From: Blastococcus sp. VKM Ac-2987
GTDB lineage: Bacteria; Actinomycetota; Actinomycetes; Mycobacteriales; Geodermatophilaceae
Length of the DNA: 64,000 nt
Assembly (NCBI RefSeq): GCF_026967805.1
Contig: NZ_JAPVBG010000001.1
Location: 62,001-126,000 of the forward strand
Reading direction: 5' to 3'
The notes under the pieces were generated by a model. The model was not told where the DNA came from and ran no database searches. It saw nothing but the letters and a program-made list of their open reading frames with translations. The first letter of the stretch is position 1; every line of letters starts with the position of its first letter. The translations under genes and the position numbers were made by a program. Shown piece after piece: positions 1-64,000 of the stretch.

Positions 1-465
1 ATGACGAGCCGATGGATGCCCGGCCACATCTCCCCCATCACTCTTCAGCTGGTCGGCCCGCAGTCGTGGACCGAGGTCCCGGCGCTGCTCTGCTACGACC
101 CCGCCGACCCGTTCGCGGTGCGCATCGCCTTCGGCGACGCCGGCGAGCCCGACGCGACGGCCGACGGCGACGACGGCATCTCGTGGCTGGTGAGCCGTGA
201 ACTCCTCCAGGCCGGCCTGGAGCACCCGACCGGCGACGGCGACGTCCGCGTCTGGCCGGCCCATGCGACGGCCGACCTGCTCTTCCTGCACCTGCGGGCC
301 CCGTCCGGCGAGGCGCTCTTCGAGCTCTCCCGCGGGACCGTCGCCGCCTTCCTCCGGCACACCGAGACCCTGGTGCCGTCGGGCTCGGAGAGCGGGCTGC
401 TGCACCTGGACCAGGAGCTCGACGCCCTGCTGTCCAACGGCGGACCGGACTCACCGGGCCGCTGA
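1..465 (+). CDS. SsgA-family sporulation/cell-division regulator
   Basis: SsgA-like proteins (SALPs) are actinobacterial proteins that help place septa and peptidoglycan synthesis by recruiting FtsZ or related partners. The 154-residue product has the family pattern: a YDPADPF-AVR segment near residue 33, a W-LVSRELL block near residue 61, GDVRVWP, and an FL-HTE-LVPSGSE block near residue 118 before a Leu-rich C-terminus. Length fits the family (about 135-155). The ATG is the first base of the window, so an upstream start cannot be excluded. It stands alone, upstream of a tRNA cluster. Which SALP subfamily it belongs to cannot be told from the sequence alone. Confidence 0.88.
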   Translation: MTSRWMPGHISPITLQLVGPQSWTEVPALLCYDPADPFAVRIAFGDAGEPDATADGDDGISWLVSRELLQAGLEHPTGDGDVRVWPAHATADLLFLHLRAPSGEALFELSRGTVAAFLRHTETLVPSGSESGLLHLDQELDALLSNGGPDSPGR

Positions 466-517
466 CCTGGGAAGACGCCGATGCGGCGGCCCTGGGAGGG
501 AGCGGGGGGACCCCCCC

Positions 518-547
518 TTCAACCCCCCTCGGGACGTCCGCTAAAGT
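518..547 (+). promoter_or_regulatory. Putative promoter of the tRNA cluster
   Basis: A -35-like TTCAAC (518-523) and a -10-like TAAAGT (542-547) are separated by 18 bp and end 11 nt before the mature 5' end of tRNA-Gly. The A/T-rich -10 stands out in this G+C-rich sequence. A run of G then C at 505-517 lies just upstream. No other promoter is evident before the three tRNAs, so this one may serve all of them. Confidence 0.55.
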
Positions 548-558
548 TCTTCTCGTAC

Positions 559-630
559 GCGGATGTGGCTCAGTGGTAGAGCATCACCTTGCCAAGGTGA
601 GGGTCGCGGGTTCGAATCCCGTCATCCGCT
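559..630 (+). tRNA. tRNA-Gly (GCC)
   Basis: A full cloverleaf is visible. The 7-bp acceptor stem is GCGGATG (559-565) with CATCCGC (623-629), followed by discriminator T. The D-arm is GCTC/GAGC, the anticodon loop is TTGCCAA with anticodon GCC, and the T-loop is TTCGAAT. CCA is not encoded. It is the first of three clustered tRNA genes. Confidence 0.97.
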
Positions 631-671
631 CGGAACCTCGGGCACCGGTCGAGAGACTGGTGCCCGCGTGC

Positions 672-742
672 GGTGGAGTGGCCGAGAGGCGAGGCAACGG
701 CCTGCAAAGCCGTCTACACGGGTTCAAATCCCGTCTCCACCT
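672..742 (+). tRNA. tRNA-Cys (GCA)
   Basis: The acceptor stem is GGTGGAG (672-678) with CTCCACC (735-741), and the discriminator is T, which is the cysteine identity base. The anticodon loop CTGCAAA gives anticodon GCA, and the T-loop is TTCAAAT. CCA is not encoded. It lies 41 nt after tRNA-Gly. Confidence 0.96.
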
Positions 743-796
743 CGTCTCCTCTGCGGAGCACGAGCGCGGAGGAGGGTCCGGTCGTGAGGCCGGGAC

Positions 797-871
797 GGGC
801 GATTGGCGCAGCGGTAGCGCGCTTCCCTGACACGGAAGAGGTCACTGGTTCGATCCCAGTATCGCCCACCA
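797..871 (+). tRNA. tRNA-Val (GAC)
   Basis: The acceptor stem is GGGCGAT (797-803) with ATCGCCC (861-867), then discriminator A. Unlike its two neighbours, it has an encoded CCA tail (869-871). The anticodon loop CTGACAC gives GAC, and the T-loop is TTCGATC. It closes the three-gene cluster and is followed directly by a hairpin terminator. Confidence 0.96.
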
Positions 872-876
872 CGCGG

Positions 877-908
877 AACCCCAGGACGCCGGACAGGCGC
901 CTGGGGTT
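877..908 (+). terminator. Terminator of the tRNA cluster
   Basis: AACCCCAGG (877-885) pairs perfectly with CCTGGGGTT (900-908) around a 14-nt loop that can extend the stem, and it is followed by CTCTC. It sits 6 nt after the CCA of tRNA-Val. There is no long U-tract, as is usual in high-G+C actinobacteria. Confidence 0.7.
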
Positions 909-983
909 CTCTCGTTCCCGGGTCGGGCGACCCGGCTGCGACGACCGGGCTCCCGCCGGCGCCGTCGCACGAGGGGGACCGCG

Positions 984-1580
984 TCAGTCGCGAGCGGGCT
1001 CGACCCGTTCCGTCCAGAGGCGGTCGAGCTGCTCGGCCAGCTCTGCCTGCGTCCCGCTGTTGTCGAGGACGACGTCCGCGACCGCCCGTCGCTGCTCGTC
1101 GGTCGCCTGCGCCGCGATCCGGGCACGTGCGTCGGCCTCGGTGAGGCCGCGCTCGATCAGCCGCGCCACCCGGGTCTCCACATCGGTCTCCACCACCAGT
1201 ACCAAGTCGTAGGAGCCGGCCTGACCGGTCTCCACGAGCAGGGGCACGTCGTTGACGACGACGGCATCGGCCGGGGCTGCCGCGATCAGCTCGGCCGAGC
1301 GCTGCCGGACCAGCGGGTGCACCAGCGCGTCGAGCCGTCGCCGGGCGCCCGCATCGGCGAAGACCACCGCGGCCAGCGCCGCCCGGTCCAGCGAGCCGTC
1401 GGCGGCGAGCACGCCGTCGCCGAACTCGGCCGCGACCGCGGCGAGCCCCGGGGTGCCGGGTTCGAGCACCGCGCGCGCGATCCGGTCGGCGTCCACGACG
1501 AGGGCGCCCCGGTCAGCCAGCAGCCTGGACACCGTGCTCTTGCCCGAGCCGATCCCACCGGTCAGTCCGATCCTCAGCAT
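984..1580 (-). CDS. coaE: Dephospho-CoA kinase
   Basis: Catalyses the last step of coenzyme A synthesis, the ATP-dependent phosphorylation of the dephospho-CoA ribose 3'-OH in the cytoplasm. The 198-residue protein starts with [16 protein letters not shown], whose P-loop (GGIGSGKS) is at residues 8-15, followed by [16 protein letters not shown] near residue 32, typical of CoaE. The ATG at 1580 is preferred over longer in-frame starts because the family begins right at this strand and a TACTGT -10 element lies 6 nt upstream, implying a leaderless mRNA. Some actinobacterial CoaE proteins carry a C-terminal GrpB-like domain; this one ends without it. It is the conserved neighbour of rpsA. Confidence 0.95.
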
Positions 1581-1726
1581 GCACGGACAGTAGCGACCAC
1601 TCGGCACGGACATCACGGAGAGGTAACACGGACCCATCCCGCCCGGCGCGTCGCAGGAGTCACACGCGCACCACGGCTAACGTCTGCCCCGGCGATCTTC
1701 CCCGCCCAGAGAGGCAGACCGAGAAC

Positions 1727-1987
1727 ATGACCCGTCACACGCCCGCCGCATCCCCGTCGTCCCGCGCCGCCGGCCGGCACCGGCTCGGCTCTGCCACGGG
1801 CGTGCGCTGCGCCGACATCCCCGCGGTCCGCGAGCGGATGCAGTTCCAGCGGCCCGCCGTCGCCCACCGCAGCTCGCTGCTGCGCTGGATGTTCCAGACG
1901 CCGACCACCGGTCGCCACACGTGGAGCTTCCTGGCCGGCTCGGGCGGCCGCCCCCGCACGGCGTTCGCCATCATCCTCAGCCTCTGA
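1727..1987 (+). CDS. Small hypothetical protein (86 aa)
   Basis: Not recognised. An 86-codon frame runs from ATG 1727 to TGA 1987 with strong G/C preference at third positions. A purine-rich GAGAGGC lies about 15 nt upstream, and a TAACGT -10-like hexamer lies at 1678-1683. The product is basic, rich in Arg, Ala and Ser, with an R-SSLLRWMFQTP stretch, a terminal hydrophobic FAIILSL, and no transmembrane segment or Cys motif. It sits alone between coaE and the rpsA terminator, divergent from coaE. The antisense frame is also open, so coding status is uncertain. Confidence 0.45.
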   Translation: MTRHTPAASPSSRAAGRHRLGSATGVRCADIPAVRERMQFQRPAVAHRSSLLRWMFQTPTTGRHTWSFLAGSGGRPRTAFAIILSL

Positions 1988-2149
1988 GCCGAGCGCCCGT
2001 CGCGCCATGACGTCGTCGCGACGGGCACTGCAGCCGGGTCGGCCCCCCTCCCCGCAGCTGGGCGCCTCGCGTCCGCGGGCTCGGACGGGCGCCGCTCCCG
2101 CCCCGGTGCTCCGCATCCCGCGGCGCGGCTGCTGAACACCTGACGGAAC

Positions 2150-2176
2150 GGGCCCGTGGACCTCGTCCACGGGCCC
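2150..2176. terminator. 12-bp perfect hairpin terminator
   Basis: GGGCCCGTGGAC (2150-2161) and its exact complement (2165-2176) flank a CTC loop, followed by TTCG. It lies 163 nt after the small gene ending at 1987 and may act on either strand. The gene-free stretch 1988-2301 otherwise contains only the second hairpin at 2238-2268; no convincing gene was seen there. Confidence 0.65.
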
Positions 2177-2237
2177 TTCGCCGTGCCTGCTCCTCCGGCA
2201 GCGGTACGCCGCCGGTCGTCGACCCCCGGGAACGCCA

Positions 2238-2268
2238 GAGGCCCAGGACCGGATCGGTCCTGGGCCTC
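2238..2268 (-). terminator. rpsA terminator hairpin
   Basis: GAGGCCCAGGACC (2238-2250) and its exact complement (2256-2268) form a 13-bp stem with a 5-nt loop. In the minus-strand direction it begins 33 nt after the rpsA stop codon, the expected place for an intrinsic terminator. Confidence 0.75.
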
Positions 2269-2301
2269 CGACGTGCGAAGCGAGCGGGTCAGACCCTCAG
2301 G

Positions 2302-3771
2302 TCACTCCCCGCCGGCCAGCTTGGCGCGGAGCGCGGCGAGCGCCTCGTCGCTGGCCAGCGTGCCGCCGGTGCTGGCCGGGGCGTCCGGGCCGGCAGCGTC
2401 GTCGCTGGAGTAGCTGCCGCCGGCCGCCGCCTCGGCGTCGGCCTCCTTGGCGGCCGCGATCTGCTTGCGGTGCGCCTCGAAGCGGGCCTGGGCCTCGGCG
2501 TACTGCCGCTCCCACGTCTCGCGGGCCTCGTCGTAGCCCTCGAGCCACTCGCCGGTCTCCGGGTCGAAGCCCTCGGGGTAGATGTAGTTGCCCTGCTCGT
2601 CGTAGGACGCGGCCATGCCGTAGGCGGCCGGGTCGAACTGCTCCTCGTCGCCGACGACGCCCTCGTTGGCCTGCTTGAGCGACAGCGAGATGCGGCGGCG
2701 GTCCAGGTCGATGTCGATGACCTTGACCAGGATCTCGTCGCCGACCTGCACGACCTGCTCCGGGATCTCCACGTGGCGCTCGGCCAGCTCGGAGATGTGC
2801 ACCAGGCCCTCGATGCCCTCGTCGACGCGCACGAACGCACCGAAGGGGACCAGCTTGGTGACCTTGCCGGGGACGACCTGCCCGATCTGGTGCGTGCGAG
2901 CGAACTGACGCCACGGGTCCTCCTGCGTCGCCTTCAGCGACAGGGAGACCCGCTCGCGGTCCAGGTCGACGTCGAGGACCTCGACGGTGACCTCCTGGCC
3001 CACCTCGACGACCTCGGACGGGTGGTCGATGTGCTTCCAGGACAGCTCGGAGACGTGCACCAGGCCGTCGACGCCACCCAGATCCACGAACGCACCGAAG
3101 TTGACGATCGAGGAGACGACACCCGACCGCACCTGGCCCTTGGCGAGCTTGTTGAGGAACTCGCTGCGCACCTCGGACTGCGTCTGCTCCAGCCACTGGC
3201 GGCGGGAGAGGACCACGTTGTTGCGGTTCTTGTCCAGCTCGATGATCTTCGCCTCGAGCTCGCGGCCCACGTAGGGCTGCAGGTCGCGGACGCGACGCAT
3301 CTCGACCAGCGACGCCGGGAGGAACCCGCGCAGGCCGATGTCCAGGATGAGACCACCCTTGACGACCTCGATGACGGTGCCGGTGACGACCTCGTCGGCT
3401 TCCTTCTTGGCCTCGATCGTGCCCCAGGCGCGCTCGTACTGCGCGCGCTTCTTGGAGAGGATCAGCCGCCCTTCCTTGTCCTCCTTCTGGAGGACCAGGG
3501 CTTCCACCTCGTCGCCGACGGAGACGACCTCGTTGGGGTCGACGTCGTGCTTGATGGACAGCTCGCGCGAGGGGATGACGCCCTCGGTCTTGTAGCCGAT
3601 GTCCAGCAGCACCTCGTCCCGGTCCACCTTGACGATGACGCCCTCGACGATGTCGCCATCGTTGAAGTACTTGATCGTCTGGTCGATCGCCGCGAGGAAG
3701 TCCTCGGCGGTACCGATGTCGTTGATGGCGACCTGGGGAGTGCTGGAAGGACGGACCTGAGTGGAGGTCAT
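2302..3771 (-). CDS. rpsA: 30S ribosomal protein S1
   Basis: S1 binds mRNA on the small ribosomal subunit. The 489-residue product holds four S1 (OB-fold) repeats at about residues 38-107, 124-190, 211-280 and 297-366. The third and fourth carry the classic [16 protein letters not shown] and [17 protein letters not shown] patterns. A roughly 115-residue acidic, Ala-rich tail follows. Four domains plus tail is the usual actinobacterial form, against six in E. coli. The start ATG (3771) fits [18 protein letters not shown] of the family; the frame stays open far upstream but that part is antisense to the methyltransferase gene. It has its own leader and terminator. Confidence 0.97.
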
Positions 3772-3814
3772 GTGGTTGGTTGCTCCGGACGGTTTATGCG
3801 TAGGGACAGGACGA

Positions 3815-3914
3815 CCCGCGGCCGTCGGACCGCGGGGAGGTGCAGCGGGGAGAACCGGCGCGGGCATTCCCGGAGGGGAAGGGCACGACAGACCTCTGGC
3901 GCCTCTCCATCGTA
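3815..3914 (-). promoter_or_regulatory. rpsA leader: -10-like box and hairpin
   Basis: On the minus strand a TACGAT -10-like hexamer (3909-3914) lies about 138 nt before the rpsA start. The intervening leader contains a perfect 7-bp hairpin, CCCGCGG (3815-3821) with CCGCGGG (3830-3836), around an 8-nt loop. A structured S1 leader could support autoregulation as known for E. coli rpsA, but no specific S1 site is recognisable, so this is tentative. Confidence 0.35.
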
Positions 3915-3990
3915 CGGACGCCGGGCGCGTCCGGTCCACCTGGGTGGGACCGGTCATCCCCGGCCGGCGGCGTGTCACGATCGGCGTGTC

Positions 3991-4836
3991 ATGAGCGCAC
4001 CAGTCCCCGGCCCGGCCCTCCCCCTCGGCAGCGACGGCTACCCGGCCGCCGGCGGGGTGGCCCGTCGCTCCGCGGGCGCCGAGGAGTCGGTGCGCGCCAA
4101 CCGGCGCTGGTGGGACGCGGCCGCGCCGGCCTACCTGGCCGAGCACGGTCGCGACCTCGGGGACGCCGACTTCCTGTGGTGCCCGGAGGGGCTGCGGGAG
4201 GCCGACGCCCACCTGCTGGGTGACGTCGCCGGACGGCGGGTGCTGGAGATCGGCTGCGGCTCCGCTCCGTGCGCCCGCTGGCTGCGCACCGCGGGCGCCG
4301 ACGTCGTGGCGCTGGACCTCTCCGCCGGGATGCTCGCCCGTGCCGCGGAGCTCAACCGGTCCACCGGCATCGCCGTCCCGCTCCTGCAGGCCGACGCCGG
4401 CGCGCTGCCCCTGGCCGACGCCAGCGTCGACCTGGCCTGCTCGGCGTTCGGCGGGCTGCCCTTCGTCGCCGACGTCGAGGGCGCCCTGCGCGAGGTCGCC
4501 CGGGTGCTGCGGCCCGGTGGCCGGTTCGTCGCCTCGGTCAACCACCCGATGCGCTGGCCGTTCCCCGACTCCCCCGACCCCGAGGACCTGCGGATCGTCT
4601 CCTCGTACTTCGACCGCACGCCGTACGTGGAGACCGACGCCGCCGGCGGGACGGTCTACGTCGAGCACCACCGCACGGTCGGAGACTGGGTGCGGGCCGT
4701 CGTCGGCGCCGGGCTGGTGCTGGAGGACCTGCTCGAGCCGGAGTGGACGCCGGGCCGCACGGAGCACTGGGGCCAGTGGTCACCCGAGCGCGGCGCCCTC
4801 GTCCCCGGCACCCTCGTCCTCGTCTGCCGGCGCTGA
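3991..4836 (+). CDS. Class I SAM-dependent methyltransferase
   Basis: A 281-residue methyltransferase of the Methyltransf_11 type. SAM-binding motif [11 protein letters not shown], is at residues 84-93; the acidic loop VVALDLS follows motif [15 protein letters not shown] and [11 protein letters not shown] (post-motif III) complete the Rossmann core. The N-terminal [17 protein letters not shown] segment is typical of small-molecule methyltransferases in actinobacteria. The substrate is unknown. ATG 3991 is used since a CACGAT box ends 9 nt upstream and the rpsA leader is divergent. The gene is the divergent neighbour of rpsA and ends 11 nt before the convergent membrane-protein gene. Confidence 0.9.
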
Positions 4837-4847
4837 GGGAGCCGCGC

Positions 4848-5930
4848 TCAGCGGCCGGCCACGGGCGGCGAACCGTGCCGGACCCACACCTCGTGCGCGC
4901 CGGCCGTGATCGCCGCCGTCAGGGGCACGAAGAGCAGCGCCCCGGGGATGCCCCACAGCAGGCCGCCGGCGGTGACCGCGACCAGCACCGTCGCCGCGTT
5001 GATCGGCAGCCGGTTCTTCATCACGTACGGCTCGATGACGTCGTTGCCGATCTGCTGCACGACCACGACCAGGCCCAGCACAAGCGCGGCCGTGCCGAGG
5101 CCGTCCGAGGCGTACGCGACGACCACCGCCGCGAGGCCGGCGACCACGGCGCCGATCGTCGGGATGTAGGACGCCAGGAACTGCATCGCGGCCAGCGTGA
5201 GAGCCAGCGGGATCCCGAGCAGGACGAGACCGATGCCGATGCCCAGCGCGTCGAACGCCGCGACGATCGTGAGCCCGCGTACGTAGCCGCCCACCGTCGT
5301 CCACGCGGCCCGGCCCGCCGCGTCGACGTCCTCCCGCACCCGGCCGCCGAACTTGCCGAGCAGCCAGCGCCACATGTCCGGGCCGCTCACGAGGAAGAGG
5401 AAGGCCAGGGCGAAGGAGAGGAAGGCGGCGACCAGCACCTCGGCGACGGTCTGCGCCGGCCCGAGGAGCTGGCCGGCGCCCTGCCCGCCGCCGGGGCCGC
5501 CGGATCCGGACGACGAGCCGGTCCCCGGCAGCTGGACGCCGAAGGTCCCGGAGAGCTCGGAGGCGGCCGACCGGAGCTGGTCGAGCAGCTGGGGCAGCTG
5601 TCCGGCGATCCGGACGCCGAGCCCGACAGCGGCCCCGGCCAGCACGCCGAGGATCAGCAGGACCGCGCCGCCGGCGGCCAGCCACCGGGGCACGCCCTTC
5701 CGGCCGGCCCACCCCACCCCGGGCGCGACCACACCGGCGATCAGCAAGCCGACGAGTACGGCGACCAGCAGGGCGGTCACCTTCACGGCGAATCCGGCCA
5801 GCAGCCAGACCAGGACGACGAGGACCAGCAACCGCCCACCCACCGCAGCGGTACGCACCAGCCAGTCGGGTGCCTGCGGGGTCGGCCGGTCGGGACGTGG
5901 CTCAGCAGTCACCTGAGGGGTGTTGACCAC
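4848..5930 (-). CDS. AI-2E/PerM family membrane transporter
   Basis: About 360 residues with some eight hydrophobic segments, matching the AI-2E family (PF01594). Paired N-terminal helices (RLLVLVVLVWLLAGFAV and ALLVAVLVGLLIAGVV) are followed by a Gly/Ser-rich loop, then QIGNDVIEPYVMKNRL, the family signature near the C-terminus, and LWGIPGALLFVPLTAAI. Members export autoinducer-2 in E. coli or act as Na+/H+ antiporters elsewhere, so the substrate here is open. The start is uncertain: GTG 5930 is chosen since longer versions would enter the polA hairpin and 3' end; GTG 5912 is an alternative. No clear ribosome-binding site is visible. It lies downstream of polA on the same strand. Confidence 0.85.
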   Translation of the reverse strand: MVNTPQVTAEPRPDRPTPQAPDWLVRTAAVGGRLLVLVVLVWLLAGFAVKVTALLVAVLVGLLIAGVVAPGVGWAGRKGVPRWLAAGGAVLLILGVLAGAAVGLGVRIAGQLPQLLDQLRSAASELSGTFGVQLPGTGSSSGSGGPGGGQGAGQLLGPAQTVAEVLVAAFLSFALAFLFLVSGPDMWRWLLGKFGGRVREDVDAAGRAAWTTVGGYVRGLTIVAAFDALGIGIGLVLLGIPLALTLAAMQFLASYIPTIGAVVAGLAAVVVAYASDGLGTAALVLGLVVVVQQIGNDVIEPYVMKNRLPINAATVLVAVTAGGLLWGIPGALLFVPLTAAITAGAHEVWVRHGSPPVAGR

Positions 5931-5964
5931 CGGTACCGCACTGACACATGCGCTGGGGTCTCCC

Positions 5965-5991
5965 TGACCCTCGACAAGAGGGTGAGGGTCA
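5965..5991 (-). terminator. Hairpin at the 3' end of polA
   Basis: TGACCCTC (5965-5972) and GAGGGTCA (5984-5991) pair perfectly and overlap the polA stop codon. A competing shorter stem, ACCCTC with GAGGGT, lies inside. It may attenuate read-through from polA into the membrane-protein gene 58 nt downstream, but there is no U-tract. Confidence 0.4.
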
Positions 5992-8736
5992 GTGGGCGGC
6001 GGCGTCCCAGCTGGCCCCGACGCCGACCGAGACCTCCAGCGGGACCGACAGCTGCGCGGCGCCCGCCATCTCGCGGCGGACCAGCGTCTCCAGGGCATCC
6101 TGCTCCCCCGGGGCGACCTCGAGCACCAGTTCGTCGTGCACCTGGAGGAGCATGCGCGACGCCAGGCCCTCGGCGGCGATCGCCTTCTCGACGTTGAGCA
6201 TCGCCACCTTGATGACGTCGGCCGCCGACCCCTGGATGGGGGCGTTGAGCGCCATCCGCTCGGCCATCTGCCGGCGCTGCCCGTTGTCGCTGGTGAGGTC
6301 CGGCAGGTAGCGCCGCCGGCCCAGCGTGGTCTCGGTGTAGCCGGTCTGGCGGGCGTCGTCCACGACGCCGTCCAGGTAGTCGCGGATGCCGCCGAAGCGC
6401 TCGAAGTAGGCGTGCATCTGCTCGCGCGCCTCCTCGACGGAGATGCGCAGCTGACCGGACAGCCCGTAGGCGGAGAGCCCGTAGGCCAGCCCGTAGCTCA
6501 TCGCCTTGATCCGCCGGCGCATCTCGGGGTCGACCTCGGAGATCGGGATGTCGAAGGCCCGGGACGCGACGAAGGAGTGCAGGTCCTCCCCCGACGTGAA
6601 CGCCTCGATCAGGCCCTCGTCGCCGGAGAGGTGCGCCATGATCCGCATCTCGATCTGGCTGTAGTCCGCCGTCATCAGCGACTCGTAGCCGGCCCCGACC
6701 ACGAACGCCTGGCGGATGCGCCGGCCCTCCGCGGTCCGGATGGGGATGTTCTGCAGGTTCGGGTCGGTGGACGACAGCCGGCCGGTGGCGGCGATCGTCT
6801 GCTGGAAGGTCGTGTGGATGCGGCCGGCGTCGTCGACCATCGGGATCAGCCCGTCGATGACCGTGCGCAGCCGCGTGACGTCGCGGTGGCGCATCAGGTG
6901 CTCGAGGAACGGGTGCCCGGTCTGCGCCAAGAGGTTCGTCAGAGCGTCGGCGTCGGTGGTGTACCCGGTCTTGTTCTTCTTCGTCTTGGGCAGGCCCAGC
7001 TCGTCGAAGAGCACGATCTGCAGCTGCTTGGGCGACCCGAGATTCACCTCGCGCCCGATCACCGCGTAGCACTCCGCCGCCGCCGCGGCGACGCCGTCGG
7101 CGAACTCCCGCTGCAGCTCGCGCAGGAAGTCCAGGTCCGCGGCGATGCCGCGGTACTCCATGGCGCCCAGCACCCGGGTCAGCGGCAGCTCGATCTCGCC
7201 GAGCAGGTGGGCGCCCCCGCGCTGGCCGAGGACGGTGTCCAGCGCCTCGGAGAGGTCGTTGACCGCGACGGCCTTGAGCACGTCGGCGTGCGCCGCCTCG
7301 CGGGCGACGTCCTCCTCGCTGGGCCCCAGCCCGTCGAGGGTGAGCTGCCCCTCGGGCTCGGCGGCGTCCTTCAGCTCGCGCCGGAGGTAGCGGACGGCGA
7401 GGTCGCCCAGGTCGAACGACCGCTGCCCCGGCAGCGCCAGGTAGGCGGCCAGCGCCGTGTCGCTGACGATCCCCTCCAGCTCCCAGCCCCGGGCCCAGAT
7501 CGCCAGCAGCGGGCCCTTCACCTCGTGCACGACCTTCGCCGCCGCCGGGTCGGCGAGCCAGGCGGCCAGCGCCTGCTCGTCGGCGACGTCGAGATCGGGG
7601 CCCACGTCGACGAACGTGGCGTGCCCGTCGCCGGCCGCGAGCGCGATGCCGGTGAGCTCACCGGTGCCGCGGCCCCACGTGCCGCGGAGGATGACGCCGG
7701 TGCTCCCGGTGCGGGCGTGCGCCTGCAGCCAGTCACCCAGCCCGCCTGCCGGTACCTCGTCGGCCTGGACGTCGAAGCCGCCCTCGACCTCCGGCTCGGC
7801 GCTGGTGAGGGTGGCGAAGAGGCGGTCGCGCAGCACGCGGAACTGCAGGTTGTCGAAGAGCGTGTGCACCTCGTTGCGGTCCCACGACTGGACGGCGAGG
7901 TCCTGCGGCCCCACGGCGAGGGCGACCGCGCGGTCGAGCTCGGTCAGCCGCCGGTTCTGCAGCACCGAGGACAGGTGCTCGCGCAGCTTCTCGCCGACCT
8001 TGCCCTTCACGGTGTCGACCTGGTCGACGAGCGCGTCGAGCGAGCCGTACTCCCGCACCCACTTGGCGGCGGTCTTCTCCCCCACGCTCGGGATGCTCGG
8101 CAGGTTGTCGCTCGGGTCGCCCCGCAGCGCGGCGAAGTCGGGGTACTGCCGCGGCGTCAGCCCGTACTTGGTCTCGACCTCCTCCGGGGTGAACCGGGTC
8201 ATGTCCGAGACGCCCTTGCGCGGGTAGAGGACGGTGACGTGCTCGCCGACAAGCTGGAGCGCGTCGCGGTCGCCGGTGGCGATCAGCACGTCCATGCCCT
8301 GCTCGACCGCCTGCACGGTGAGGGTGGCGATGACGTCGTCGGCCTCGTAGCCCTCCGCCGTGATGACCGGGACCCGCAGGGCCCCCAGCACCTCCTGCAC
8401 GAGGCTGACCTGGCCGCGGAAGTCGGTCGGGCTCTCGGCCCGGTTCGCCTTGTACTCGGCGTAGATCTCGCTGCGGAAGGTCTTCCGGCCGACGTCGAAG
8501 GCCACGGCGAGGTGGGTCGGCTGCTCGTCGCGCAGGATGTTGATCAGCATCGACGTGAAGCCGTAGACGGCGTTGGTGGGCTGCCCCGTGGTCGTCGAGA
8601 AGTTCTCGACCGGCAGCGCGAAGAAGGCGCGGTAGGCGAGGGAGTGCCCGTCGAGCAGGAGCAGCCGCGGGCGCGGCCCCGTGCTGGTGGGGTCGGCGGA
8701 CGGCGGGGCGCTGGGGGTACTCACCGGAGCGGACAT
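5989..8736 (-). CDS. polA: DNA polymerase I
   Basis: Repair and Okazaki-fragment polymerase, 915 residues. An N-terminal 5'-3' exonuclease (RLLLLDGHSLAYRAFFAL near residue 24, AEGYEADDVIATL) is followed by a middle 3'-5' exonuclease-like domain and the family A polymerase domain with motif A (DYSQIEMRIMAHLS), motif B (RRIKAMSYGLAYGLSAYGLSG) and motif C (QVHDELVLEV). In the middle domain, the DxE pair of proofreading polymerases is replaced (GVILRGTWGRG), so proofreading is probably lost, as in other actinobacterial PolA. ATG 8736 fits, with a TAGGAT box 8 nt upstream. It is divergent from the thioesterase gene. Confidence 0.97.
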   Translation of the reverse strand: MSAPVSTPSAPPSADPTSTGPRPRLLLLDGHSLAYRAFFALPVENFSTTTGQPTNAVYGFTSMLINILRDEQPTHLAVAFDVGRKTFRSEIYAEYKANRAESPTDFRGQVSLVQEVLGALRVPVITAEGYEADDVIATLTVQAVEQGMDVLIATGDRDALQLVGEHVTVLYPRKGVSDMTRFTPEEVETKYGLTPRQYPDFAALRGDPSDNLPSIPSVGEKTAAKWVREYGSLDALVDQVDTVKGKVGEKLREHLSSVLQNRRLTELDRAVALAVGPQDLAVQSWDRNEVHTLFDNLQFRVLRDRLFATLTSAEPEVEGGFDVQADEVPAGGLGDWLQAHARTGSTGVILRGTWGRGTGELTGIALAAGDGHATFVDVGPDLDVADEQALAAWLADPAAAKVVHEVKGPLLAIWARGWELEGIVSDTALAAYLALPGQRSFDLGDLAVRYLRRELKDAAEPEGQLTLDGLGPSEEDVAREAAHADVLKAVAVNDLSEALDTVLGQRGGAHLLGEIELPLTRVLGAMEYRGIAADLDFLRELQREFADGVAAAAAECYAVIGREVNLGSPKQLQIVLFDELGLPKTKKNKTGYTTDADALTNLLAQTGHPFLEHLMRHRDVTRLRTVIDGLIPMVDDAGRIHTTFQQTIAATGRLSSTDPNLQNIPIRTAEGRRIRQAFVVGAGYESLMTADYSQIEMRIMAHLSGDEGLIEAFTSGEDLHSFVASRAFDIPISEVDPEMRRRIKAMSYGLAYGLSAYGLSGQLRISVEEAREQMHAYFERFGGIRDYLDGVVDDARQTGYTETTLGRRRYLPDLTSDNGQRRQMAERMALNAPIQGSAADVIKVAMLNVEKAIAAEGLASRMLLQVHDELVLEVAPGEQDALETLVRREMAGAAQLSVPLEVSVGVGASWDAAAH

Positions 8737-8802
8737 CGCCGTCGATCCTAGGGCCGCTGACCGACACGACGGCGGGGGCGACCGCGCGGCTACGGTGCCT
8801 GC

Positions 8803-9219
8803 GTGAGCACCCCTCCCCCGGCCTGGCTCCCCGAGGGCATGAGCAGCCCTCTCGACGACAAGCTCGGTGTGCGGATCACCGACTACGACCCCGACCGGAT
8901 GGTCGCCACGATGCCGGTCGCCGGCAACGAGCAGCCGTTCGGGCTGCTGCACGGCGGCGCCACCTGCGCCCTCGTCGAGACGATCGGCTCGGTCGCCGCG
9001 GCGCTGGGGGCCGGGCCGGACAGGCAGGTGGTGGGCATCGAGCTCAACGCCAGCTACCTGCGGGCGGCGACCTCCGGTTCCGTGACCGCCGTCTGCACCC
9101 CCGTGCGCCGCGGTCGCACCCTGTCGACCTTCCTCATCGAGGTCACCGACGACCAGGGGCGGCCGACCGCCACCGCGCGGCTGACCTGCATGACCCTCGC
9201 GGCGTCGGCGAAGGCCTGA
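8803..9219 (+). CDS. Hotdog-fold thioesterase (PaaI/MenI-like)
   Basis: A 138-residue single hotdog domain of the PaaI/YdiI group, which hydrolyses acyl-CoA thioesters such as DHNA-CoA in menaquinone synthesis or phenylacetyl-CoA derivatives. The family signature NEQPFGLLHGGATCALVETIGS holds the catalytic G-L-HGG-E region, and VGIELNASYLRAA follows. Start GTG 8803 has a TACGGT -10 box exactly 6 nt upstream (8791-8796), implying a leaderless transcript. The pairing with polA is conserved in actinobacteria. Which thioester it uses cannot be decided from sequence. Confidence 0.88.
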   Translation: MSTPPPAWLPEGMSSPLDDKLGVRITDYDPDRMVATMPVAGNEQPFGLLHGGATCALVETIGSVAAALGAGPDRQVVGIELNASYLRAATSGSVTAVCTPVRRGRTLSTFLIEVTDDQGRPTATARLTCMTLAASAKA

Positions 9220-9383
9220 CCTCGGCGTCCGGCGCGCTCGTCCGTGGAGACGACCGCCGAACACGCCGCTGAACTGGGGTTATCACGTGGACATACCATT
9301 CGACCCCGCTGAGTCACCGCTGCGGCGTGTCGCGGAAAGGTCACAGGTCATGGCGCGGAGACGGCGAAGACATCCGGCCGGGT

Positions 9384-9416
9384 TAGGGTCCGTCCTCAAC
9401 TCATCCGCCGAGGAGG
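9384..9416 (+). promoter_or_regulatory. -10 box and ribosome-binding site of livH
   Basis: TAGGGT (9384-9389) is a good actinobacterial -10 hexamer. A strong GAGGAGG (9410-9416) lies 4 nt before the GTG start of livH at 9421. The site decides that start over downstream alternatives and keeps the signal peptide. The rest of 9220-9383 holds a locally A/T-richer patch near 9276-9305 with no recognised function. Confidence 0.6.
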
Positions 9417-9420
9417 TCGA

Positions 9421-10782
9421 GTGACGCACCCGACGGACCGTGTCCGCCGGCACGGTCGACGAAGCAGCCCCGCACCCGCGGGGGCTCGGAAGCCCGCCGG
9501 TGGACCACCACGCAGAGGTGTGATCGCTCTGCGGTTGCTGCTGGTCGCCCTCTTCACGGCCGGTCTCGCCGCACTGTCCCCCGGCGTCGCCTCGGCCGAG
9601 GGCGGGGCCGAGCAGGTCTCCGGCACCTTGCGGACCAGCCTCAGCGGCCCCATCGAGGGGGTCGAGGTCGTCGTCACCACGCCGGACGGCGACGAGGTGG
9701 GCACGGCCGAGACCGACGAGAACGGCCGCTTCGTCGTCGACCTGCCGGGCCCCGGCGAGTACACGGTGACGGTCCCGGAGGACTCCCTCCCCGAGGGGGT
9801 GGAGTTCAACTCCGGCAACAGCCGCACGGTCACCGTGGACCCCGGCCGCAACCAGGGCGTCATCATCGGTCTGGACGACGGCAGCCGGAACGCGGGCGGA
9901 GGCACGATCCGCTGGGTCGAGCTGCTGGTGTCCGGCCTCCGGTTCGGTCTCCTGATCGCCATGGCTGCCATCGGACTGTCGCTCATCTTCGGCACGACGG
10001 GGCTGGTCAACTTCGCGCACGGCGAGCTGGTGACCATCGGCGCGATCGTGGCGTGGTTCATCAACGTGGGAGGCGGCGTACCGCTGATCGCCGCCGCGCT
10101 CCTGGCGATGCTGGTCGGCGCCGGGATCGGCGCGCTGAACGAGGTGGGTCTGTGGCGGCCGCTGCGTGGCCGGGGCACCGGCCTGGTGGCCGCGCTCGTG
10201 ATCTCGATCGCCCTGTCGCTGCTGCTGCGGTACCTCTACCAGGTCGTCTACGGCGGCCGCTCCAACGCCTACGCCGACTACCGCGGCCAGCGCACCGTCG
10301 ACTACGGCGCCTTCTCGATGACCAACAAGGACCTCACGTCGATGGTCGTGGCCTTGGTGGTCCTCGTCCTCGTCGCCGTCATGCTGCAGCGGACCACCAT
10401 CGGCAAGGCCATGCGGGCCGTCTCGGACAACCGTGATCTCGCCGCCTCCTCCGGCATCGACGTCAACCGGGTGATCCTGGTGGTGTGGATGGTCGGTGGG
10501 GCGCTCGCCGCTCTGGGCGGTGTGCTCCTGGGCCTCTCCGACGAGGTCCAGTGGGACATGGGCTTCCGGCTGCTGCTGCTCATGTTCGCCGGCGTGACCC
10601 TGGGCGGCCTCGGAACCGCCTACGGCGCGCTCGTCGGCAGCATCGTGGTCGGCGTCTTCGTGCAGATGTCCACGCTCGTCATCCCCAACGACATGAAGTA
10701 CGTGGGCGGTCTGCTGCTCCTGATCGTCATCCTCATCGTGCGGCCGCAGGGCATCCTCGGCAGCCGGGCCCGGATTGGTTGA
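9421..10782 (+). CDS. livH: Branched-chain amino-acid ABC permease LivH with an N-terminal secreted domain
   Basis: A 453-residue protein. Residues about 33-60 form a signal peptide-like hydrophobic segment ending ASA-EGG. Residues about 65-150 look like a carboxypeptidase-regulatory/CNA-B type beta-sandwich (VSGTLRTSLSGPIEGVEVVVTT, DENGRFVVDLPGPGEYTVTVPE). From residue 165 on it is a canonical LivH permease, with LSLIFGTTGLVNFAHGE and the EAA-like region before the C-terminal RPQGILG. The extra domain should lie outside the membrane. The strong GAGGAGG ribosome-binding site places the start before the signal peptide. It is the first gene of livHMGF, with livM 3 nt downstream. Confidence 0.93.
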   Translation: MTHPTDRVRRHGRRSSPAPAGARKPAGGPPRRGVIALRLLLVALFTAGLAALSPGVASAEGGAEQVSGTLRTSLSGPIEGVEVVVTTPDGDEVGTAETDENGRFVVDLPGPGEYTVTVPEDSLPEGVEFNSGNSRTVTVDPGRNQGVIIGLDDGSRNAGGGTIRWVELLVSGLRFGLLIAMAAIGLSLIFGTTGLVNFAHGELVTIGAIVAWFINVGGGVPLIAAALLAMLVGAGIGALNEVGLWRPLRGRGTGLVAALVISIALSLLLRYLYQVVYGGRSNAYADYRGQRTVDYGAFSMTNKDLTSMVVALVVLVLVAVMLQRTTIGKAMRAVSDNRDLAASSGIDVNRVILVVWMVGGALAALGGVLLGLSDEVQWDMGFRLLLLMFAGVTLGGLGTAYGALVGSIVVGVFVQMSTLVIPNDMKYVGGLLLLIVILIVRPQGILGSRARIG

Positions 10783-10785
10783 GCC

Positions 10786-11784
10786 ATGGCTGAACTCCTC
10801 GACGCACTCGCCGTCGCACTCAAGGCCGGGATCGGCTTCCAGGCCGTCTTCTTCGCGCTGCTGGCCATCGGGCTCAACATCCAGTTCGCCTACACGGGCC
10901 TGCTGAACTTCGGCCAGATCGCCTTCGCCATGCTCGGCGGCTACGGCATCGCGATCTCCGTGGCGCAGTGGGGGCTCCCCTTCTGGGTGGGCGTGCTCAT
11001 CGGCATCGCCGCCGCCGTGCTGCTCGCCCTGCTGCTGGGCATCCCGACGCTGCGACTGCGCGCCGACTACCTGGCCATCGCCACCATCGCCGCGGCCGAG
11101 GGGCTCCGGCTGACCTTCCGGTCGGTGTCGGCGACGCCGATCACCGCCGGCACCCGGGGGCTGTCCGGGTTCAGCGACCCGTTCGTGGCACTCGCGCCCT
11201 GGGACACCGCGCGGCGCTACAGCCTCCTGGGCACCCGCTGGAGCGGCGCCGACCTGTGGGTCACCCTGGTCGGCTGGATCCTCGTCGCGCTCGCCTGCCT
11301 GCTCGTCTGGCTGCTCGTCCGCAGCCCCTGGGGCCGGGTGGTGAAGTCGATCCGCGAGGACGAGGACGCCGTGCGTGCCCTGGGCAAGAACGTCTACGTC
11401 TACAAGATGCAGGCGCTCGTGCTCGGTGGCGTGCTCGGCGCGCTGGGCGGCATGGTCTACGCGGTCGGCACCGCGTCGGCGACCCCGGACCAGTACCAGA
11501 ACGCCAACACCTTCCTGGCCTACGCGGCGCTGATCCTCGGTGGTGCCGCCCGGGTGCTCGGACCGGTGATCGGCGCGATGCTCCTGTACTTCATCATCCA
11601 GTTCGCGGACACCGGTCTGCGTACCTTGATCGGCAACGGGGTCATCCCGGAGGACCTGCTGTCCGCGACCGACGTCGCGCAGATCCGATTCATGATCATC
11701 GGACTCGGGCTGATCCTGCTGCTGATCTTCCGCCCGCAGGGCATCTTCGGGGACCGACGAGAGGTGATGCTCGATGCCCGCTGA
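10786..11784 (+). CDS. livM: Branched-chain amino-acid ABC permease LivM
   Basis: The second permease of the Liv importer, 332 residues with about eight to ten membrane segments. Family landmarks are LNIQFAYTGLLNFGQIAFAMLGGYG near residue 27, the cytoplasmic coupling region SPWGRVVKSIREDEDAVRALGKNVYVYK, and the C-terminal IFRPQGIFGDRRE. ATG 10786 follows the livH stop by 3 nt, and its last 11 nt overlap livG. It forms the membrane channel with LivH. Confidence 0.95.
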   Translation: MAELLDALAVALKAGIGFQAVFFALLAIGLNIQFAYTGLLNFGQIAFAMLGGYGIAISVAQWGLPFWVGVLIGIAAAVLLALLLGIPTLRLRADYLAIATIAAAEGLRLTFRSVSATPITAGTRGLSGFSDPFVALAPWDTARRYSLLGTRWSGADLWVTLVGWILVALACLLVWLLVRSPWGRVVKSIREDEDAVRALGKNVYVYKMQALVLGGVLGALGGMVYAVGTASATPDQYQNANTFLAYAALILGGAARVLGPVIGAMLLYFIIQFADTGLRTLIGNGVIPEDLLSATDVAQIRFMIIGLGLILLLIFRPQGIFGDRREVMLDAR

Positions 11785-12784
11785 ACCGACACCCACCGGG
11801 GCGCACGCCTCGTCCACGACCGGCGCGGGCGGGCCACCGCGGCGACTGGCCCAGGCCGCGCTGCGGGACCTCCCCTGGGAGATCGGCGTCGCCAAGCCGG
11901 ACCCCGCCATCGTGGTGGACGGCGTGGTCCGGACGTTCGGCGGCCTCACGGCCGTCTCGGTCGACCACCTGGAGATCCAGCGGGGCGGCATCACCGGGCT
12001 CATCGGGCCGAACGGTGCCGGCAAGACGACGTTGTTCAACCTGCTCACCGGGTTCGACCAGCCCGACGGCGGTAGCTGGTCGTTCGACGGCCGCCCCCTC
12101 GGGAAGCTGTCGCCGCACCAGGTCGCCCGGCTCGGGGTGGTCCGCACCTTCCAGCTGACCAAGGCGCTGTCCCGGCTCACCGTGCTGCAGAACATGCTGC
12201 TCGGCGCCCAGGGGCAGCGGGGTGAGGGCTTCTTCCGAGCCCTGGTCCCCGGGATCTGGCGGGCGCAGGAGGAAGCCAACACCGAGAAGGCCATGGACCT
12301 GCTGCGCCGGTTCAAGCTGGACGCCAAGAAGGACGACTTCGCCGGCACCCTCTCGGGTGGCCAGCGCAAGCTGCTCGAGATGGCGCGCGCGCTGATGAGC
12401 GACCCCAAGGTGGTCATGCTCGACGAGCCGATGGCCGGGGTGAACCCCGCCCTGACGCAGAGCCTGCTCGGGCACGTCAAGGATCTCCGCGAGCAGGGGA
12501 TGACCGTCGTCTTCGTCGAGCACGACATGGACGTCGTCCGCGACATCAGCGACTGGGTGGTGGTCATGGCCGCCGGCAAGGTGATCGCCGAGGGCCCACC
12601 CGAGTCGATCAGCCAGAACAAGGCGGTGGTCGACGCCTACCTCGGTGCGCACCACGACGCCCCGCTGACCATCGAGGACGAGGACCGCGTCCTCGCGGAG
12701 GCCGAGGCGACGATCGCCCACGGCGAGCAGACCGACGACGTCTCCCGGGCCGGTCGCCGGACCAAGAAGAGGACCGACCGATGA
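11774..12784 (+). CDS. livG: Liv ABC transporter ATPase LivG
   Basis: One of the two cytoplasmic ATPases of the Liv importer. It has Walker A GPNGAGKTT, signature LSGGQRKLLEMARALM, Walker B VVMLDEPMAGVNP and H-loop VEHDMDVV. At 336 residues it is longer than the usual roughly 255, because of a disordered Pro/Thr-rich N-terminal extension of about 50 residues and an acidic-then-basic C-tail of about 45 residues. The start overlaps livM by 11 nt and the stop overlaps livF by 4 nt (ATGA), so translation is probably coupled. Confidence 0.95.
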   Translation: MPAEPTPTGAHASSTTGAGGPPRRLAQAALRDLPWEIGVAKPDPAIVVDGVVRTFGGLTAVSVDHLEIQRGGITGLIGPNGAGKTTLFNLLTGFDQPDGGSWSFDGRPLGKLSPHQVARLGVVRTFQLTKALSRLTVLQNMLLGAQGQRGEGFFRALVPGIWRAQEEANTEKAMDLLRRFKLDAKKDDFAGTLSGGQRKLLEMARALMSDPKVVMLDEPMAGVNPALTQSLLGHVKDLREQGMTVVFVEHDMDVVRDISDWVVVMAAGKVIAEGPPESISQNKAVVDAYLGAHHDAPLTIEDEDRVLAEAEATIAHGEQTDDVSRAGRRTKKRTDR

Positions 12785-13698
12785 CCATCGACCCGAGCCA
12801 GGGCAAGGATCCGCGGGAGAGCACCGCCCCGGAGTACGAGTTCGACCGGCCGGTCGACCAGGGGGACGGAGCGCAGGCCGCCGGGCGCGGTCCGACGCGC
12901 GCCGACGTCTCCGGTGGCGACCTCTCACCCGCCGAGCAGGCGGCCACCCGGGAGGAGCACGTCCGGCTGGCCGGCGATGCGCTGATCCGCGCCGACGAGC
13001 TGGTCGCCGGCTACCTCCCAGGCGTCAACATCCTCAACGAGTGCGACTTCTACCTCAACGAGGGGGAGCTCGTCGGCATCATCGGCCCCAACGGTGCCGG
13101 GAAGTCCACGTTGCTCAAGGCGCTGTTCGGGCTCATCCCGGTGCGGTCGGGCTCGGTGACGCTGCGAGGGGAGAACATCACCTCGGCGCCCGCGCACCGG
13201 CTGGTGTCACTGGGTGTGGGCTACGTGCCGCAGAACAACAACGTGTTCCCCTCGCTGACCATCGAGGAGAACATGCAGATGGGTGCCTACCTGCGCCCGA
13301 AGTCGTTCAGGGAGCGCTTCGACTACGTCGTCGACCTGTTCCCGCTGCTGGGTGAGCGACGCAAGGGCAAGGCAGGTTCCCTGTCCGGCGGCGAGCGCCA
13401 GATGGTCGCGATGGGCCGGGCGCTGATGATGGACCCCTCGGTCCTCCTGCTCGACGAGCCCTCGGCCGGCCTCTCCCCCGTCTACCAGGACGAGGTGTTC
13501 ATCCGCTGCCGGCGGATCAACGCCACCGGCGTGTCGATCATCATGGTCGAGCAGAACGCGCGCCGCTGTCTGCAGATCTGCGACCGCGGCTACGTGCTCG
13601 ACCAGGGCCGGAACGCCTACACGGCGACCGGCGAATCACTCATGCACGATCCCAAGGTGATCGAGCTGTACCTGGGCACGCTGGCCAAGGCCCACTGA
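12781..13698 (+). CDS. livF: Liv ABC transporter ATPase LivF
   Basis: The second ATPase subunit, 305 residues. It has Walker A GPNGAGKSTLLK, Q-loop region VPQNNNVFPSLTIEENM, signature LSGGERQMVAMGRALM, Walker B VLLLDEPSAGLSP and the LivF-typical MVEQNARRCLQICDRGYVLDQG. A low-complexity N-terminal extension of about 60 residues precedes the ATPase core. It is the last gene of livHMGF. A strong bidirectional hairpin at 14069-14105 lies between it and the convergent binding-protein gene. Confidence 0.95.
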   Translation: MTIDPSQGKDPRESTAPEYEFDRPVDQGDGAQAAGRGPTRADVSGGDLSPAEQAATREEHVRLAGDALIRADELVAGYLPGVNILNECDFYLNEGELVGIIGPNGAGKSTLLKALFGLIPVRSGSVTLRGENITSAPAHRLVSLGVGYVPQNNNVFPSLTIEENMQMGAYLRPKSFRERFDYVVDLFPLLGERRKGKAGSLSGGERQMVAMGRALMMDPSVLLLDEPSAGLSPVYQDEVFIRCRRINATGVSIIMVEQNARRCLQICDRGYVLDQGRNAYTATGESLMHDPKVIELYLGTLAKAH

Positions 13699-13784
13699 CC
13701 GGTCCACCCGCGCGCGGCCCCTCCGGCGCCGTTCCCCACGACGGGGGCGGCGCCGGACCCGTCTTCCGGGCGTACAGCCGGCCC

Positions 13785-13829
13785 GCCGGCACCCCGCTCC
13801 GGCCGGCACCCCGCTCCGGCCGGCACCCT
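13785..13829. repeat. 17-bp tandem repeat (2.6 copies)
   Basis: The unit GCCGGCACCCCGCTCCG occurs at 13785-13801 and 13802-13818, with a partial third copy to 13829. It lies in the 459-bp gene-free stretch 13699-14157 between livF and the convergent binding-protein gene. Apart from this repeat and the terminator at 14069-14105, nothing functional was recognised there, although several frames are open by composition. Confidence 0.85.
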
Positions 13830-14068
13830 GCGCACCCGCCGGAGCCACCGCGCCCGCCGGCACGGCTCTGGCCCCGAGCAGGGCCACCCCGGCACGGTGG
13901 CCATCGACGGGGCGGACAGGAGCCTCCCGGACGACCCGCCGTGCCCCGACCGTGCGACGCCGGCACGCGGCTGCCGGACCGGCGCGCAGCCGCGCGGTCG
14001 CAGGGAGCCGGTGCCTCGCCTCCGCGAGACGGGCACGGCCGCATGCGCTGCCGCCGACCCCGGACAGC

Positions 14069-14105
14069 GCAGTGGCCCGGCACCTCTGGGGTGCCGGGCC
14101 ACTGC
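14069..14105. terminator. Bidirectional terminator between livF and livK
   Basis: GCAGTGGCCCGGCACC (14069-14084) and its exact complement (14090-14105) make a 16-bp stem with a 5-nt loop. It lies 52 nt beyond the stop of the minus-strand binding-protein gene and serves the convergent livF transcript too. It is one of the most stable hairpins in the window. Confidence 0.8.
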
Positions 14106-14157
14106 GACCGGTCAGCCGTCCCGTGTCACCGTGGTGACGCGGGCGACTGGGGCGACC

Positions 14158-15498
14158 TCAGTCGCGCGCCGGGCCGATGCCCTCGGCGTTGAGGCCCTCG
14201 ATGATGCGTGCCGACTCCTCGAAGCCGATGACCACGATGGCGTCGGGGTTGAACTCCACCATCTGCTGGATCTCGGAGTCGAAGTTCGCCGCCTGCGGGT
14301 CGTAGGTCAGCGTCTGGATGCTGTCCTCCGACAGGCCCGCGGAGATCAGGTTCTCCCTCGTGTTCTCCATGAGGCCGGTGCCGTACGGGTCGTTCAGCGC
14401 CATGATCCCGACGGTGTTGTTGCCGTCGTTGATGATCAGGTCGGACAGCGCCCGGGCCTGCAGCGTGTCCGGCGGAGCCGTCCGGAAGTACAGCCCGTTG
14501 TCGTTGTACGTGGTGAACTGGTCGGACGTGTTGGCCGGGGAGATCTGGACGACACCGGCCCGGGTGATCGCGTCGATGACGGTGAGGCTCACCCCGGAGG
14601 ACGCCGCACCGACGATGACGTCGACGTTCTCGTTCAGGAGGCGGTTGACCGTCTGCGAGGCGGTGTCCGTGGAGGCGTCGCCCGAGTCACCCTCGACGAG
14701 CTGCACCGGCTGACCGAGCACGCCACCGGCGTCGTTGATCTCCTGGACGGCCAGCCGGGCGCCGGCGACCTCCGGGGGGCCGAGGAAGGCGAGGTTACCG
14801 GTGAGCGGCAGCAGGGTGCCGATGACCAGCGGGTCGTCGGACGTCGCGCCCGGAGCGGCCGGCGCCGGTCCCTCGTCGCTCGCCGCGTTGTCCGCGTCAC
14901 CGGCGAGCTCGAACTGGGTGGCTTCGTCGTCGAGGCTGTTGTCCGGGCCGAACTCCAGGATGCCGAAACTGGCGACCGCCGGTTCACCGGGCTCGGTGAA
15001 GGCCAGCGGCCCGGAGACGCCCTCGTAATCGGGGTTGCCGCCCTCGTCGATGATCGTCTTGCACTCGGTGAAGCTGGCGCAGGCCTCGCCGCCGAAGGTC
15101 ACCCCGTTGATGTAGGGAGAGAACTGCGTGGGCTCGGTGCTACCCGCCAGGAGCGAGGCCAGCGCGCTGATGATGATCGCGTCGTAGGTCTCACCCGCGT
15201 AGTTGTAGTCCTGCAGGCCGGGGTAGATGGCGTTCAGCCGGTCCCGGAAGTCGGACGACAGGTCCGTCAGCGGTGCGGTGCCCCGCATCCCCGCCAGGGC
15301 ACCCTCGGTCGTGAAGGACTCGCCGAGGGCGTTGCCCATGTTGCCGTCGGTGCCGTAGACGTTGACCTGCTTCTCGCCTTCGCCGCCGCCGCCTTCGGCC
15401 GACGTGCCGCCACCCTCGTCGCCGCCACCGCAGGCGGTCAGCGCGAGCAGGGCGGCACCGGTGACGGCGATGCCGCGGGCAGTAGAGCCAGTGCGCAT
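14158..15498 (-). CDS. livK: Branched-chain amino-acid ABC substrate-binding lipoprotein
   Basis: A 446-residue periplasmic-binding-protein-like lipoprotein (Peripla_BP_6, LivK type). The signal peptide ends in a lipobox, LALTACGGG, with Cys near residue 23, then a Gly/Glu-rich linker. The mature part has IGTLLPLTGNLAFLGPPEVAGARLAVQEINDAGGVLG and LVEGDSGD, the canonical ligand-domain opening, but these come about 215 residues in, preceded by another block (YGTDGNMGNALGESF, AIIISALA) resembling the C-terminal half. The order therefore looks permuted or duplicated relative to LivK. ATG 15498 has GGGAG about 9 nt upstream. It is presumably the receptor for LivHMGF but is transcribed convergently. 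Confidence 0.88.
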   Translation of the reverse strand: MRTGSTARGIAVTGAALLALTACGGGDEGGGTSAEGGGGEGEKQVNVYGTDGNMGNALGESFTTEGALAGMRGTAPLTDLSSDFRDRLNAIYPGLQDYNYAGETYDAIIISALASLLAGSTEPTQFSPYINGVTFGGEACASFTECKTIIDEGGNPDYEGVSGPLAFTEPGEPAVASFGILEFGPDNSLDDEATQFELAGDADNAASDEGPAPAAPGATSDDPLVIGTLLPLTGNLAFLGPPEVAGARLAVQEINDAGGVLGQPVQLVEGDSGDASTDTASQTVNRLLNENVDVIVGAASSGVSLTVIDAITRAGVVQISPANTSDQFTTYNDNGLYFRTAPPDTLQARALSDLIINDGNNTVGIMALNDPYGTGLMENTRENLISAGLSEDSIQTLTYDPQAANFDSEIQQMVEFNPDAIVVIGFEESARIIEGLNAEGIGPARD

Positions 15499-15579
15499 CA
15501 AGCAACTCCCAGTGTCATCAGTGCATCCGGCGCGGCGCGCACGAGCGCTACCGCCGACCGGACGCCGATCAGTGCGCAG

Positions 15580-15703
15580 AACCTAGCCGCCCCTCGGGGC
15601 GATGCACCCGGCCGCGGAACGACCGTGATGAGGTCGTGACCTCGGGGTCCGTATCGTGCAATACATCGCACGGACAGTCACCGTGATTAAACGCTGCGCA
15701 GCG
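15580..15703 (-). promoter_or_regulatory. livK upstream region with palindromes
   Basis: On the minus strand a TAGGTT -10-like box (15580-15585) precedes livK by about 82 nt. Upstream are several inverted repeats in a relatively A/T-rich patch: GAGGTC-GT-GACCTC (15630-15643), CGTGC with GCACG around AATACATC (15655-15672), and the 12-bp palindrome CGCTGCGCAGCG (15692-15703). These are candidate operators for regulated expression of the binding protein; the regulator is unknown. Confidence 0.45.
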
Positions 15704-15735
15704 ACAGACGCGCTACGCCGTCCCTATGAGGCGTC

Positions 15736-15752
15736 CGGAGGCTGCCCCTCCG
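15736..15752 (-). terminator. Weak hairpin downstream of pdtaR
   Basis: CGGAGG (15736-15741) and CCTCCG (15747-15752) form a 6-bp stem with a 5-nt loop, starting 26 nt after the pdtaR stop in its direction of transcription. It is short and lacks a U-tract, so termination is only suggested. Confidence 0.35.
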
Positions 15753-15777
15753 CCCGTCGCCCCGGCCCCGTGAGGAG

Positions 15778-16377
15778 TCAGGAAGCGGTCTCCCCGTCCG
15801 CTGCGCCGGCCGCGAGGAGCGACTCGGCGAGCGCCTTCATGCTCGTCCGCTGGTTCATCGCGGTGCGCTGGATCCACCGGAAGGCCTCGGCCTCGGTCAT
15901 GCCCTGGTCGGCCATCAGCCGGCCCTTCGCCCGCTCGACGACCTTGCGGGTCTCCAGCCGCTCCTCGAGGCCCTTCACCTCGCCGTCCAGCGCGGTCATC
16001 TCGGCGAACCGGCCGCGCGCGACCTCGATCGCCGGCACCAGGTCGTTCTTCGAGAAGGGCTTCACCAGGTAGGCCATCGCCCCCGCGTCCCGCGCCCGCT
16101 CCACCAGCTCCCGCTGGCTGAAGGCGGTGAGCACGATGACCGGCGCGATCCGCGACGAGGCGATCCGCTCGGCGGCGGAGAGGCCGTCGAGCACCGGCAT
16201 CTGGATGTCCAGGATGACCAGGTCGGGCCGCAGCTCCTCGGCCCGCTCGACCGCCTGCTGCCCGTCACCGACCTCGGCGACGACGCTGTACCCCTCCTCC
16301 TCGAGCATCTCCTTGAGGTCGAGGCGGATCAGTGCCTCGTCCTCGGCGATCAGGACGCGGATCGGCTCACTGGTCAC
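15778..16377 (-). CDS. pdtaR: ANTAR-domain response regulator PdtaR
   Basis: A 199-residue antitermination-type response regulator, orthologous to PdtaR (Rv1626) by domain order and context. The receiver domain has acidic residues E12, D13 and E14, phospho-acceptor D57 (LVILDIQMP), and K106 in YLVKPF. The C-terminal ANTAR domain includes LETRKVVERAKGRLMADQGMTEAEAFRWIQRTAM. In mycobacteria the kinase PdtaS phosphorylates PdtaR, which then binds dual-hexaloop RNA hairpins; no such partner gene is in the window. GTG 16377 directly opens the receiver fold. The pyk-side location matches other actinobacteria. Confidence 0.93.
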   Translation of the reverse strand: MTSEPIRVLIAEDEALIRLDLKEMLEEEGYSVVAEVGDGQQAVERAEELRPDLVILDIQMPVLDGLSAAERIASSRIAPVIVLTAFSQRELVERARDAGAMAYLVKPFSKNDLVPAIEVARGRFAEMTALDGEVKGLEERLETRKVVERAKGRLMADQGMTEAEAFRWIQRTAMNQRTSMKALAESLLAAGAADGETAS

Positions 16378-16453
16378 GGCGCCAGAGCCTAGCGGCGTCG
16401 GAGCCGGAGCACCGCCCGGATAGGCTGCTCGGGCGACCGGGGCACCCCGGCGC

Positions 16454-16527
16454 GCCCCCGTACCCCAATCGGCAGAGGGAGCGGATTCAAAACCCGCGCA
16501 GTGTGCGTTCGAGTCGCACCGGGGGCA
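16454..16527 (+). tRNA. tRNA-Leu (CAA), atypical short variable arm
   Basis: The acceptor stem is GCCCCCG (16454-16460) with CGGGGGC (16520-16526). The D-loop is of the leucine type (AATCGGCAGA). The anticodon loop TTCAAAA carries CAA at 16488-16490. The T-arm is GTGCG-TTCGAGT-CGCAC. The variable region is only 5 nt (16498-16502), whereas tRNA-Leu normally has a long paired variable arm, and the last anticodon-stem pair is an A-C mismatch (16485/16493). CCA is not encoded. By anticodon it is Leu, but its charging and use need testing. Confidence 0.82.
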
Positions 16528-16539
16528 CTGTGTTGATCT

Positions 16540-16556
16540 GTCGTCCTCCGGACGAC
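16540..16556 (+). terminator. Hairpin after tRNA-Leu
   Basis: GTCGTCC (16540-16546) and GGACGAC (16550-16556) form a 7-bp stem with a 3-nt loop, 13 nt after the tRNA. It is a likely terminator for the single tRNA transcript. Confidence 0.55.
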
Positions 16557-16608
16557 GGACGCGGCCAAGTGCCGTTCCCCTGCTGCACTGAGCCGGTGTC
16601 CGTGCTCC

Positions 16609-16718
16609 CTCGGGGAGCCTCCGGCCCCCGCTCGGTAGCGCGCCTCGCGGGGCGGCTTCCGTTCCAGCGTCTTCGGCTTGCGGCTCGCCGCGCCTCGGGG
16701 ACCCTCCGGGCCCCGCTC
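16609..16718. repeat. Pair of 25-bp REP-like elements
   Basis: A 25-bp sequence beginning CTCGGGGA and ending CCCCGCTC occurs at 16609-16633 and again at 16694-16718 with two differences. Each can fold on itself around CCTCCGG. The same hairpin core (GGGGCCC-GGA-GGGCCCC) appears near pyk at 20833-20849. They lie between tRNA-Leu and the decarboxylase gene; no gene was seen in this stretch. Confidence 0.6.
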
Positions 16719-16741
16719 CGCCCGGCGAATACGGTGGTGCG

Positions 16742-18412
16742 GTGACCGAGCCTGCACCGCACATGACTCCTGAGCAGTTCCGGCGCCACGGCCACGAGGT
16801 CGTCGACTGGATCGCGGACTACTGGGCGCGGATCGGCTCCTTCCCGGTGCGCTCGCAGGTCTCCCCCGGCGACGTCCGCGCCGATCTCCCGGCTTCCGCC
16901 CCCGAACAGGGCGAGCCGTTCGCCGCCGTCCTGGCCGACCTCGACCGGGTCGTCATGCCCGGCATCACGCACTGGCAGCACCCCGGCTTCTTCGGCTACT
17001 TCCCGGCGAACACCTCGGGCCCGTCGGTGCTGGGCGACCTCGTCTCCTCGGGGCTGGGCGTGCAGGGCATGTCCTGGGTGACCAGCCCGGCCGCCACCGA
17101 GCTCGAGCAGCACGTCATGGACTGGTTCGCCGAGCTCCTGGGCCTGCCGGAGTCCTTCCGCTCCACCGGCAGCGGCGGCGGAGTCGTCCAGGACTCGAGC
17201 TCCGGTGCCAACCTGGTCGCGCTCCTCGCCGCCCTGCACCGCGCGAGCGGCGGGGCCACGGTGCGCCAGGGGGTGCAGCCCGAGCGGGCCACCGTCTACG
17301 TCTCCAGCGAGACCCACTCCTCGATGGAGAAGGCGGTGCGCATCGCCGGGCTGGGCACCGACGCCGTGCGCATCGTGGAGGTCGACGGCGACCTCGGCAT
17401 GAACCCCGGCGCGCTCGCCGCCCGGCTGGAGCGCGACGTCGCCCGTGGCTACCGCCCGGTGCTGGTGTGCGCCACCGTCGGCACCACGTCCACCACCGCC
17501 GTCGACCCGCTGGCCGACATCGGGCCGATCTGCCAGGAGCACGGCGTCTGGCTGCACGTCGACGCCGCCTACGCCGGCGTGAGCGCCGTCGCGCCGGAGC
17601 TGCGCTCCCTGCAGGCCGGCGTCGAGTGGGCCGACAGCTACACCACCGATGCGCACAAGTGGCTGCTCACCGGCTTCGACGCCACCCTCTTCTGGGTCGC
17701 CGACCGCGCCGCCCTCACCGGCGCGCTGGCGATCCTCCCCGACTACCTCCGCAACGCCGCCACCGACACCGGCGCGGTGGTCGACCTCCGGGACTGGCAG
17801 ATCCCGCTGGGCCGCCGGTTCCGGGCGCTCAAGCTCTGGTTCGTCGTGCGCTGGTACGGGGCCGAAGGGCTGCGGGCCCACATCCGCGAGCACGTCTCCC
17901 TGGCCCAGGAGCTGGCCGGGTGGGCAGCGGCCGACGAACGCTTCGACGTGGTGTCGCCGCACCCGCTGTCGCTGGTCTGCCTGAGGCCGCGGTGGCCCGA
18001 GGGCGTGGACGCCGACGTCGCGACCATGACCCTGCTGGACCGGCTCAACGACGGCGGCGAGGTCTTCCTCACCCACACCACCGTGCAGCGGCAGCCGGTG
18101 CTGCGGGTGGCGATCGGCTCCCCGGCGACCACGCGGGCGCACGTCGAGCGGATGTGGGCGCTGCTCGTCGAGGGCCACGACTGGCTCGCCGCCGACTTCG
18201 CCGCCCAGGCCGCCGAGCAGGCAGCCGCACGGGCCGCCGAACGCCGGCGGGCCGAGCAGGAGCGGATCGAGCGGGAGCAGGCCGCGCGCGAGCAGTCCGA
18301 GCAGTCGGAGCAGACCGAGGTCGAGCAGGACGGGGCCGAGCAGGACGAGCCCGCCGTCGCACCCGACGAGCGCCCGACCGAGGACACCGAGGGCGCCGGC
18401 GCCCCCGCCTGA
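16742..18412 (+). CDS. PLP-dependent aromatic-L-amino-acid decarboxylase family protein
   Basis: A group II PLP decarboxylase (PF00282) of 556 residues. Family marks are MTPEQFRRHGHEVVDWIADYW at the start, THWQHPGFFGYFPANTS, PAATELEQHVMDWFAELLGLP, HVDAAYAG, and the PLP lysine in SYTTDAHKWLLTGFD. These make it a tryptophan/DOPA/phenylalanine-type decarboxylase producing an arylalkylamine; the substrate is not resolvable. The last roughly 80 residues are an added coiled-coil, Glu/Gln/Arg-rich tail not found in the catalytic family. Start GTG 16742 has TACGGT exactly 6 nt upstream (leaderless). It is convergent with tesB. Confidence 0.93.
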   Translation: MTEPAPHMTPEQFRRHGHEVVDWIADYWARIGSFPVRSQVSPGDVRADLPASAPEQGEPFAAVLADLDRVVMPGITHWQHPGFFGYFPANTSGPSVLGDLVSSGLGVQGMSWVTSPAATELEQHVMDWFAELLGLPESFRSTGSGGGVVQDSSSGANLVALLAALHRASGGATVRQGVQPERATVYVSSETHSSMEKAVRIAGLGTDAVRIVEVDGDLGMNPGALAARLERDVARGYRPVLVCATVGTTSTTAVDPLADIGPICQEHGVWLHVDAAYAGVSAVAPELRSLQAGVEWADSYTTDAHKWLLTGFDATLFWVADRAALTGALAILPDYLRNAATDTGAVVDLRDWQIPLGRRFRALKLWFVVRWYGAEGLRAHIREHVSLAQELAGWAAADERFDVVSPHPLSLVCLRPRWPEGVDADVATMTLLDRLNDGGEVFLTHTTVQRQPVLRVAIGSPATTRAHVERMWALLVEGHDWLAADFAAQAAEQAAARAAERRRAEQERIEREQAAREQSEQSEQTEVEQDGAEQDEPAVAPDERPTEDTEGAGAPA

Positions 18413-18430
18413 ACGGGGCGGAGCGGGGCC

Positions 18431-19324
18431 TCAGCGCTCCAGGGAGCGGATGAGGCCCTGCTGGGCCACCGTGGCGACGTGCGTGCCGTCGACGGCCCAG
18501 ATCTCGCCGAAGCACAGCGCCCGGCCGGCCGAGGCCGCCGGGCTGTCGGTCTCGTAGAGGAACCACTGGTCGGCCCGGACCGGCTGGTGGAACCAGACGG
18601 CGTGGTCCAGGCTCGCCCCCACGTACCGGCCACCCCACCCGCCGCCCAGGCGGGCCAGGCCCGCGGACAGCAGGGTGAGGTCGCTGACGAAGGTCAGCGC
18701 GGCGGCGTGCACGGACGCGTCCTCGGGCAGCCGGCCGGCCACCCGCATCCAGGCGTAGGTCTTCGTGTGCGGCGGCACCTTCGGTGCCCTGGCGAAAGGG
18801 TCCTCCATCAGCCGCTGCTCGACGGCCCGGCTGATGGCCAGCGCCGCCGATGCGTGCTCGCCGTACGGCGCCACCAGTTCGGCCAGGGTGGGCAGCCCCT
18901 CCGGCGCCGGGACGTCCGGCATCGGCCGGGCGTGCTCGGCCACCGACGGCTGCGGCGCCGAGGCGTCCGCGGTCAGGGAGAAGATCGCGACGTCCTCGCC
19001 GTTGCGCCGCTGGCGGGCGACGACCCGGCGGGTGGTGAAGCTCCGCCCGTCCCGGATCCGGTCGACCGAGTAGCGGATCTCCTCGTGCGGGTCGCCGGGC
19101 CGCAGGAAGTAGGAGTGCAGCGAGTGCACCGCGCGGCCCTCGGGCAGGGTGCGGGTCGCCGCCATGAGCGCCTGGCCGGCCACCTGACCGCCGAAGATCC
19201 GCTGGAGCGGGCTGCGGGGCGTCTGCCCGACGTAGACGTCGGTGCCCCGCTGCTCCAGGTCCAGCACCGTCATGAGCGACGCTGCCTGGCTGTCGGCGGT
19301 CACCCCGCTGGCGGGCTCGCTCAC
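18431..19324 (-). CDS. tesB: Acyl-CoA thioesterase II
   Basis: A 297-residue double-hotdog TesB thioesterase that hydrolyses medium- and long-chain acyl-CoA. The N-terminal hotdog has RIFGGQVAGQALMAA and VHSLHSYFLRPGDP; the C-terminal one has LDHAVWFHQPVRADQWFLYE and the ending IWAVDGTHVATVAQQGLIR, with the catalytic D, T and Q region typical of TesB. GTG 19324 overlaps the pyk stop as GTGA, so it is translationally coupled to pyruvate kinase. Confidence 0.95.
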   Translation of the reverse strand: MSEPASGVTADSQAASLMTVLDLEQRGTDVYVGQTPRSPLQRIFGGQVAGQALMAATRTLPEGRAVHSLHSYFLRPGDPHEEIRYSVDRIRDGRSFTTRRVVARQRRNGEDVAIFSLTADASAPQPSVAEHARPMPDVPAPEGLPTLAELVAPYGEHASAALAISRAVEQRLMEDPFARAPKVPPHTKTYAWMRVAGRLPEDASVHAAALTFVSDLTLLSAGLARLGGGWGGRYVGASLDHAVWFHQPVRADQWFLYETDSPAASAGRALCFGEIWAVDGTHVATVAQQGLIRSLER

Positions 19325-20736
19325 GAGTCGGTCCCCACCTCGTGCACCCGGATCAGGTTGGTGGAGCCGACGGTGTTGGGCGGGCTGCCGGCGACCACGA
19401 CCACCCGGTCGCCGACCTGGAGCCGGCCGATCGACAGCAGCGAGAAGTCCACCTGGGCGACCATGTCGTCGGTGTGCTCGACCGAGGGGACCAGGAACGT
19501 CTCCACGCCCCAGGAGAGCGCCAGCCGGCTGCGCACGCGGGGGTCGACGGTGAAGGCCAGCAGCGGCATCCGCGGGTGCAGCGACGCCAGCCGGCGGGTC
19601 GTCTCCCCCGTCTGCGTGAACGTGGCGAGCGCCTTCACGTCGAGCGATTCACCGATGTCCTTGGCCGCCCGCACGATGGCGCCCGAACGGGACCGCGAGC
19701 GTCGCAGGATCTCCGGCACCGGCATGTGGTCGCCCTCGACGGCGGCGATGATGCGGTCCATCGTCCGCACGGCGCCGATCGGGTAGGCACCGACCGACGT
19801 CTCCCCCGACAGCATCACCGCGTCGGTGCCGTCCAGCACGGCGTTGGCCACGTCGGAGGCCTCGGCGCGGGTCGGCCGGGAGTTGGTGATCATCGACTCG
19901 AGCATCTGGGTGGCGACGATGACCGGCTTGTTCCGCTCGCGGGCGGCCTGGATGGCGCGCTTCTGCACCAGCGGCACCTGCTCGAGGGCCAGTTCCACGC
20001 CCAGGTCGCCGCGGGCGACCATGATCCCGTCGAAGGCCTCGACGATCGCGTCGAGGTTGCGCACCGCCTCCGGCTTCTCCAGCTTGGCTATGACGGGGAC
20101 GTAGATGTCCTCCTGCCGCATGATGTCGCGGACCAGGGCGACGTCCGTCGGCGAGCGCACGAAGGACAGCGCGATGAAGTCCACGCCCAGGTGCAGGGCG
20201 AAACGGAGATCGCGTTCGTCCTTGTCCGACAGCGGGGGCACGCTCACCGCGACGCCGGGCAGCGAGAGGCCCTTGTTGTTGGAGACCTGACCCCCCTCGA
20301 CGACGAGGCAGAAGACGTCGGGGCCCTCGACGCCCACCACGCTGAGCGAGAGGTTGCCGTCGTCGACCAGCAGCCGGTCGCCGACGCGCACGTCGTTGGC
20401 CAGGTTCTTGTACGTGGTCGACACCCGCTCCGCGGTGCCTTCGACGTCCTCGACGGTGATGCAGATCTGGCTGCCGGTCTCCCAGCGCACCGGCCCGTCG
20501 GCGAAGGTGCCGAGCCGGATCTTGGGGCCCTGCAGGTCGGCGAGGATGGCCACCGCGTGACCGACGCGGTCGGATGCTTCGCGCACCAGCGCGTAGGCCG
20601 ACGCGTGGTCCTCGTGCGACCCGTGGCTGAAGTTGAGGCGGGCCACGTCCATCCCCGACTCGACCAGGGCGGTGACCTGTTCGGCGGAGCTCGTGGCCGG
20701 ACCCAGGGTGCAGACGATCTTGGCGCGGCGCGACAT
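19321..20736 (-). CDS. pyk: Pyruvate kinase
   Basis: Catalyses phosphoenolpyruvate + ADP to pyruvate + ATP, the last glycolytic step. The 471-residue protein opens with [15 protein letters not shown], has [16 protein letters not shown], the active-site [15 protein letters not shown] and [10 protein letters not shown], and [33 protein letters not shown]. The C-terminal domain with [10 protein letters not shown] and later TGETTRRLA is complete. A TAGCGT box lies 7 nt before ATG 20736, implying a leaderless mRNA. tesB overlaps its 3' end by 4 nt. Confidence 0.97.
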   Translation of the reverse strand: [471 protein letters not shown]

Positions 20737-20832
20737 GGCGATAACGCTAGTGCTCCACCGAACTGAAGGCGCCCGCGGCCCACCGCCGCGTGTCGCCCGT
20801 CAGCTCTCCACGGGGAGGGTGTCGCGCCGAGT

Positions 20833-20849
20833 GGGGCCCGGAGGGCCCC
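20833..20849. repeat. REP-like palindrome upstream of pyk
   Basis: GGGGCCC (20833-20839), GGA, GGGCCCC (20843-20849). It shares its core with the two elements at 16609-16718, suggesting a dispersed small palindrome family. It lies in the 191-bp gap between pyk and gltD. Confidence 0.55.
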
Positions 20850-20867
20850 GCGCAGGCGGGACGCCGA

Positions 20868-20920
20868 CGCTCCTCCGGACCGGGGTACGGCCACTGGCCG
20901 CGGTGCGGTCCGGAGGAGCG
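20868..20920 (-). terminator. gltD terminator hairpin
   Basis: A perfect 15-bp stem, CGCTCCTCCGGACCG (20868-20882) with its complement (20906-20920), encloses a 23-nt loop that itself holds GGCCA/TGGCC. In the minus direction it begins 7 nt after the gltD stop, so it should end the gltBD transcript. Confidence 0.7.
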
Positions 20921-20927
20921 CAGTGTC

Positions 20928-22418
20928 CTAGCGCAGCGCGGCCGCCGTCGGGGACACCGGACGGGGCAGCTGGGACTCGCCGGTCAGCCACGTGTCGGCA
21001 GCGGCGGCCGCGGCGCGGCCCTCCGCGATCGCCCACACGATGAGCGACTGGCCGCGGCCCATGTCACCGGCCACGAAGACGCCGGGCACGGTGGACATGA
21101 ACGCGTCGTCACGGACCACGTTGCCGCGCCCGTCGACCTCCACGCCGAGGGAGTCGACCAGGCCCTCGCGCTGCGCCCCGGTGAAGCCCATCGCGAGGAA
21201 CACCAGGTCGGCCGGGAGCTCGCGCTCGCTGCCCTCGATCTTCTGGAACCGGCCGTCGACCCGCTCGACCTCGTGGATCAGCAGCGCCCGCACGTTGCCG
21301 TGCTCGTCGCCGACGAAGCGCTCGGTGTTGACCGAGTACAGCCGCTCGCCGCCCTCCTCGTGCGCGCTGGAGACGCGCATGATCATCGGGTACGTGGGCC
21401 ACGGGTTGGCGCTCATGTCCCGGCGGTCCGGCGGCGCCGGCATGATCTCCAGCTGGGCGACCGACGCCGCCCCCTGCCGGTGCGCGGTGCCGAGGCAGTC
21501 CGCCCCGGTGTCACCGCCACCGATGATCACGACGTGCTTGCCGTGCGCGTTGATCGGCGGGTCGTCGAGCTCCCCGAGCGCCTGGCGGTTGCCGTAGGGC
21601 AGGTACTCCATGGCCAGGTGGATGCCGGCCAGCTCGCGCCCGGGTGCGGGCAGGTCACGGCCGACGGTCGCGCCACCGGCCAGGACGACGGCCTCGAAGT
21701 CCGCGCGCAGCTGCTCGATCGACAGGTCGCCCTCGCCGCTGCCGCCCACGTCGACCCCGGTGACGAACCGGGTGCCCTCGGCGCGCATCTGGTCCAGCCG
21801 CCGGTCCAGGACCGACTTCTCCATCTTGAACTCGGGGATGCCGTAGCGGAGCAGCCCGCCGACCTTGTCGGCCCGCTCGTAGACGGTCACGTCGTGCCCG
21901 GCGCGGGTGAGCTGCTGGGCGGCGGCCAGCCCGGCGGGACCGGACCCGATGACGGCGACCTTCCTGCCGGACCGCTCGGCGGGGGTCTGGGGGCTGACCC
22001 AGCCCTCGTCCCACGCCCGGTCGATGATCTCCCACTCGATCTGCTTGATGGTGACCGGCGACTCCTGCAGGTTCAGCACGCAGGAGCCCTCGCACGGCGC
22101 CGGGCAGAGCTTCCCGGTGAACTCCGGGAAGTTGTTCGTCGCGTGCAGCCGCTCGATGGCGTCCTGCCAGTCGTCGCGGCGGGCCAGGTCGTTCCACTCC
22201 GGGATCAGGTTGGCCACCGGGCAGGCGTGGTGGCAGAACGGGATCCCGCAGTCCATGCAGCGGGCCGCCTGCTTGCGCACCTCCGCCGTCGGGAAGAGCG
22301 GGTCCTCGCCGTTCTGCCGCCGGGTGTAGACGTCCTTCCAGTCCATGATCCGGAGCTCGACGGGACGCCGCGGCGGGAGGCCGCGCTCGTACTTCAGGAA
22401 ACCGGTCTGGTCAGCCAC
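20928..22418 (-). CDS. gltD: Glutamate synthase small (beta) subunit
   Basis: The NADPH-oxidising subunit of GOGAT, 496 residues. An N-terminal Cys cluster (CMDCGIPFCHHACPV, CPAPCEGSC) binds [4Fe-4S]. An FAD site follows (VAVIGSGPAGLAAAQQL), then KVGGLLRYGIPEFKMEK, an NADPH site (VVIIGGGDTGADC), and FVAGDMGRGQSLIVWAIAEGR at the C-terminus. It feeds electrons to GltB. GTG 22418 has GGGAG 10 nt upstream. It lies 110 nt downstream of gltB, same strand. Confidence 0.96.
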   Translation of the reverse strand: MADQTGFLKYERGLPPRRPVELRIMDWKDVYTRRQNGEDPLFPTAEVRKQAARCMDCGIPFCHHACPVANLIPEWNDLARRDDWQDAIERLHATNNFPEFTGKLCPAPCEGSCVLNLQESPVTIKQIEWEIIDRAWDEGWVSPQTPAERSGRKVAVIGSGPAGLAAAQQLTRAGHDVTVYERADKVGGLLRYGIPEFKMEKSVLDRRLDQMRAEGTRFVTGVDVGGSGEGDLSIEQLRADFEAVVLAGGATVGRDLPAPGRELAGIHLAMEYLPYGNRQALGELDDPPINAHGKHVVIIGGGDTGADCLGTAHRQGAASVAQLEIMPAPPDRRDMSANPWPTYPMIMRVSSAHEEGGERLYSVNTERFVGDEHGNVRALLIHEVERVDGRFQKIEGSERELPADLVFLAMGFTGAQREGLVDSLGVEVDGRGNVVRDDAFMSTVPGVFVAGDMGRGQSLIVWAIAEGRAAAAAADTWLTGESQLPRPVSPTAAALR

Positions 22419-22460
22419 GAACCGTCTCCCCCTTCGCAGTCGTACCGATGATGTCGGAGC

Positions 22461-22528
22461 GCGTCTCAGCCACGTGCCGCCGCTGACCCCGCGCCTCGGT
22501 TCCGCCGGGGCGGTGTGAGATGGGCGTC

Positions 22529-22537
<9 letters not shown>
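22461..22537. repeat. 14-bp direct repeat in the gltB-gltD gap
   Basis: GCGTCTCAGCCACG occurs at 22461-22474 and exactly again at 22524-22537, the second copy covering the gltB stop codon. On the minus strand each reads CGTGGCTGAGACGC, resembling also the gltD start (GTGGCTGAC). It may be the trace of a short duplication of the gltB end. Confidence 0.6.
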
Positions 22538-27178
<4,641 letters not shown>

Positions 27179-27429
27179 GTCACTCCCGTCGTCGGCGCAC
27201 CGTCGTGCCCTCGGGCGAGGGGTGGACGGGGGCTGGAGCCCGGGCCGGAGGTCAAGGGCGGCGGAGCTGGCGGCACGTGCGGAGCGCGCGGTGCGGGCGG
27301 ACACAGGTGCCCCGACCGTCGGTGGCGCGCGAGCCCACCGGTTGGTGCCGGTGAGCCGTCGTCCGCGGGGCAGCGCTGGCCCGGTCCGACACTACGACCC
27401 GCTCGGGATCGCCGGCGGGTCAGCCCGAA

Positions 27430-27459
27430 GCGTACACAGCTGTAACACCGGCCTGACAC
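27430..27459 (-). promoter_or_regulatory. Putative gltB promoter
   Basis: On the minus strand a TGTCAG (27454-27459) and an extended TGTG-TACGCT (-10 at 27430-27435) are spaced by 18 bp, about 250 nt before gltB. The spacer holds GTTACAGCTGT with an 8-bp palindrome ACAGCTGT (27437-27444), vaguely like a GlnR half-site (GTTAC). The rest of the 355-bp gap 27179-27533 shows no gene; it may be a long leader. No riboswitch fold was recognised. Confidence 0.4.
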
Positions 27460-27533
27460 CGCCGGAGCCGATCCGTGACGCGACGGCGAGATATCGGTGA
27501 ACCCTGGCCGGACCTGCGCGGTTCCCGGGTTCC

Positions 27534-28496
27534 TCAGGCGGTGGACGGCGGCCGGTGATCGTCCTCACGCACCCGCTCCCCGGCCGCCGTCCGGGGCTCG
27601 TCCGGCTCCCCCACCAGCGGCTTCTCGCCATCCGCGGTATCGCGGTCACCACGGGTGATGACCTCGCGCGGCCGGCCACGCTGCCAGATGAAGTAGGCCA
27701 CAGCCAGCAGCCCGACGACGATCGAGGTGAACACGTTGATCCGGACGCCGAAGAACGTCTCGGCCGGGTCCGTGCGGAGCAGCTCGATCCACAGCCGGCC
27801 GGCGCAGTAGGCGGCGACGTACAGCGCGAACGCGCGACCGTGCCCCAGCCGGAACCGGCGGTCGGCCCAGATGACCAGCGCGGCCGCGGCCAGGTTCCAC
27901 AACATCTCGTAGAGGAACGTCGGGTGGAAGGTGCCCAGCACCACCGGCTCGCCGTCGGCCCCGGTGACCGCCCGCCCACCGCTCCACTCGTAGATCGTCA
28001 GCGCCCACGGCAGGTCGGTGGGACCGCCGTAGAGCTCGTTGTTGAACCAGTTGCCCAGCCGGCCGATCGCCTGGGCGACCAGCAGGCCGGGGGCCAGCGC
28101 GTCGCCGAAGGCCGGCAGCGGGATGCCCCGGCGCCGGCAGGCGATCCAGGCACCCACTCCCCCGAGCGCGATGGCGCCCCAGATGCCCAGCCCGCCCTCC
28201 CAGATGGCGAACGCCCGGAGCGGGTCGCCGTCCTCGCCGAAGTACGGCCGGGGGCTGGAGATCACGTGGTAGAGCCGGCCGCCGACGATGCCGAAGGGCA
28301 CCGCCCAGACCGCGATGTCGAGGACGTCCTCGGCCGCGCCTCCCCGGGCCACCCACCGCTTCTGGGTCAGGACGACGGCGACGATGATCCCGGCGACGAT
28401 GCACAGCGCGTACGCGCGCACCGGGAAGGGGCCCAGCTCCCAGACCCCCTGCGTGGGGCTCGGGATGGCGGCCAGGGTGTCGGCGACGCCGGTCAT
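27534..28496 (-). CDS. lgt: Prolipoprotein diacylglyceryl transferase
   Basis: Membrane enzyme that transfers diacylglycerol to the lipobox Cys of prelipoproteins. At 320 residues with about seven membrane segments, it has RLYHVI, the Lgt signature AQAIGRLGNWFNNELYGGPTDLPWAL, and HPTFLYEMLWN. A hydrophilic C-terminal tail of about 40 residues is common in actinobacteria. ATG 28496 overlaps the trpA stop (ATGA). Position after trpA is conserved in actinobacteria. Confidence 0.96.
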   Translation of the reverse strand: MTGVADTLAAIPSPTQGVWELGPFPVRAYALCIVAGIIVAVVLTQKRWVARGGAAEDVLDIAVWAVPFGIVGGRLYHVISSPRPYFGEDGDPLRAFAIWEGGLGIWGAIALGGVGAWIACRRRGIPLPAFGDALAPGLLVAQAIGRLGNWFNNELYGGPTDLPWALTIYEWSGGRAVTGADGEPVVLGTFHPTFLYEMLWNLAAAALVIWADRRFRLGHGRAFALYVAAYCAGRLWIELLRTDPAETFFGVRINVFTSIVVGLLAVAYFIWQRGRPREVITRGDRDTADGEKPLVGEPDEPRTAAGERVREDDHRPPSTA

Positions 28497-29278
28497 GCCC
28501 GGACACCCTTCGCCAGGTCCTCGGACAGCGCGCGCACGCCGTCGGCGCCGCGGCCCTCCAGCATCTCGCGGACGTAGGCCGAGCCGACGATGACGCCGTC
28601 GGCGAAGCCGGCCACCTCGGCGGCCTGGCTGCCGTTCGAGACGCCGAGCCCGACGCACACGGCCAGCCCCGGCGCCGCCTCCCGGGTCCGGACCACCAGC
28701 GCCTCCGCCGCGTCGCCGACGGTCGCCCGGGTGCCGGTGACGCCCATGGTGGACGCGGCGTAGACGAAGCCGCGGCAGGCAGCGGTGGTGGAGCGCAGCC
28801 GGGCGTCGGTGGAGGACGGCGCGACGAGGAAGACCCGGTCGAGGTCATGCTCCTCGGCCGCCGCCAGCCAGCCGGCCGCCTCGTCGGGGATCAGGTCGGG
28901 GGTGATCGCGCCCGCTCCCCCGGCCGCGGCGAGGTCGGCGGCGAACCGTTCGACGCCGTAGCGCTCGATCGGGTTCCAGTAGCTCATGACGACCGGCACG
29001 GCGCCGGCCGCGGCGACCGCGGCGACGGCCCGCAGCACGTCGCGCATGCCCACCCCGGCCCGGACCGCGGCGTCCACCGCCTCCTGGATGACCGGCCCGT
29101 CCATGCCCGGGTCGCTGTAGGGGATGCCGATCTCGATGACGTCGGCGCCACCTTCGACCGCGGCCACCATCGCGGCGATCGACTCGTCGACCGTCGGGTA
29201 GCCGACCGGGAGGTAGGCGATCAGCGCGGCGCGGTCCTGCGCCCGGGCGGCGGCGATGCGGTTCCCGAGGGCGCTCAC
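28493..29278 (-). CDS. trpA: Tryptophan synthase alpha chain
   Basis: Cleaves indole-3-glycerol phosphate to indole and glyceraldehyde-3-phosphate. It is a 261-residue TIM barrel. The catalytic Glu lies in [20 protein letters not shown], and the second acid and phosphate-binding segments are in [20 protein letters not shown] and [12 protein letters not shown] 29278 overlaps the trpB stop (GTGA) and its own stop overlaps lgt, so trpB-trpA-lgt are coupled. Confidence 0.96.
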
Positions 29279-30651
29279 AGCTCCTCCCCCGCGTCGGGAC
29301 CGGCGACCGCCTCGTCGTTGCTCACGGCCCCCTCCGTCGGGTTCTGGTCGGTGTCGAGCCCCGGGCCCGGGTCGACCTCCTCGCGGTCGCCCAGCCCGAA
29401 CCACCGCGAGGCGGTCTCCACGTCCTTGTCGCCGCGGCCGGAGAGGTTCACCAGCAGCAGCGCCGGCTCATCCCCCCGCCCGCCGGCCCCCCGGCCACCG
29501 ACCTCCCGGCCCAGCTTCATCACACCGGCCAGGGCGTGCGCCGACTCGATCGCCGGGATGATGCCCTCGGTGCGGCAGAGCAGGGCGAAGGCCTCCATGG
29601 CCTCGGCGTCGGTGATCGCGCGGTACTCGGCTCGCCCGATGTCGTGCAGGTAGGAGTGCTCGGGTCCGACGCCGGGGTAGTCCAGGCCGGCGCTGATCGA
29701 GTGCGACTCGACCGTCTGGCCGTTGTCGTCCTGCAGCAGGTACGAGCGGGCGCCGTGCAGCACGCCGGGGGTGCCGCCGGTGATGGTGGCCGCGTGCCGG
29801 CCGGTGTCCACGCCGTCGCCGCCGGCCTCCAGGCCGATCAGCCGGACGCCGTCGTCGGGGACGAAGGCGGTGAAGATGCCGATCGCGTTGGAGCCGCCGC
29901 CCACGCAGGCCAGGACGGCGTCGGGCAGCCGCCCCTCCCGCTCGAGCACCTGGCCGCGCGCCTCGTCGCCGATGACCCGCTGGAAGTCGCGGACCATCGC
30001 CGGGAACGGGTGCGGGCCGGCGACGGTGCCGAAGACGTAGTTGGTCGTCTCGACGTTGGTCACCCAGTCGCGGAAGGCCTCGTTGATCGCGTCCTTGAGG
30101 GTGCGCGAGCCGGTGGTGACCGGGACGACCTCGGCGCCGAGCAGCCGCATGCGCGCGACGTTCAGCGCCTGGCGCCGGGTGTCCTCCTCGCCCATGTAGA
30201 CCGTGCAGGACAACCCCATCAGCGCGGCGGCGGTCGCCGTCGCCACGCCGTGCTGACCGGCGCCGGTCTCGGCGATGACCCGCTGCTTGCCGATCCGCTT
30301 GGTCAGCAGCGCCTGGCCCAGCACATTGTTGATCTTGTGCGAGCCGGTGTGGTTGAGGTCCTCCCGCTTGAGCAGGACACGGGCGCCGCCGCAGTGCTCG
30401 GCGAACTTGGGCACCTCGGTGACCGGGCTGGGCCGGCCGGTGTAGTCCCGCTGGAGCCGGGCGAACTCGGCGAGGAAGGCCGGGTCGACGCGCATGGCCT
30501 CGTAGGCCTCGGTCAGCTCGTCGAGGGCGGCGATGAGCGCCTCGGGGACGAAGCGGCCGCCGAACACCCCGAAGTGGCCCGTCCGGTCCGGCCAGCCCGG
30601 GCGCGCCGGGAGGGAGAGTTCTCCGGGCTGCGGCGGGCTGGTCGTCGTCAT
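29275..30651 (-). CDS. trpB: Tryptophan synthase beta chain
   Basis: Condenses indole with serine using PLP. It has 458 residues. The PLP Lys lies in [18 protein letters not shown], the catalytic Glu in [19 protein letters not shown], and the phosphate loop in [10 protein letters not shown]. It is a TrpB1-type enzyme but carries a short Gly/Arg-rich insert before [13 protein letters not shown] and an acidic tail of about 50 residues beyond the usual end. ATG 30651 is 43 nt after trpC; no trpM-like gene lies in that gap. Confidence 0.96.
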
Positions 30652-30694
30652 GCGTCCAGTGTCCCGCGCCCGAACCGGTTGCCGGTGGAGGGGG

Positions 30695-31504
30695 TCAGCG
30701 GGAGGTGCGCGGGGTGGCCGGGTGCGAGCCGGCCGTGACCAGGTCGGCGACCGCCTGGCGCGGGTCGCCGGCGGTGACCAGGCCTTCTCCCACGAGGACG
30801 GCATCGGCCCCGGCGCCGGCGTAGCCGATCAGGTCGTGCGGGCCGCGGACGCCGGACTCGGCGACCTTGACCACCTCCGACGGCAGCCCCGGGGCGATCT
30901 TCTCGAACGTGGACCGGTCGACCTGCAGCGTGGTGAGGTCGCGGGCGTTGACCCCGATGACCGACGCCCCGGCGGCCATCGCGCGGTCGGCCTCGGCCTC
31001 GGTGTGCACCTCGACCAGCGCCGTCATGCCGAGCGACTCCACCCGCTCGAGCAGCCCCACGAGGACGTTCTGCTCCAGGGCGGCCACGATCAGCAGGACG
31101 ACGTCCGCGCCGTGGGCGCGGGCCTCGTGCACCTGGTAGCTGCTGACGACGAAGTCCTTGCACAGCACCGGGACGTCGACGACCGCGCGCACGGCGTCCA
31201 GGTCGGCCTGCGAGCCGAGGAACTTGCGCCGTTCGGTGAGCACGGAGATGACCCGGGCGCCACCGGCGGCGTACTGCTGGGCCAGCCGGGCGGGGTCGGC
31301 GATGTCGGCGAGGTCGCCCTTGCTCGGGCTGCGCCGCTTCACCTCGGCGATGACGCCCACACCGGGGGCCTTGAGGGCGGCCAGCGCGTCGAGTGCCGGC
31401 CGGGCCGCCCGCGCGGCGGCCTTCACCTCGTCCAGCGGCCTGGCCGCCTCGCGGACGGCGAGGTCGGCGCGGACGCCGGCGATGATCTCGTCGAGCACGT
31501 TCAC
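30695..31504 (-). CDS. trpC: Indole-3-glycerol phosphate synthase
   Basis: Converts CdRP to indole-3-glycerol phosphate. It is a 269-residue TIM barrel with [16 protein letters not shown] (catalytic Lys and Glu), [27 protein letters not shown] and [19 protein letters not shown]-like AESGVRGP, and [16 protein letters not shown] 31504 overlaps by GTGA a 14-codon small ORF (31501-31545). It is the first core trp gene after the membrane protein. Confidence 0.95.
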
Positions 31505-31545
31505 GGCGTGGTCGCAGCCTCGGCCGAGGTCAGGTCGTTGCTCAT
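31501..31545 (-). CDS. 14-aa small ORF coupled to trpC
   Basis: An ATG at 31545 opens 14 codons ([14 protein letters not shown]) ending in TGA that overlaps the trpC GTG by 4 nt. A GGAGG lies 11 nt upstream. It has no Trp codon, so it is not a classical trp attenuator leader. In many actinobacteria a small HGxxPAAW-motif gene occupies this slot; here only this ORF remains. It may serve translational coupling rather than make a functional peptide. Confidence 0.4.
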
Positions 31546-31655
31546 CGGCGCCACTGCCTCCTACGTCGGTCCCGAGCGGTCGGGTTGACCCACTCTAGAG
31601 GCGGCCCGGATGCCTTCCGGCCCGGGGGCCGGGAAGACGGGTCCGGCCGGTTCCG

Positions 31656-32303
31656 CTACCGGCCGGGCCCGGTCCGGGGCGCCGGCGGGGGCTCGGTCGG
31701 GTCCTCCCCGCGGTCGAGCGCCTTCCAGGCGTCGTCGGCGCGCTGCTCGGCCGAACGGGCCGGCGCCGTCCCGGGGGTGCGCTCGTAGCGCCGGCCCATC
31801 GCCGGCCAGGAGCTGCCGCGCACGGCCGCCAGCAGCCCGGCGGCGACCGCCAGCAGGCCGGCGACGACGGCGAGCACCGGCCAGGCCGCCGCGACGTCGA
31901 CGGTCGTGCCGGTGACGCCTGTGCCGCCCACGCCGGGCAGGTCCGCGGCGGCGTCGGCCACGCCGCCGGTGAGGACCCGGACGCCCGACCACAGCAGGGC
32001 GCCGCCCGCGACCGCCATCAGCAGCCCGACGACCGCGCGGCCCGCGCCGCGCACCGCCAGCAGCGCCACGGCGGCGGCCAGCAGGACCAGGCCGGCCGCG
32101 GCCACGAGCGGCGCGGCGTCGCCACCGGTCAGCGTCCCGGTCACCGGCGGCAGCGGCGCCCGGCGCTGGGCGGTCACGTCGGCCCACCGCTGGCCGGTGG
32201 CCGACAGCGCGAGCGCGCCGGCCAGGACCGCTCCCCCGACGACGGACGCGAGCTCCCGGCGGGCCCGGCCGTCCGGGGCGGCCGCGCCATCGGGCGCGCT
32301 CAC
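31656..32303 (-). CDS. Trp-associated membrane protein (TIGR02234 type)
   Basis: A 215-residue protein with about four hydrophobic segments (VVGGAVLAGALAL, LVAAAGLVLLAAAVALLAV, VVGLLMAVAGGALLWSGV, VLAVVAGLLAVAAGLLAAV) and a cytoplasmic tail ending in DDAWKALDRGEDPT. Topology, the W-D-T region after helix 1 and position between trpE and trpC match the Trp_oprn_chp family, whose function is unknown. GTG 32303 overlaps the trpE stop (GTGA). Confidence 0.9.
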   Translation of the reverse strand: MSAPDGAAAPDGRARRELASVVGGAVLAGALALSATGQRWADVTAQRRAPLPPVTGTLTGGDAAPLVAAAGLVLLAAAVALLAVRGAGRAVVGLLMAVAGGALLWSGVRVLTGGVADAAADLPGVGGTGVTGTTVDVAAAWPVLAVVAGLLAVAAGLLAAVRGSSWPAMGRRYERTPGTAPARSAEQRADDAWKALDRGEDPTEPPPAPRTGPGR

Positions 32304-33823
32304 CCGGTCTCCGCGGGCAGCTCCCGCAGCCCTTCGGCCGTCGCGATGGCCGAGAGCACCGCACGGGCCTTGTGCCGGGTCTCCGCCTCCTCGGTGGCGG
32401 CGTCGCTGTCGGCCACGATCCCGGCCCCGGCCTGCACGTAGGCCCGCCCCTGGTGCAGGACCGCGGTGCGGATGGCGATCGCCATGTCCATGTCGCCGCT
32501 GGCGTCGACGTAGCCGACGGTGCCGGCGTACAGCGCCCGCCGGGTCGGCTCGAGGGACTCGATGATCGTCATCGCGCTCGGCTTGGGCGCGCCGGAGACG
32601 GTGCCCGCGGGGAACGTGGCGTCGAAGACGTCGAGGGCGTCGCAGCCGGGGCTGACCTCGCCGGCGACGGTCGACACCAGGTGCATGACGTGGCTGTAGT
32701 GCTCCACGCGCATGAAGTCGGGCACCTCCACGCTGCCCGGCACGCAGACGCGTCCGAGGTCGTTGCGCGCGAGGTCGACGAGCATGACGTGCTCGGCCCG
32801 CTCCTTGGGGTCGGCGAGCAGGCCTTCGGCCAGGCGCACGTCCTCCTCCGGGGTCGCGCCGCGCGGCCGGGTGCCGGCCGGCGGGTGCACGACCGCCGAC
32901 GACCCGGTCACCGTCACCAGCGCCTCCGGCGACGAGCCGACGACGTCGAAGGGGGTCTCCCGGCCGGCGAAGCGCAGGAGGTACATGTACGGCGACGGGT
33001 TCGTGGCGCGCAGCACCCGGTACAGGTCCAGCGCCTCGACGTCGGTGGCCACCTCGAACCGCTGGGCGAGCACCACCTGGAAGGCGTTCCCGGCCCGGAT
33101 GTGCTCGCGCACCTGCTCCACGCCGTCCTGGTACACCCCGGGGGCCAGGTTGCTGCGCACCGACGGCGACACGTCCGCGGGCTCGAACACGGCCACCGCC
33201 GGTGCGGCCGGCCGGACCAGCGCGGCGGCCATCTCGTCCAGCCGGGCGACCGCGTCGTCGTACCCGCCCGCTCCCCCGCCGGCACCCCGCAGGGCGTTGG
33301 CGATCAGCAGCACGGACCCGTCGCTGTGGTCGAGCACGGCCAGGTCGGTGACCAGCATCATCGCCAGCTCCGGCATGCCCAGGTCGTCGGTGCTGGTCTC
33401 CGGCAGCCGCTCCAGGCGGCGCACCACGTCGTAGCCGAGGTAACCCACCAGGCCACCGGTCAGCGGGGGCAGGCCTGGGGCGCGGGGGGACCGCAGCCGC
33501 CGCGCCAGGACCCGGACCGCCTCCAGCGGGTCGTCCGGGAGGTCGTCGGTGAGCCCGGGGACCTGCTCGCCCAGCCACTGCGTGCAGCCGCCCTGCTCGG
33601 TGAGCACGCCCGCGCTGCGGACCCCCACGAAGCTGTACCGCGCCCACCGCTTGCCCTGCTCGGCCGACTCCAGGAGCACCGTCCCGGGGCGGTTGCCGGC
33701 CAGCTTCCGGTAGACGCCGACGGCGGTCTCGCCGTCGGCCAGCAGCCGCCGGGTGACCGGGACGACCGCCGCGCCCAGCGCCGCGAACTCCTCCCGCGAG
33801 GGCGAGGTCGCGCCGAACCTCAC
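32300..33823 (-). CDS. trpE: Anthranilate synthase component I
   Basis: Converts chorismate to anthranilate with the TrpG amidotransferase, which is not in the window. It has 507 residues. The feedback Trp-binding LLES motif ([10 protein letters not shown]) is near residue 52. The chorismate domain includes [46 protein letters not shown] and [12 protein letters not shown] 33823 overlaps the hisI stop (GTGA), linking histidine and tryptophan genes in one transcript. Confidence 0.96.
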
Positions 33824-34197
33824 GAGGCGGCCCCCTGCACGGCGGGCAGCCCCCGGTGGAAGCAGCTGCGCTCGCCGGTGTGGCAGGCGGCGCCCTCCTG
33901 GTCGACCAGCACCAGCAGCGCGTCACCGTCGCAGTCGACGCGCACGTCACGCACCCACTGGCGGTGGCCCGAGGTCTCGCCCTTGACCCAGTACTCCTCC
34001 CGGCTGCGCGACCAGTACGTCGCGCGGCCGGAGGTCAGGGTGCGGTGCAGCGCCTCGTCGTCCATCCAGGCCAGCATCAGCACCTCGCGGGTGTCGTGCT
34101 GCTGGACGACGGCAGCGACCAGCCCGGCCGGGTCGCGGCGCAGCAGCGCGGCGACCTCGGGGGCCAGCGCGGGAGGAGACGGCTTCCTGGCGGACAT
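33820..34197 (-). CDS. hisI: Phosphoribosyl-AMP cyclohydrolase
   Basis: Third step of histidine synthesis, hydrolysing PRAMP. It has 125 residues without a fused HisE domain, as usual in actinobacteria. [42 protein letters not shown] and the metal-binding [26 protein letters not shown] are all present. ATG 34197 is used; a CACACT -10-like element lies 7 nt before it. It heads the hisI-trpE-membrane protein-trpC run. Confidence 0.96.
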
Positions 34198-34223
34198 GCC
34201 CGCAAGTGTGCCGTGCGCTGCGG

Positions 34224-34919
34224 TCAGCCCTGCGGGGCGGTGAACCAGTGCCGCCCGGCACCGAACAGGACCAGGCCGAGGGCGACCAGCGGAGCAGCCG
34301 CGAAGAAGAGGCTGAACGCCGCCACCACCCCGCCGAGGCCCTCGCCGGCCGCCGCCGGACCCAGCAGGTCGCCCAGCTGGGCCCACCAGTAGACGGTCAG
34401 CAGGAGCTGCCCGCCGTGCGCGGCGAGCAGCACCAGCCAGGCGACCCGGGTCCGCCGCACGAGCGCCAGGATGCCTGCGCCCACGAGCAGCACCACCGAC
34501 ACCAGCTGGACGATCGACAGCAGGTTGCCCTCGCGGGCGAACTCGTAGGCCTGGGTGGGCGCCCCGGTCGGGCTCTCCTCGATCGCCAGCTCGGCGAGGG
34601 AGGCGAAGAACCACACGTACAGCGAGGCGATCAGCACCAGCAGCGCCTGGACGAAGGTCAGCACCGCCGCGCCGACCACCTGGCCCGGCCGGCGGTCCGG
34701 TCGGGGCCCACCCGGGTACGGCGCCCCCGGGTAGGGCGCCCCCGGGTAGGGCGCCGGGTAGCCGTAGGGCGGCGGGGGGCCGTACCCCCAGGGCGGGGGC
34801 GGGCCGTACGCCGGCGCCCCGTAGCCGTACGGCGGCGTGGTGGGCGGCGGCCCGCTGTAGGCCGGTCCCGGCTCGGTCGGCGTCGTCGGGTCCGACCACG
34901 GGTCGCGCGGTGCGCTCAC
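34224..34919 (-). CDS. Pro/Tyr-rich N-terminus membrane protein
   Basis: A 231-residue membrane protein. The first about 85 residues are a Pro/Tyr/Gly-rich cytoplasmic segment with [14 protein letters not shown] and three PYPGAP/G repeats encoded by a 15-bp tandem repeat. Four membrane segments follow ([88 protein letters not shown]). Such Pro-rich membrane proteins are common in actinobacteria and have no assigned function. It ends 26 nt before hisI on the same strand. Confidence 0.8.
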
Positions 34920-34953
34920 CGTGCCCCCTGCCCGCTCACCCGGACCCGCCCCG

Positions 34954-36624
34954 TCACAGAGCGGCCGCGAGCGCCCGGCCGGCGACCCGGCCGGAGAAGA
35001 GGCAGCCGCCGAGGAACGTGCCCTCCAGCGACCGGTAGCCGTGCACGCCACCGCCGCCGAACCCGGCGACCTCACCGGCGGCGTACAGCCCGGGGAAGAC
35101 CTCGCCCCCGGGGTGCAGCACCCGGCCGGACAGGTCGGTCTCCAGGCCGCCGAGGCTCTTCCGGGTGATCAGGTTGAGCCGGACGGCGATGAGCGGCCCG
35201 GCCTCGGGGTCGAGGATGCGGTGCGGCGGCGCGACGCGGATGAGCTTGTCGCCGAGGTAGTTGCGGGCCCCGCGGATGGCGGTGACCTGCAGGTCCTTGG
35301 TGAACGGGTGGGCGATCTCCCGGTCGCGGGCCACGATCTCCCGCTCCACCCGGGCGAGGTCCAGCTCCGGCGTGCCGCCGGTGACGCGGTTCATCCCGGC
35401 GACGAGCTCCGGCAGGGTGCGGGCGACGACGAAGTCCTCCCCCCGGTCCAGGAACGCCTGGACCGGACCGGAGACCCCGGCCTTGACCCGGTTGAGCAGG
35501 AGCTTCACGTCCTTGCCGGTGAGGTCGGGGTTCTGCTCGGAGCCCGAGAGGGCGAACTCCTTCTCCACGATCTTGTGCGTGGCGACGAACCAGGTGTGCT
35601 CGTACCCGGTCTGCCCGATGTGGGCCAGCGTCCCGAGGGTGTCGAAGCCGGGGAAGAGCGGGACGGGCAGCCGCTGCCCGGTGGCGTCGAGCCACAGCGA
35701 CGACGGCCCGGGCAGGATCCGGATGCCGTGCCGCGCCCACACCGGGGAGTGGTTGGCGATGCCCTCGGTGTAGTGCCACATCCGGTCGCCGTTGACCAGG
35801 CTGGCGCCGGCGGCCACGGTGGCCTGCTGCATCAGCCCGTCGACGTGCGCCGGGACGCCGGAGAGCAGCCGCTGCGGCGCGGGCCCCAGCCGGGCCGGCC
35901 AGTTCTCGCGGACCAGGTCGTGGTTGCCGCCGATCCCCCCGGAGGTGACCACGACGGCCTGCGCGGCGACCTCGAACTCCCCGACCTCGGCGCGGGAGCT
36001 CGCCTCGCCGCGGGCGACGTCGCTCGGCTCCAGGACGGCGCCCCGCACGCCGGTCACGGCCCCGTCGCTCACCACCAGCTCCGACACCCGGTGCCGGAAC
36101 CGCAGCTGCACCAGGCCCGCCTCGACGGCGGCCCGGACCCGGCGCTCGAACGGCGCGACGATCCCCGGCCCGGTGCCCCACACGATGTGGAACCGCGGCA
36201 CCGAGTTGCCGTGGCCGGTGGCGGTGTAGCCGCCGCGCTCGGCCCAGCCGACCACCGGGAAGAACCCGATGCCCTGCTCCTTGAGCCAGGCGCGCTTCTC
36301 ACCGGCGGCGAACTGCAGGTAGGCCTCGGCCCACTGCCGCGGCCAGTGGTCGGTGTCGCGGTCGAACCCGGCGGTGCCGAACCAGTCCTGCCGGGCCAGC
36401 TCCAGCGAGTCGTGCACCCGCAGCCGCCGCTGCTCGGGCGAGTCGACGAGGAACAGCCCGCCGAAGGACCACCACGCCTGCCCGCCCAGGGACGCCTCGG
36501 GCTCCTGGTCGACCAGGACCACCCGCTTGCCGGCGTCGGCCAGCTCGGCGGTGGCGACCAGGCCGGCCAGCCCCGCCCCCACCACGACGACGTCGGCCTC
36601 GAAGCTGTCGGTGCGCGCGCTCAC
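34954..36624 (-). CDS. FAD-binding dehydrogenase (fumarate reductase/KstD-like)
   Basis: A 556-residue flavoprotein. The dinucleotide-binding motif ADVVVVGAGLAGLVATAELADAG is near residue 10, with LVDQE closing the Rossmann strand. GGQAWWSFGGLFLVD follows, and the C-terminal FAD motif is LYAAGEVAGFGGGGVHGYRSLEGTFLGGCLFSGRVAGR. It belongs to the FAD_binding_2 group including the actinobacterial Rv0785-like proteins; substrate unknown, possibly a ketosteroid or enoate. A TAGCGT box sits 7 nt before GTG 36624 (leaderless). Confidence 0.9.
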   Translation of the reverse strand: MSARTDSFEADVVVVGAGLAGLVATAELADAGKRVVLVDQEPEASLGGQAWWSFGGLFLVDSPEQRRLRVHDSLELARQDWFGTAGFDRDTDHWPRQWAEAYLQFAAGEKRAWLKEQGIGFFPVVGWAERGGYTATGHGNSVPRFHIVWGTGPGIVAPFERRVRAAVEAGLVQLRFRHRVSELVVSDGAVTGVRGAVLEPSDVARGEASSRAEVGEFEVAAQAVVVTSGGIGGNHDLVRENWPARLGPAPQRLLSGVPAHVDGLMQQATVAAGASLVNGDRMWHYTEGIANHSPVWARHGIRILPGPSSLWLDATGQRLPVPLFPGFDTLGTLAHIGQTGYEHTWFVATHKIVEKEFALSGSEQNPDLTGKDVKLLLNRVKAGVSGPVQAFLDRGEDFVVARTLPELVAGMNRVTGGTPELDLARVEREIVARDREIAHPFTKDLQVTAIRGARNYLGDKLIRVAPPHRILDPEAGPLIAVRLNLITRKSLGGLETDLSGRVLHPGGEVFPGLYAAGEVAGFGGGGVHGYRSLEGTFLGGCLFSGRVAGRALAAAL

Positions 36625-36742
36625 ACCGGGGACGCTAGCGGGCCCGGCCGGACCTGCGCCGTCCCCCCGGTGAGCGACGCGCCGTCCGGCTGCGGGAGGT
36701 GGCAGGCCACGGGGTCGTGGTCCGCGCTGGTCCCGACGGAGC

Positions 36743-37306
36743 TCAGTGCCTGGTCTCGTACCTGGTGAGGACCACGCCGTCGGGAAACGTCCGGGTCTCC
36801 ACCAGGGTCAGGTCCACCCAGTCGTCCAGTGCCGTGAAGAAGGGCGTGCCCCCGCCCAGCAGGACCGGATGGGTGACGATGGCGTACTCGTCGATCAGCC
36901 CGGCCCGCATGGCCGCCGCGGCGAGGGTGGCGCCGGCGACGTCCATGGGACCGCCGTCCTCGGTCTTGAGCCGGGTGATCTCGGTGACGGCGTCGCCGGT
37001 GACCAGGCGGGCGTTCCAGTCGACCGTGCTGGTCGTCGAGGAGAACACCACCTTCGGCATGTCCCGCCAGCGGCGGGCGTACTCGATGTGCGCCGGTGTG
37101 GCCCCGGGCTGCTGGTCGGCGGTCGGCCAGTGGGCGCTCATCGTCTCCCACAGCCTGCGCCCGTACAGCGCCAGGCCCGTGGCCCCCACCCGGTCGGACC
37201 ACCACTGGAACAGCTCGTCGCTCGGCACGCTCCAGCCGAGGTCGTCGCCGGGCGCGGCGATGTAGCCGTCCAGGCTCAGGTTCATGCCGTAGGTCAGTCT
37301 CCGCAT
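36743..37306 (-). CDS. Dihydrofolate reductase family (RibD C-terminal-like) protein
   Basis: A 187-residue single-domain protein of the RibD_C/DHFR-like family. It starts MRRLTYGMNLSLDGYIAAPGDD and has LYGRRLWETM, PKVVFSSTTSTVDWN, VAGATLAAAAMRAGLIDEYAIVTHPVLLGGGTPFF. It likely reduces an unknown substrate with NADPH. ATG 37306 has GGAGG 9 nt upstream, which decides it over the longer in-frame start. It lies between the flavin dehydrogenase and the ABC exporter genes. Confidence 0.88.
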   Translation of the reverse strand: MRRLTYGMNLSLDGYIAAPGDDLGWSVPSDELFQWWSDRVGATGLALYGRRLWETMSAHWPTADQQPGATPAHIEYARRWRDMPKVVFSSTTSTVDWNARLVTGDAVTEITRLKTEDGGPMDVAGATLAAAAMRAGLIDEYAIVTHPVLLGGGTPFFTALDDWVDLTLVETRTFPDGVVLTRYETRH

Positions 37307-37382
37307 GGCGTCGCCTCCGGTGAGTCGGTGTTCGGCGTGCAGACCGACACGGCGCGGAGAACTCACCGGTCGGCCGGGTGCC

Positions 37383-39206
37383 TCAGCCGACCGGCTCGGG
37401 CTCGCCCGCCGAGGAGCGGCGCCACGAGGCGTGCAGCCGGGCGTAGGGGCCCTCGGCGTCGACCAGCTCCGCGTGCGTGCCGCGCTGCACGACGTGCCCG
37501 GCGTCGACCACCAGCACCTCGTCGGCCCGCTCGGCGGTGGAGAGCCGGTGCGCGATGGTGAGCGTGGTGCGGCCTGCGGTGAGGGTGTCCAGCGCCCGGG
37601 TCAGCCGCTGCTCGGTGGCGGGGTCGACGGCGCTGGTCGCCTCGTCGAGGACGAGCAGGTCGGGGTCGGCGACGTAGGCCCGGGCGACGGCGACCAGCTG
37701 CCGCTCGCCGGCCGACAGGGACTCCCCGCGCTGGCCCACCGCCGTCGTGACGCCGTCGGGCAGCCCGGCGAGCCAGCCGCCGAGCCCCAGGTCGTCGAAC
37801 GCGGCGACGACGTCGGCGTCGGTCATGCCGGGCCGGCCGTAGCGCACGTTCTCGGCGACGGTCGCGTCGAACAGGAAGCCGTCCTGCGGCACCATGACCA
37901 CCCGCGCGCGCAGCGAGGCGAACGCGACGTCGGCCAGCGGCACCCACCCGCCCGCGTCGGAGCCGAGCAGCACCCGGCCGGCGACCGGGTCCATGAGCCG
38001 GGTGACCAGCTTGGCGAACGTCGTCTTCCCCGAGCCGGTCTCCCCCACGATCGCCACCCGGGTGCGCGGGGCGATGGTGAGGTCGACGCCGTCCAGCGCG
38101 GCCCGCGCACCCGGCGCGTAGCGGAACGTGACGGCGTCGAAGCGGACGCCGAGCGGTCCCCCGGGGAGAGCGCGCACCCGGTCGGGGGCGGCGACGGCGG
38201 GATCCCGGACGTCGGGCTCGGTGTCGACGACGTCCAGCACCCGGCGGAAACCGGCGACGGCGTTCTGGGCCTCGTTGAGCACCTCGCTGGCGGTCTGCAC
38301 CGGGGCGACGAAGAGGGTGACCAGGAAGAGGAACGCGACCAGGGTGCCGGCGGAGATGTCGCCGGCCAGGCCGAGCAGCACCCCGACGACCACCACGGCG
38401 GCGTTGGCCAGCGCCGCGACGAACTCGCCGCTGACGAAGACGGCGGCGGTCACCTTCTGCGCCTCCACCTGGGCGCGGTAGTGCCGGTCGATGGCGGCGT
38501 CCAGCCGGGCGGCGGTGCGGCCGCGCACGCCGTAGGCGCGCACGGTGGGGGCCCCGACCACCGACTCGGCGACGGCGGCGAGCACGTCGCCGACCCGCTC
38601 GCGGACCACGCCGTAGACCCGCACCAGCCGCTGGGCGAACCAGCGGACGGCGAAGACCAGCGGCACGAAGCAGACGAGGACCAGCAGGGTCAGCTGCCAG
38701 GAGTAGACGAACATGACCACGGTGGCGACGAGCAGCTGCCCCACGCTGACCAGTCCGAGGACGCCGCCCCACTGCATGAACACCGACAGCTGGTCGACGT
38801 CGCTGGTCACCCGGGACACCAGCGAGCCGCGGCGCTCGCCCTGCTGGTGCAGCACCGACAGGTCGTGCACGTGCCGGAACGCGCGGGCGCGCAGGTTGGC
38901 CAGCGCCGTCTCCGTCGTCCGGAACAGCCGGACGTTCATCCGGTAGACCGCCACGGCGGTGAGCACGACGACCACCGCGCAGCCGGCGATCAGCCAGGTG
39001 ACCAGCCCGAGGTCCGCACCGTCGGGGGCGGCCAGCCCGCGGTCGATGACCTGCTGGACGGCGACGGGCACGACCACCCGGCCCGCGGTGGCGACCAGCG
39101 CCAGGGCGAAGGTGACCGGCAGCCCGCGCCGGAACTCCGGCATCATCCGCAGCCCGCGGCGCAGGGTGGCCATCGCCCCCTCGGTGCGCTGCGCCGGCCC
39201 GGTCAC
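37383..39206 (-). CDS. ABC exporter, half-transporter with consensus ATPase site
   Basis: A 607-residue exporter with six N-terminal membrane helices then an ATPase. Walker A is GETGSGKTTFAK, signature LSAGERQLVAVARAY (A replaces the first G of LSGGE), Walker B LLVLDEATSAVD with the catalytic Glu, and H-loop TLTIAHRLSTAERAD. It pairs with the upstream half-transporter (GTGA overlap at 39203-39206) as a heterodimer. Substrate unknown; lipids, peptides or drugs are typical. Confidence 0.94.
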   Translation of the reverse strand: MTGPAQRTEGAMATLRRGLRMMPEFRRGLPVTFALALVATAGRVVVPVAVQQVIDRGLAAPDGADLGLVTWLIAGCAVVVVLTAVAVYRMNVRLFRTTETALANLRARAFRHVHDLSVLHQQGERRGSLVSRVTSDVDQLSVFMQWGGVLGLVSVGQLLVATVVMFVYSWQLTLLVLVCFVPLVFAVRWFAQRLVRVYGVVRERVGDVLAAVAESVVGAPTVRAYGVRGRTAARLDAAIDRHYRAQVEAQKVTAAVFVSGEFVAALANAAVVVVGVLLGLAGDISAGTLVAFLFLVTLFVAPVQTASEVLNEAQNAVAGFRRVLDVVDTEPDVRDPAVAAPDRVRALPGGPLGVRFDAVTFRYAPGARAALDGVDLTIAPRTRVAIVGETGSGKTTFAKLVTRLMDPVAGRVLLGSDAGGWVPLADVAFASLRARVVMVPQDGFLFDATVAENVRYGRPGMTDADVVAAFDDLGLGGWLAGLPDGVTTAVGQRGESLSAGERQLVAVARAYVADPDLLVLDEATSAVDPATEQRLTRALDTLTAGRTTLTIAHRLSTAERADEVLVVDAGHVVQRGTHAELVDAEGPYARLHASWRRSSAGEPEPVG

Positions 39207-40978
39207 GCGGCCACCTCCGCCTGGGAGTAGGCGCGCACCAGGGCCGCGTAGCCGGGCACCCGGTCGATCAGCTCCGCGTGCGTGCCCCGGGCGACGGCGC
39301 GCCCGTCGGCCAGCCACACCACCTCGTCGGCGAGCGCGATCGTCGCCTGCCGGTAGGCCACGACCACGACCGTGGTCGGCGTCTCGCTGCCGCGCAGGGC
39401 GTCGAGGATGCGGGCCTCGACGGCGGGGTCGACGGCGCTCGTGGCGTCGTCCAGGACGAGCAGCCGGGGACGGCGGACCACGGCGCGGGCCAGGGCCAGC
39501 CGCTGCCGCTGACCGCCGGACAGCGAGGCGCCGCGCTCCCCCACCCGGGTGTCGAGACCCTCGGGCAGCGCCGTGACGAACTCGTCGGCGGCAGCCACGC
39601 GCAGCGCCGCCATGACGTCGTCGTCGGAGAACGGGGCGCCCAGGGTGACGTTGCCGCGGACGGTGTCGTCGAAGAGGAACGCGCTCTGCGCGACGAAGGC
39701 CGCCGAGGCGCTCAGCTCGCCCTCGCGCAGCCGGCGCAGGTCGACGCCGTCGAGCAGCACGCCGCCGCCGGCCGGGTCCACCAGGCGCACCAGGAGACCG
39801 GCCAGCGTCGACTTGCCCGAGCCGGTCGGCCCGACCACGGCCACGGTGCTCCCGGCGGCGACGTCGAAGGTGACCTCGCGCAGCGTCGGGCGGGACACCC
39901 CGTCGAAGGTGAAGCCGACGTCGCGGACGCCGATCCCGGCCCCGCCGGCAGCCGCGGTGGCGGCGTCCGGCCCGTACGGGGTCTCACCGGTCGCCTCGAG
40001 CACCGGGGTGACCCGGTCGAAGCCGGCCAGGGCGCGCGGCAGGTCGGCCAGCACCCAGCCGATGGCGCGGATCGGCAGCGCGAGCAGGGTGAACAGGTAG
40101 GCGATGGAGACCAGGTCGCCGGCGTCGGCGGCGCCGTCGGCGACCCGGTTCGCGCCGATGAGCAGGACGGCGAGCGTGCCCAGGTTGGGCAGCGCCTCCA
40201 TCAACGGGTCGAACAGCCCGCGCACCCGGCCGACGGCGATCAGCCCGTCGCGCAGCTCCTCGGCCCGGGCGGTGAAGCGCTCGGTCTCGGTGTCCTCGCG
40301 GCCGAGCGTCTTGACGACGAGCGCGGCGTCGAAGCTCTCGTGCGCGATCTCGCTGACCTCGGCCCGCAGCTGCTGCGCCCGCTGCATCCGGGGGCTCATC
40401 ACCTGCGAGTAGACGATGTTCGCCGCGAAGACCAGCGGGAAGACGACCAGGCCGACGACGGCGAGCAGCGGGTCGGTGAGCACGAGCGCCACGCTGGTGA
40501 TCGCGATCATCACCAGCGCGCCGCAGGCGAAGGGCAGCGGCGCGACGAAGAACCAGGCCGACTCGACGTCGGAGTTGGCGTTGGACAGCAGCTGCCCGGT
40601 GGGGTGGCGCTGGTGCCAGGACAGCGGGAGCCGGAGGTACTGGCCGGTGACGCGGCGGCGGTACTCCGCCTGCAGCCGGTAGCTCATCACGCCGGCGAAC
40701 AGCCGGCGGCCGAGGATGCCGACGATCTTCAGCAGGGCGACCCCGAGGATGGCGACGGCGGCGAGGGTGAGCGCGGTCGCGGTGGTGGCGCCCTCGTCGA
40801 AGGCGGGCAGCAGCACCCGGTCGGTGATCTCGCCGATGACGTACGCGCTGGCCACCGTCATCGCGCCGTAGAGGCTGCTGGCCAGCAGCGCCAGGCTGAA
40901 CATGCGCGGCTGCTCGCGGACGGCCCGGCCGATGTGGCGGAGCCCGCGGCGCACGACGGCGTCTCGGCGGCGGGACAC
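39203..40978 (-). CDS. ABC exporter, half-transporter with degenerate ATPase site
   Basis: A 591-residue partner of the downstream exporter, with six N-terminal helices. Walker A is GPTGSGKSTLAG and signature SLSGGQRQRLALARAVV. The Walker B reads LLVLDDATSAVD, with Asp in place of the catalytic Glu, and the H-loop His is replaced (VVVVAYRQATIALAD). One ATP site of the heterodimer is thus degenerate, as in the TM287/288 and BmrCD classes. GTG 40978 is set by GAGGAG 6 nt upstream. The pair is likely a two-gene operon. Confidence 0.94.
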   Translation of the reverse strand: MSRRRDAVVRRGLRHIGRAVREQPRMFSLALLASSLYGAMTVASAYVIGEITDRVLLPAFDEGATTATALTLAAVAILGVALLKIVGILGRRLFAGVMSYRLQAEYRRRVTGQYLRLPLSWHQRHPTGQLLSNANSDVESAWFFVAPLPFACGALVMIAITSVALVLTDPLLAVVGLVVFPLVFAANIVYSQVMSPRMQRAQQLRAEVSEIAHESFDAALVVKTLGREDTETERFTARAEELRDGLIAVGRVRGLFDPLMEALPNLGTLAVLLIGANRVADGAADAGDLVSIAYLFTLLALPIRAIGWVLADLPRALAGFDRVTPVLEATGETPYGPDAATAAAGGAGIGVRDVGFTFDGVSRPTLREVTFDVAAGSTVAVVGPTGSGKSTLAGLLVRLVDPAGGGVLLDGVDLRRLREGELSASAAFVAQSAFLFDDTVRGNVTLGAPFSDDDVMAALRVAAADEFVTALPEGLDTRVGERGASLSGGQRQRLALARAVVRRPRLLVLDDATSAVDPAVEARILDALRGSETPTTVVVVAYRQATIALADEVVWLADGRAVARGTHAELIDRVPGYAALVRAYSQAEVAA

Positions 40979-41100
40979 GGAGCTCCTCGGGGGTCGTAGC
41001 TGCGACCAGCATGCCACGCGGTCGTTAGGAGGGCTAAACGCCCGCGGCTGGTCCGCCCGGTCGGGTTTCGCCCCTCGGGCTTCCTCGGTAACTTCGCGAG

Positions 41101-41718
41101 GTGAGCGCCTCTTCCCTCCCCCTCCCTCTCCCGGACCGCGAGCGCGCGGCGCTCGCCGACCTGCTCGACGAGCTCGGCCCCGACGCGCCGACCTGCTGCG
41201 AGGGGTGGACCACCGCCCACCTCGCCGCGCACCTGGCCGTGCGCGACCGGCGTCCCGACGCCCTCCCGGGCTACGGCCTGGAGATGCTGCCCGGCGGCGC
41301 GCGCCTGGCCTGGTGGTCGCACCGGCTGGAGGACCGGCTGCGCGGGTCCACGCCGTACGCCGAGGTGGTCGACCAGGTCCGCAGCGGCCCGCCGTCGTGG
41401 TCGCCGATGGCCCTGCCGGCCGCCGCGAAGGCGTTCAACGTCTCGGAGTTCGCCATCCACCACGAGGACGTCCGTCGCGCCCGGCCCGGCTGGGAACCGC
41501 GGGTCCTCTCCCGCGAGGAGCAGGACCAGCTGTGGGCCGGCCTCGGGCTCTACGCACGCCGCGCCTCCGGCCGCCGCGGCCTGGTGCTCCGCCGCAGCGA
41601 CGTGCCCGGCGCGGAGAAGCGCCTGGGCGAGGGCGGGCGCACGGTCACCGGCGAGCCGCTGGAGCTGATGCTGTGGGCGGCGGGCCGGCGCGACGTCGCC
41701 CGGGTGACGATCGGGTAG
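41101..41718 (+). CDS. TIGR03085-type DinB-like metal-binding protein
   Basis: A 205-residue protein of the mycothiol-dependent maleylpyruvate isomerase/DinB superfamily. It has PTCCEGWTTAHLAAHLAVRDRRPDA and SEFAIHHEDVRRARPGWEPR, placing the three metal His. In other actinobacteria this family sits next to hisI; here it lies 7 kb away. GTG 41101 has TAACTT exactly 6 nt upstream (leaderless). Function unknown, possibly mycothiol-dependent detoxification. Confidence 0.88.
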   Translation: MSASSLPLPLPDRERAALADLLDELGPDAPTCCEGWTTAHLAAHLAVRDRRPDALPGYGLEMLPGGARLAWWSHRLEDRLRGSTPYAEVVDQVRSGPPSWSPMALPAAAKAFNVSEFAIHHEDVRRARPGWEPRVLSREEQDQLWAGLGLYARRASGRRGLVLRRSDVPGAEKRLGEGGRTVTGEPLELMLWAAGRRDVARVTIG

Positions 41719-41854
41719 CAGCTCGACGGCCCATCCTCGCCCTGCCGGCGCAGCCGGGCGACCTTCCGCCTGTCTCTGGAGCGGCCCACTTCGAAACACC
41801 GCTGGCTACGTCAGGGGGTCGGGCAGCCCGGCCCGTTCCGCGCTGTTTCGCCGT

Positions 41855-42577
41855 TCAGGGACCGGCGAGGGCAGCCCGCCCTGCAGTAGCCCTGGCCGCG
41901 GCATCCAGAACCTCGGCGAGCCGCTCCGGCATGCTCAACTGAGGCGTGTGGGACGACTGCAGCCGGTCGACACGATCGGCCCGGGCGGACATGGCCTCTT
42001 GAGCTGCAACCGGAACTGCCTGGTCCTGGTCGCAGATGACATACGTGGTCTCGTGGCCGGCAGGGGGAGCTGAACTCGCTTCCGCCAGGAGCTGCAACGA
42101 CGTCGGGACATAGCGGGGGTAGACCTCGCGTAGGAAGCGTTTCTCCTCGACATCGGCGCACAGCGCCTGTCGGACCACATCCGGGCTGTCGCTGACCCGG
42201 ACCAGGCCCTCCTGTGGGTCTACCACCATCCACTCCGGAATCTGGCCGCCGAGCAGATCCGCGACTGACTGGCCCTTCTCGGGACGCAGGGCTGCCAGGT
42301 ACACGCTGTGCCCGACCCCAGGATGGTCGGCCAACTCGGCGAGAACCATCCCGCCGCCGGAGTGGCCCACGAGGATCACGCCCGTACCGCAGCCGTCGAC
42401 CACCCCCTGGACCGTCCGCACGTCGCCCGCCAGCCCGCCCCCACCGGCGTGATCGGAGCCTGCGCTGGGCAGGTCGACAACCTCGACCCGGTGGCCCTTC
42501 GCTGCCAGGGACGTTGCCGTGTCGTCCCAGATCCAACTGCGGCAGAAGGCACCGTGGATCAACACGAAGCTGGTCAT
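41855..42577 (-). CDS. Alpha/beta hydrolase, atypical composition
   Basis: A 240-residue EstA/salicylate esterase-like hydrolase. FVLIHGAFCRSWIWDD gives the oxyanion region, VILVGHSGGGMVLAELA holds the nucleophile Ser, CDQDQAVP a candidate Asp, and SSHTPQLSMPERLAEVL the catalytic His. ATG 42577 has GGAGG 11 nt upstream. The gene is visibly richer in A/T and uses codons with A or T at third positions more than its neighbours, which suggests recent acquisition. Substrate unknown. Confidence 0.88.
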   Translation of the reverse strand: MTSFVLIHGAFCRSWIWDDTATSLAAKGHRVEVVDLPSAGSDHAGGGGLAGDVRTVQGVVDGCGTGVILVGHSGGGMVLAELADHPGVGHSVYLAALRPEKGQSVADLLGGQIPEWMVVDPQEGLVRVSDSPDVVRQALCADVEEKRFLREVYPRYVPTSLQLLAEASSAPPAGHETTYVICDQDQAVPVAAQEAMSARADRVDRLQSSHTPQLSMPERLAEVLDAAARATAGRAALAGP

Positions 42578-42653
42578 GAGGGGAGGGTCCTCCCGCCGGC
42601 GTCGCGTCGACAAGGGCTGCCGCGCTGTCGGTGCCGACCGGTGTCGCCACTGC

Positions 42654-42673
42654 CCCTGAAGCCGCCTTCAGGG
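42654..42673 (-). terminator. Hairpin downstream of ilvD
   Basis: CCCTGAA (42654-42660) and TTCAGGG (42667-42673) form a 7-bp stem with a 6-nt loop, beginning 38 nt after the ilvD stop in its direction of transcription. It separates ilvD from the hydrolase gene. Confidence 0.55.
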
Positions 42674-42710
42674 CGAACCGCCGGGCGCGGCACCGGTTCC
42701 GGCCCGCGGG

Positions 42711-44549
42711 TCACGGGACGAGGCGGACGGCGCCTCTGTCGGCGGACTGGGCGAAGGCGGCGTAGGCGCGCAGCGCGGCGGACACCGGCCGGTGCCGGTC
42801 CCGCGGGCGGTAGCCCCCGGCGGCCTCCAGCGCCGCCCGCCGGGACGCGAGCTCCGCCTCGCCGACCTCCAGCCGGATGCTCCGTCCCGGGATGTCGATG
42901 TCGACCGCATCGCCGTCCCGCACCAGGGCGATGACCCCGCCCGCCGCCGCCTCCGGGGAGACGTGCCCGATGGACAGCCCGGACGTCCCGCCCGAGAACC
43001 GGCCGTCGGTGACCAGCGCGCAGGCCGCGCCGAGGCCCCGGCCCTTCAGGAACGCGGTGGGGTACAGCATCTCCTGCATGCCCGGTCCGCCCCGCGGCCC
43101 CTCGTAGCGGACGACGACGACGTCACCGGCGCGCACCCGGCCGGCCAGGATCGCCTCGACGGCGTCCTCCTGGGACTCCACGACCACGGCCGGGCCGCGG
43201 AAGCGCATGATCGACTCGTCCACGCCGGCCGTCTTCACCACGCAGCCGTCGGGCGCCAGGTTGCCGCGCAGGACGGCGAGCCCCCCGTCGGCGGTGTAGG
43301 CGTGCGTCACCGACCGGATGCAGCCGGCCTCGGCGTCGAGGTCCAGGCTCTCCCACCGCTCCGACTGCGAGAACGCCGTCGCCGAGCGCCGGCACCCGGG
43401 TGCGGCGTGGAAGAGCTCGACCGCCTCCGGCGTCGCCCGGCCGCCCCGGACGTCTGAGTCGTCGAGCCAGCCGCGCAGGTCCGGGCTGTGCACCGATCGG
43501 ACGTCGGCGCGCAGCAGCCCGGCGCGGTCCAGCTCGCCCAGGATGGCGGGCACGCCCCCGGCGCGGTGCACGTCCTCGACCAGGTGGACCCCGTTGGGTG
43601 CCACCTTCGCCAGGCACGGTGTCCTGCGGGAGATCCGGTCGACGTCGTCGAGGGTGAAGTCCAGCTCAGCCTCGGCGGCCGCGGCCAGCAGGTGCAGGAT
43701 CGTGTTCGACGAGCCGCCCATGGCGATGTCCAGGGCCATCGCGTTCTCGAACGCCGCGCGGCCGGCGATCGCGCGCGGCAGCACCGAGGCGTCGTCGCGG
43801 TCGTAGTGGGCCCGGACCAGCTCCATGACCGTGGTTCCGGCCGCCTCGTACAGCTCGCGCCGGGCGGTGTGGGTGGCCAGCGTCGTCCCGTTGCCCGGCA
43901 GCGCGAGGCCGAGCGCCTCGGTCAGGCAGTTCATCGAGTTGGCGGTGAACATGCCCGAGCACGAACCGCAGGTCGGGCAGGCGTTCTCCTCGATCCGGCC
44001 GAGGTCGGCGTCGGACACCGACGGGCTGACCGAGTCGGCGATCGCCGAGACGAGGTTCAGGCCGGTGCGGACCGTGCCGTCCACCAGCGTCGCCGTGCCG
44101 CCCTCCATCGGGCCGCCGGAGACGAAGACGGTCGGGATGTCCAGGCGCAGGGCGGCCATTAGCATGCCCGGGGTGATCTTGTCGCAGTTGGAGATGCAGA
44201 CCAGGGCGTCGGCGCAGTGCGCGGTGACCATGTACTCGACCGAGTCGGCGATCAGGTCCCGGGAGGGCAGCGAGTACAGCATCCCGCCGTGGCCCATGGC
44301 GATGCCGTCGTCGACCGCGATCGTGTTGAACTCCCGCGGCACGCCGCCGGCGGCGGAGACGGCGTCGGAGACGATCCGGCCGACCGGCTGCAGGTGGGTG
44401 TGACCGGGGACGAACTCGGTGAAGCTGTTGGCGACGGCGACGATCGGCTTGCCGATGTCGCCCCCGTCGACGCCGGCCGCGCGCAGCAGCGCGCGGGCTC
44501 CGGCCATGTTGCGGCCGTGGGTGACGGTCCGGGATCGCAGCTCTGCCAT
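42711..44549 (-). CDS. ilvD: Dihydroxy-acid dehydratase
   Basis: Third common step of valine and isoleucine synthesis, a [4Fe-4S] or [2Fe-2S] dehydratase. It has 612 residues. [30 protein letters not shown], the Cys cluster [21 protein letters not shown] and [20 protein letters not shown] are present. It is isolated from other ilv genes. Its promoter region (44550-44627) is shared with the divergent MmyB-type regulator; a CTGACT element lies 7 nt before ATG 44549. Confidence 0.97.
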
Positions 44550-44591
44550 GCCCGCCAGTCAGCCACCCGGCGCCGGCGACCGGGTAGACGC

Positions 44592-44621
44592 TGCCGGTGC
44601 TAGCAGTGCCGGTACTAGGTT
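44592..44621 (+). promoter_or_regulatory. Direct-repeat operator overlapping -10 of the MmyB-type gene
   Basis: TGCCGGTGCTAG (44592-44603) is repeated as TGCCGGTACTAG (44607-44618) with one mismatch and 15-bp spacing. The second copy overlaps the -10 box TAGGTT (44616-44621), which lies 6 nt before GTG 44628. The position fits autorepression by the encoded regulator, and perhaps control of ilvD on the other strand. Confidence 0.55.
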
Positions 44622-44627
44622 CGCGGC

Positions 44628-45458
44628 GTGACCCAGGAGGCGCGCCGCCGGGAGCTCGGCACCTTCCTCCGCAGCCGGCGGCAGGCGCTCTCCCGGGCGG
44701 ACCTCGGCCTGCCGGACCCGCCGCGCCGGCGCAGCCCCGGCCTGCGTCGGGAGGAGGTCTCGGCCTTCGCCGGGGTGAGCGTCACCTGGTACACGTGGTT
44801 GGAGCAGGGGCGGGACATCCATCCCTCGCGCCAGGTGCTCGAGGCCCTCGGCCGGGTGCTGCGGCTGACCACCTCCGAGCTGCACTACCTGCTCTCCCTC
44901 GGGGACTTCGCCCCCGGCGTACCCGACGGCGACGGGCCCGTCCCGGACGCCGCTCCCCAGGCCACGCAGCGGTTCCTGGACAGCCTCCGGTTCCCCGCCT
45001 TCGCCGTCGCCGCGGACTGGACGATCGTCGGCTGGAACGCGGCCTACGCCGCCCTCTACGCCCGGATCGACGGCCTCGCGCCCGCCGACCGGAACCTGCT
45101 GTGGGTGGTGTTCACCGACCCGCACCTGCGCGAGATGCTGCCCGACTGGGCGGAGGACAGCCGGCACTTCGTCGCCGAGTTCCGGGCCGAGTCCGGCCGG
45201 CGGCTCGGCTCCCCCCGCCACTCGGCGCTCATCACCCGCCTGTCCGGGGCCAGCCCCGAGTTCCGGGAGCTGTGGGGCGACCTCCCCGTCGAGGGGTTCA
45301 CCTCCCGCCGGCGCACGTTCGTGCACCCCGCGGCGGGACGGCTCGAGTTCGAGCAGCACCGGCTGGCTCCCGCCGACCACCCGGACCTGCACGTGGTGGC
45401 CTACGTGCCGGATCCGGGCAGCCACACCGCTGACTGGTTCGCCGGCCTCCCGGCCTAG
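44628..45458 (+). CDS. MmyB-like XRE-family transcriptional regulator
   Basis: A 276-residue protein with an N-terminal XRE helix-turn-helix ([52 protein letters not shown]) and a C-terminal MmyB-type PAS-like ligand domain ([56 protein letters not shown]). This family often controls a divergent gene in response to small hydrophobic ligands. GTG 44628 is leaderless by its TAGGTT box. Its stop overlaps the convergent hisF stop by 4 nt. Confidence 0.92.
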
Positions 45459-46252
45459 TCGACGAGCGGGTGGTCGACCTCGTGCCGCACCGGCACGCCC
45501 GCGGCGGCGAGGGCGCCCTTCACGTCGCCGATCCGCAGCACCCCGAAGTGGAAGACGCTCGCGGCCAGCACCGCGTCGGCGCCAGCCTCGACCGCCGGCG
45601 GGAAGTGCTCGGCCGCGCCCGCTCCCCCGCTGGCGATGAGCGGCACGGAGACCTCGCGCCGCACCTGCGAGATCAGGTCGGTGTCGAACCCGGCCCGGGT
45701 GCCGTCGGCGTCCATCGAGTTGAGCAGGATCTCCCCCGCGCCCAGCTGCGCGGCGCGGATGCACCACTCGACGGCGTCCTGCCCGGTGCCGCGTCGCCCG
45801 CCGTGCGTGGTGATCTCGAAACCGGACTCCGTCCGCGCGCCGTCCCAGCAGCGCCGGGCGTCCAGCGACAGCACCAGCACCTGGTTGCCGAACCGGTCGG
45901 CGATCTCGGCGATCAGCTCCGGCCGGGCGACCGCAGCGGTGTTCACCGCGACCTTGTCCGCCCCCGCCCGCAGCAGCCGGTTCACGTCCTCCGGGCTGCG
46001 CACCCCGCCGCCGACGGTCAGCGGGATGAAGACGCTCTCCGCCGTCCGGCTGACCACGTCGTAGGTCGTGGCCCGGTCGCCGGAGCTCGCGGTGATGTCG
46101 AGGAAGGTGAGCTCGTCGGCGCCCTCGGCGTCGTAGACCCGGGCCATCTCCACCGGGTCGCCGGCGTCGCGCAGGTCGACGAAGTTGACGCCCTTCACGA
46201 CCCGGCCGGCGTCGACGTCCAGGCAGGGGATCACGCGGACCGCGAGGCTCAC
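45455..46252 (-). CDS. hisF: Imidazole glycerol phosphate synthase cyclase subunit
   Basis: Cyclase partner of HisH, making IGP and AICAR from PRFAR. It is a 265-residue TIM barrel with [27 protein letters not shown] (catalytic Asp11-like), [26 protein letters not shown] and the final ASGGAG. GTG 46252 overlaps a small upstream ORF by GTGA. It converges on the MmyB-type gene with a 4-nt overlap of stop codons. Confidence 0.96.
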
Positions 46253-46335
46253 GACGTCTCCTCGCTCACGCTCGTCGACGCCGCTCGCCTCGGACGGGCT
46301 CCGTCCCCGGACGAGCTCGCACGCTCGCTCGTCAT
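46249..46335 (-). CDS. 28-aa small ORF bridging ridA and hisF
   Basis: ATG 46335 overlaps the RidA stop (ATGA) and the 28-codon frame ends in a TGA that overlaps the hisF GTG by 4 nt. It fills the gap exactly. The product is Arg/Ser/Glu-rich ([20 protein letters not shown] at its start). The DNA contains inverted GAGCGAGCGTG-type blocks and the hairpin GGACGG-GCT-CCGTCC, so it may instead be a dispersed repeat that keeps an open frame. It preserves coupling in either case. Confidence 0.4.
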
Positions 46336-46724
46336 GCCCCGGCCCCGCGCACCGCGTCGGCCTCGATCTCCACCAGCATCGCGGGATCGATGAGAGCGGC
46401 GACCTGCACCATCGTGGTGGCCGGCCGGAGGTCGCCGAAGACCTCGCCGTGGGCCCGGCCGACCTCCTCCCACCGGGAGATGTCGGTGACGAACATCCGG
46501 GTGCGGACGACGTCGGCGAGGGTGAACCCGGCGCGCTCCAGCGACTGCCCGATCGTGGCCAGCGCCTGGCGGGTCTGCGCGGCGGCGTCCCCGGGGTGGG
46601 CGACGGCGCCGTCGACGGTCGACGTCGTCCCGCTCACCCAGGCGGCGTCGCCGCGGACGACGACCCGGCTGTAGCCGACGACCGCCTCCCACGGCGCCCC
46701 GGAGCCGAAGCGCAGCACGCTCAC
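46332..46724 (-). CDS. RidA family protein
   Basis: A 130-residue Rid/YjgF family protein. It has [53 protein letters not shown] and the end [14 protein letters not shown] with the Arg/Glu pattern of enamine deaminases, though not the full archetypal RidA set. Located between hisA and hisF, as in many actinobacteria. It overlaps hisA by GTGA. It may clear reactive enamines or act in histidine metabolism. Confidence 0.9.
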
Positions 46725-47452
46725 GCGAGCTCCTCGGTCACCCGCAGCGCCTCGGGCAGGGTGAACTGGCCGGCGTAGAGCGCCTTGCCGACGATGGCAC
46801 CCTCGACGCCGATCGCGGCCAGCCCGGCCAGCGCGCGGATGTCGTCCAGCGAGCTGACGCCGCCGGAGGCGATGACCGGGCGCGACGTGGCGGCGCAGAC
46901 CTCGCGCAGCAGCTCCAGGTTGGGCCCGCGCAGCGTGCCGTCCTTGGTGATGTCGGTGACCACGTAGCGGGCGCACCCTTCGGCGTCTAGGCGGGCGAGG
47001 GTCTCGTAGAGCTCGCCGCCCTCCCTGGTCCAACCGCGGGCGGCCAGCCGGGTACCGCGCACGTCGAGGCCGACGGCGATCCGGTCCCCGTGCTCGGCGA
47101 TGGCCCGGGCGCACCACTCCGGGGACTCCAGGGCCGCGGTGCCCAGGTTCACCCGGCGGCAGCCGGTGGCCAGGGCCGCGGCCAGCGACTCGTCGTCCCG
47201 GATGCCGCCGGAGAGCTCCACGTCGACGTCCAGCTCGCCGACCACGCGGGCCAGCAGCTCGCGGTTGGAACCGCGGCCGAAGGCGGCGTCGAGGTCGACC
47301 AGGTGCACCCACTCGGCGCCGTCGCGCTGCCACTGCATCGCGGCGTCGAGCGGGTCGCCGTAGGAGGTCTCGCTCCCGGCCTCCCCCTGCACGAGACGGA
47401 CGGCCTGGCCGTCGGCGACGTCGACGGCGGGGAGCAGCTGCAGCTTCGGCAC
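46721..47452 (-). CDS. priA: Phosphoribosyl isomerase A (HisA/PriA)
   Basis: A 243-residue TIM barrel that isomerises ProFAR; in actinobacteria PriA also isomerises PRA in tryptophan synthesis, which fits the lack of trpF here. Marks are [70 protein letters not shown] and ASGGVSS. The dual role is from family knowledge. GTG 47452 has TAGGCT 7 nt upstream, so transcription may start at the start codon. Confidence 0.94.
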
Positions 47453-47490
47453 GGGATGCAGCCTAGGGACCGGCGATCCGGGACCGGGCG

Positions 47491-48339
47491 TCAGCTCCCG
47501 CTCGCGTGCCGGGCGGCGAACCGGCCGGGCGTCATGGCGGTCACGCGGGCGAAGTCACGGGTGAAGTGGGCCTGGTCGGCGTAGCCGAGCACCGCCGCCA
47601 CCTCGCCGATGCTGCCGGGGTTGCCGCGCAGCCGCTCGGCCGCCTCCTGCAGCCTCCGGCGCTGGATCAGCCACTTCGGGGTCAGCCCCAGGCGGCGGTG
47701 CACCAGCCGCTGCAGCGCCCGCTCGGACAGGCCGAAGCGCTCGCACACCTGCGCGACGCGGACGACCTCCCGGTCGCCCTCGACGAAGGCGACCACCTCG
47801 TTCACCAGGCGGCCGTCGTCGTCGACCGGGAGGAACGGCCGCAGCGCATCGCCGAAGGCGGCCATCGCCGCGCCGTGCGCCTCCGGGGCGTGCGGGTCGC
47901 GCGCGATGGCGGCGCGGACCCGGGCGGTCAGCCGCTCCCCCTCGGCTCCCAGGACCTCGGCGACGTCGACGTGCCGGTCGGTGTAACCGCTCATCGGGCC
48001 GCCGGCGATCAGCGCCCCCGCCGCCGGCGCGCACATCACCCCGACCGCCCAGCCGGTGCCGGTCAGCGTCGTCGTCGACAGGCCGGGGACCACGCCGTAG
48101 AACCGGGCGTAGTCGGCGGCGACGACCAGCAGCGCGACCGGGTACTGCAGGACGCGCTGCGGCGCCTCCCGGCCGGGCGGCACCGACCACACCGGGATCC
48201 AGAACCGCTGCAGCAGCCCGTCGAACTCCGGCTCGGCGGCGTACCGGTGCATGACGTGCGAGGCGTCGTGGGGGTCCTTGAGGTGCGCGCGCTCGATGTG
48301 GTCCATCGCGGCCGGCGCCCGGGAGCTGTCGGGTTTCAT
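47491..48339 (-). CDS. AraC-family transcriptional regulator
   Basis: A 282-residue regulator with an N-terminal sensing half ([42 protein letters not shown]6597-like) and a C-terminal AraC domain ([71 protein letters not shown]). The effector is unknown. ATG 48339 is preferred; a TTG one codon earlier is possible. It is divergent, 37 bp, from the DinB-like gene, a likely target. Confidence 0.9.
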
Positions 48340-48376
48340 CAAGACCGAGCCTGCCGCACGCTCCTACGTTCCGGGC

Positions 48377-48925
48377 ATGACACCGACCGCCACGAGCTAC
48401 GCGTCCGCCGACCGTCCCCTCACCGCGCTCCTCGACGCCGTGCCCCCGGCCGGTTGGGCCGGCCCCTCGCCGTGCGAGGGCTGGACCGCCGCCGACGTCG
48501 TCGGCCACCTGGTCGAGACCCAGCGGCAGTTCCTCACCACGCACGGCGTCGACCTGGGCGAGGCACCCGACGTCGCCGCCGACCCGGCCGCCGCCTGGCG
48601 CGCGCACGCGCAGCGGGTGGCCCGGGCCGTGTCGGACGACGCCGTGGCCGCCCGGGAGTTCGACGGCTTCTTCGGGCCGACCACGGTGGGCGCGGCCTTC
48701 GAGCAGTTCTACGTGTGGGACATGGTCGTGCACCGCTGGGACGTCGCCCGCGCCGTCGGCGCCGACGCCGGCCTCACCGACGAGGAGCTGGACCGGATCG
48801 AGGCCGGCGCGGACAGCTTCGGTCCCGCCCTGCACATGGACGGCATCTGCCGCCCGGCCCTGGACGCGCCCGCGGACGCCGACCGGGCGACGCGCGCGCT
48901 GGCCCGGCTCGGCCGGAGCGCCTGA
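48377..48925 (+). CDS. TIGR03086-type DinB-like maleylpyruvate isomerase family protein
   Basis: A 182-residue protein of the mycothiol-dependent isomerase superfamily: GPSPCEGWTAADVVGHLVETQRQFL and FYVWDMVVHRWDVARAVGADAGLTDEELD supply the metal His. ATG 48377 has TACGTT exactly 6 nt upstream (leaderless). Divergent to the AraC-type regulator and probably under its control. Function unknown. Confidence 0.88.
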   Translation: MTPTATSYASADRPLTALLDAVPPAGWAGPSPCEGWTAADVVGHLVETQRQFLTTHGVDLGEAPDVAADPAAAWRAHAQRVARAVSDDAVAAREFDGFFGPTTVGAAFEQFYVWDMVVHRWDVARAVGADAGLTDEELDRIEAGADSFGPALHMDGICRPALDAPADADRATRALARLGRSA

Positions 48926-48971
48926 CCGCCCGCGGCGGCCGTGCGGAAGGCTGCAGCCGTGGAGTGCCGCC

Positions 48972-49571
48972 GTGGAGTTCGCTGACGTCGTCCGCCGCCG
49001 CCGCATGGTGCGCGACTACGACCCCGACCGCCCGGTGCCGGCCGAGGTCCGGGACCGGCTGCTCGAGCACGCTCTCCGGGCGCCGTCGGCCGGTTTCAGC
49101 CAGGGCTGGGCGTTCCTGGTGCTCGAGACCGACGAGGACCGGGACCGCTTCTGGTCGGCCACCACCGGGGAGGGGGCGCCCGACCGCTGGCTCACCCGCA
49201 TGCGCCGGGCGCCGCTGCTGGTCGTGCCGCTGGCGAACAAGAGCGCCTACCTCGACCGCTACGCCGAGCCGGACAAGGGCTGGACCGACCGGGACGAGGC
49301 CCGCTGGCCGGTGCCGTACTGGGACGTCGACGCGGGCATGGCGTCGTTGCTCATGCTGCTCACCGCGGTCGACGAGGGGCTGGGCGCCTGCTTCTTCGGC
49401 GTCCCGGGCGAGCGGGTGGACGCCTTCCGCGCGGCGTTCGGCGTCCCGGCGGAGTACCGCCCGGTCGGCTGCGTCTCGGTCGGCTACCCGGGCGCGGACG
49501 ACCGCCGGTCGCCCTCGCTGCGGCGGGGCCGCCGGGGCGTCGACGAGGTCGTGCACCGCGGCCGCTGGTGA
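48972..49571 (+). CDS. Nitroreductase family protein
   Basis: A 199-residue FMN-dependent nitroreductase. EFADVVRRRRMVRDYDPDRPVP and LRAPSAGFSQGWAFLVLE give the FMN-binding N-terminus; DVDAGMASLLMLLTAVDEGLGACFFGVP and VGCVSVGYPG the C-terminal half. Start GTG 48972, 46 nt after the DinB-like gene; it may be co-transcribed with it. Substrate unknown. Confidence 0.9.
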   Translation: MEFADVVRRRRMVRDYDPDRPVPAEVRDRLLEHALRAPSAGFSQGWAFLVLETDEDRDRFWSATTGEGAPDRWLTRMRRAPLLVVPLANKSAYLDRYAEPDKGWTDRDEARWPVPYWDVDAGMASLLMLLTAVDEGLGACFFGVPGERVDAFRAAFGVPAEYRPVGCVSVGYPGADDRRSPSLRRGRRGVDEVVHRGRW

Positions 49572-49588
49572 GACCGCGCGGAGGGGCC

Positions 49589-49633
49589 CCCTCATCCGGC
49601 TCTCACGCCCCGCTCACGCCCGCCGCCCAGACT
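49589..49633 (+). promoter_or_regulatory. Phased-triplet operator and -10 before the APH-like gene
   Basis: Three heptamers CCCTCAT (49589-49595), CTCTCAC (49600-49606) and CGCTCAC (49611-49617) repeat at exactly 11 bp. After a 10-nt gap comes a weak -10, CAGACT (49628-49633), 6 nt before GTG 49640. The same layout occurs before the Asp-tailed gene (53542-53586). This is the arrangement of an OmpR-family activator site next to a poor -10. Confidence 0.65.
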
Positions 49634-49639
49634 GGCGGG

Positions 49640-50914
49640 GTGCACACCGCCGCCCCCGGCCCGGCCCGGGTGCCGTCCGTGTGGCCGCCCGCCCTGCAGC
49701 TCCTCCTCGGCGAGCCGGCCGCGGAGCTCTGGTCCGCCGTGCTCGGACCGCTGTCCGGCCGGCTCCGCAGCCTCACGCCGGCGGCGGTGACGCTGCGCCC
49801 GGACGGCGCGGCGACCGTCCGCCACACCGCCGTCGTCGACTGGGCCGACGGGCGGTCCACGCGGGAACACCTCGCGGCGGCGACCGGGACGGCTATCCCG
49901 CCGGGAGCCACCGTCGTCGAGGGCACGGCCGGGGGCGGACCGCTGCCCGTGGGGGTCTGGCGCTGGCCGCTGGACCCGGCGCTGCCCGGGCTGGCGTGGG
50001 CGACCTCGGCGGCCGGGGTCGCCGGGCGGCTGGGTGCGCTCGGTGTCGACGTCGGCCGCCCGCGGCTGCGGCTGCGCACCTACCGGCCGGGCCGGCGCGC
50101 GGTCGTGGAGGTGACCTCGCCGGCCGGCCGCTGGTTCCTCAAGGTGGTGCAGCCGGCCGCGGTCGCGGACCTGGTGGCCCGGCACGCCGCGCTCGGGGCG
50201 GCGGTCCCGGTGCCGCCCGTGCTGGCGAGCACCGGTGACGGCGTCGTCGTGCTGCCCGGTCTCCCGGGCACGCCGCTGCGGGCGGCGCTGACCGGTGACC
50301 CGGCCGGGCTGCCCGAGCCCGGATCCCTCGACGCCCTGCTCGACCGGCTCCCGGCGGTGCCCGCCCGGGCGCGACGGAGGACCCCGGGCGACCCGCTCCC
50401 CTCGCTGCGGGCGCACGCGGCGGTGCTCGGGACGCTCTGCCCGTCCCTGGTCGCCCGGCTGGACCGGCTCACCGCCGCGGTGGGTGCGGCCGCGGGCGAG
50501 CACCCCGTGGTCCCGGTGCACGGCGACTTCTACGAGGCGCAGTTGCTCGTCGACGCCGGAGCCGTGGTCGGGTTGCTCGACGTGGACACCGCCGGCCCGG
50601 GCGCCCGGATCGACGACTGGGCCACGCTGCTGGGGCACCTGGTGCTGCTCGAGCACCTGGTCGCCCACCCGGCGCCGCTCGCCGCCTACCGGGACCGGGT
50701 GACCGGCCTGCTCTCCGGACGCTGGCCCGAGGGCCAGCTGGCGGCACGGGTGGCCGGGGTGCTCGTGGGGCTGGCCACCGGACCGTTCCGGGTGCAGCAG
50801 CCGGGCTGGGCCGCGGCGACCGAGGCCCGGGTCGCCCTCGCCGAGGAGTGGGCCGGCCCGCCGCGGTCCGCCGCGGCCGCCGGCCGTCGCGGTCAGGCCG
50901 CGGGGAGGCGGTAG
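49640..50914 (+). CDS. APH-like phosphotransferase family protein
   Basis: A 424-residue protein of the protein kinase-like APH/choline kinase fold. LRLRTYRPGRRAVVEVTSPAGRWFLKVVQP holds the ATP-binding Lys, VPVHGDFYEAQLLVDAGAVVGLLDVDTAGPGARIDDWATLLGH the catalytic loop (HGDFY) and metal-binding DVDT. The substrate is not known; resistance is not implied. GTG 49640 is chosen from the -10 box; GTG 49568, overlapping the nitroreductase stop as GTGA, is the alternative. Its last 22 nt overlap the convergent response regulator. Confidence 0.82.
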   Translation: MHTAAPGPARVPSVWPPALQLLLGEPAAELWSAVLGPLSGRLRSLTPAAVTLRPDGAATVRHTAVVDWADGRSTREHLAAATGTAIPPGATVVEGTAGGGPLPVGVWRWPLDPALPGLAWATSAAGVAGRLGALGVDVGRPRLRLRTYRPGRRAVVEVTSPAGRWFLKVVQPAAVADLVARHAALGAAVPVPPVLASTGDGVVVLPGLPGTPLRAALTGDPAGLPEPGSLDALLDRLPAVPARARRRTPGDPLPSLRAHAAVLGTLCPSLVARLDRLTAAVGAAAGEHPVVPVHGDFYEAQLLVDAGAVVGLLDVDTAGPGARIDDWATLLGHLVLLEHLVAHPAPLAAYRDRVTGLLSGRWPEGQLAARVAGVLVGLATGPFRVQQPGWAAATEARVALAEEWAGPPRSAAAAGRRGQAAGRR

Positions 50915-51561
50915 CCCATCCCGCGCACCGTCTCGATGCGGCCGGCGCCGAGCTTCTTGCGGAGGTAGCGCACGTAGACGTCGACGACGTTGGAGCCGGG
51001 GTCGAAGTCGTACCCCCACACGTGGCTGAGCAGCTGTTCGCGCGCCAGCACCTGACCCGGGTGGCGCAGGAAGGTCTCGGTGAGGGCGAACTCCCGCGCG
51101 GAGAGGTCGACGGTGCGCCCGTCCACGCTGGCCCGCCGGGTGCGCAGGTCCAGCGAGAGCCCCCCGACGGTCAGCACGGTGACCTCGCCCTCGCTCTCAC
51201 GGGCGCCGGCCAGCCGCAGGCGCACCCGCGCGAGCAGCTCCTCGAAGCGGAAGGGCTTGGGCATGTAGTCGTCCGCGCCGCCCTCGAGCCCGGCGACGGT
51301 GTCCTGCACGCTGTCCCGCGCGGTCAGGACGATCACCGGGACGGTGCAGCGCTCCGCGCGCAGCGCGCGCAGGACGGCGAACCCGTCCAGCACCGGCAAC
51401 CCGATGTCGAGGACCACGAGGTCGAACTCGCCGCTGCGGGCGCGGTCCAGCGCGGACAGCCCGTCGCCGACGACGGCCGTGACGAAGCCGTTGGCCCGCA
51501 GGCCCTTCTCGACGAACGCCGCGATCCGCGGCTCGTCCTCGGCGATCAGCACCCGGCTCAC
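50893..51561 (-). CDS. OmpR-family response regulator
   Basis: A 222-residue two-component regulator. The receiver has AEDEPR, phospho-acceptor D52 (LVVLDIGLP) and the PKPFRFEELLARV segment with the conserved Lys. The winged helix has VDLSAREFALTETFLRHPGQVLAREQLLSHVWGYDFDPGSNVVDVYVRYLRKKLG. GTG 51561 overlaps the kinase stop (GTGA). It is the predicted binder of the 11-bp-phased heptamers at 49.6 and 53.5 kb. It overlaps the APH-like gene by 22 nt at its 3' end. Confidence 0.95.
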   Translation of the reverse strand: MSRVLIAEDEPRIAAFVEKGLRANGFVTAVVGDGLSALDRARSGEFDLVVLDIGLPVLDGFAVLRALRAERCTVPVIVLTARDSVQDTVAGLEGGADDYMPKPFRFEELLARVRLRLAGARESEGEVTVLTVGGLSLDLRTRRASVDGRTVDLSAREFALTETFLRHPGQVLAREQLLSHVWGYDFDPGSNVVDVYVRYLRKKLGAGRIETVRGMGYRLPAA

Positions 51562-53141
51562 CGGGGTCCTCCCTCGGTCGGTGCGGACGGGACGCCGGCT
51601 CCCAGGGGCGGCGTCGCGAGCGAGTCGTCGACGGTGCCACCGGTACCGGCGGGCAGGTCGGCCGGCCCGGCGTCGCGCGGCGGCGCCGGGCGGGCGGGCA
51701 GGACGAGGGTGAAGGTGGCGCCCTCACCCGGACGGCTGTGCAGCTCGACGAAGCCGCCGTGGGCCGCCGCGATCGCCTGGACGATGGACAGGCCGAGACC
51801 CGCACCGTCGCTGCGCCGGGCACCGGAGCTCCCCCGGGCGAACCGCTCGAAGACCCGCTGCTGGTCGGCGAGCGGCACCCCCGGTCCGGTGTCGTCCACC
51901 CAGACCAGCAGTTGGTCGCCGCTGAGCCGGCTGCCCAGCACGATGCGGTCCCCGGGCTCGGTGTGCTGGACGGCGTTGTCGGCCAGGGCGACGACGGCCT
52001 GGGTGAGCCGCTGCGGGTCCAGCAGCAGGTCGGTGCGGGCGACGGCGCCGAGCTGCCACTCCCGGTCGCCGAGCCGCTGCACCTTGCCGAACACCTCGGT
52101 GGTCAGCTCCGCGACGTCGGCCGGCTGCACGCGGACGAACTCCGGCTGCTCGGCGCGGGCGAGCAGCAGGAGCTCGGACACCATGCGGTTCATCCGGTCC
52201 AGCTCGTCGTCGACCAGGGCGACGGTCTGGCGGACGTCGTCGGGATCGGCCGGGTCGAGCACCTCGAGGTGGCCGCGGACGATGGTGATCGGGGTGCGCA
52301 GCTCGTGGCCGGCGTCGTCGAGGAACCGGCGCTGGGCGGCGACGCCCCCCTCCACCCGGTCGAGCATCGCGTTGACCGCGACCGCCAGCTCGGCGAGCTC
52401 GTCGGCCGGCCGACCCTCCACCGGGATGCGGCCGGAGAGGTCGGTCTCGGTGATGCCCTGCGCGGTGGTCGCGACCGCGCGCACCGGGGCCAGGACGCGA
52501 CCGGCGACGACCCACGCCCCGGCGGCGGCCAGCAGCACGGTGAGCGCGCCGACGCCCAGCATCAGCTGGGCGGTGTCGTCGGCGGCCTGCCGTTCCTGGT
52601 CGGCGAAGTAGGCGACGACGGCCACCCCGCGGGCGGGGTCGCCCTCCAGCGTCACCGGCACGGCGAGGTAGCGGACCTCCCCCGCCCCGCTGTCGTAGCG
52701 GCCGGCCGTGGGCTCCGCGACGGAGCCGACCAGCTCGGTGAAGGCGGCGTCCTCGCTCAGCAGCACCGGCGCCTCGATGCGGCTCTGGAAGCGGTACCGG
52801 CCGTCGACGTAGCCGAGGAACTTCTCGTTGGGCCGGGCGAGGTTGTAGGTGATCACGGTCTGCAGGACGTCGCCGACCGTGCCGAACGGCTCCCCGGTCT
52901 CCGGGTCGTTGCCCGAGGCGACGATCTGGGAGAACTCCGTGACCTCCGCCGCCAGCGCGACGTCCATCCGCTGGTCGGTCTCCCGGATGAGCAGCCGCCA
53001 GGTGACCAGCGTGACCAGCGCCAGGGCGAGGAGCACCAGGAGGAGGACCCAGCCGATGATGCGGGTCCGGGCGGATCGGGGCACGAGGCGGCGCCGGATG
53101 CGGTCGGGCCACCCGGTCGTCGTGCGCGGTTCGTCGCTCAC
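51558..53141 (-). CDS. Two-component sensor histidine kinase
   Basis: A 527-residue membrane kinase. TM1 is about residues 28-50, an extracytoplasmic sensor domain of about 140 residues follows (TDQRMDVALAAEVTEFSQIVASGNDPETGEPFG), TM2 about 193-214, then HAMP, HisKA with DAGHELRTPITIVRGHLEVL, N box ALADNAVQH, G1 DTGPGVP and G2 GAGLGLSIV. A Pro/Gly-rich cytoplasmic tail of about 45 residues ends the protein. GTG 53141 follows the Asp-tailed gene by 3 nt. Signal unknown. Confidence 0.95.
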   Translation of the reverse strand: MSDEPRTTTGWPDRIRRRLVPRSARTRIIGWVLLLVLLALALVTLVTWRLLIRETDQRMDVALAAEVTEFSQIVASGNDPETGEPFGTVGDVLQTVITYNLARPNEKFLGYVDGRYRFQSRIEAPVLLSEDAAFTELVGSVAEPTAGRYDSGAGEVRYLAVPVTLEGDPARGVAVVAYFADQERQAADDTAQLMLGVGALTVLLAAAGAWVVAGRVLAPVRAVATTAQGITETDLSGRIPVEGRPADELAELAVAVNAMLDRVEGGVAAQRRFLDDAGHELRTPITIVRGHLEVLDPADPDDVRQTVALVDDELDRMNRMVSELLLLARAEQPEFVRVQPADVAELTTEVFGKVQRLGDREWQLGAVARTDLLLDPQRLTQAVVALADNAVQHTEPGDRIVLGSRLSGDQLLVWVDDTGPGVPLADQQRVFERFARGSSGARRSDGAGLGLSIVQAIAAAHGGFVELHSRPGEGATFTLVLPARPAPPRDAGPADLPAGTGGTVDDSLATPPLGAGVPSAPTEGGPR

Positions 53142-53144
53142 CGG

Positions 53145-53534
53145 TCAGTCGTCGTCGTCATCGTCGTCGTCGTCATCATCGTCGGGGCCGTCGTCATCGT
53201 CGTCGTCGGGCAGGGGCGGCGGCGGGACGACGTCGGGAGCCGGTGCGGGCGCCGGCGGCGGACCGCCCGTGCCGCCGGGCGCCGGCGCTCCCGGATCAGC
53301 CGGGACCTCCGGGGCCGGCACGCCGGGCGCCGGCACGTCGGTCGGGGACGGCACGTCCGTGGGCGCCGGCCCATCGTCCGGAGCCGGCACGTCGGTCGGG
53401 GCCGGCACGTCGATGGGTGCCGGCAAGGGGCGATCCCCCGCGCCTGCCGAGCTCAGCAGCGCCCACGCCACGCCGCCGACGAGCAGGACGGCGGCCAGGC
53501 CGGCCAGCACGGCGAACACGGGACGAGGGCGCAC
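53145..53534 (-). CDS. Secreted/anchored Pro-rich protein with poly-Asp tail
   Basis: Not a known family. The 129-residue product has an N-terminal membrane segment (VFAVLAGLAAVLLVGGVAWALLS), then a Pro-rich stalk of APTDVPAP/SPTDVPAP repeats, a Gly/Pro linker, and a tail of six Asp, Gly-Pro, and twelve Asp. The tail should bind divalent cations or basic ligands outside the cell. GTG 53534 is chosen: GGAGG lies 9 nt upstream; a longer frame to 53579 would put the start inside the operator. It is first of a probable operon with the kinase (3 nt apart) and response regulator. Confidence 0.7.
   Translation of the reverse strand: MRPRPVFAVLAGLAAVLLVGGVAWALLSSAGAGDRPLPAPIDVPAPTDVPAPDDGPAPTDVPSPTDVPAPGVPAPEVPADPGAPAPGGTGGPPPAPAPAPDVVPPPPLPDDDDDDGPDDDDDDDDDDDD
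53148..53207. repeat. Trinucleotide repeat encoding the Asp tail
   Basis: GTC/ATC triplets on the plus strand (GAC/GAT on the coding strand) make up 12 and 6 consecutive Asp codons around a Gly-Pro pair. Both codons are mixed, so slippage would be limited, but length variation between strains is plausible. Confidence 0.85.
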
Positions 53535-53541
53535 GGCGGTC

Positions 53542-53586
53542 AGCCTCCGCCCCGGCGGTGACCTGCCGGTGAGAGGCACATGAGAG
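53542..53586 (-). promoter_or_regulatory. Phased-triplet operator and -10 of the Asp-tail/kinase operon
   Basis: On the minus strand CTCTCAT (53580-53586), CTCTCAC (53569-53575) and AGGTCAC (53558-53564) recur at 11-bp steps. A 10-nt gap leads to GAGGCT (53542-53547), a -10-like hexamer 7 nt before GTG 53534. Gap and phase match the site before the APH-like gene. GAGGCT also overlaps the GGAGG ribosome-binding site, so which role applies is open. Confidence 0.6.
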
Positions 53587-53596
53587 CACTCTCATG
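53579..53596. repeat. 18-bp palindrome upstream of the Asp-tail operon
   Basis: CATGAGAG (53579-53586), CA, CTCTCATG (53589-53596): a perfect 8-bp inverted repeat. One arm contains the first CTCTCAT heptamer, so the palindrome gives an added, oppositely oriented CTCTCAT copy, a possible extra regulator site. Confidence 0.7.
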
Positions 53597-53625
53597 CCGA
53601 CGGGCCGCCGGGCGCATCCGGGCGG

Positions 53626-55962
53626 TCAACCCAGCTCGGTGACCGCCGTGACGAGCAGCAGGTCCGAGCCGTGCGCGCCGGCCACGTCGGACCCCGCGGG
53701 GCGGGGCTCGTACCCGGGCAGGCCGGACAGGCCGTCGCTGCCGTCGGTGGCCCGCAGGCGCACCGCGCCGTCGCCGGTCACGGTGACGCTCACCGGCACC
53801 CCGTCGGCCGGGGGTGCGGAGAAGGTGACGCGCAGGCGGTCGCCACCGAGCGCCGCGTCGGGGACCGCCCGGCCGGCCACGCGGGCGCGGACCACCGAGC
53901 CGCCGTCCACGGTCAGGTCGAGGTCGACCAGCCGGACGCCGTCCCGCTGCGGCGTCACCCGCACCGTGAGCTCCCGCCGGTCGCCGAGCAGCTCGTCGGA
54001 GACGACGGAGACCTCGGGTGCCGGCAGGTCGGCGGCCTCGGCCGGACCGGTGAGCACCGGCCGCCCGGCGAGGTGGGGGTAGTCGGCGCCCAGGTCGCCC
54101 GGCCCGTCCACGAAGCGGTCGGTGTAAGCGGTGGGGGTCGTCTCGGTGCTCACCCAGCGGGCGCGGCCCGCGTCGGCGTCGAGGACGTAGGCCAGCCGGG
54201 TCGGCACCGGGTGTTCGGCGTCGAACCGGTCGACGGCGAGCCCGGCCGCGACGCACGCCGCGGCGGTCACCAGCGCGGTGACCGGCACCGCCGCCGACGC
54301 CGGCCGCCGAGGTCCCTCGGCGGGATCGGGGAACAGCAGCTCGACGGCCGGGAGCAGGACGACGGCTGAGAGCACCACCACCAGCGACGGCGCGGCCGCC
54401 GACGACATCCCCAGGGCCGGGAAGAAGAGCGCGGCGGTGGGCACCAGCACGAGCACCGCGACGGCACCGGTCACGAGGGCGGCGCCGGTGCGCACCGCCC
54501 CGCCGGGCGCCAGGACGGCGACCGTGCCGGCGAGCCCCCCAACCAGCGCGGGCAGCGCCGCCAGGTACGAGCCACCGGGCGCGACCGCGGCGAGCACCAC
54601 GGCCAGCACGGCGACCCAGGCCAGCGCGCCGGCGGCCAGCGCCGCCGGACCCACCCGGCGGCGCAGCAGCGCGTACCAGAGGAGCACCACGGCCAGCACC
54701 ACCGCGACGGCGGCCAGCCGGAACCAGCCCGGCCGCCAGGGATCGAGCATCGCGCCGTACGCCGGGCGCACGGCGACCAGCGCCGCCCACAGTCCCTGGG
54801 CCGCGAGCGGCGCGAGCGCCAGCGGCAGGAGCGCGAGGGCCGCCGCGGTCGCCGTCCGCCGCAACGAGCTCGCGCCGCGCCGCCGCAGGGCCGCCGCCAG
54901 GCCCACGACGCCGAGCAGCGCCGCGCCGGCCAGCGGCCAGGCGAGCCGGCCGGGGTACCGCACGAGCAGGCCGGGCAGCGGGAAGTAGGTCGCGTCCTCG
55001 TCGGCCGGCCGGGCCAGGGCGCCCAGGTCCCGGTTCCCCAGCTCGCGGGCCAGCGCCAGCGCGTTGTCGCCCAGCGCCTGCAGGGTGCCCCGGTCCAACC
55101 GCTCCGGGGTGTCCTGCGGCGAGTGGTAGGCGGCGGCGCCGTCGATGAAGGCGGTGTTCATCCCGGTGAAGTCGCCGTCCTCCAGCAGCACGCTGAAGTC
55201 GGTGTCGTTGGGCAGCGCCCGGTAGACCTCGACGGCGAAGCTGCTGGCTACCGGGTGCACCGCGGCGTCGGCGAAGACCTCGGCGAGCCCGGCGTTGCCC
55301 GGCGACGTCTCGAACATGATCGGCGGGCCGGTGGTGCCGCGGGCCTCCAGGTTGAGCACGACTCCCCCGGTGGCCAGCGGGTGCGAGGCGGCGAAGGCCT
55401 CGGCGCCGCAGAGGCATGCCTCCTCGGCGTCGGTCAGCACCACGACGACGTCGTTGCGCAGCGGCGGCCCCTCCGTGAGCGCCCGCACGGACTCCAGCAC
55501 CGCCGCGACCCCGGCCGCGTCGTCCGCGGCACCGGGCGCCGCCTCGGCGGAGTCGTGGTGGGCCACCAGGTAGAGCCGGCCGGTGGGGTCGGTGCCGGGC
55601 AGCACCGCGACGACGTTGCGCACGCGGGCCATGCGCGCCTCCCCCGCGCCGCCGCTGCGCGCCCCGACGGCGTTCTGGACCCGGGTGTCGAGGCCGAGCC
55701 CGCTGAGCGTGCCCACCAGGCGGTCGACGACCCGGTCGTTCTCCGGGCTGCCCGCGACGTGCACCTCGGCCGCGATCTCCGCCACGTGCGCGAAGGCGCG
55801 GGCGGCGCTGAAGTCGGTCGCCGGGGCGTCGGCCGGCCGCGGGTCCGGCGGGCGCAGACCGGCGACCGACCAGGCGGCGAGGACCAGCAGCAGCGCGACG
55901 ACGGCGAGCCCGGCGAGCCGGCCGGGCCGCCGGCCGGGCCGCGGCGTTCGCTTGGCTGGCAC
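53626..55962 (-). CDS. M28-family metallopeptidase with multi-pass membrane region
   Basis: A 778-residue protein. After an N-terminal anchor (LAGLAVVALLLVLAAWSVAGL), an M28 aminopeptidase domain occupies about residues 50-330: LVAHHDSAEAAPGAADDAAGVAAVLE supplies zinc His and Asp, VVVLTDAEEACLCGAEAF the Glu pair, and DTDFSVLLEDGDFTGMNTAFIDG-AYHSPQDTPE the final His. About eight membrane segments follow, then an extracytoplasmic beta-rich C-terminal domain. Overall it resembles eukaryotic ERMP1/Fxna topology. GTG 55962 is set by AGGAGG 6 nt upstream. Substrate unknown. Confidence 0.9.
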   Translation of the reverse strand: MPAKRTPRPGRRPGRLAGLAVVALLLVLAAWSVAGLRPPDPRPADAPATDFSAARAFAHVAEIAAEVHVAGSPENDRVVDRLVGTLSGLGLDTRVQNAVGARSGGAGEARMARVRNVVAVLPGTDPTGRLYLVAHHDSAEAAPGAADDAAGVAAVLESVRALTEGPPLRNDVVVVLTDAEEACLCGAEAFAASHPLATGGVVLNLEARGTTGPPIMFETSPGNAGLAEVFADAAVHPVASSFAVEVYRALPNDTDFSVLLEDGDFTGMNTAFIDGAAAYHSPQDTPERLDRGTLQALGDNALALARELGNRDLGALARPADEDATYFPLPGLLVRYPGRLAWPLAGAALLGVVGLAAALRRRGASSLRRTATAAALALLPLALAPLAAQGLWAALVAVRPAYGAMLDPWRPGWFRLAAVAVVLAVVLLWYALLRRRVGPAALAAGALAWVAVLAVVLAAVAPGGSYLAALPALVGGLAGTVAVLAPGGAVRTGAALVTGAVAVLVLVPTAALFFPALGMSSAAAPSLVVVLSAVVLLPAVELLFPDPAEGPRRPASAAVPVTALVTAAACVAAGLAVDRFDAEHPVPTRLAYVLDADAGRARWVSTETTPTAYTDRFVDGPGDLGADYPHLAGRPVLTGPAEAADLPAPEVSVVSDELLGDRRELTVRVTPQRDGVRLVDLDLTVDGGSVVRARVAGRAVPDAALGGDRLRVTFSAPPADGVPVSVTVTGDGAVRLRATDGSDGLSGLPGYEPRPAGSDVAGAHGSDLLLVTAVTELG

Positions 55963-56000
55963 GCCGACCTCCTGAGCAGCGCCGGGACGGGACGCGCGGA

Positions 56001-56006
56001 ACCCTA
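56001..56006 (-). promoter_or_regulatory. -10 box of the M28 peptidase gene
   Basis: TAGGGT on the minus strand lies 39 nt before GTG 55962, leaving a short leader with the AGGAGG site. It lies in the 113-bp divergent gap with the SDR gene, whose own TTGACT box (56064-56069) faces the other way. Confidence 0.5.
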
Positions 56007-56075
56007 GGCGTCGATCGGGGCCCGGCCGGGCAGGCGCGGCCCCGGCCCGTCGGTGCGGGCTGGTTGACTCCCCGC

Positions 56076-56840
56076 GTGGCCGATCCCAGCGACTCCCGCG
56101 CCGTCCTCGTGACCGGCGCCTCCCGCGGCATCGGCCGGGCGATCGCGCACGCCTTCGCGGCCCAGGGCGACCGGGTGGCCGTCCACTGCGGCAGTTCCCG
56201 GCAGGCGGCCGACCGCGTGGCCGCCGAGCTACCCGGGCAGGGGCACGTCGTGGTGCAGGCCGACGTGGCCGACGCCGAGGCGGTCGGGGCGATGGTGGAC
56301 GAGGCGGCGGCCGCGCTGGGCGGGTTGCAGGTGCTGGTGAACAACGCCGGCGTCTACACCGCGCACCCGCCACTGGAGACGGCCTGGGCCGACTGGCAGG
56401 CGGCCGTGTCGCGCACCCTGCAGGTCAACCTGGTCGGCGCCATGCATGCCACGTTCCGAGCGGTGCCGCACCTGGTCGCGGCCGGCGGCGGCGCGGTGGT
56501 CAACGTGACCAGCCGCGGCGCCTTCCGCGGCGAGCCGAACACCCCGGCCTACGGTGCGGCGAAGGCCGGGCTCAACGCCTTCGGGCAGTCGATGGCCCAG
56601 GCGCTGGCGCCGCAGGGGATCACCGTGGGCAGCGTCGCGCCGGGGTTCGTGCAGACGGAGATGGCGCGGGAGATCCTCGACGGGCCGGGTGGCGACGCCG
56701 TCCGGGCGCAGTCGCCCTACGGCCGGGTGGCGACACCTGAGGAGGTCGCCGCGGCCGTGCTGTGGCTCGCGTCGCCGGGCGCCCGCTTCTCCACCGGCAC
56801 GATCATCGACGTCAACGGCGCCAGCTACCTGCGCAGCTGA
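56076..56840 (+). CDS. Short-chain dehydrogenase/reductase
   Basis: A 254-residue classical SDR. Cofactor motif VLVTGASRGIGRAIAHAF (TGxxxGIG), NNAG at LVNNAGVY, catalytic Ser in VNVTSRGAF and YxxxK in PAYGAAKAG. The missing basic residue after strand 2 is replaced by HCGSSR, consistent with NADPH use. Substrate unknown; the FabG-like sequence suggests a 3-oxoacyl or other ketone. GTG 56076 has a TTGACT box 6 nt upstream (leaderless). Confidence 0.9.
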   Translation: MADPSDSRAVLVTGASRGIGRAIAHAFAAQGDRVAVHCGSSRQAADRVAAELPGQGHVVVQADVADAEAVGAMVDEAAAALGGLQVLVNNAGVYTAHPPLETAWADWQAAVSRTLQVNLVGAMHATFRAVPHLVAAGGGAVVNVTSRGAFRGEPNTPAYGAAKAGLNAFGQSMAQALAPQGITVGSVAPGFVQTEMAREILDGPGGDAVRAQSPYGRVATPEEVAAAVLWLASPGARFSTGTIIDVNGASYLRS

Positions 56841-56850
56841 GCCGGCGCGC

Positions 56851-57489
56851 TCAGTCGAGCGAGCCCAGCCAGTTGGTCAGCAGCTCGGCACCCGCGTCGC
56901 CGCTCTTCTCCGGGTGGAACTGCGTCGCCGACAGCGGGCCGTTCTCCACGCCGGCGACGAAGCGGTCGCCGTGCTCGGCCCAGGTGACCGTGGGAGGCGT
57001 GAGCCGCGAGGGCTTGCCGTCCTGGCCGAGGGGGAAGTTCCGGACGCCGTAGGAGTGCACGAAGTAGAAGCGCTCGTCCTCGAGGCCGTCGAAGAGCACG
57101 CTCTCCCGGGGCGCCTGCACGGTGTTCCAGCCCATGTGCGGCAGCACCGGCGCCTGCAGCGGCTCGACGACCCCGGGCCACTCGCCGCAGCCCTCGGCGT
57201 CCACGCCGTGCTCCACGCCGCGCTCGAAGAGGATCTGCATGCCGACGCAGATGCCGAGCACCGGACGGCCACCGGCGAGGCGGCGGCCGATGATCCGGCG
57301 CCCCTGGACGGCGTCCAGCCCGGTCATGCAGGCGGCGAAGGCGCCCACGCCGGGGACGACGAGCCCGTCGGCGTCCAGCGCCGTCTGGAAGTCGGCGGTC
57401 ACCGTCACGTCGGCCCCGACCCGCTCCAGCGCGCGCTCGGCCGACCGCAGGTTGCCCGAGCCGTAGTCGAGGACCGCCACCTTCTTCAC
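56851..57489 (-). CDS. hisH: Imidazole glycerol phosphate synthase amidotransferase subunit
   Basis: Glutaminase supplying ammonia to HisF. It has 212 residues; [21 protein letters not shown], the oxyanion/nucleophile [12 protein letters not shown] with Cys, and the catalytic [14 protein letters not shown] 57489 has TAGCGT 7 nt upstream (57497-57502), so it has its own leaderless promoter and is no longer coupled to hisA or hisB as in the usual his operon. It converges on the SDR gene. Confidence 0.95.
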
Positions 57490-57702
57490 CCCTGCCACGC
57501 TACCGACCAGCACGGGAGCGGCCGGAAGTGTTCCCGCCCGCCGGCTCCCGCGGACCCGCAACGACGGGCACTCAGCCGACCGGCACCGGAGCCGGCGCAG
57601 CCACCGCCCGGCCGCTGCCAAGACCTGCCGTAGATCTGTGGACGAGCGTCTGACCTGCGGTTTCCAGTTGTCGATCACGTTCGGATCCGGTAGTCTTCGA
57701 TC

Positions 57703-58962
57703 ATGTGTTCGACCACTGCGGGGAGTGCGCTGGACCGGCTGGGGGCCGCGCTGGACGACCTTGCGGGTGAGGGCCTGTCCGGCCGCTTCGGGCCGGAGCT
57801 GCTGGACCGGCTCACCGGCCTGCTCACGGCGCAGAACCGGCTGGCGGCGCAGGTGGCGCGCACGGTGCGGGAGTGCGAGGTCACCCAGGCCCCGGAGCAC
57901 GACGGGCTGAAGACGATGGCGTCCTGGCTGCGCGGGCACGGCAAGCTCTCACCGGCCGCGGCCTCCCGGGTGGTGCGCACCGGCCGGGCGCTGGCCGAGC
58001 TGCCCGCGGTGGCCGAGGCGTTCGCCGACGGGGCGGTGACCGCGGAGCAGGTGGCGCTGATCGCCCCGGTCGTCGAGCCAGCCAACGTCGCCGCGGCGCA
58101 GGCGCAAGCCGTGGACCTGGCCGCGGTCGACGCGACCCTGGCCGAGGTCGCCGCCGGGTCGGCGTTCGGGCCGCTGCGTCAGGTGGTCGGGCACTACCTC
58201 GCGCGGCTGGACCCCGACGGCCCCGAGCCGGACCCGACCGAGGGCCGGTCGTGGGTCTTCGCCACCCACGCCGACGGCCGGGTCGCCGGCCGGTTCGAAC
58301 TCGACGCCGTCGGCGGGGAGAAGCTGCAGGCCGTCCTGGAGTCGATGGTGCAAGCGGGTCGTTGCGCCGGGGACACCCGCACCAGGGCCCAGCAGCTCGC
58401 CGACGCCGCGGTGCAGTGGGCCGACAACGTCCTCGCCTCCGGGCAGCTGCCGTTCCTGCGGACGGTCAAGCCGCACGTGGTCGTCACCATCCCCCTGGTC
58501 GACCTGGTCGACCCCGGCACCGGGCCCGCCGCCGGACAACTCGCCTCCGGGACGGCGATCTCCGCGGCGCGAGCCCGCTGGCTGGCCTGCGACGGCAAGG
58601 TCACCCGCATCGTCGTCGGGCCCGAGAGCCAGCCCCTGGAGCTGGGCCGCAGCCACCGGGTCGTTCCGCCGCACCTGCGCCGCGCGGTCGAGCACCGCGA
58701 CCGCCACTGCGTGTTCGCCGGCTGCGACGCCCCCGCCTACTGGTGCGACGTCCACCACGTACTCGAGTGGGTCGCCCACGAGGGCGAGACCTCGCTGGAG
58801 AACTCCGCCCTCCTGTGCGAACGGCACCACACCAAGGTGCACCACGGCTTCCGGATCGAGCGGGACAGCCGGGGTCGGTGGCACACCTACCGCCCCGACG
58901 GCACCGAGATCCTGATTTTCCCCCGCATCACCGCAGCACCCGAACGCACGCGCACCGGCTGA
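57703..58962 (+). CDS. DUF222/HNH endonuclease (13E12-type)
   Basis: A 419-residue protein of the multi-copy actinobacterial DUF222-HNH family (related to the mycobacterial REP13E12 genes). The N-terminal DUF222 part runs from [10 protein letters not shown] to the [23 protein letters not shown] segment. The C-terminal HNH nuclease is [47 protein letters not shown], with paired Cys and His for metal. ATG 57703 has TAGTCT exactly 6 nt upstream. These genes are often near recombination sites; here it splits hisH from hisB. Mobility is suspected but no ends are seen. Confidence 0.93.
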
Positions 58963-58971
58963 GCCACCGAG

Positions 58972-59014
58972 GCACGACGACACCGCCCGGATTCTCCGGC
59001 GTGGGGCGTCGTGC
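58972..59014 (+). terminator. Possible terminator of the HNH gene
   Basis: GCACGACG (58972-58979) and CGTCGTGC (59007-59014) pair perfectly around a loop that can fold further (CCGCCCGG with CCGGCGTGG). It begins 9 nt after the stop codon. There is no U-tract. Confidence 0.5.
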
Positions 59015-59060
59015 GCGCCGTCGGGGCGGTACGCCGCGGGGTGCGACCCGAGTGCGGCTG

Positions 59061-59257
59061 GGTCGGCGAGTGCCGCGCGCCGGTCGGCGAGTGCCGCGCG
59101 CCGGTCGGCGGGTGCCGCGCGCCGGTCGGCGGGTGCCGCGGGCAGGTTGGCGCGTGCCGAGGGGATACGGGTGGTTCGGCGGGTGCCGCGGGCAGGTCGG
59201 CGCGTGCCGAGGGGATACGGGTGGTTCGGCGCCTGCCGCGGGGAGGTCGGCGGGTGC
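59061..59257. repeat. Compound minisatellite (21-bp and 50-bp units)
   Basis: About four 21-bp units of GGTCGGCGAGTGCCGCGCGCC type run from 59061 to 59144. They are followed by a 50-bp unit at 59141-59190 repeated at 59191-59240 with three differences, then a partial 21-bp unit that ends at the stop codon of the nucleotidyltransferase gene. The 21-bp period equals seven codons and several frames stay open, but no gene call is supported. The rest of 58963-59060 holds only the hairpin noted above. Confidence 0.85.
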
Positions 59258-59848
59258 TCAGCGGGACGGCTGATCGGGCCAGGGCAGGACCGTGAGCTCG
59301 GGCCACTCCCCCGCCCAGCGCGCGGCCTTCGCCTCGTAGACGTGCCGGGGCGCCAGCCGCGGGTTGGGCCGCACGACCAGCGCGAACAGGTCGTCGTAGC
59401 CGTGCGGCGCGTAGACCTCGACCGCACCCGCGTCGTCGACCCGGATGCCGTAGCAGCAGCAGACGGCGGCGAAGTGGTCGATGGCGTCCGCGCAGTCGCG
59501 GAACGGCGCGGCCGGCACCCCGAACTTCCGCTCGTACCAGAGGTGCACCCGCGCCTCGTTGCGGATCTCGACCGGCACCGGCAGGTCGGCGAACAGCTCC
59601 GCGCCCGCCCGGATCACCGCGTCCTCGGCCGCCCACGAGGTGTCGGGGTCGAAGTAGAAGAAGTCGGCGTCGCGGATGCCGGTGCCCGGCGCTCGGCCGG
59701 TGAGTCCGTTCCACACCGTCTGGAACAGCGCCCCCGCGGTCAGCCACCAGTCGTCGAGCCCCAGGGCGGGGGCCCGGTCGAGCACCGCCCGCACCGTGGG
59801 GTCGGCGGTGACCAGCTCGAGGAAGCGTTCCTCGTCCGGGCGGCTCAC
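59258..59848 (-). CDS. Nucleotidyltransferase family protein (NTP_transf_6-like)
   Basis: A 196-residue protein of the DUF925/NTP_transf_6 family. LDDWWLTAGALFQTVWNGLTGRAPGTGIRDADFFYFDPDTSWAAED shows the G-tN--G and D-D metal-binding pattern, and VPVEIRNEARVHLWYERKFG and YDDLFALVVRPNPRL follow. The cellular substrate is unknown. GTG 59848 overlaps the stop of the 57-aa membrane gene (GTGA), so it is in the his operon. The minisatellite abuts its stop. Confidence 0.88.
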   Translation of the reverse strand: MSRPDEERFLELVTADPTVRAVLDRAPALGLDDWWLTAGALFQTVWNGLTGRAPGTGIRDADFFYFDPDTSWAAEDAVIRAGAELFADLPVPVEIRNEARVHLWYERKFGVPAAPFRDCADAIDHFAAVCCCYGIRVDDAGAVEVYAPHGYDDLFALVVRPNPRLAPRHVYEAKAARWAGEWPELTVLPWPDQPSR

Positions 59849-60018
59849 ACCAGCCGGAGGATGCCCGAGGCCGTCGCCAGCAGCGCCGCCGCCAGCAGGA
59901 TGCCGGCGAAGACGACCTGCGGACCCGTGCGCCCGGTCTCGGAGTCCGCCCGCCAGATGCTCCAGGCGCCGCCCAGGAGGAACCCGCCGAGCACGACGAG
60001 GATCAGGCCGAAGTCCAC
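59845..60018 (-). CDS. 57-aa two-helix membrane protein in the his operon
   Basis: A 58-codon frame from GTG 60018 to TGA at 59845-59847. Two hydrophobic helices (VDFGLILVVLGGFLLGGAW and VVFAGILLAAALLATASGIL) flank a short charged loop (WRADSETGRTG). It starts 4 nt after the hisB stop and overlaps the nucleotidyltransferase start by GTGA. Third-position G/C and the operon fit say it is real. Similar tiny membrane proteins sit near hisB in other actinobacteria; function unknown. Confidence 0.8.
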   Translation of the reverse strand: MDFGLILVVLGGFLLGGAWSIWRADSETGRTGPQVVFAGILLAAALLATASGILRLV

Positions 60019-60022
60019 CGGG

Positions 60023-60619
60023 CTACAGGGCGCCCTTGGTCGACGGCACGTCGGTGACCCGCGGGTCCAGGGCGACGGCGGTGCGCAGCGCCCGCGCCAG
60101 CGCCTTGAACTGCCCCTCGACGATGTGGTGGGCGTCCCGGCCGGCGTAGAGCACCCGCACGTGCAGGCTGATCCGGGCGTTGAACGCGAAGGACTCCAGC
60201 ACGTGCTTGGTCAGGCTGGTCGGGTAGTCCGGCCCGATCATCGGCGTCATGTTCTCGGGCTCGGCGTGCACGAAGTACGGCCGGCCGGAGAGGTCGACGG
60301 CGGCCTGTGCGAGCACCTCGTCCATCGGGATCGTCGCGTCGCCGTAGCGGGTGATGCCGCGCTTGTCGCCCAGCGCCTGCGCGAAGGCCTGGCCCAGCGC
60401 GATGGCGACGTCCTCCACCGTGTGGTGGGCGTCGATGTGCAGGTCGCCGTCGGCGCGCACGGTCAGGTCGATGCCGCTGTGCTTGGACAGCGCCGTCAGC
60501 ATGTGGTCGTAGAAGCCCACCCCGGTGCTGATCGAGCTGACGCCGGTGCCGTCGAGGTCGAGTTCCACCACGAGCTTGGTCTCGTTGGTCTGTCGCTCGA
60601 CGCGTGCGGTGCGGGTCAT
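60023..60619 (-). CDS. hisB: Imidazoleglycerol-phosphate dehydratase
   Basis: Sixth step of histidine synthesis, Mn-dependent. It has 198 residues with the two-fold repeated metal motifs: [17 protein letters not shown] near residue 66 and [20 protein letters not shown] near 165, plus [14 protein letters not shown]. It is a monofunctional IGPD with no phosphatase domain. ATG 60619 is 4 nt after the hisC stop, in the hisDCB operon. Confidence 0.97.
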
Positions 60620-60623
60620 GCGG

Positions 60624-61736
60624 TCAGTCTCCCAGAGTCGTGCGGTGGTCCGGCGCGACCTCACCCAGCGCGGTGAGGAACGCCTCGGTCTCCTCGGCGG
60701 TGCCGGCGGTGACGCGGAGCCAGCCGGGCAGGCCGACGTCCCGCACGAGCACCCCGCGGTCCAGCAGCGCCTGCCAGGCCTTACCCGCGTCGGCGAAGTG
60801 CCCGAAGAGGACGAAGTTGGCGTCGCTCGGCACGCTGGTCAGCCCCAGAACGGGCAGGGCGGCGACGATCCGGTCCCGCTGCGCCTTCACGGCGTCGACG
60901 GTCGCCAGCAGCGCGTCGGTGTGCGCCAGCGCGGTCCGCGCGGCTGCCTGGGTGAGCGAGCTCAGGTGGTAGGGCAGCCGGACCAGCTGCAGCGCGTCGA
61001 CGACGGCGGCGTCCGCGGCCAGGTAGCCCAGCCGCAGCCCGGCCATGCCGAAGGCCTTGCTCATCGTCCGGCTCACGATCAGCCGCGGGCGCCCCGGCAG
61101 CAGCGTCAGCGCCGAGGGGGTGCCGGTGCGGGCGAACTCCGCGTACGCCTCGTCGACGACGAGCACCCCGTCGGTGGCCTCGTAGAGCGCGGCGACGGTG
61201 TCCAGCTCGACGGCGGTCCCGGTGGGGTTGTTCGGACTGGTCACGAAGGTGACGTCGGGCCGCACCTCCCGCACCTGCGCCACGGCGGCCGCGACGTCGA
61301 TGGTGAAGTCCGCCGCCCGGTGGCCGTCGACCCACGCCGTCCCGGTGCCCGCGGCGATGATCGGGTGCATCGAGTACGAGGGCGTGAACCCCAGCGCGGT
61401 CCGCGCCGCTCCCCCGAACGCCTGCAGGATCTGCTGCAGCACCTCGTTGGATCCGTTGGCCGCCCACACCTGCGACGGGCCCACGGCCTGCCCGCCGGTG
61501 CGGCTCAGGTAGCCGGCGAGGTCCGTGCGCAGCGCCACGGCGTCGCGGTCGGGGTAGCGGTTGAGCTCCAGCGCGGCGGTGCCCAGCGCCGCCCCGAGGT
61601 CGGCGAGCAGCTCGGCCGGCAGCGGGTGCGGGTTCTCGTTGGTGTTGAGCCGGTGCGTGGCGGGCAGCTGCGGGGCGCCGTAGGGCGTGCGTCCGCGCAG
61701 CTCCGGCCGCAGCGGGAGCTCGTCGAGGCCGGCCAT
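60624..61736 (-). CDS. hisC: Histidinol-phosphate aminotransferase
   Basis: PLP aminotransferase making histidinol phosphate, 370 residues. [53 protein letters not shown], and the PLP Lys in [19 protein letters not shown]-terminal [19 protein letters not shown]. The ATG shares one base with the hisD TGA. The active form likely also serves tyrosine or phenylalanine, but this is not seen. Confidence 0.96.
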
Positions 61737-63052
61737 CAGCCGCTCTGCCGCGCGGTCTGCCGGATGCGGACGGCGGCGGCGTGCGCCGGCAGGTCCTCGG
61801 CGCCGGCGAGGGCGTCGACGTGCCGCGCGACGTCGGCCAGCGCCTGCTCGTCGTACTCGACGAGGTGGATGCCGCGCAGGAACGACTGCACGGACAGTCC
61901 GCTGGAGTGCCGGGCGCACCCGCCGGTCGGCAGCACGTGGTTGGAGCCGGCGATGTAGTCGCCGAGCGAGACCGGCGACCAGGCGCCGATGAAGATCGCG
62001 CCCGCGTTGCGCACCCGCAGCGCCACCTCGCGGGGTCGCTGAGTCTGGATCTCCAGGTGCTCGGCGGCGTAGGCGTCCACCACGCGCAGGCCGGCGTCCA
62101 GGTCGTCGACCAGCACGACGCCGGACTGGCTGCCGTCCAGCGCGGTGCGGATCCGGTCGGAGTGCTTCGTGGCGTCCACCTGCCCGGGCACCAGCGCGAG
62201 GACGGCGTCGGCCAGCTCCTCGCTGGTGGTGACGAGCACCGCGCCGGCGAGGGGATCGTGCTCGGCCTGGCTGATCAGGTCGGCCGCCACGTGCCCCGGG
62301 TCGGCGGTGTCGTCGGCGAGGATGGCCACCTCCGTGGGGCCGGCCTCGGAGTCGATGCCGATCAGCCCGCGCAGCAGCCGCTTGGCGGCGGTCACGTACA
62401 CGTTGCCGGGGCCGGTGACCATGTCGACCGGCTCGCAGGACCCGGCGCCGTACCCGAAGACGGCGATGGCCTGCGCGCCGCCGACGGCGTAGACCTCGGT
62501 GACCCCGAGCAGCGCGCACGCGGCGAGCACGCCCGGGTCGGGCAGGCCGCCGTGGTCGCGCTGCGGCGGGGAGGCCACGGCGATCGACTCGACGCCGGCG
62601 ATCTGCGCGGGCACCACGTTCATGACCACGCTGGACAGCAGCGGCGCCAGCCCGCCGGGCACGTACAGCCCCACGCGGCGGACCGGCAGCCAGCGCTCGG
62701 TCACGCTGCCGCCGCCGACGACCTGCGTGGTGACGTCGGTGCGGCGCTGGTCGGCGTGCACCTTCCGGACCCGGGAGATCGCCTCCTCGAGCGCCTCGCG
62801 CAGCGTCGGGTCGCACTCGGCCAGCGCCCGGTCCAGCGCCTCCTGCGGCACGGCGAAGTCCTCGGCGTCCACCCCGTCGAGCCGGGCGGTGATCTCCCGC
62901 ACCGCCTGGGCGCCCCGGATCCGCACGTCCTCGCAGAGCGGCCGGACGGTGGCCATGACCGAGTCGATGTCGGTGGCGGCCCGCGGCAGCAGGCCGGCGA
63001 GCTCGCGGACGCCGGGCAGCGCGGTTCCGCGCAGGTCGATGCGGGCGAGCAC
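61736..63052 (-). CDS. hisD: Histidinol dehydrogenase
   Basis: Zn-dependent two-step oxidation of histidinol to histidine, 438 residues. [68 protein letters not shown], the Zn/catalytic [15 protein letters not shown] and [22 protein letters not shown] are all present. GTG 63052 is set by GGAGG 7 nt upstream. First gene of hisDCB. Confidence 0.96.
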
Positions 63053-63182
63053 GGATGCCTCCGGGGGTGGGCGGGACGAGTCGCTGGCGTGGGCCGACGC
63101 GGCCTCCAGCGTAGCCAGCGCCGCCCGCCGCGCCCGGGGCGCCCGGGCGGGCGGTGGGCCCGCGACCCGTACGCTTGCCCGG

Positions 63183-63983
63183 ATGGGTGAGCTGATCCCG
63201 CTGTTCCCGCTGGGACGGCCGCTGTTCCCCGGGGTCGTGCTGCCCCTGCAGATCTTCGAGCCCCGGTACCGCCGGCTGATGCGCGACCTGATGGACCTGC
63301 CCGAGCACGGGGACCGGCGCTTCTTCGGCGTCGTGGCCATCCGGCAGGGCTGGGAGGTCGAGCACGTCTCGCCGGCCGCGGCGCTCTACGACATCGGCTG
63401 CACCGCGCGGCTGCAGCGGATCCAGCCCCAGGCCGACGGCGGCTTCCGGATCCTCACCGTGGGCGGCGAGCGGTTCCGCCTGCTCGACGTCGTCGTCGGC
63501 GACGACCCGCCCTACCTGCAGGCCGAGGTGGAGTGGCTCGCCGAGGAGGAGGCCGCCGAGGAGGCGGCCGGCGACGCCGAGGCGGTCACCGACGGCACCG
63601 GCCCGCCGGCGCCGCCCGCCGACGAGGTGGCCACCTCGGTGGCCCGCGGCTCGCTGGACGTGCTCGCCCACGGGGTGGGCGACCTGTTCACCCGCTACGT
63701 GTCGGAGGTGTCGGCGCTGGGCGCCGGGGCCCAGGGGGACGGTGTGGAGGCCGCGGTGCGCCTCGCCGCCGCGGCCGACGACCCGGAGGCGCTGTCGTGG
63801 CTGGTCGCGTCCTCGGCGCTGCTGACGACGGAGGACCGGCAGGCCCTGCTGGCGGAGTCCGCGACCCGCCGGCGGCTGGCGGCGGAGTCCCGCCTGCTGC
63901 GCCGCGAGCTGACGCTGCTGCAGACCCTCGGCGCGGTGCCCGCGCCGCTGCAGCAGTTCGCCACCCCGATGACGGTGAACTGA
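63183..63983 (+). CDS. LON peptidase substrate-binding domain protein
   Basis: A 266-residue stand-alone LON-N (PUA-like) domain protein with no ATPase or protease part: [84 protein letters not shown]. An acidic Ala/Glu insert follows (about residues 115-145), then a helical half. ATG 63183 has TACGCT 7 nt upstream (leaderless). It is divergent from hisD and may act as an adaptor; function unknown. Confidence 0.92.
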
Positions 63984-64000
63984 ACCTGGGTCAGGCTCCC

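Follow-up and report, generated by a model that had tools for sequence, protein, structure and literature searches.

Half-sites in fixed phase form the predicted operator of an OmpR-family regulator at its own operon and at a neighboring APH-like kinase gene in Blastococcus

The CTGTCAT repeats of E. coli PhoB stand 10 nt before the −10 element, in place of a −35. Direct repeats in a 7 + 4 phase like that reported here are described in PMC9019756 for Streptomyces PhoP (11-bp repeats of GTTCACC) and for M. tuberculosis PhoP (TCACAGC-n4-TCACAGC), and the present operator differs from such PHO boxes in beginning with a palindrome. The closest described operator is the AgrR box of Cupriavidus metallidurans, whose plan was demonstrated by footprint and mutation; AgrR is a type II activator with positive autoregulation, and inverted and direct parts of its operator both contribute (PMC7380067). 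The AgrR box, ATKACA-N4-TGTMAT, and the ATGAGA-N4-TCTCAT of our locus are both 6-4-6 inverted repeats, some AgrR operators add an in-phase direct half-site as ours do, and the −35 is absent or poor in both. However, the half-site ATKACA is not matched here, where it reads ATGAGA, and our sites carry two direct half-sites at fixed 11-bp steps together with a poor −10, whereas the AgrR −10 is reasonably good (PMC7380067). The AgrR/CopR-type geometry, a 6-4-6 inverted repeat with an in-phase direct half-site near −35, is thus found at this locus, with the inverted arm decayed at one of its sites. Among the open-licence papers listed in capped searches, no title or abstract described this system or operator; systems of this kind are known, and neither the present member nor its operator and varying targets appeared among the papers listed.

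The locus lies in the window, a 64,000-nt stretch of the high-GC genome of Blastococcus sp. VKM Ac-2987 (4,613,437 bases, about 4.6 Mb), an actinobacterium of soil and stone in the family Geodermatophilaceae. A minus-strand operon encodes, in order, a small Asp-tailed protein (53145..53534, 129 aa), a sensor histidine kinase (51558..53141, 527 aa, with HAMP, HisKA and HATPase_c domains and membrane spans assigned by eye) and a response regulator (50893..51561, 222 aa); it is flanked by a plus-strand gene for an APH-like small-molecule kinase (49640..50914, 424 aa, GTG start), whose frame runs over the 3′-end of the regulator gene, and by a minus-strand M28 peptidase gene. The list of open reading frames puts the start of the Asp-tail gene at 53579, and the position of the promoter sets it at the GTG at 53534; the translation has a hydrophobic N-terminal stretch, a Pro-rich linker and the C-terminal poly-Asp tail. 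The sequence-only reading had taken the heptamers to fit an OmpR-family activator, and the receiver (Response_reg, PF00072, 94.3 bits) and winged-helix (Trans_reg_C, PF00486, 91.8 bits) domains of the regulator, both above cut-off, place it in the OmpR/PhoB family. Narrower assignments fell short: the CzcR/SilR/CopR heavy-metal regulator model (TIGR01387) was the best, yet reached 204.1 bits against a cut-off of 279.2, and the PhoB model (TIGR02154) reached 174.6 against 296.2. No metal-handling gene was recognized behind the sites that were translated here.

The sequence-only reading had described three direct heptamers spaced at 11 bp, followed after 10 nt by a −10-like hexamer lacking its first T and then by a nearby GTG start, both before the APH-like gene and before the operon, and this shared architecture is exact to the base. 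At the APH-like gene (site A, plus strand, 49580..49617) the heptamers are CCCTCAT (49589–95), CTCTCAC (49600–06) and CGCTCAC (49611–17), each 4 nt from the next, and the hexamer CAGACT (49628..49633) lies 10 nt past the third of them and 6 nt before the GTG at 49640. At the operon (site B, minus strand, 53558..53595) they are CTCTCAT (53586–80), CTCTCAC (53575–69) and AGGTCAC (53564–58), again with 4-nt spacers, and GAGGCT (53542..53547) follows after 10 nt, with 7 nt to the GTG at 53534. What that reading overlooked is a fourth, inverted half-site, ATGAGAG (53595–53589), which stands just upstream of the first heptamer of site B and forms with it a palindrome with a 2-bp center. The direct triplet is real, but the operator has four half-sites; site B is complete, and at site A the inverted arm, at 49580–49586, has decayed.

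The spacing match had been called improbable by chance, which the genome bears out. The pattern CTCAYN6CTCACN6STCAC occurs twice in all 4,613,437 bases, once at each window site, whereas the pattern read backwards, used as a control, has no match in the whole genome. A matrix built from 49 operon and acidic-gene promoter sites (the acidic gene, found in relatives, is treated below), all of them from relatives save the window's own operon site, scored the DNA upstream of the window's APH-like gene above 300 of 300 dinucleotide shuffles. With the inverted arm included, the pattern ATGAGN6CTCATSN5CTCAY is present in 35 of the 112 family genomes, and its control, sought on both strands, in 0 of 112; an assumed GC content of 74% would by itself give about 0.08 matches over all 112 genomes.

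The full operator recurs at three promoters of the locus when the DNA upstream of orthologous genes is compared. Aligned promoters of relatives read ATGAGAG-n2-CTCTCAT, CTCTCAY and NNSTCAY in 11-bp steps, then 10 nt and a hexamer of the form ANNNT (its second to sixth bases), with half-sites almost invariant and spacers variable, and the inverted arm rules out the triplet alone as the whole operator. This site set was confined to operons whose regulator was more than 80% identical and to APH genes with a match above 150 bits, and 17 loci that were distant, broken or held other genes were omitted. Among the operon promoters, 26 of 27 score at least 20 of 26, the 27th (L137) having its upstream part on a separate contig; L062, where the contig ends, provides no operon site, and the later matrix and −10 step dropped the operon site of L137 and the acidic-gene sites of WIN and L118. 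Before APH genes the operator is kept in most relatives, though the inverted arm is absent in L057, L059, L060 and L061 as well as decayed in the window. Loss of the box while the genes are kept is not general, since 23 of the 25 APH genes that sit beside a regulator keep a strong one and beat all 300 shuffles, the exceptions being L057 (reached by 1 shuffle) and L059 (by 18). Short heptamers in low-complexity flanks might let two GC-rich leaderless starts match by coincidence, but conservation in relatives and the reversed-control and shuffle results contradict this, and we regard it as barely conceivable. In several loci (L052:1456, L054:4697 and others) the stop codon of the upstream gene, a nitroreductase or APH gene, falls within the inverted arm of the operator that follows.

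The operator and the hexamer are held in strict register. The 10-nt gap to a −10 with A at its second and T at its sixth position is found at 24 of 26 operon sites, 22 of 23 acidic-gene sites and 21 of 21 APH sites (67 of 70 overall), and moving the gap by one to three bases leaves 0 to 2 matches. The APH count used 21 of 25 sites, the weak ones (L057, L059, L060 and L061) being left out; in L059–L061 inspection by eye shows TAGCGT or CAACGT after a 10-nt gap in a different register. The first base of the hexamer, read as other than T at both window sites in the original observation, is T at none of the 70 sites, and the locus offers a clean example of a defective −10 held in step with a putative activator site. 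From hexamer to start codon the distance is 6 nt for 23 of 24 APH genes and 6–7 nt for 25 of 26 operons, counting genes whose start was located (all but L061 and L137). In the acidic gene the start codon lies about 35 nt further downstream than in the APH and operon genes and yet the 10-nt gap is kept, which ties the spacing to the −10 and the promoter rather than to the start codon. The start geometry of the APH and operon genes fits what is expected of leaderless transcripts, and the APH-like gene is probably leaderless; in M. tuberculosis, about a quarter of the genes with a mapped start are leaderless (PMC3898074).

Which protein reads these sites can be approached through the relatives, which supply natural cases of loss. 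The exact operator is present in 31 of the 36 family genomes with an orthologue of the regulator as against 4 of the 76 without one (Fisher p 3.7e-18 over 112 related genomes that are not independent, uncorrected for kinship); one genome (G015, L062) whose regulator lacks its first 65 residues was counted as having it. The five genomes with the regulator and no exact match (G081, G086, G091, G096 and G098) include three with inexact operon boxes of 21 to 24 of 26 (L117 in G081, L229 in G091, L231 in G098); in G086 (L228) the operon box reaches only 16 of 26, with 21 of 26 where the APH gene is missing, and G096 (L230) has no box of at least 17 and no kinase gene matched at the locus, together with a second, related system (L232) that has a box of 24. 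Four genomes have the operator and no regulator: in G060, G075 and G082 it fronts APH remnants (found by tblastn in G075 and by eye in the translations of the other two), and these sites look like deletion scars of the locus, while the match in G063 looks unrelated. In L127, L128 and L135 the system is absent, and one or both flanking operators are kept with APH remnants, as after deletion of a block. Conversely, APH genes occur without a regulator orthologue in five genomes (G010, G011, G022, G023 and G074), and the upstream DNA of four of these scores like shuffles, whereas G074 (L115) retains a decayed yet recognizable box. A 76% complete genome (G102) with an APH gene, scored as regulator-negative in the table, was excluded from these five, as a contig edge bears the last residues of the regulator.

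The proposed link between the regulator and the sites is thus borne out to the extent that the exact box follows the regulator and regulator-free APH genes lack an intact one. A paralogous OmpR-family regulator might nevertheless read the sites, the operon linkage being incidental: 39 places in the window's genome match the regulator, and members of the family often use directly repeated half-sites of this sort, as in the 11-bp GTTCACC repeats of Streptomyces PhoP (PMC9019756). Yet the box tracks this regulator across the 112 genomes, although weaker matches, the paralogues, are found in 60 of 60 relatives searched, and a 20-letter form of the operator with up to 3 mismatches matches only three places in the window's genome, site A falling outside these because its inverted arm has decayed. 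We consider this alternative very improbable.

We think it highly probable, reading from sequence, that the response regulator encoded between the two sites uses both as its operators, acting in positive autoregulation and class II activation. A regulator site at −35 beside weak promoter elements agrees, as a sequence pattern, with class II promoters, and class II activation is the best reading because an OmpR-type regulator would cover the −35 position by a defective −10, with autoregulation. The phosphorylated regulator would line up on the half-sites, replace the missing −35 contact and recruit RNA polymerase to a −10 too weak alone; it would thereby activate its own operon, with the Asp-tail protein, the sensor kinase and the regulator, along with the APH-like kinase gene. 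In this way, a repeat spotted by eye becomes a testable regulon, with base-level predictions of its operator, regulator, promoters and targets.

It is also possible, if unlikely, that the encoded regulator binds these sites and represses, or works both ways through negative autoregulation or a class switch on phosphorylation. The sites overlap the −35 position, where a bound regulator could repress, and MtrA, CzcR and PhoP act both ways according to the AgrR paper (PMC7380067). However, a −10 whose first base is never T across the 70 sites argues against repression, as does the better hexamer, TAGCGT with its first T, of two regulator-free APH genes (L064 and L065), which would be expected if an activator compensates. 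That second argument involves a small number of genes and is limited in that the regulator-free L115 has CATCGT and TAGCGT is also found in L059 and L060, where the regulator is present and the operators lack the inverted arm.

The predicted structure of the APH-like protein (mean pLDDT 91) resembles macrolide and aminoglycoside phosphotransferases and maltokinase, a profile search found an APH chain at 9.6e-6, and Lys168, His294-Gly-Asp, Gln301, Asp314 and Asp316 show no variation across 26 sequences, so that the APH/choline-kinase fold and the catalytic residues are both recognizable. Fold and motifs (HGD, DxD, Lys) are common to all of these proteins, but identity is 15–22% among the matches listed, the APH-like protein has an extra N-terminal part and it carries Gln after HGD, where APH enzymes carry Asn. 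The model suggests a kinase of drug-resistance fold, for which we do not claim drug resistance; this uncharacterized kinase gains a regulatory context that points to the cell envelope. Searched against Pfam up to an E of 10, it found no match, nor did the Asp-tail protein and the acidic repeat protein.

The gene for that protein, which is small and secreted, stands in relatives between those for the APH-like kinase and the regulator; it too is preceded by the operator, and the regulator would activate it as well. The protein has an N-terminus like RPATWKIVTFGTALTGLG followed by SPD/TPDD repeats. At E ≤ 1e-8 the gene was detected in 24 genomes, which are all the genomes with both regulator and APH gene except the window's own, and in 31 of 112 at E ≤ 0.01; the window's genome has 0 matches. 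The family was seen at L051–L062, L114 and L116–L126. The stimulus may, with low confidence, be placed at the envelope, as a metal or other cation or a cationic agent, because the secreted partners are acidic.

The sequence-only reading had expected a self-contained regulon that includes the APH-like kinase. The APH promoter does have the operator, but a regulon of two self-contained promoters had to be given up in view of the acidic-gene operator in relatives and of a third strong site in the window's own genome, which makes self-containment improbable. This third site, on another contig (C6:330615; L129:5616), has 1 mismatch in 20, with AACGGT 10 nt downstream, and fronts a cluster of glycosyltransferases, an ABC exporter and an APH-family kinase. 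A homologous glycosyltransferase cluster in Microbacterium (L187), 44–49% identical, immediately follows the regulator and this box. Such a correspondence in a distant genus is the strongest argument that the C6 cluster, as far as sequence can tell, probably belongs to the regulon and would also be activated.

Beyond the family, 80 named loci that carry the closest regulators were scanned, and the box reaches at least 19 of 26 in 56 of them as against 1 of 80 in reversed DNA; the 24 loci with no box at this threshold include some that are short, and the half-sites drift in Streptomyces. It precedes Asp-tail genes in Streptomyces, Rhodococcus, Pseudonocardia and Kineosporia, acidic proteins in Pseudonocardia, Rhodococcus and Leifsonia, and, in Streptomyces, a sodium:sulfate symporter or citrate-type transporter adjoining the regulator. 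Here we would tentatively suggest a system for envelope sensing that is widespread in actinobacteria, whose poly-Asp membrane protein, made together with the sensor kinase, may tune that kinase by binding cations or cationic agents, and an operator module may be passed among lineage-specific effectors (the APH-like kinase, acidic secreted proteins, the sulfate/citrate-type permease of Streptomyces and the glycosyltransferase cluster). The locus offers a clean example of effector genes swapped under a single conserved operator. The Streptomyces transporter box (L163–L222) has the drifted form TGAA-n6-TTCAT, CTCAT, CTCAC. Finally, genomes of g4 (Klenkia) and others carry a related, CTCAT-type box upstream of a conserved, acidic-tailed lipoprotein-like gene (L130–L133, L138, L140 and L143), which perhaps marks a second target or a paralogous regulator.
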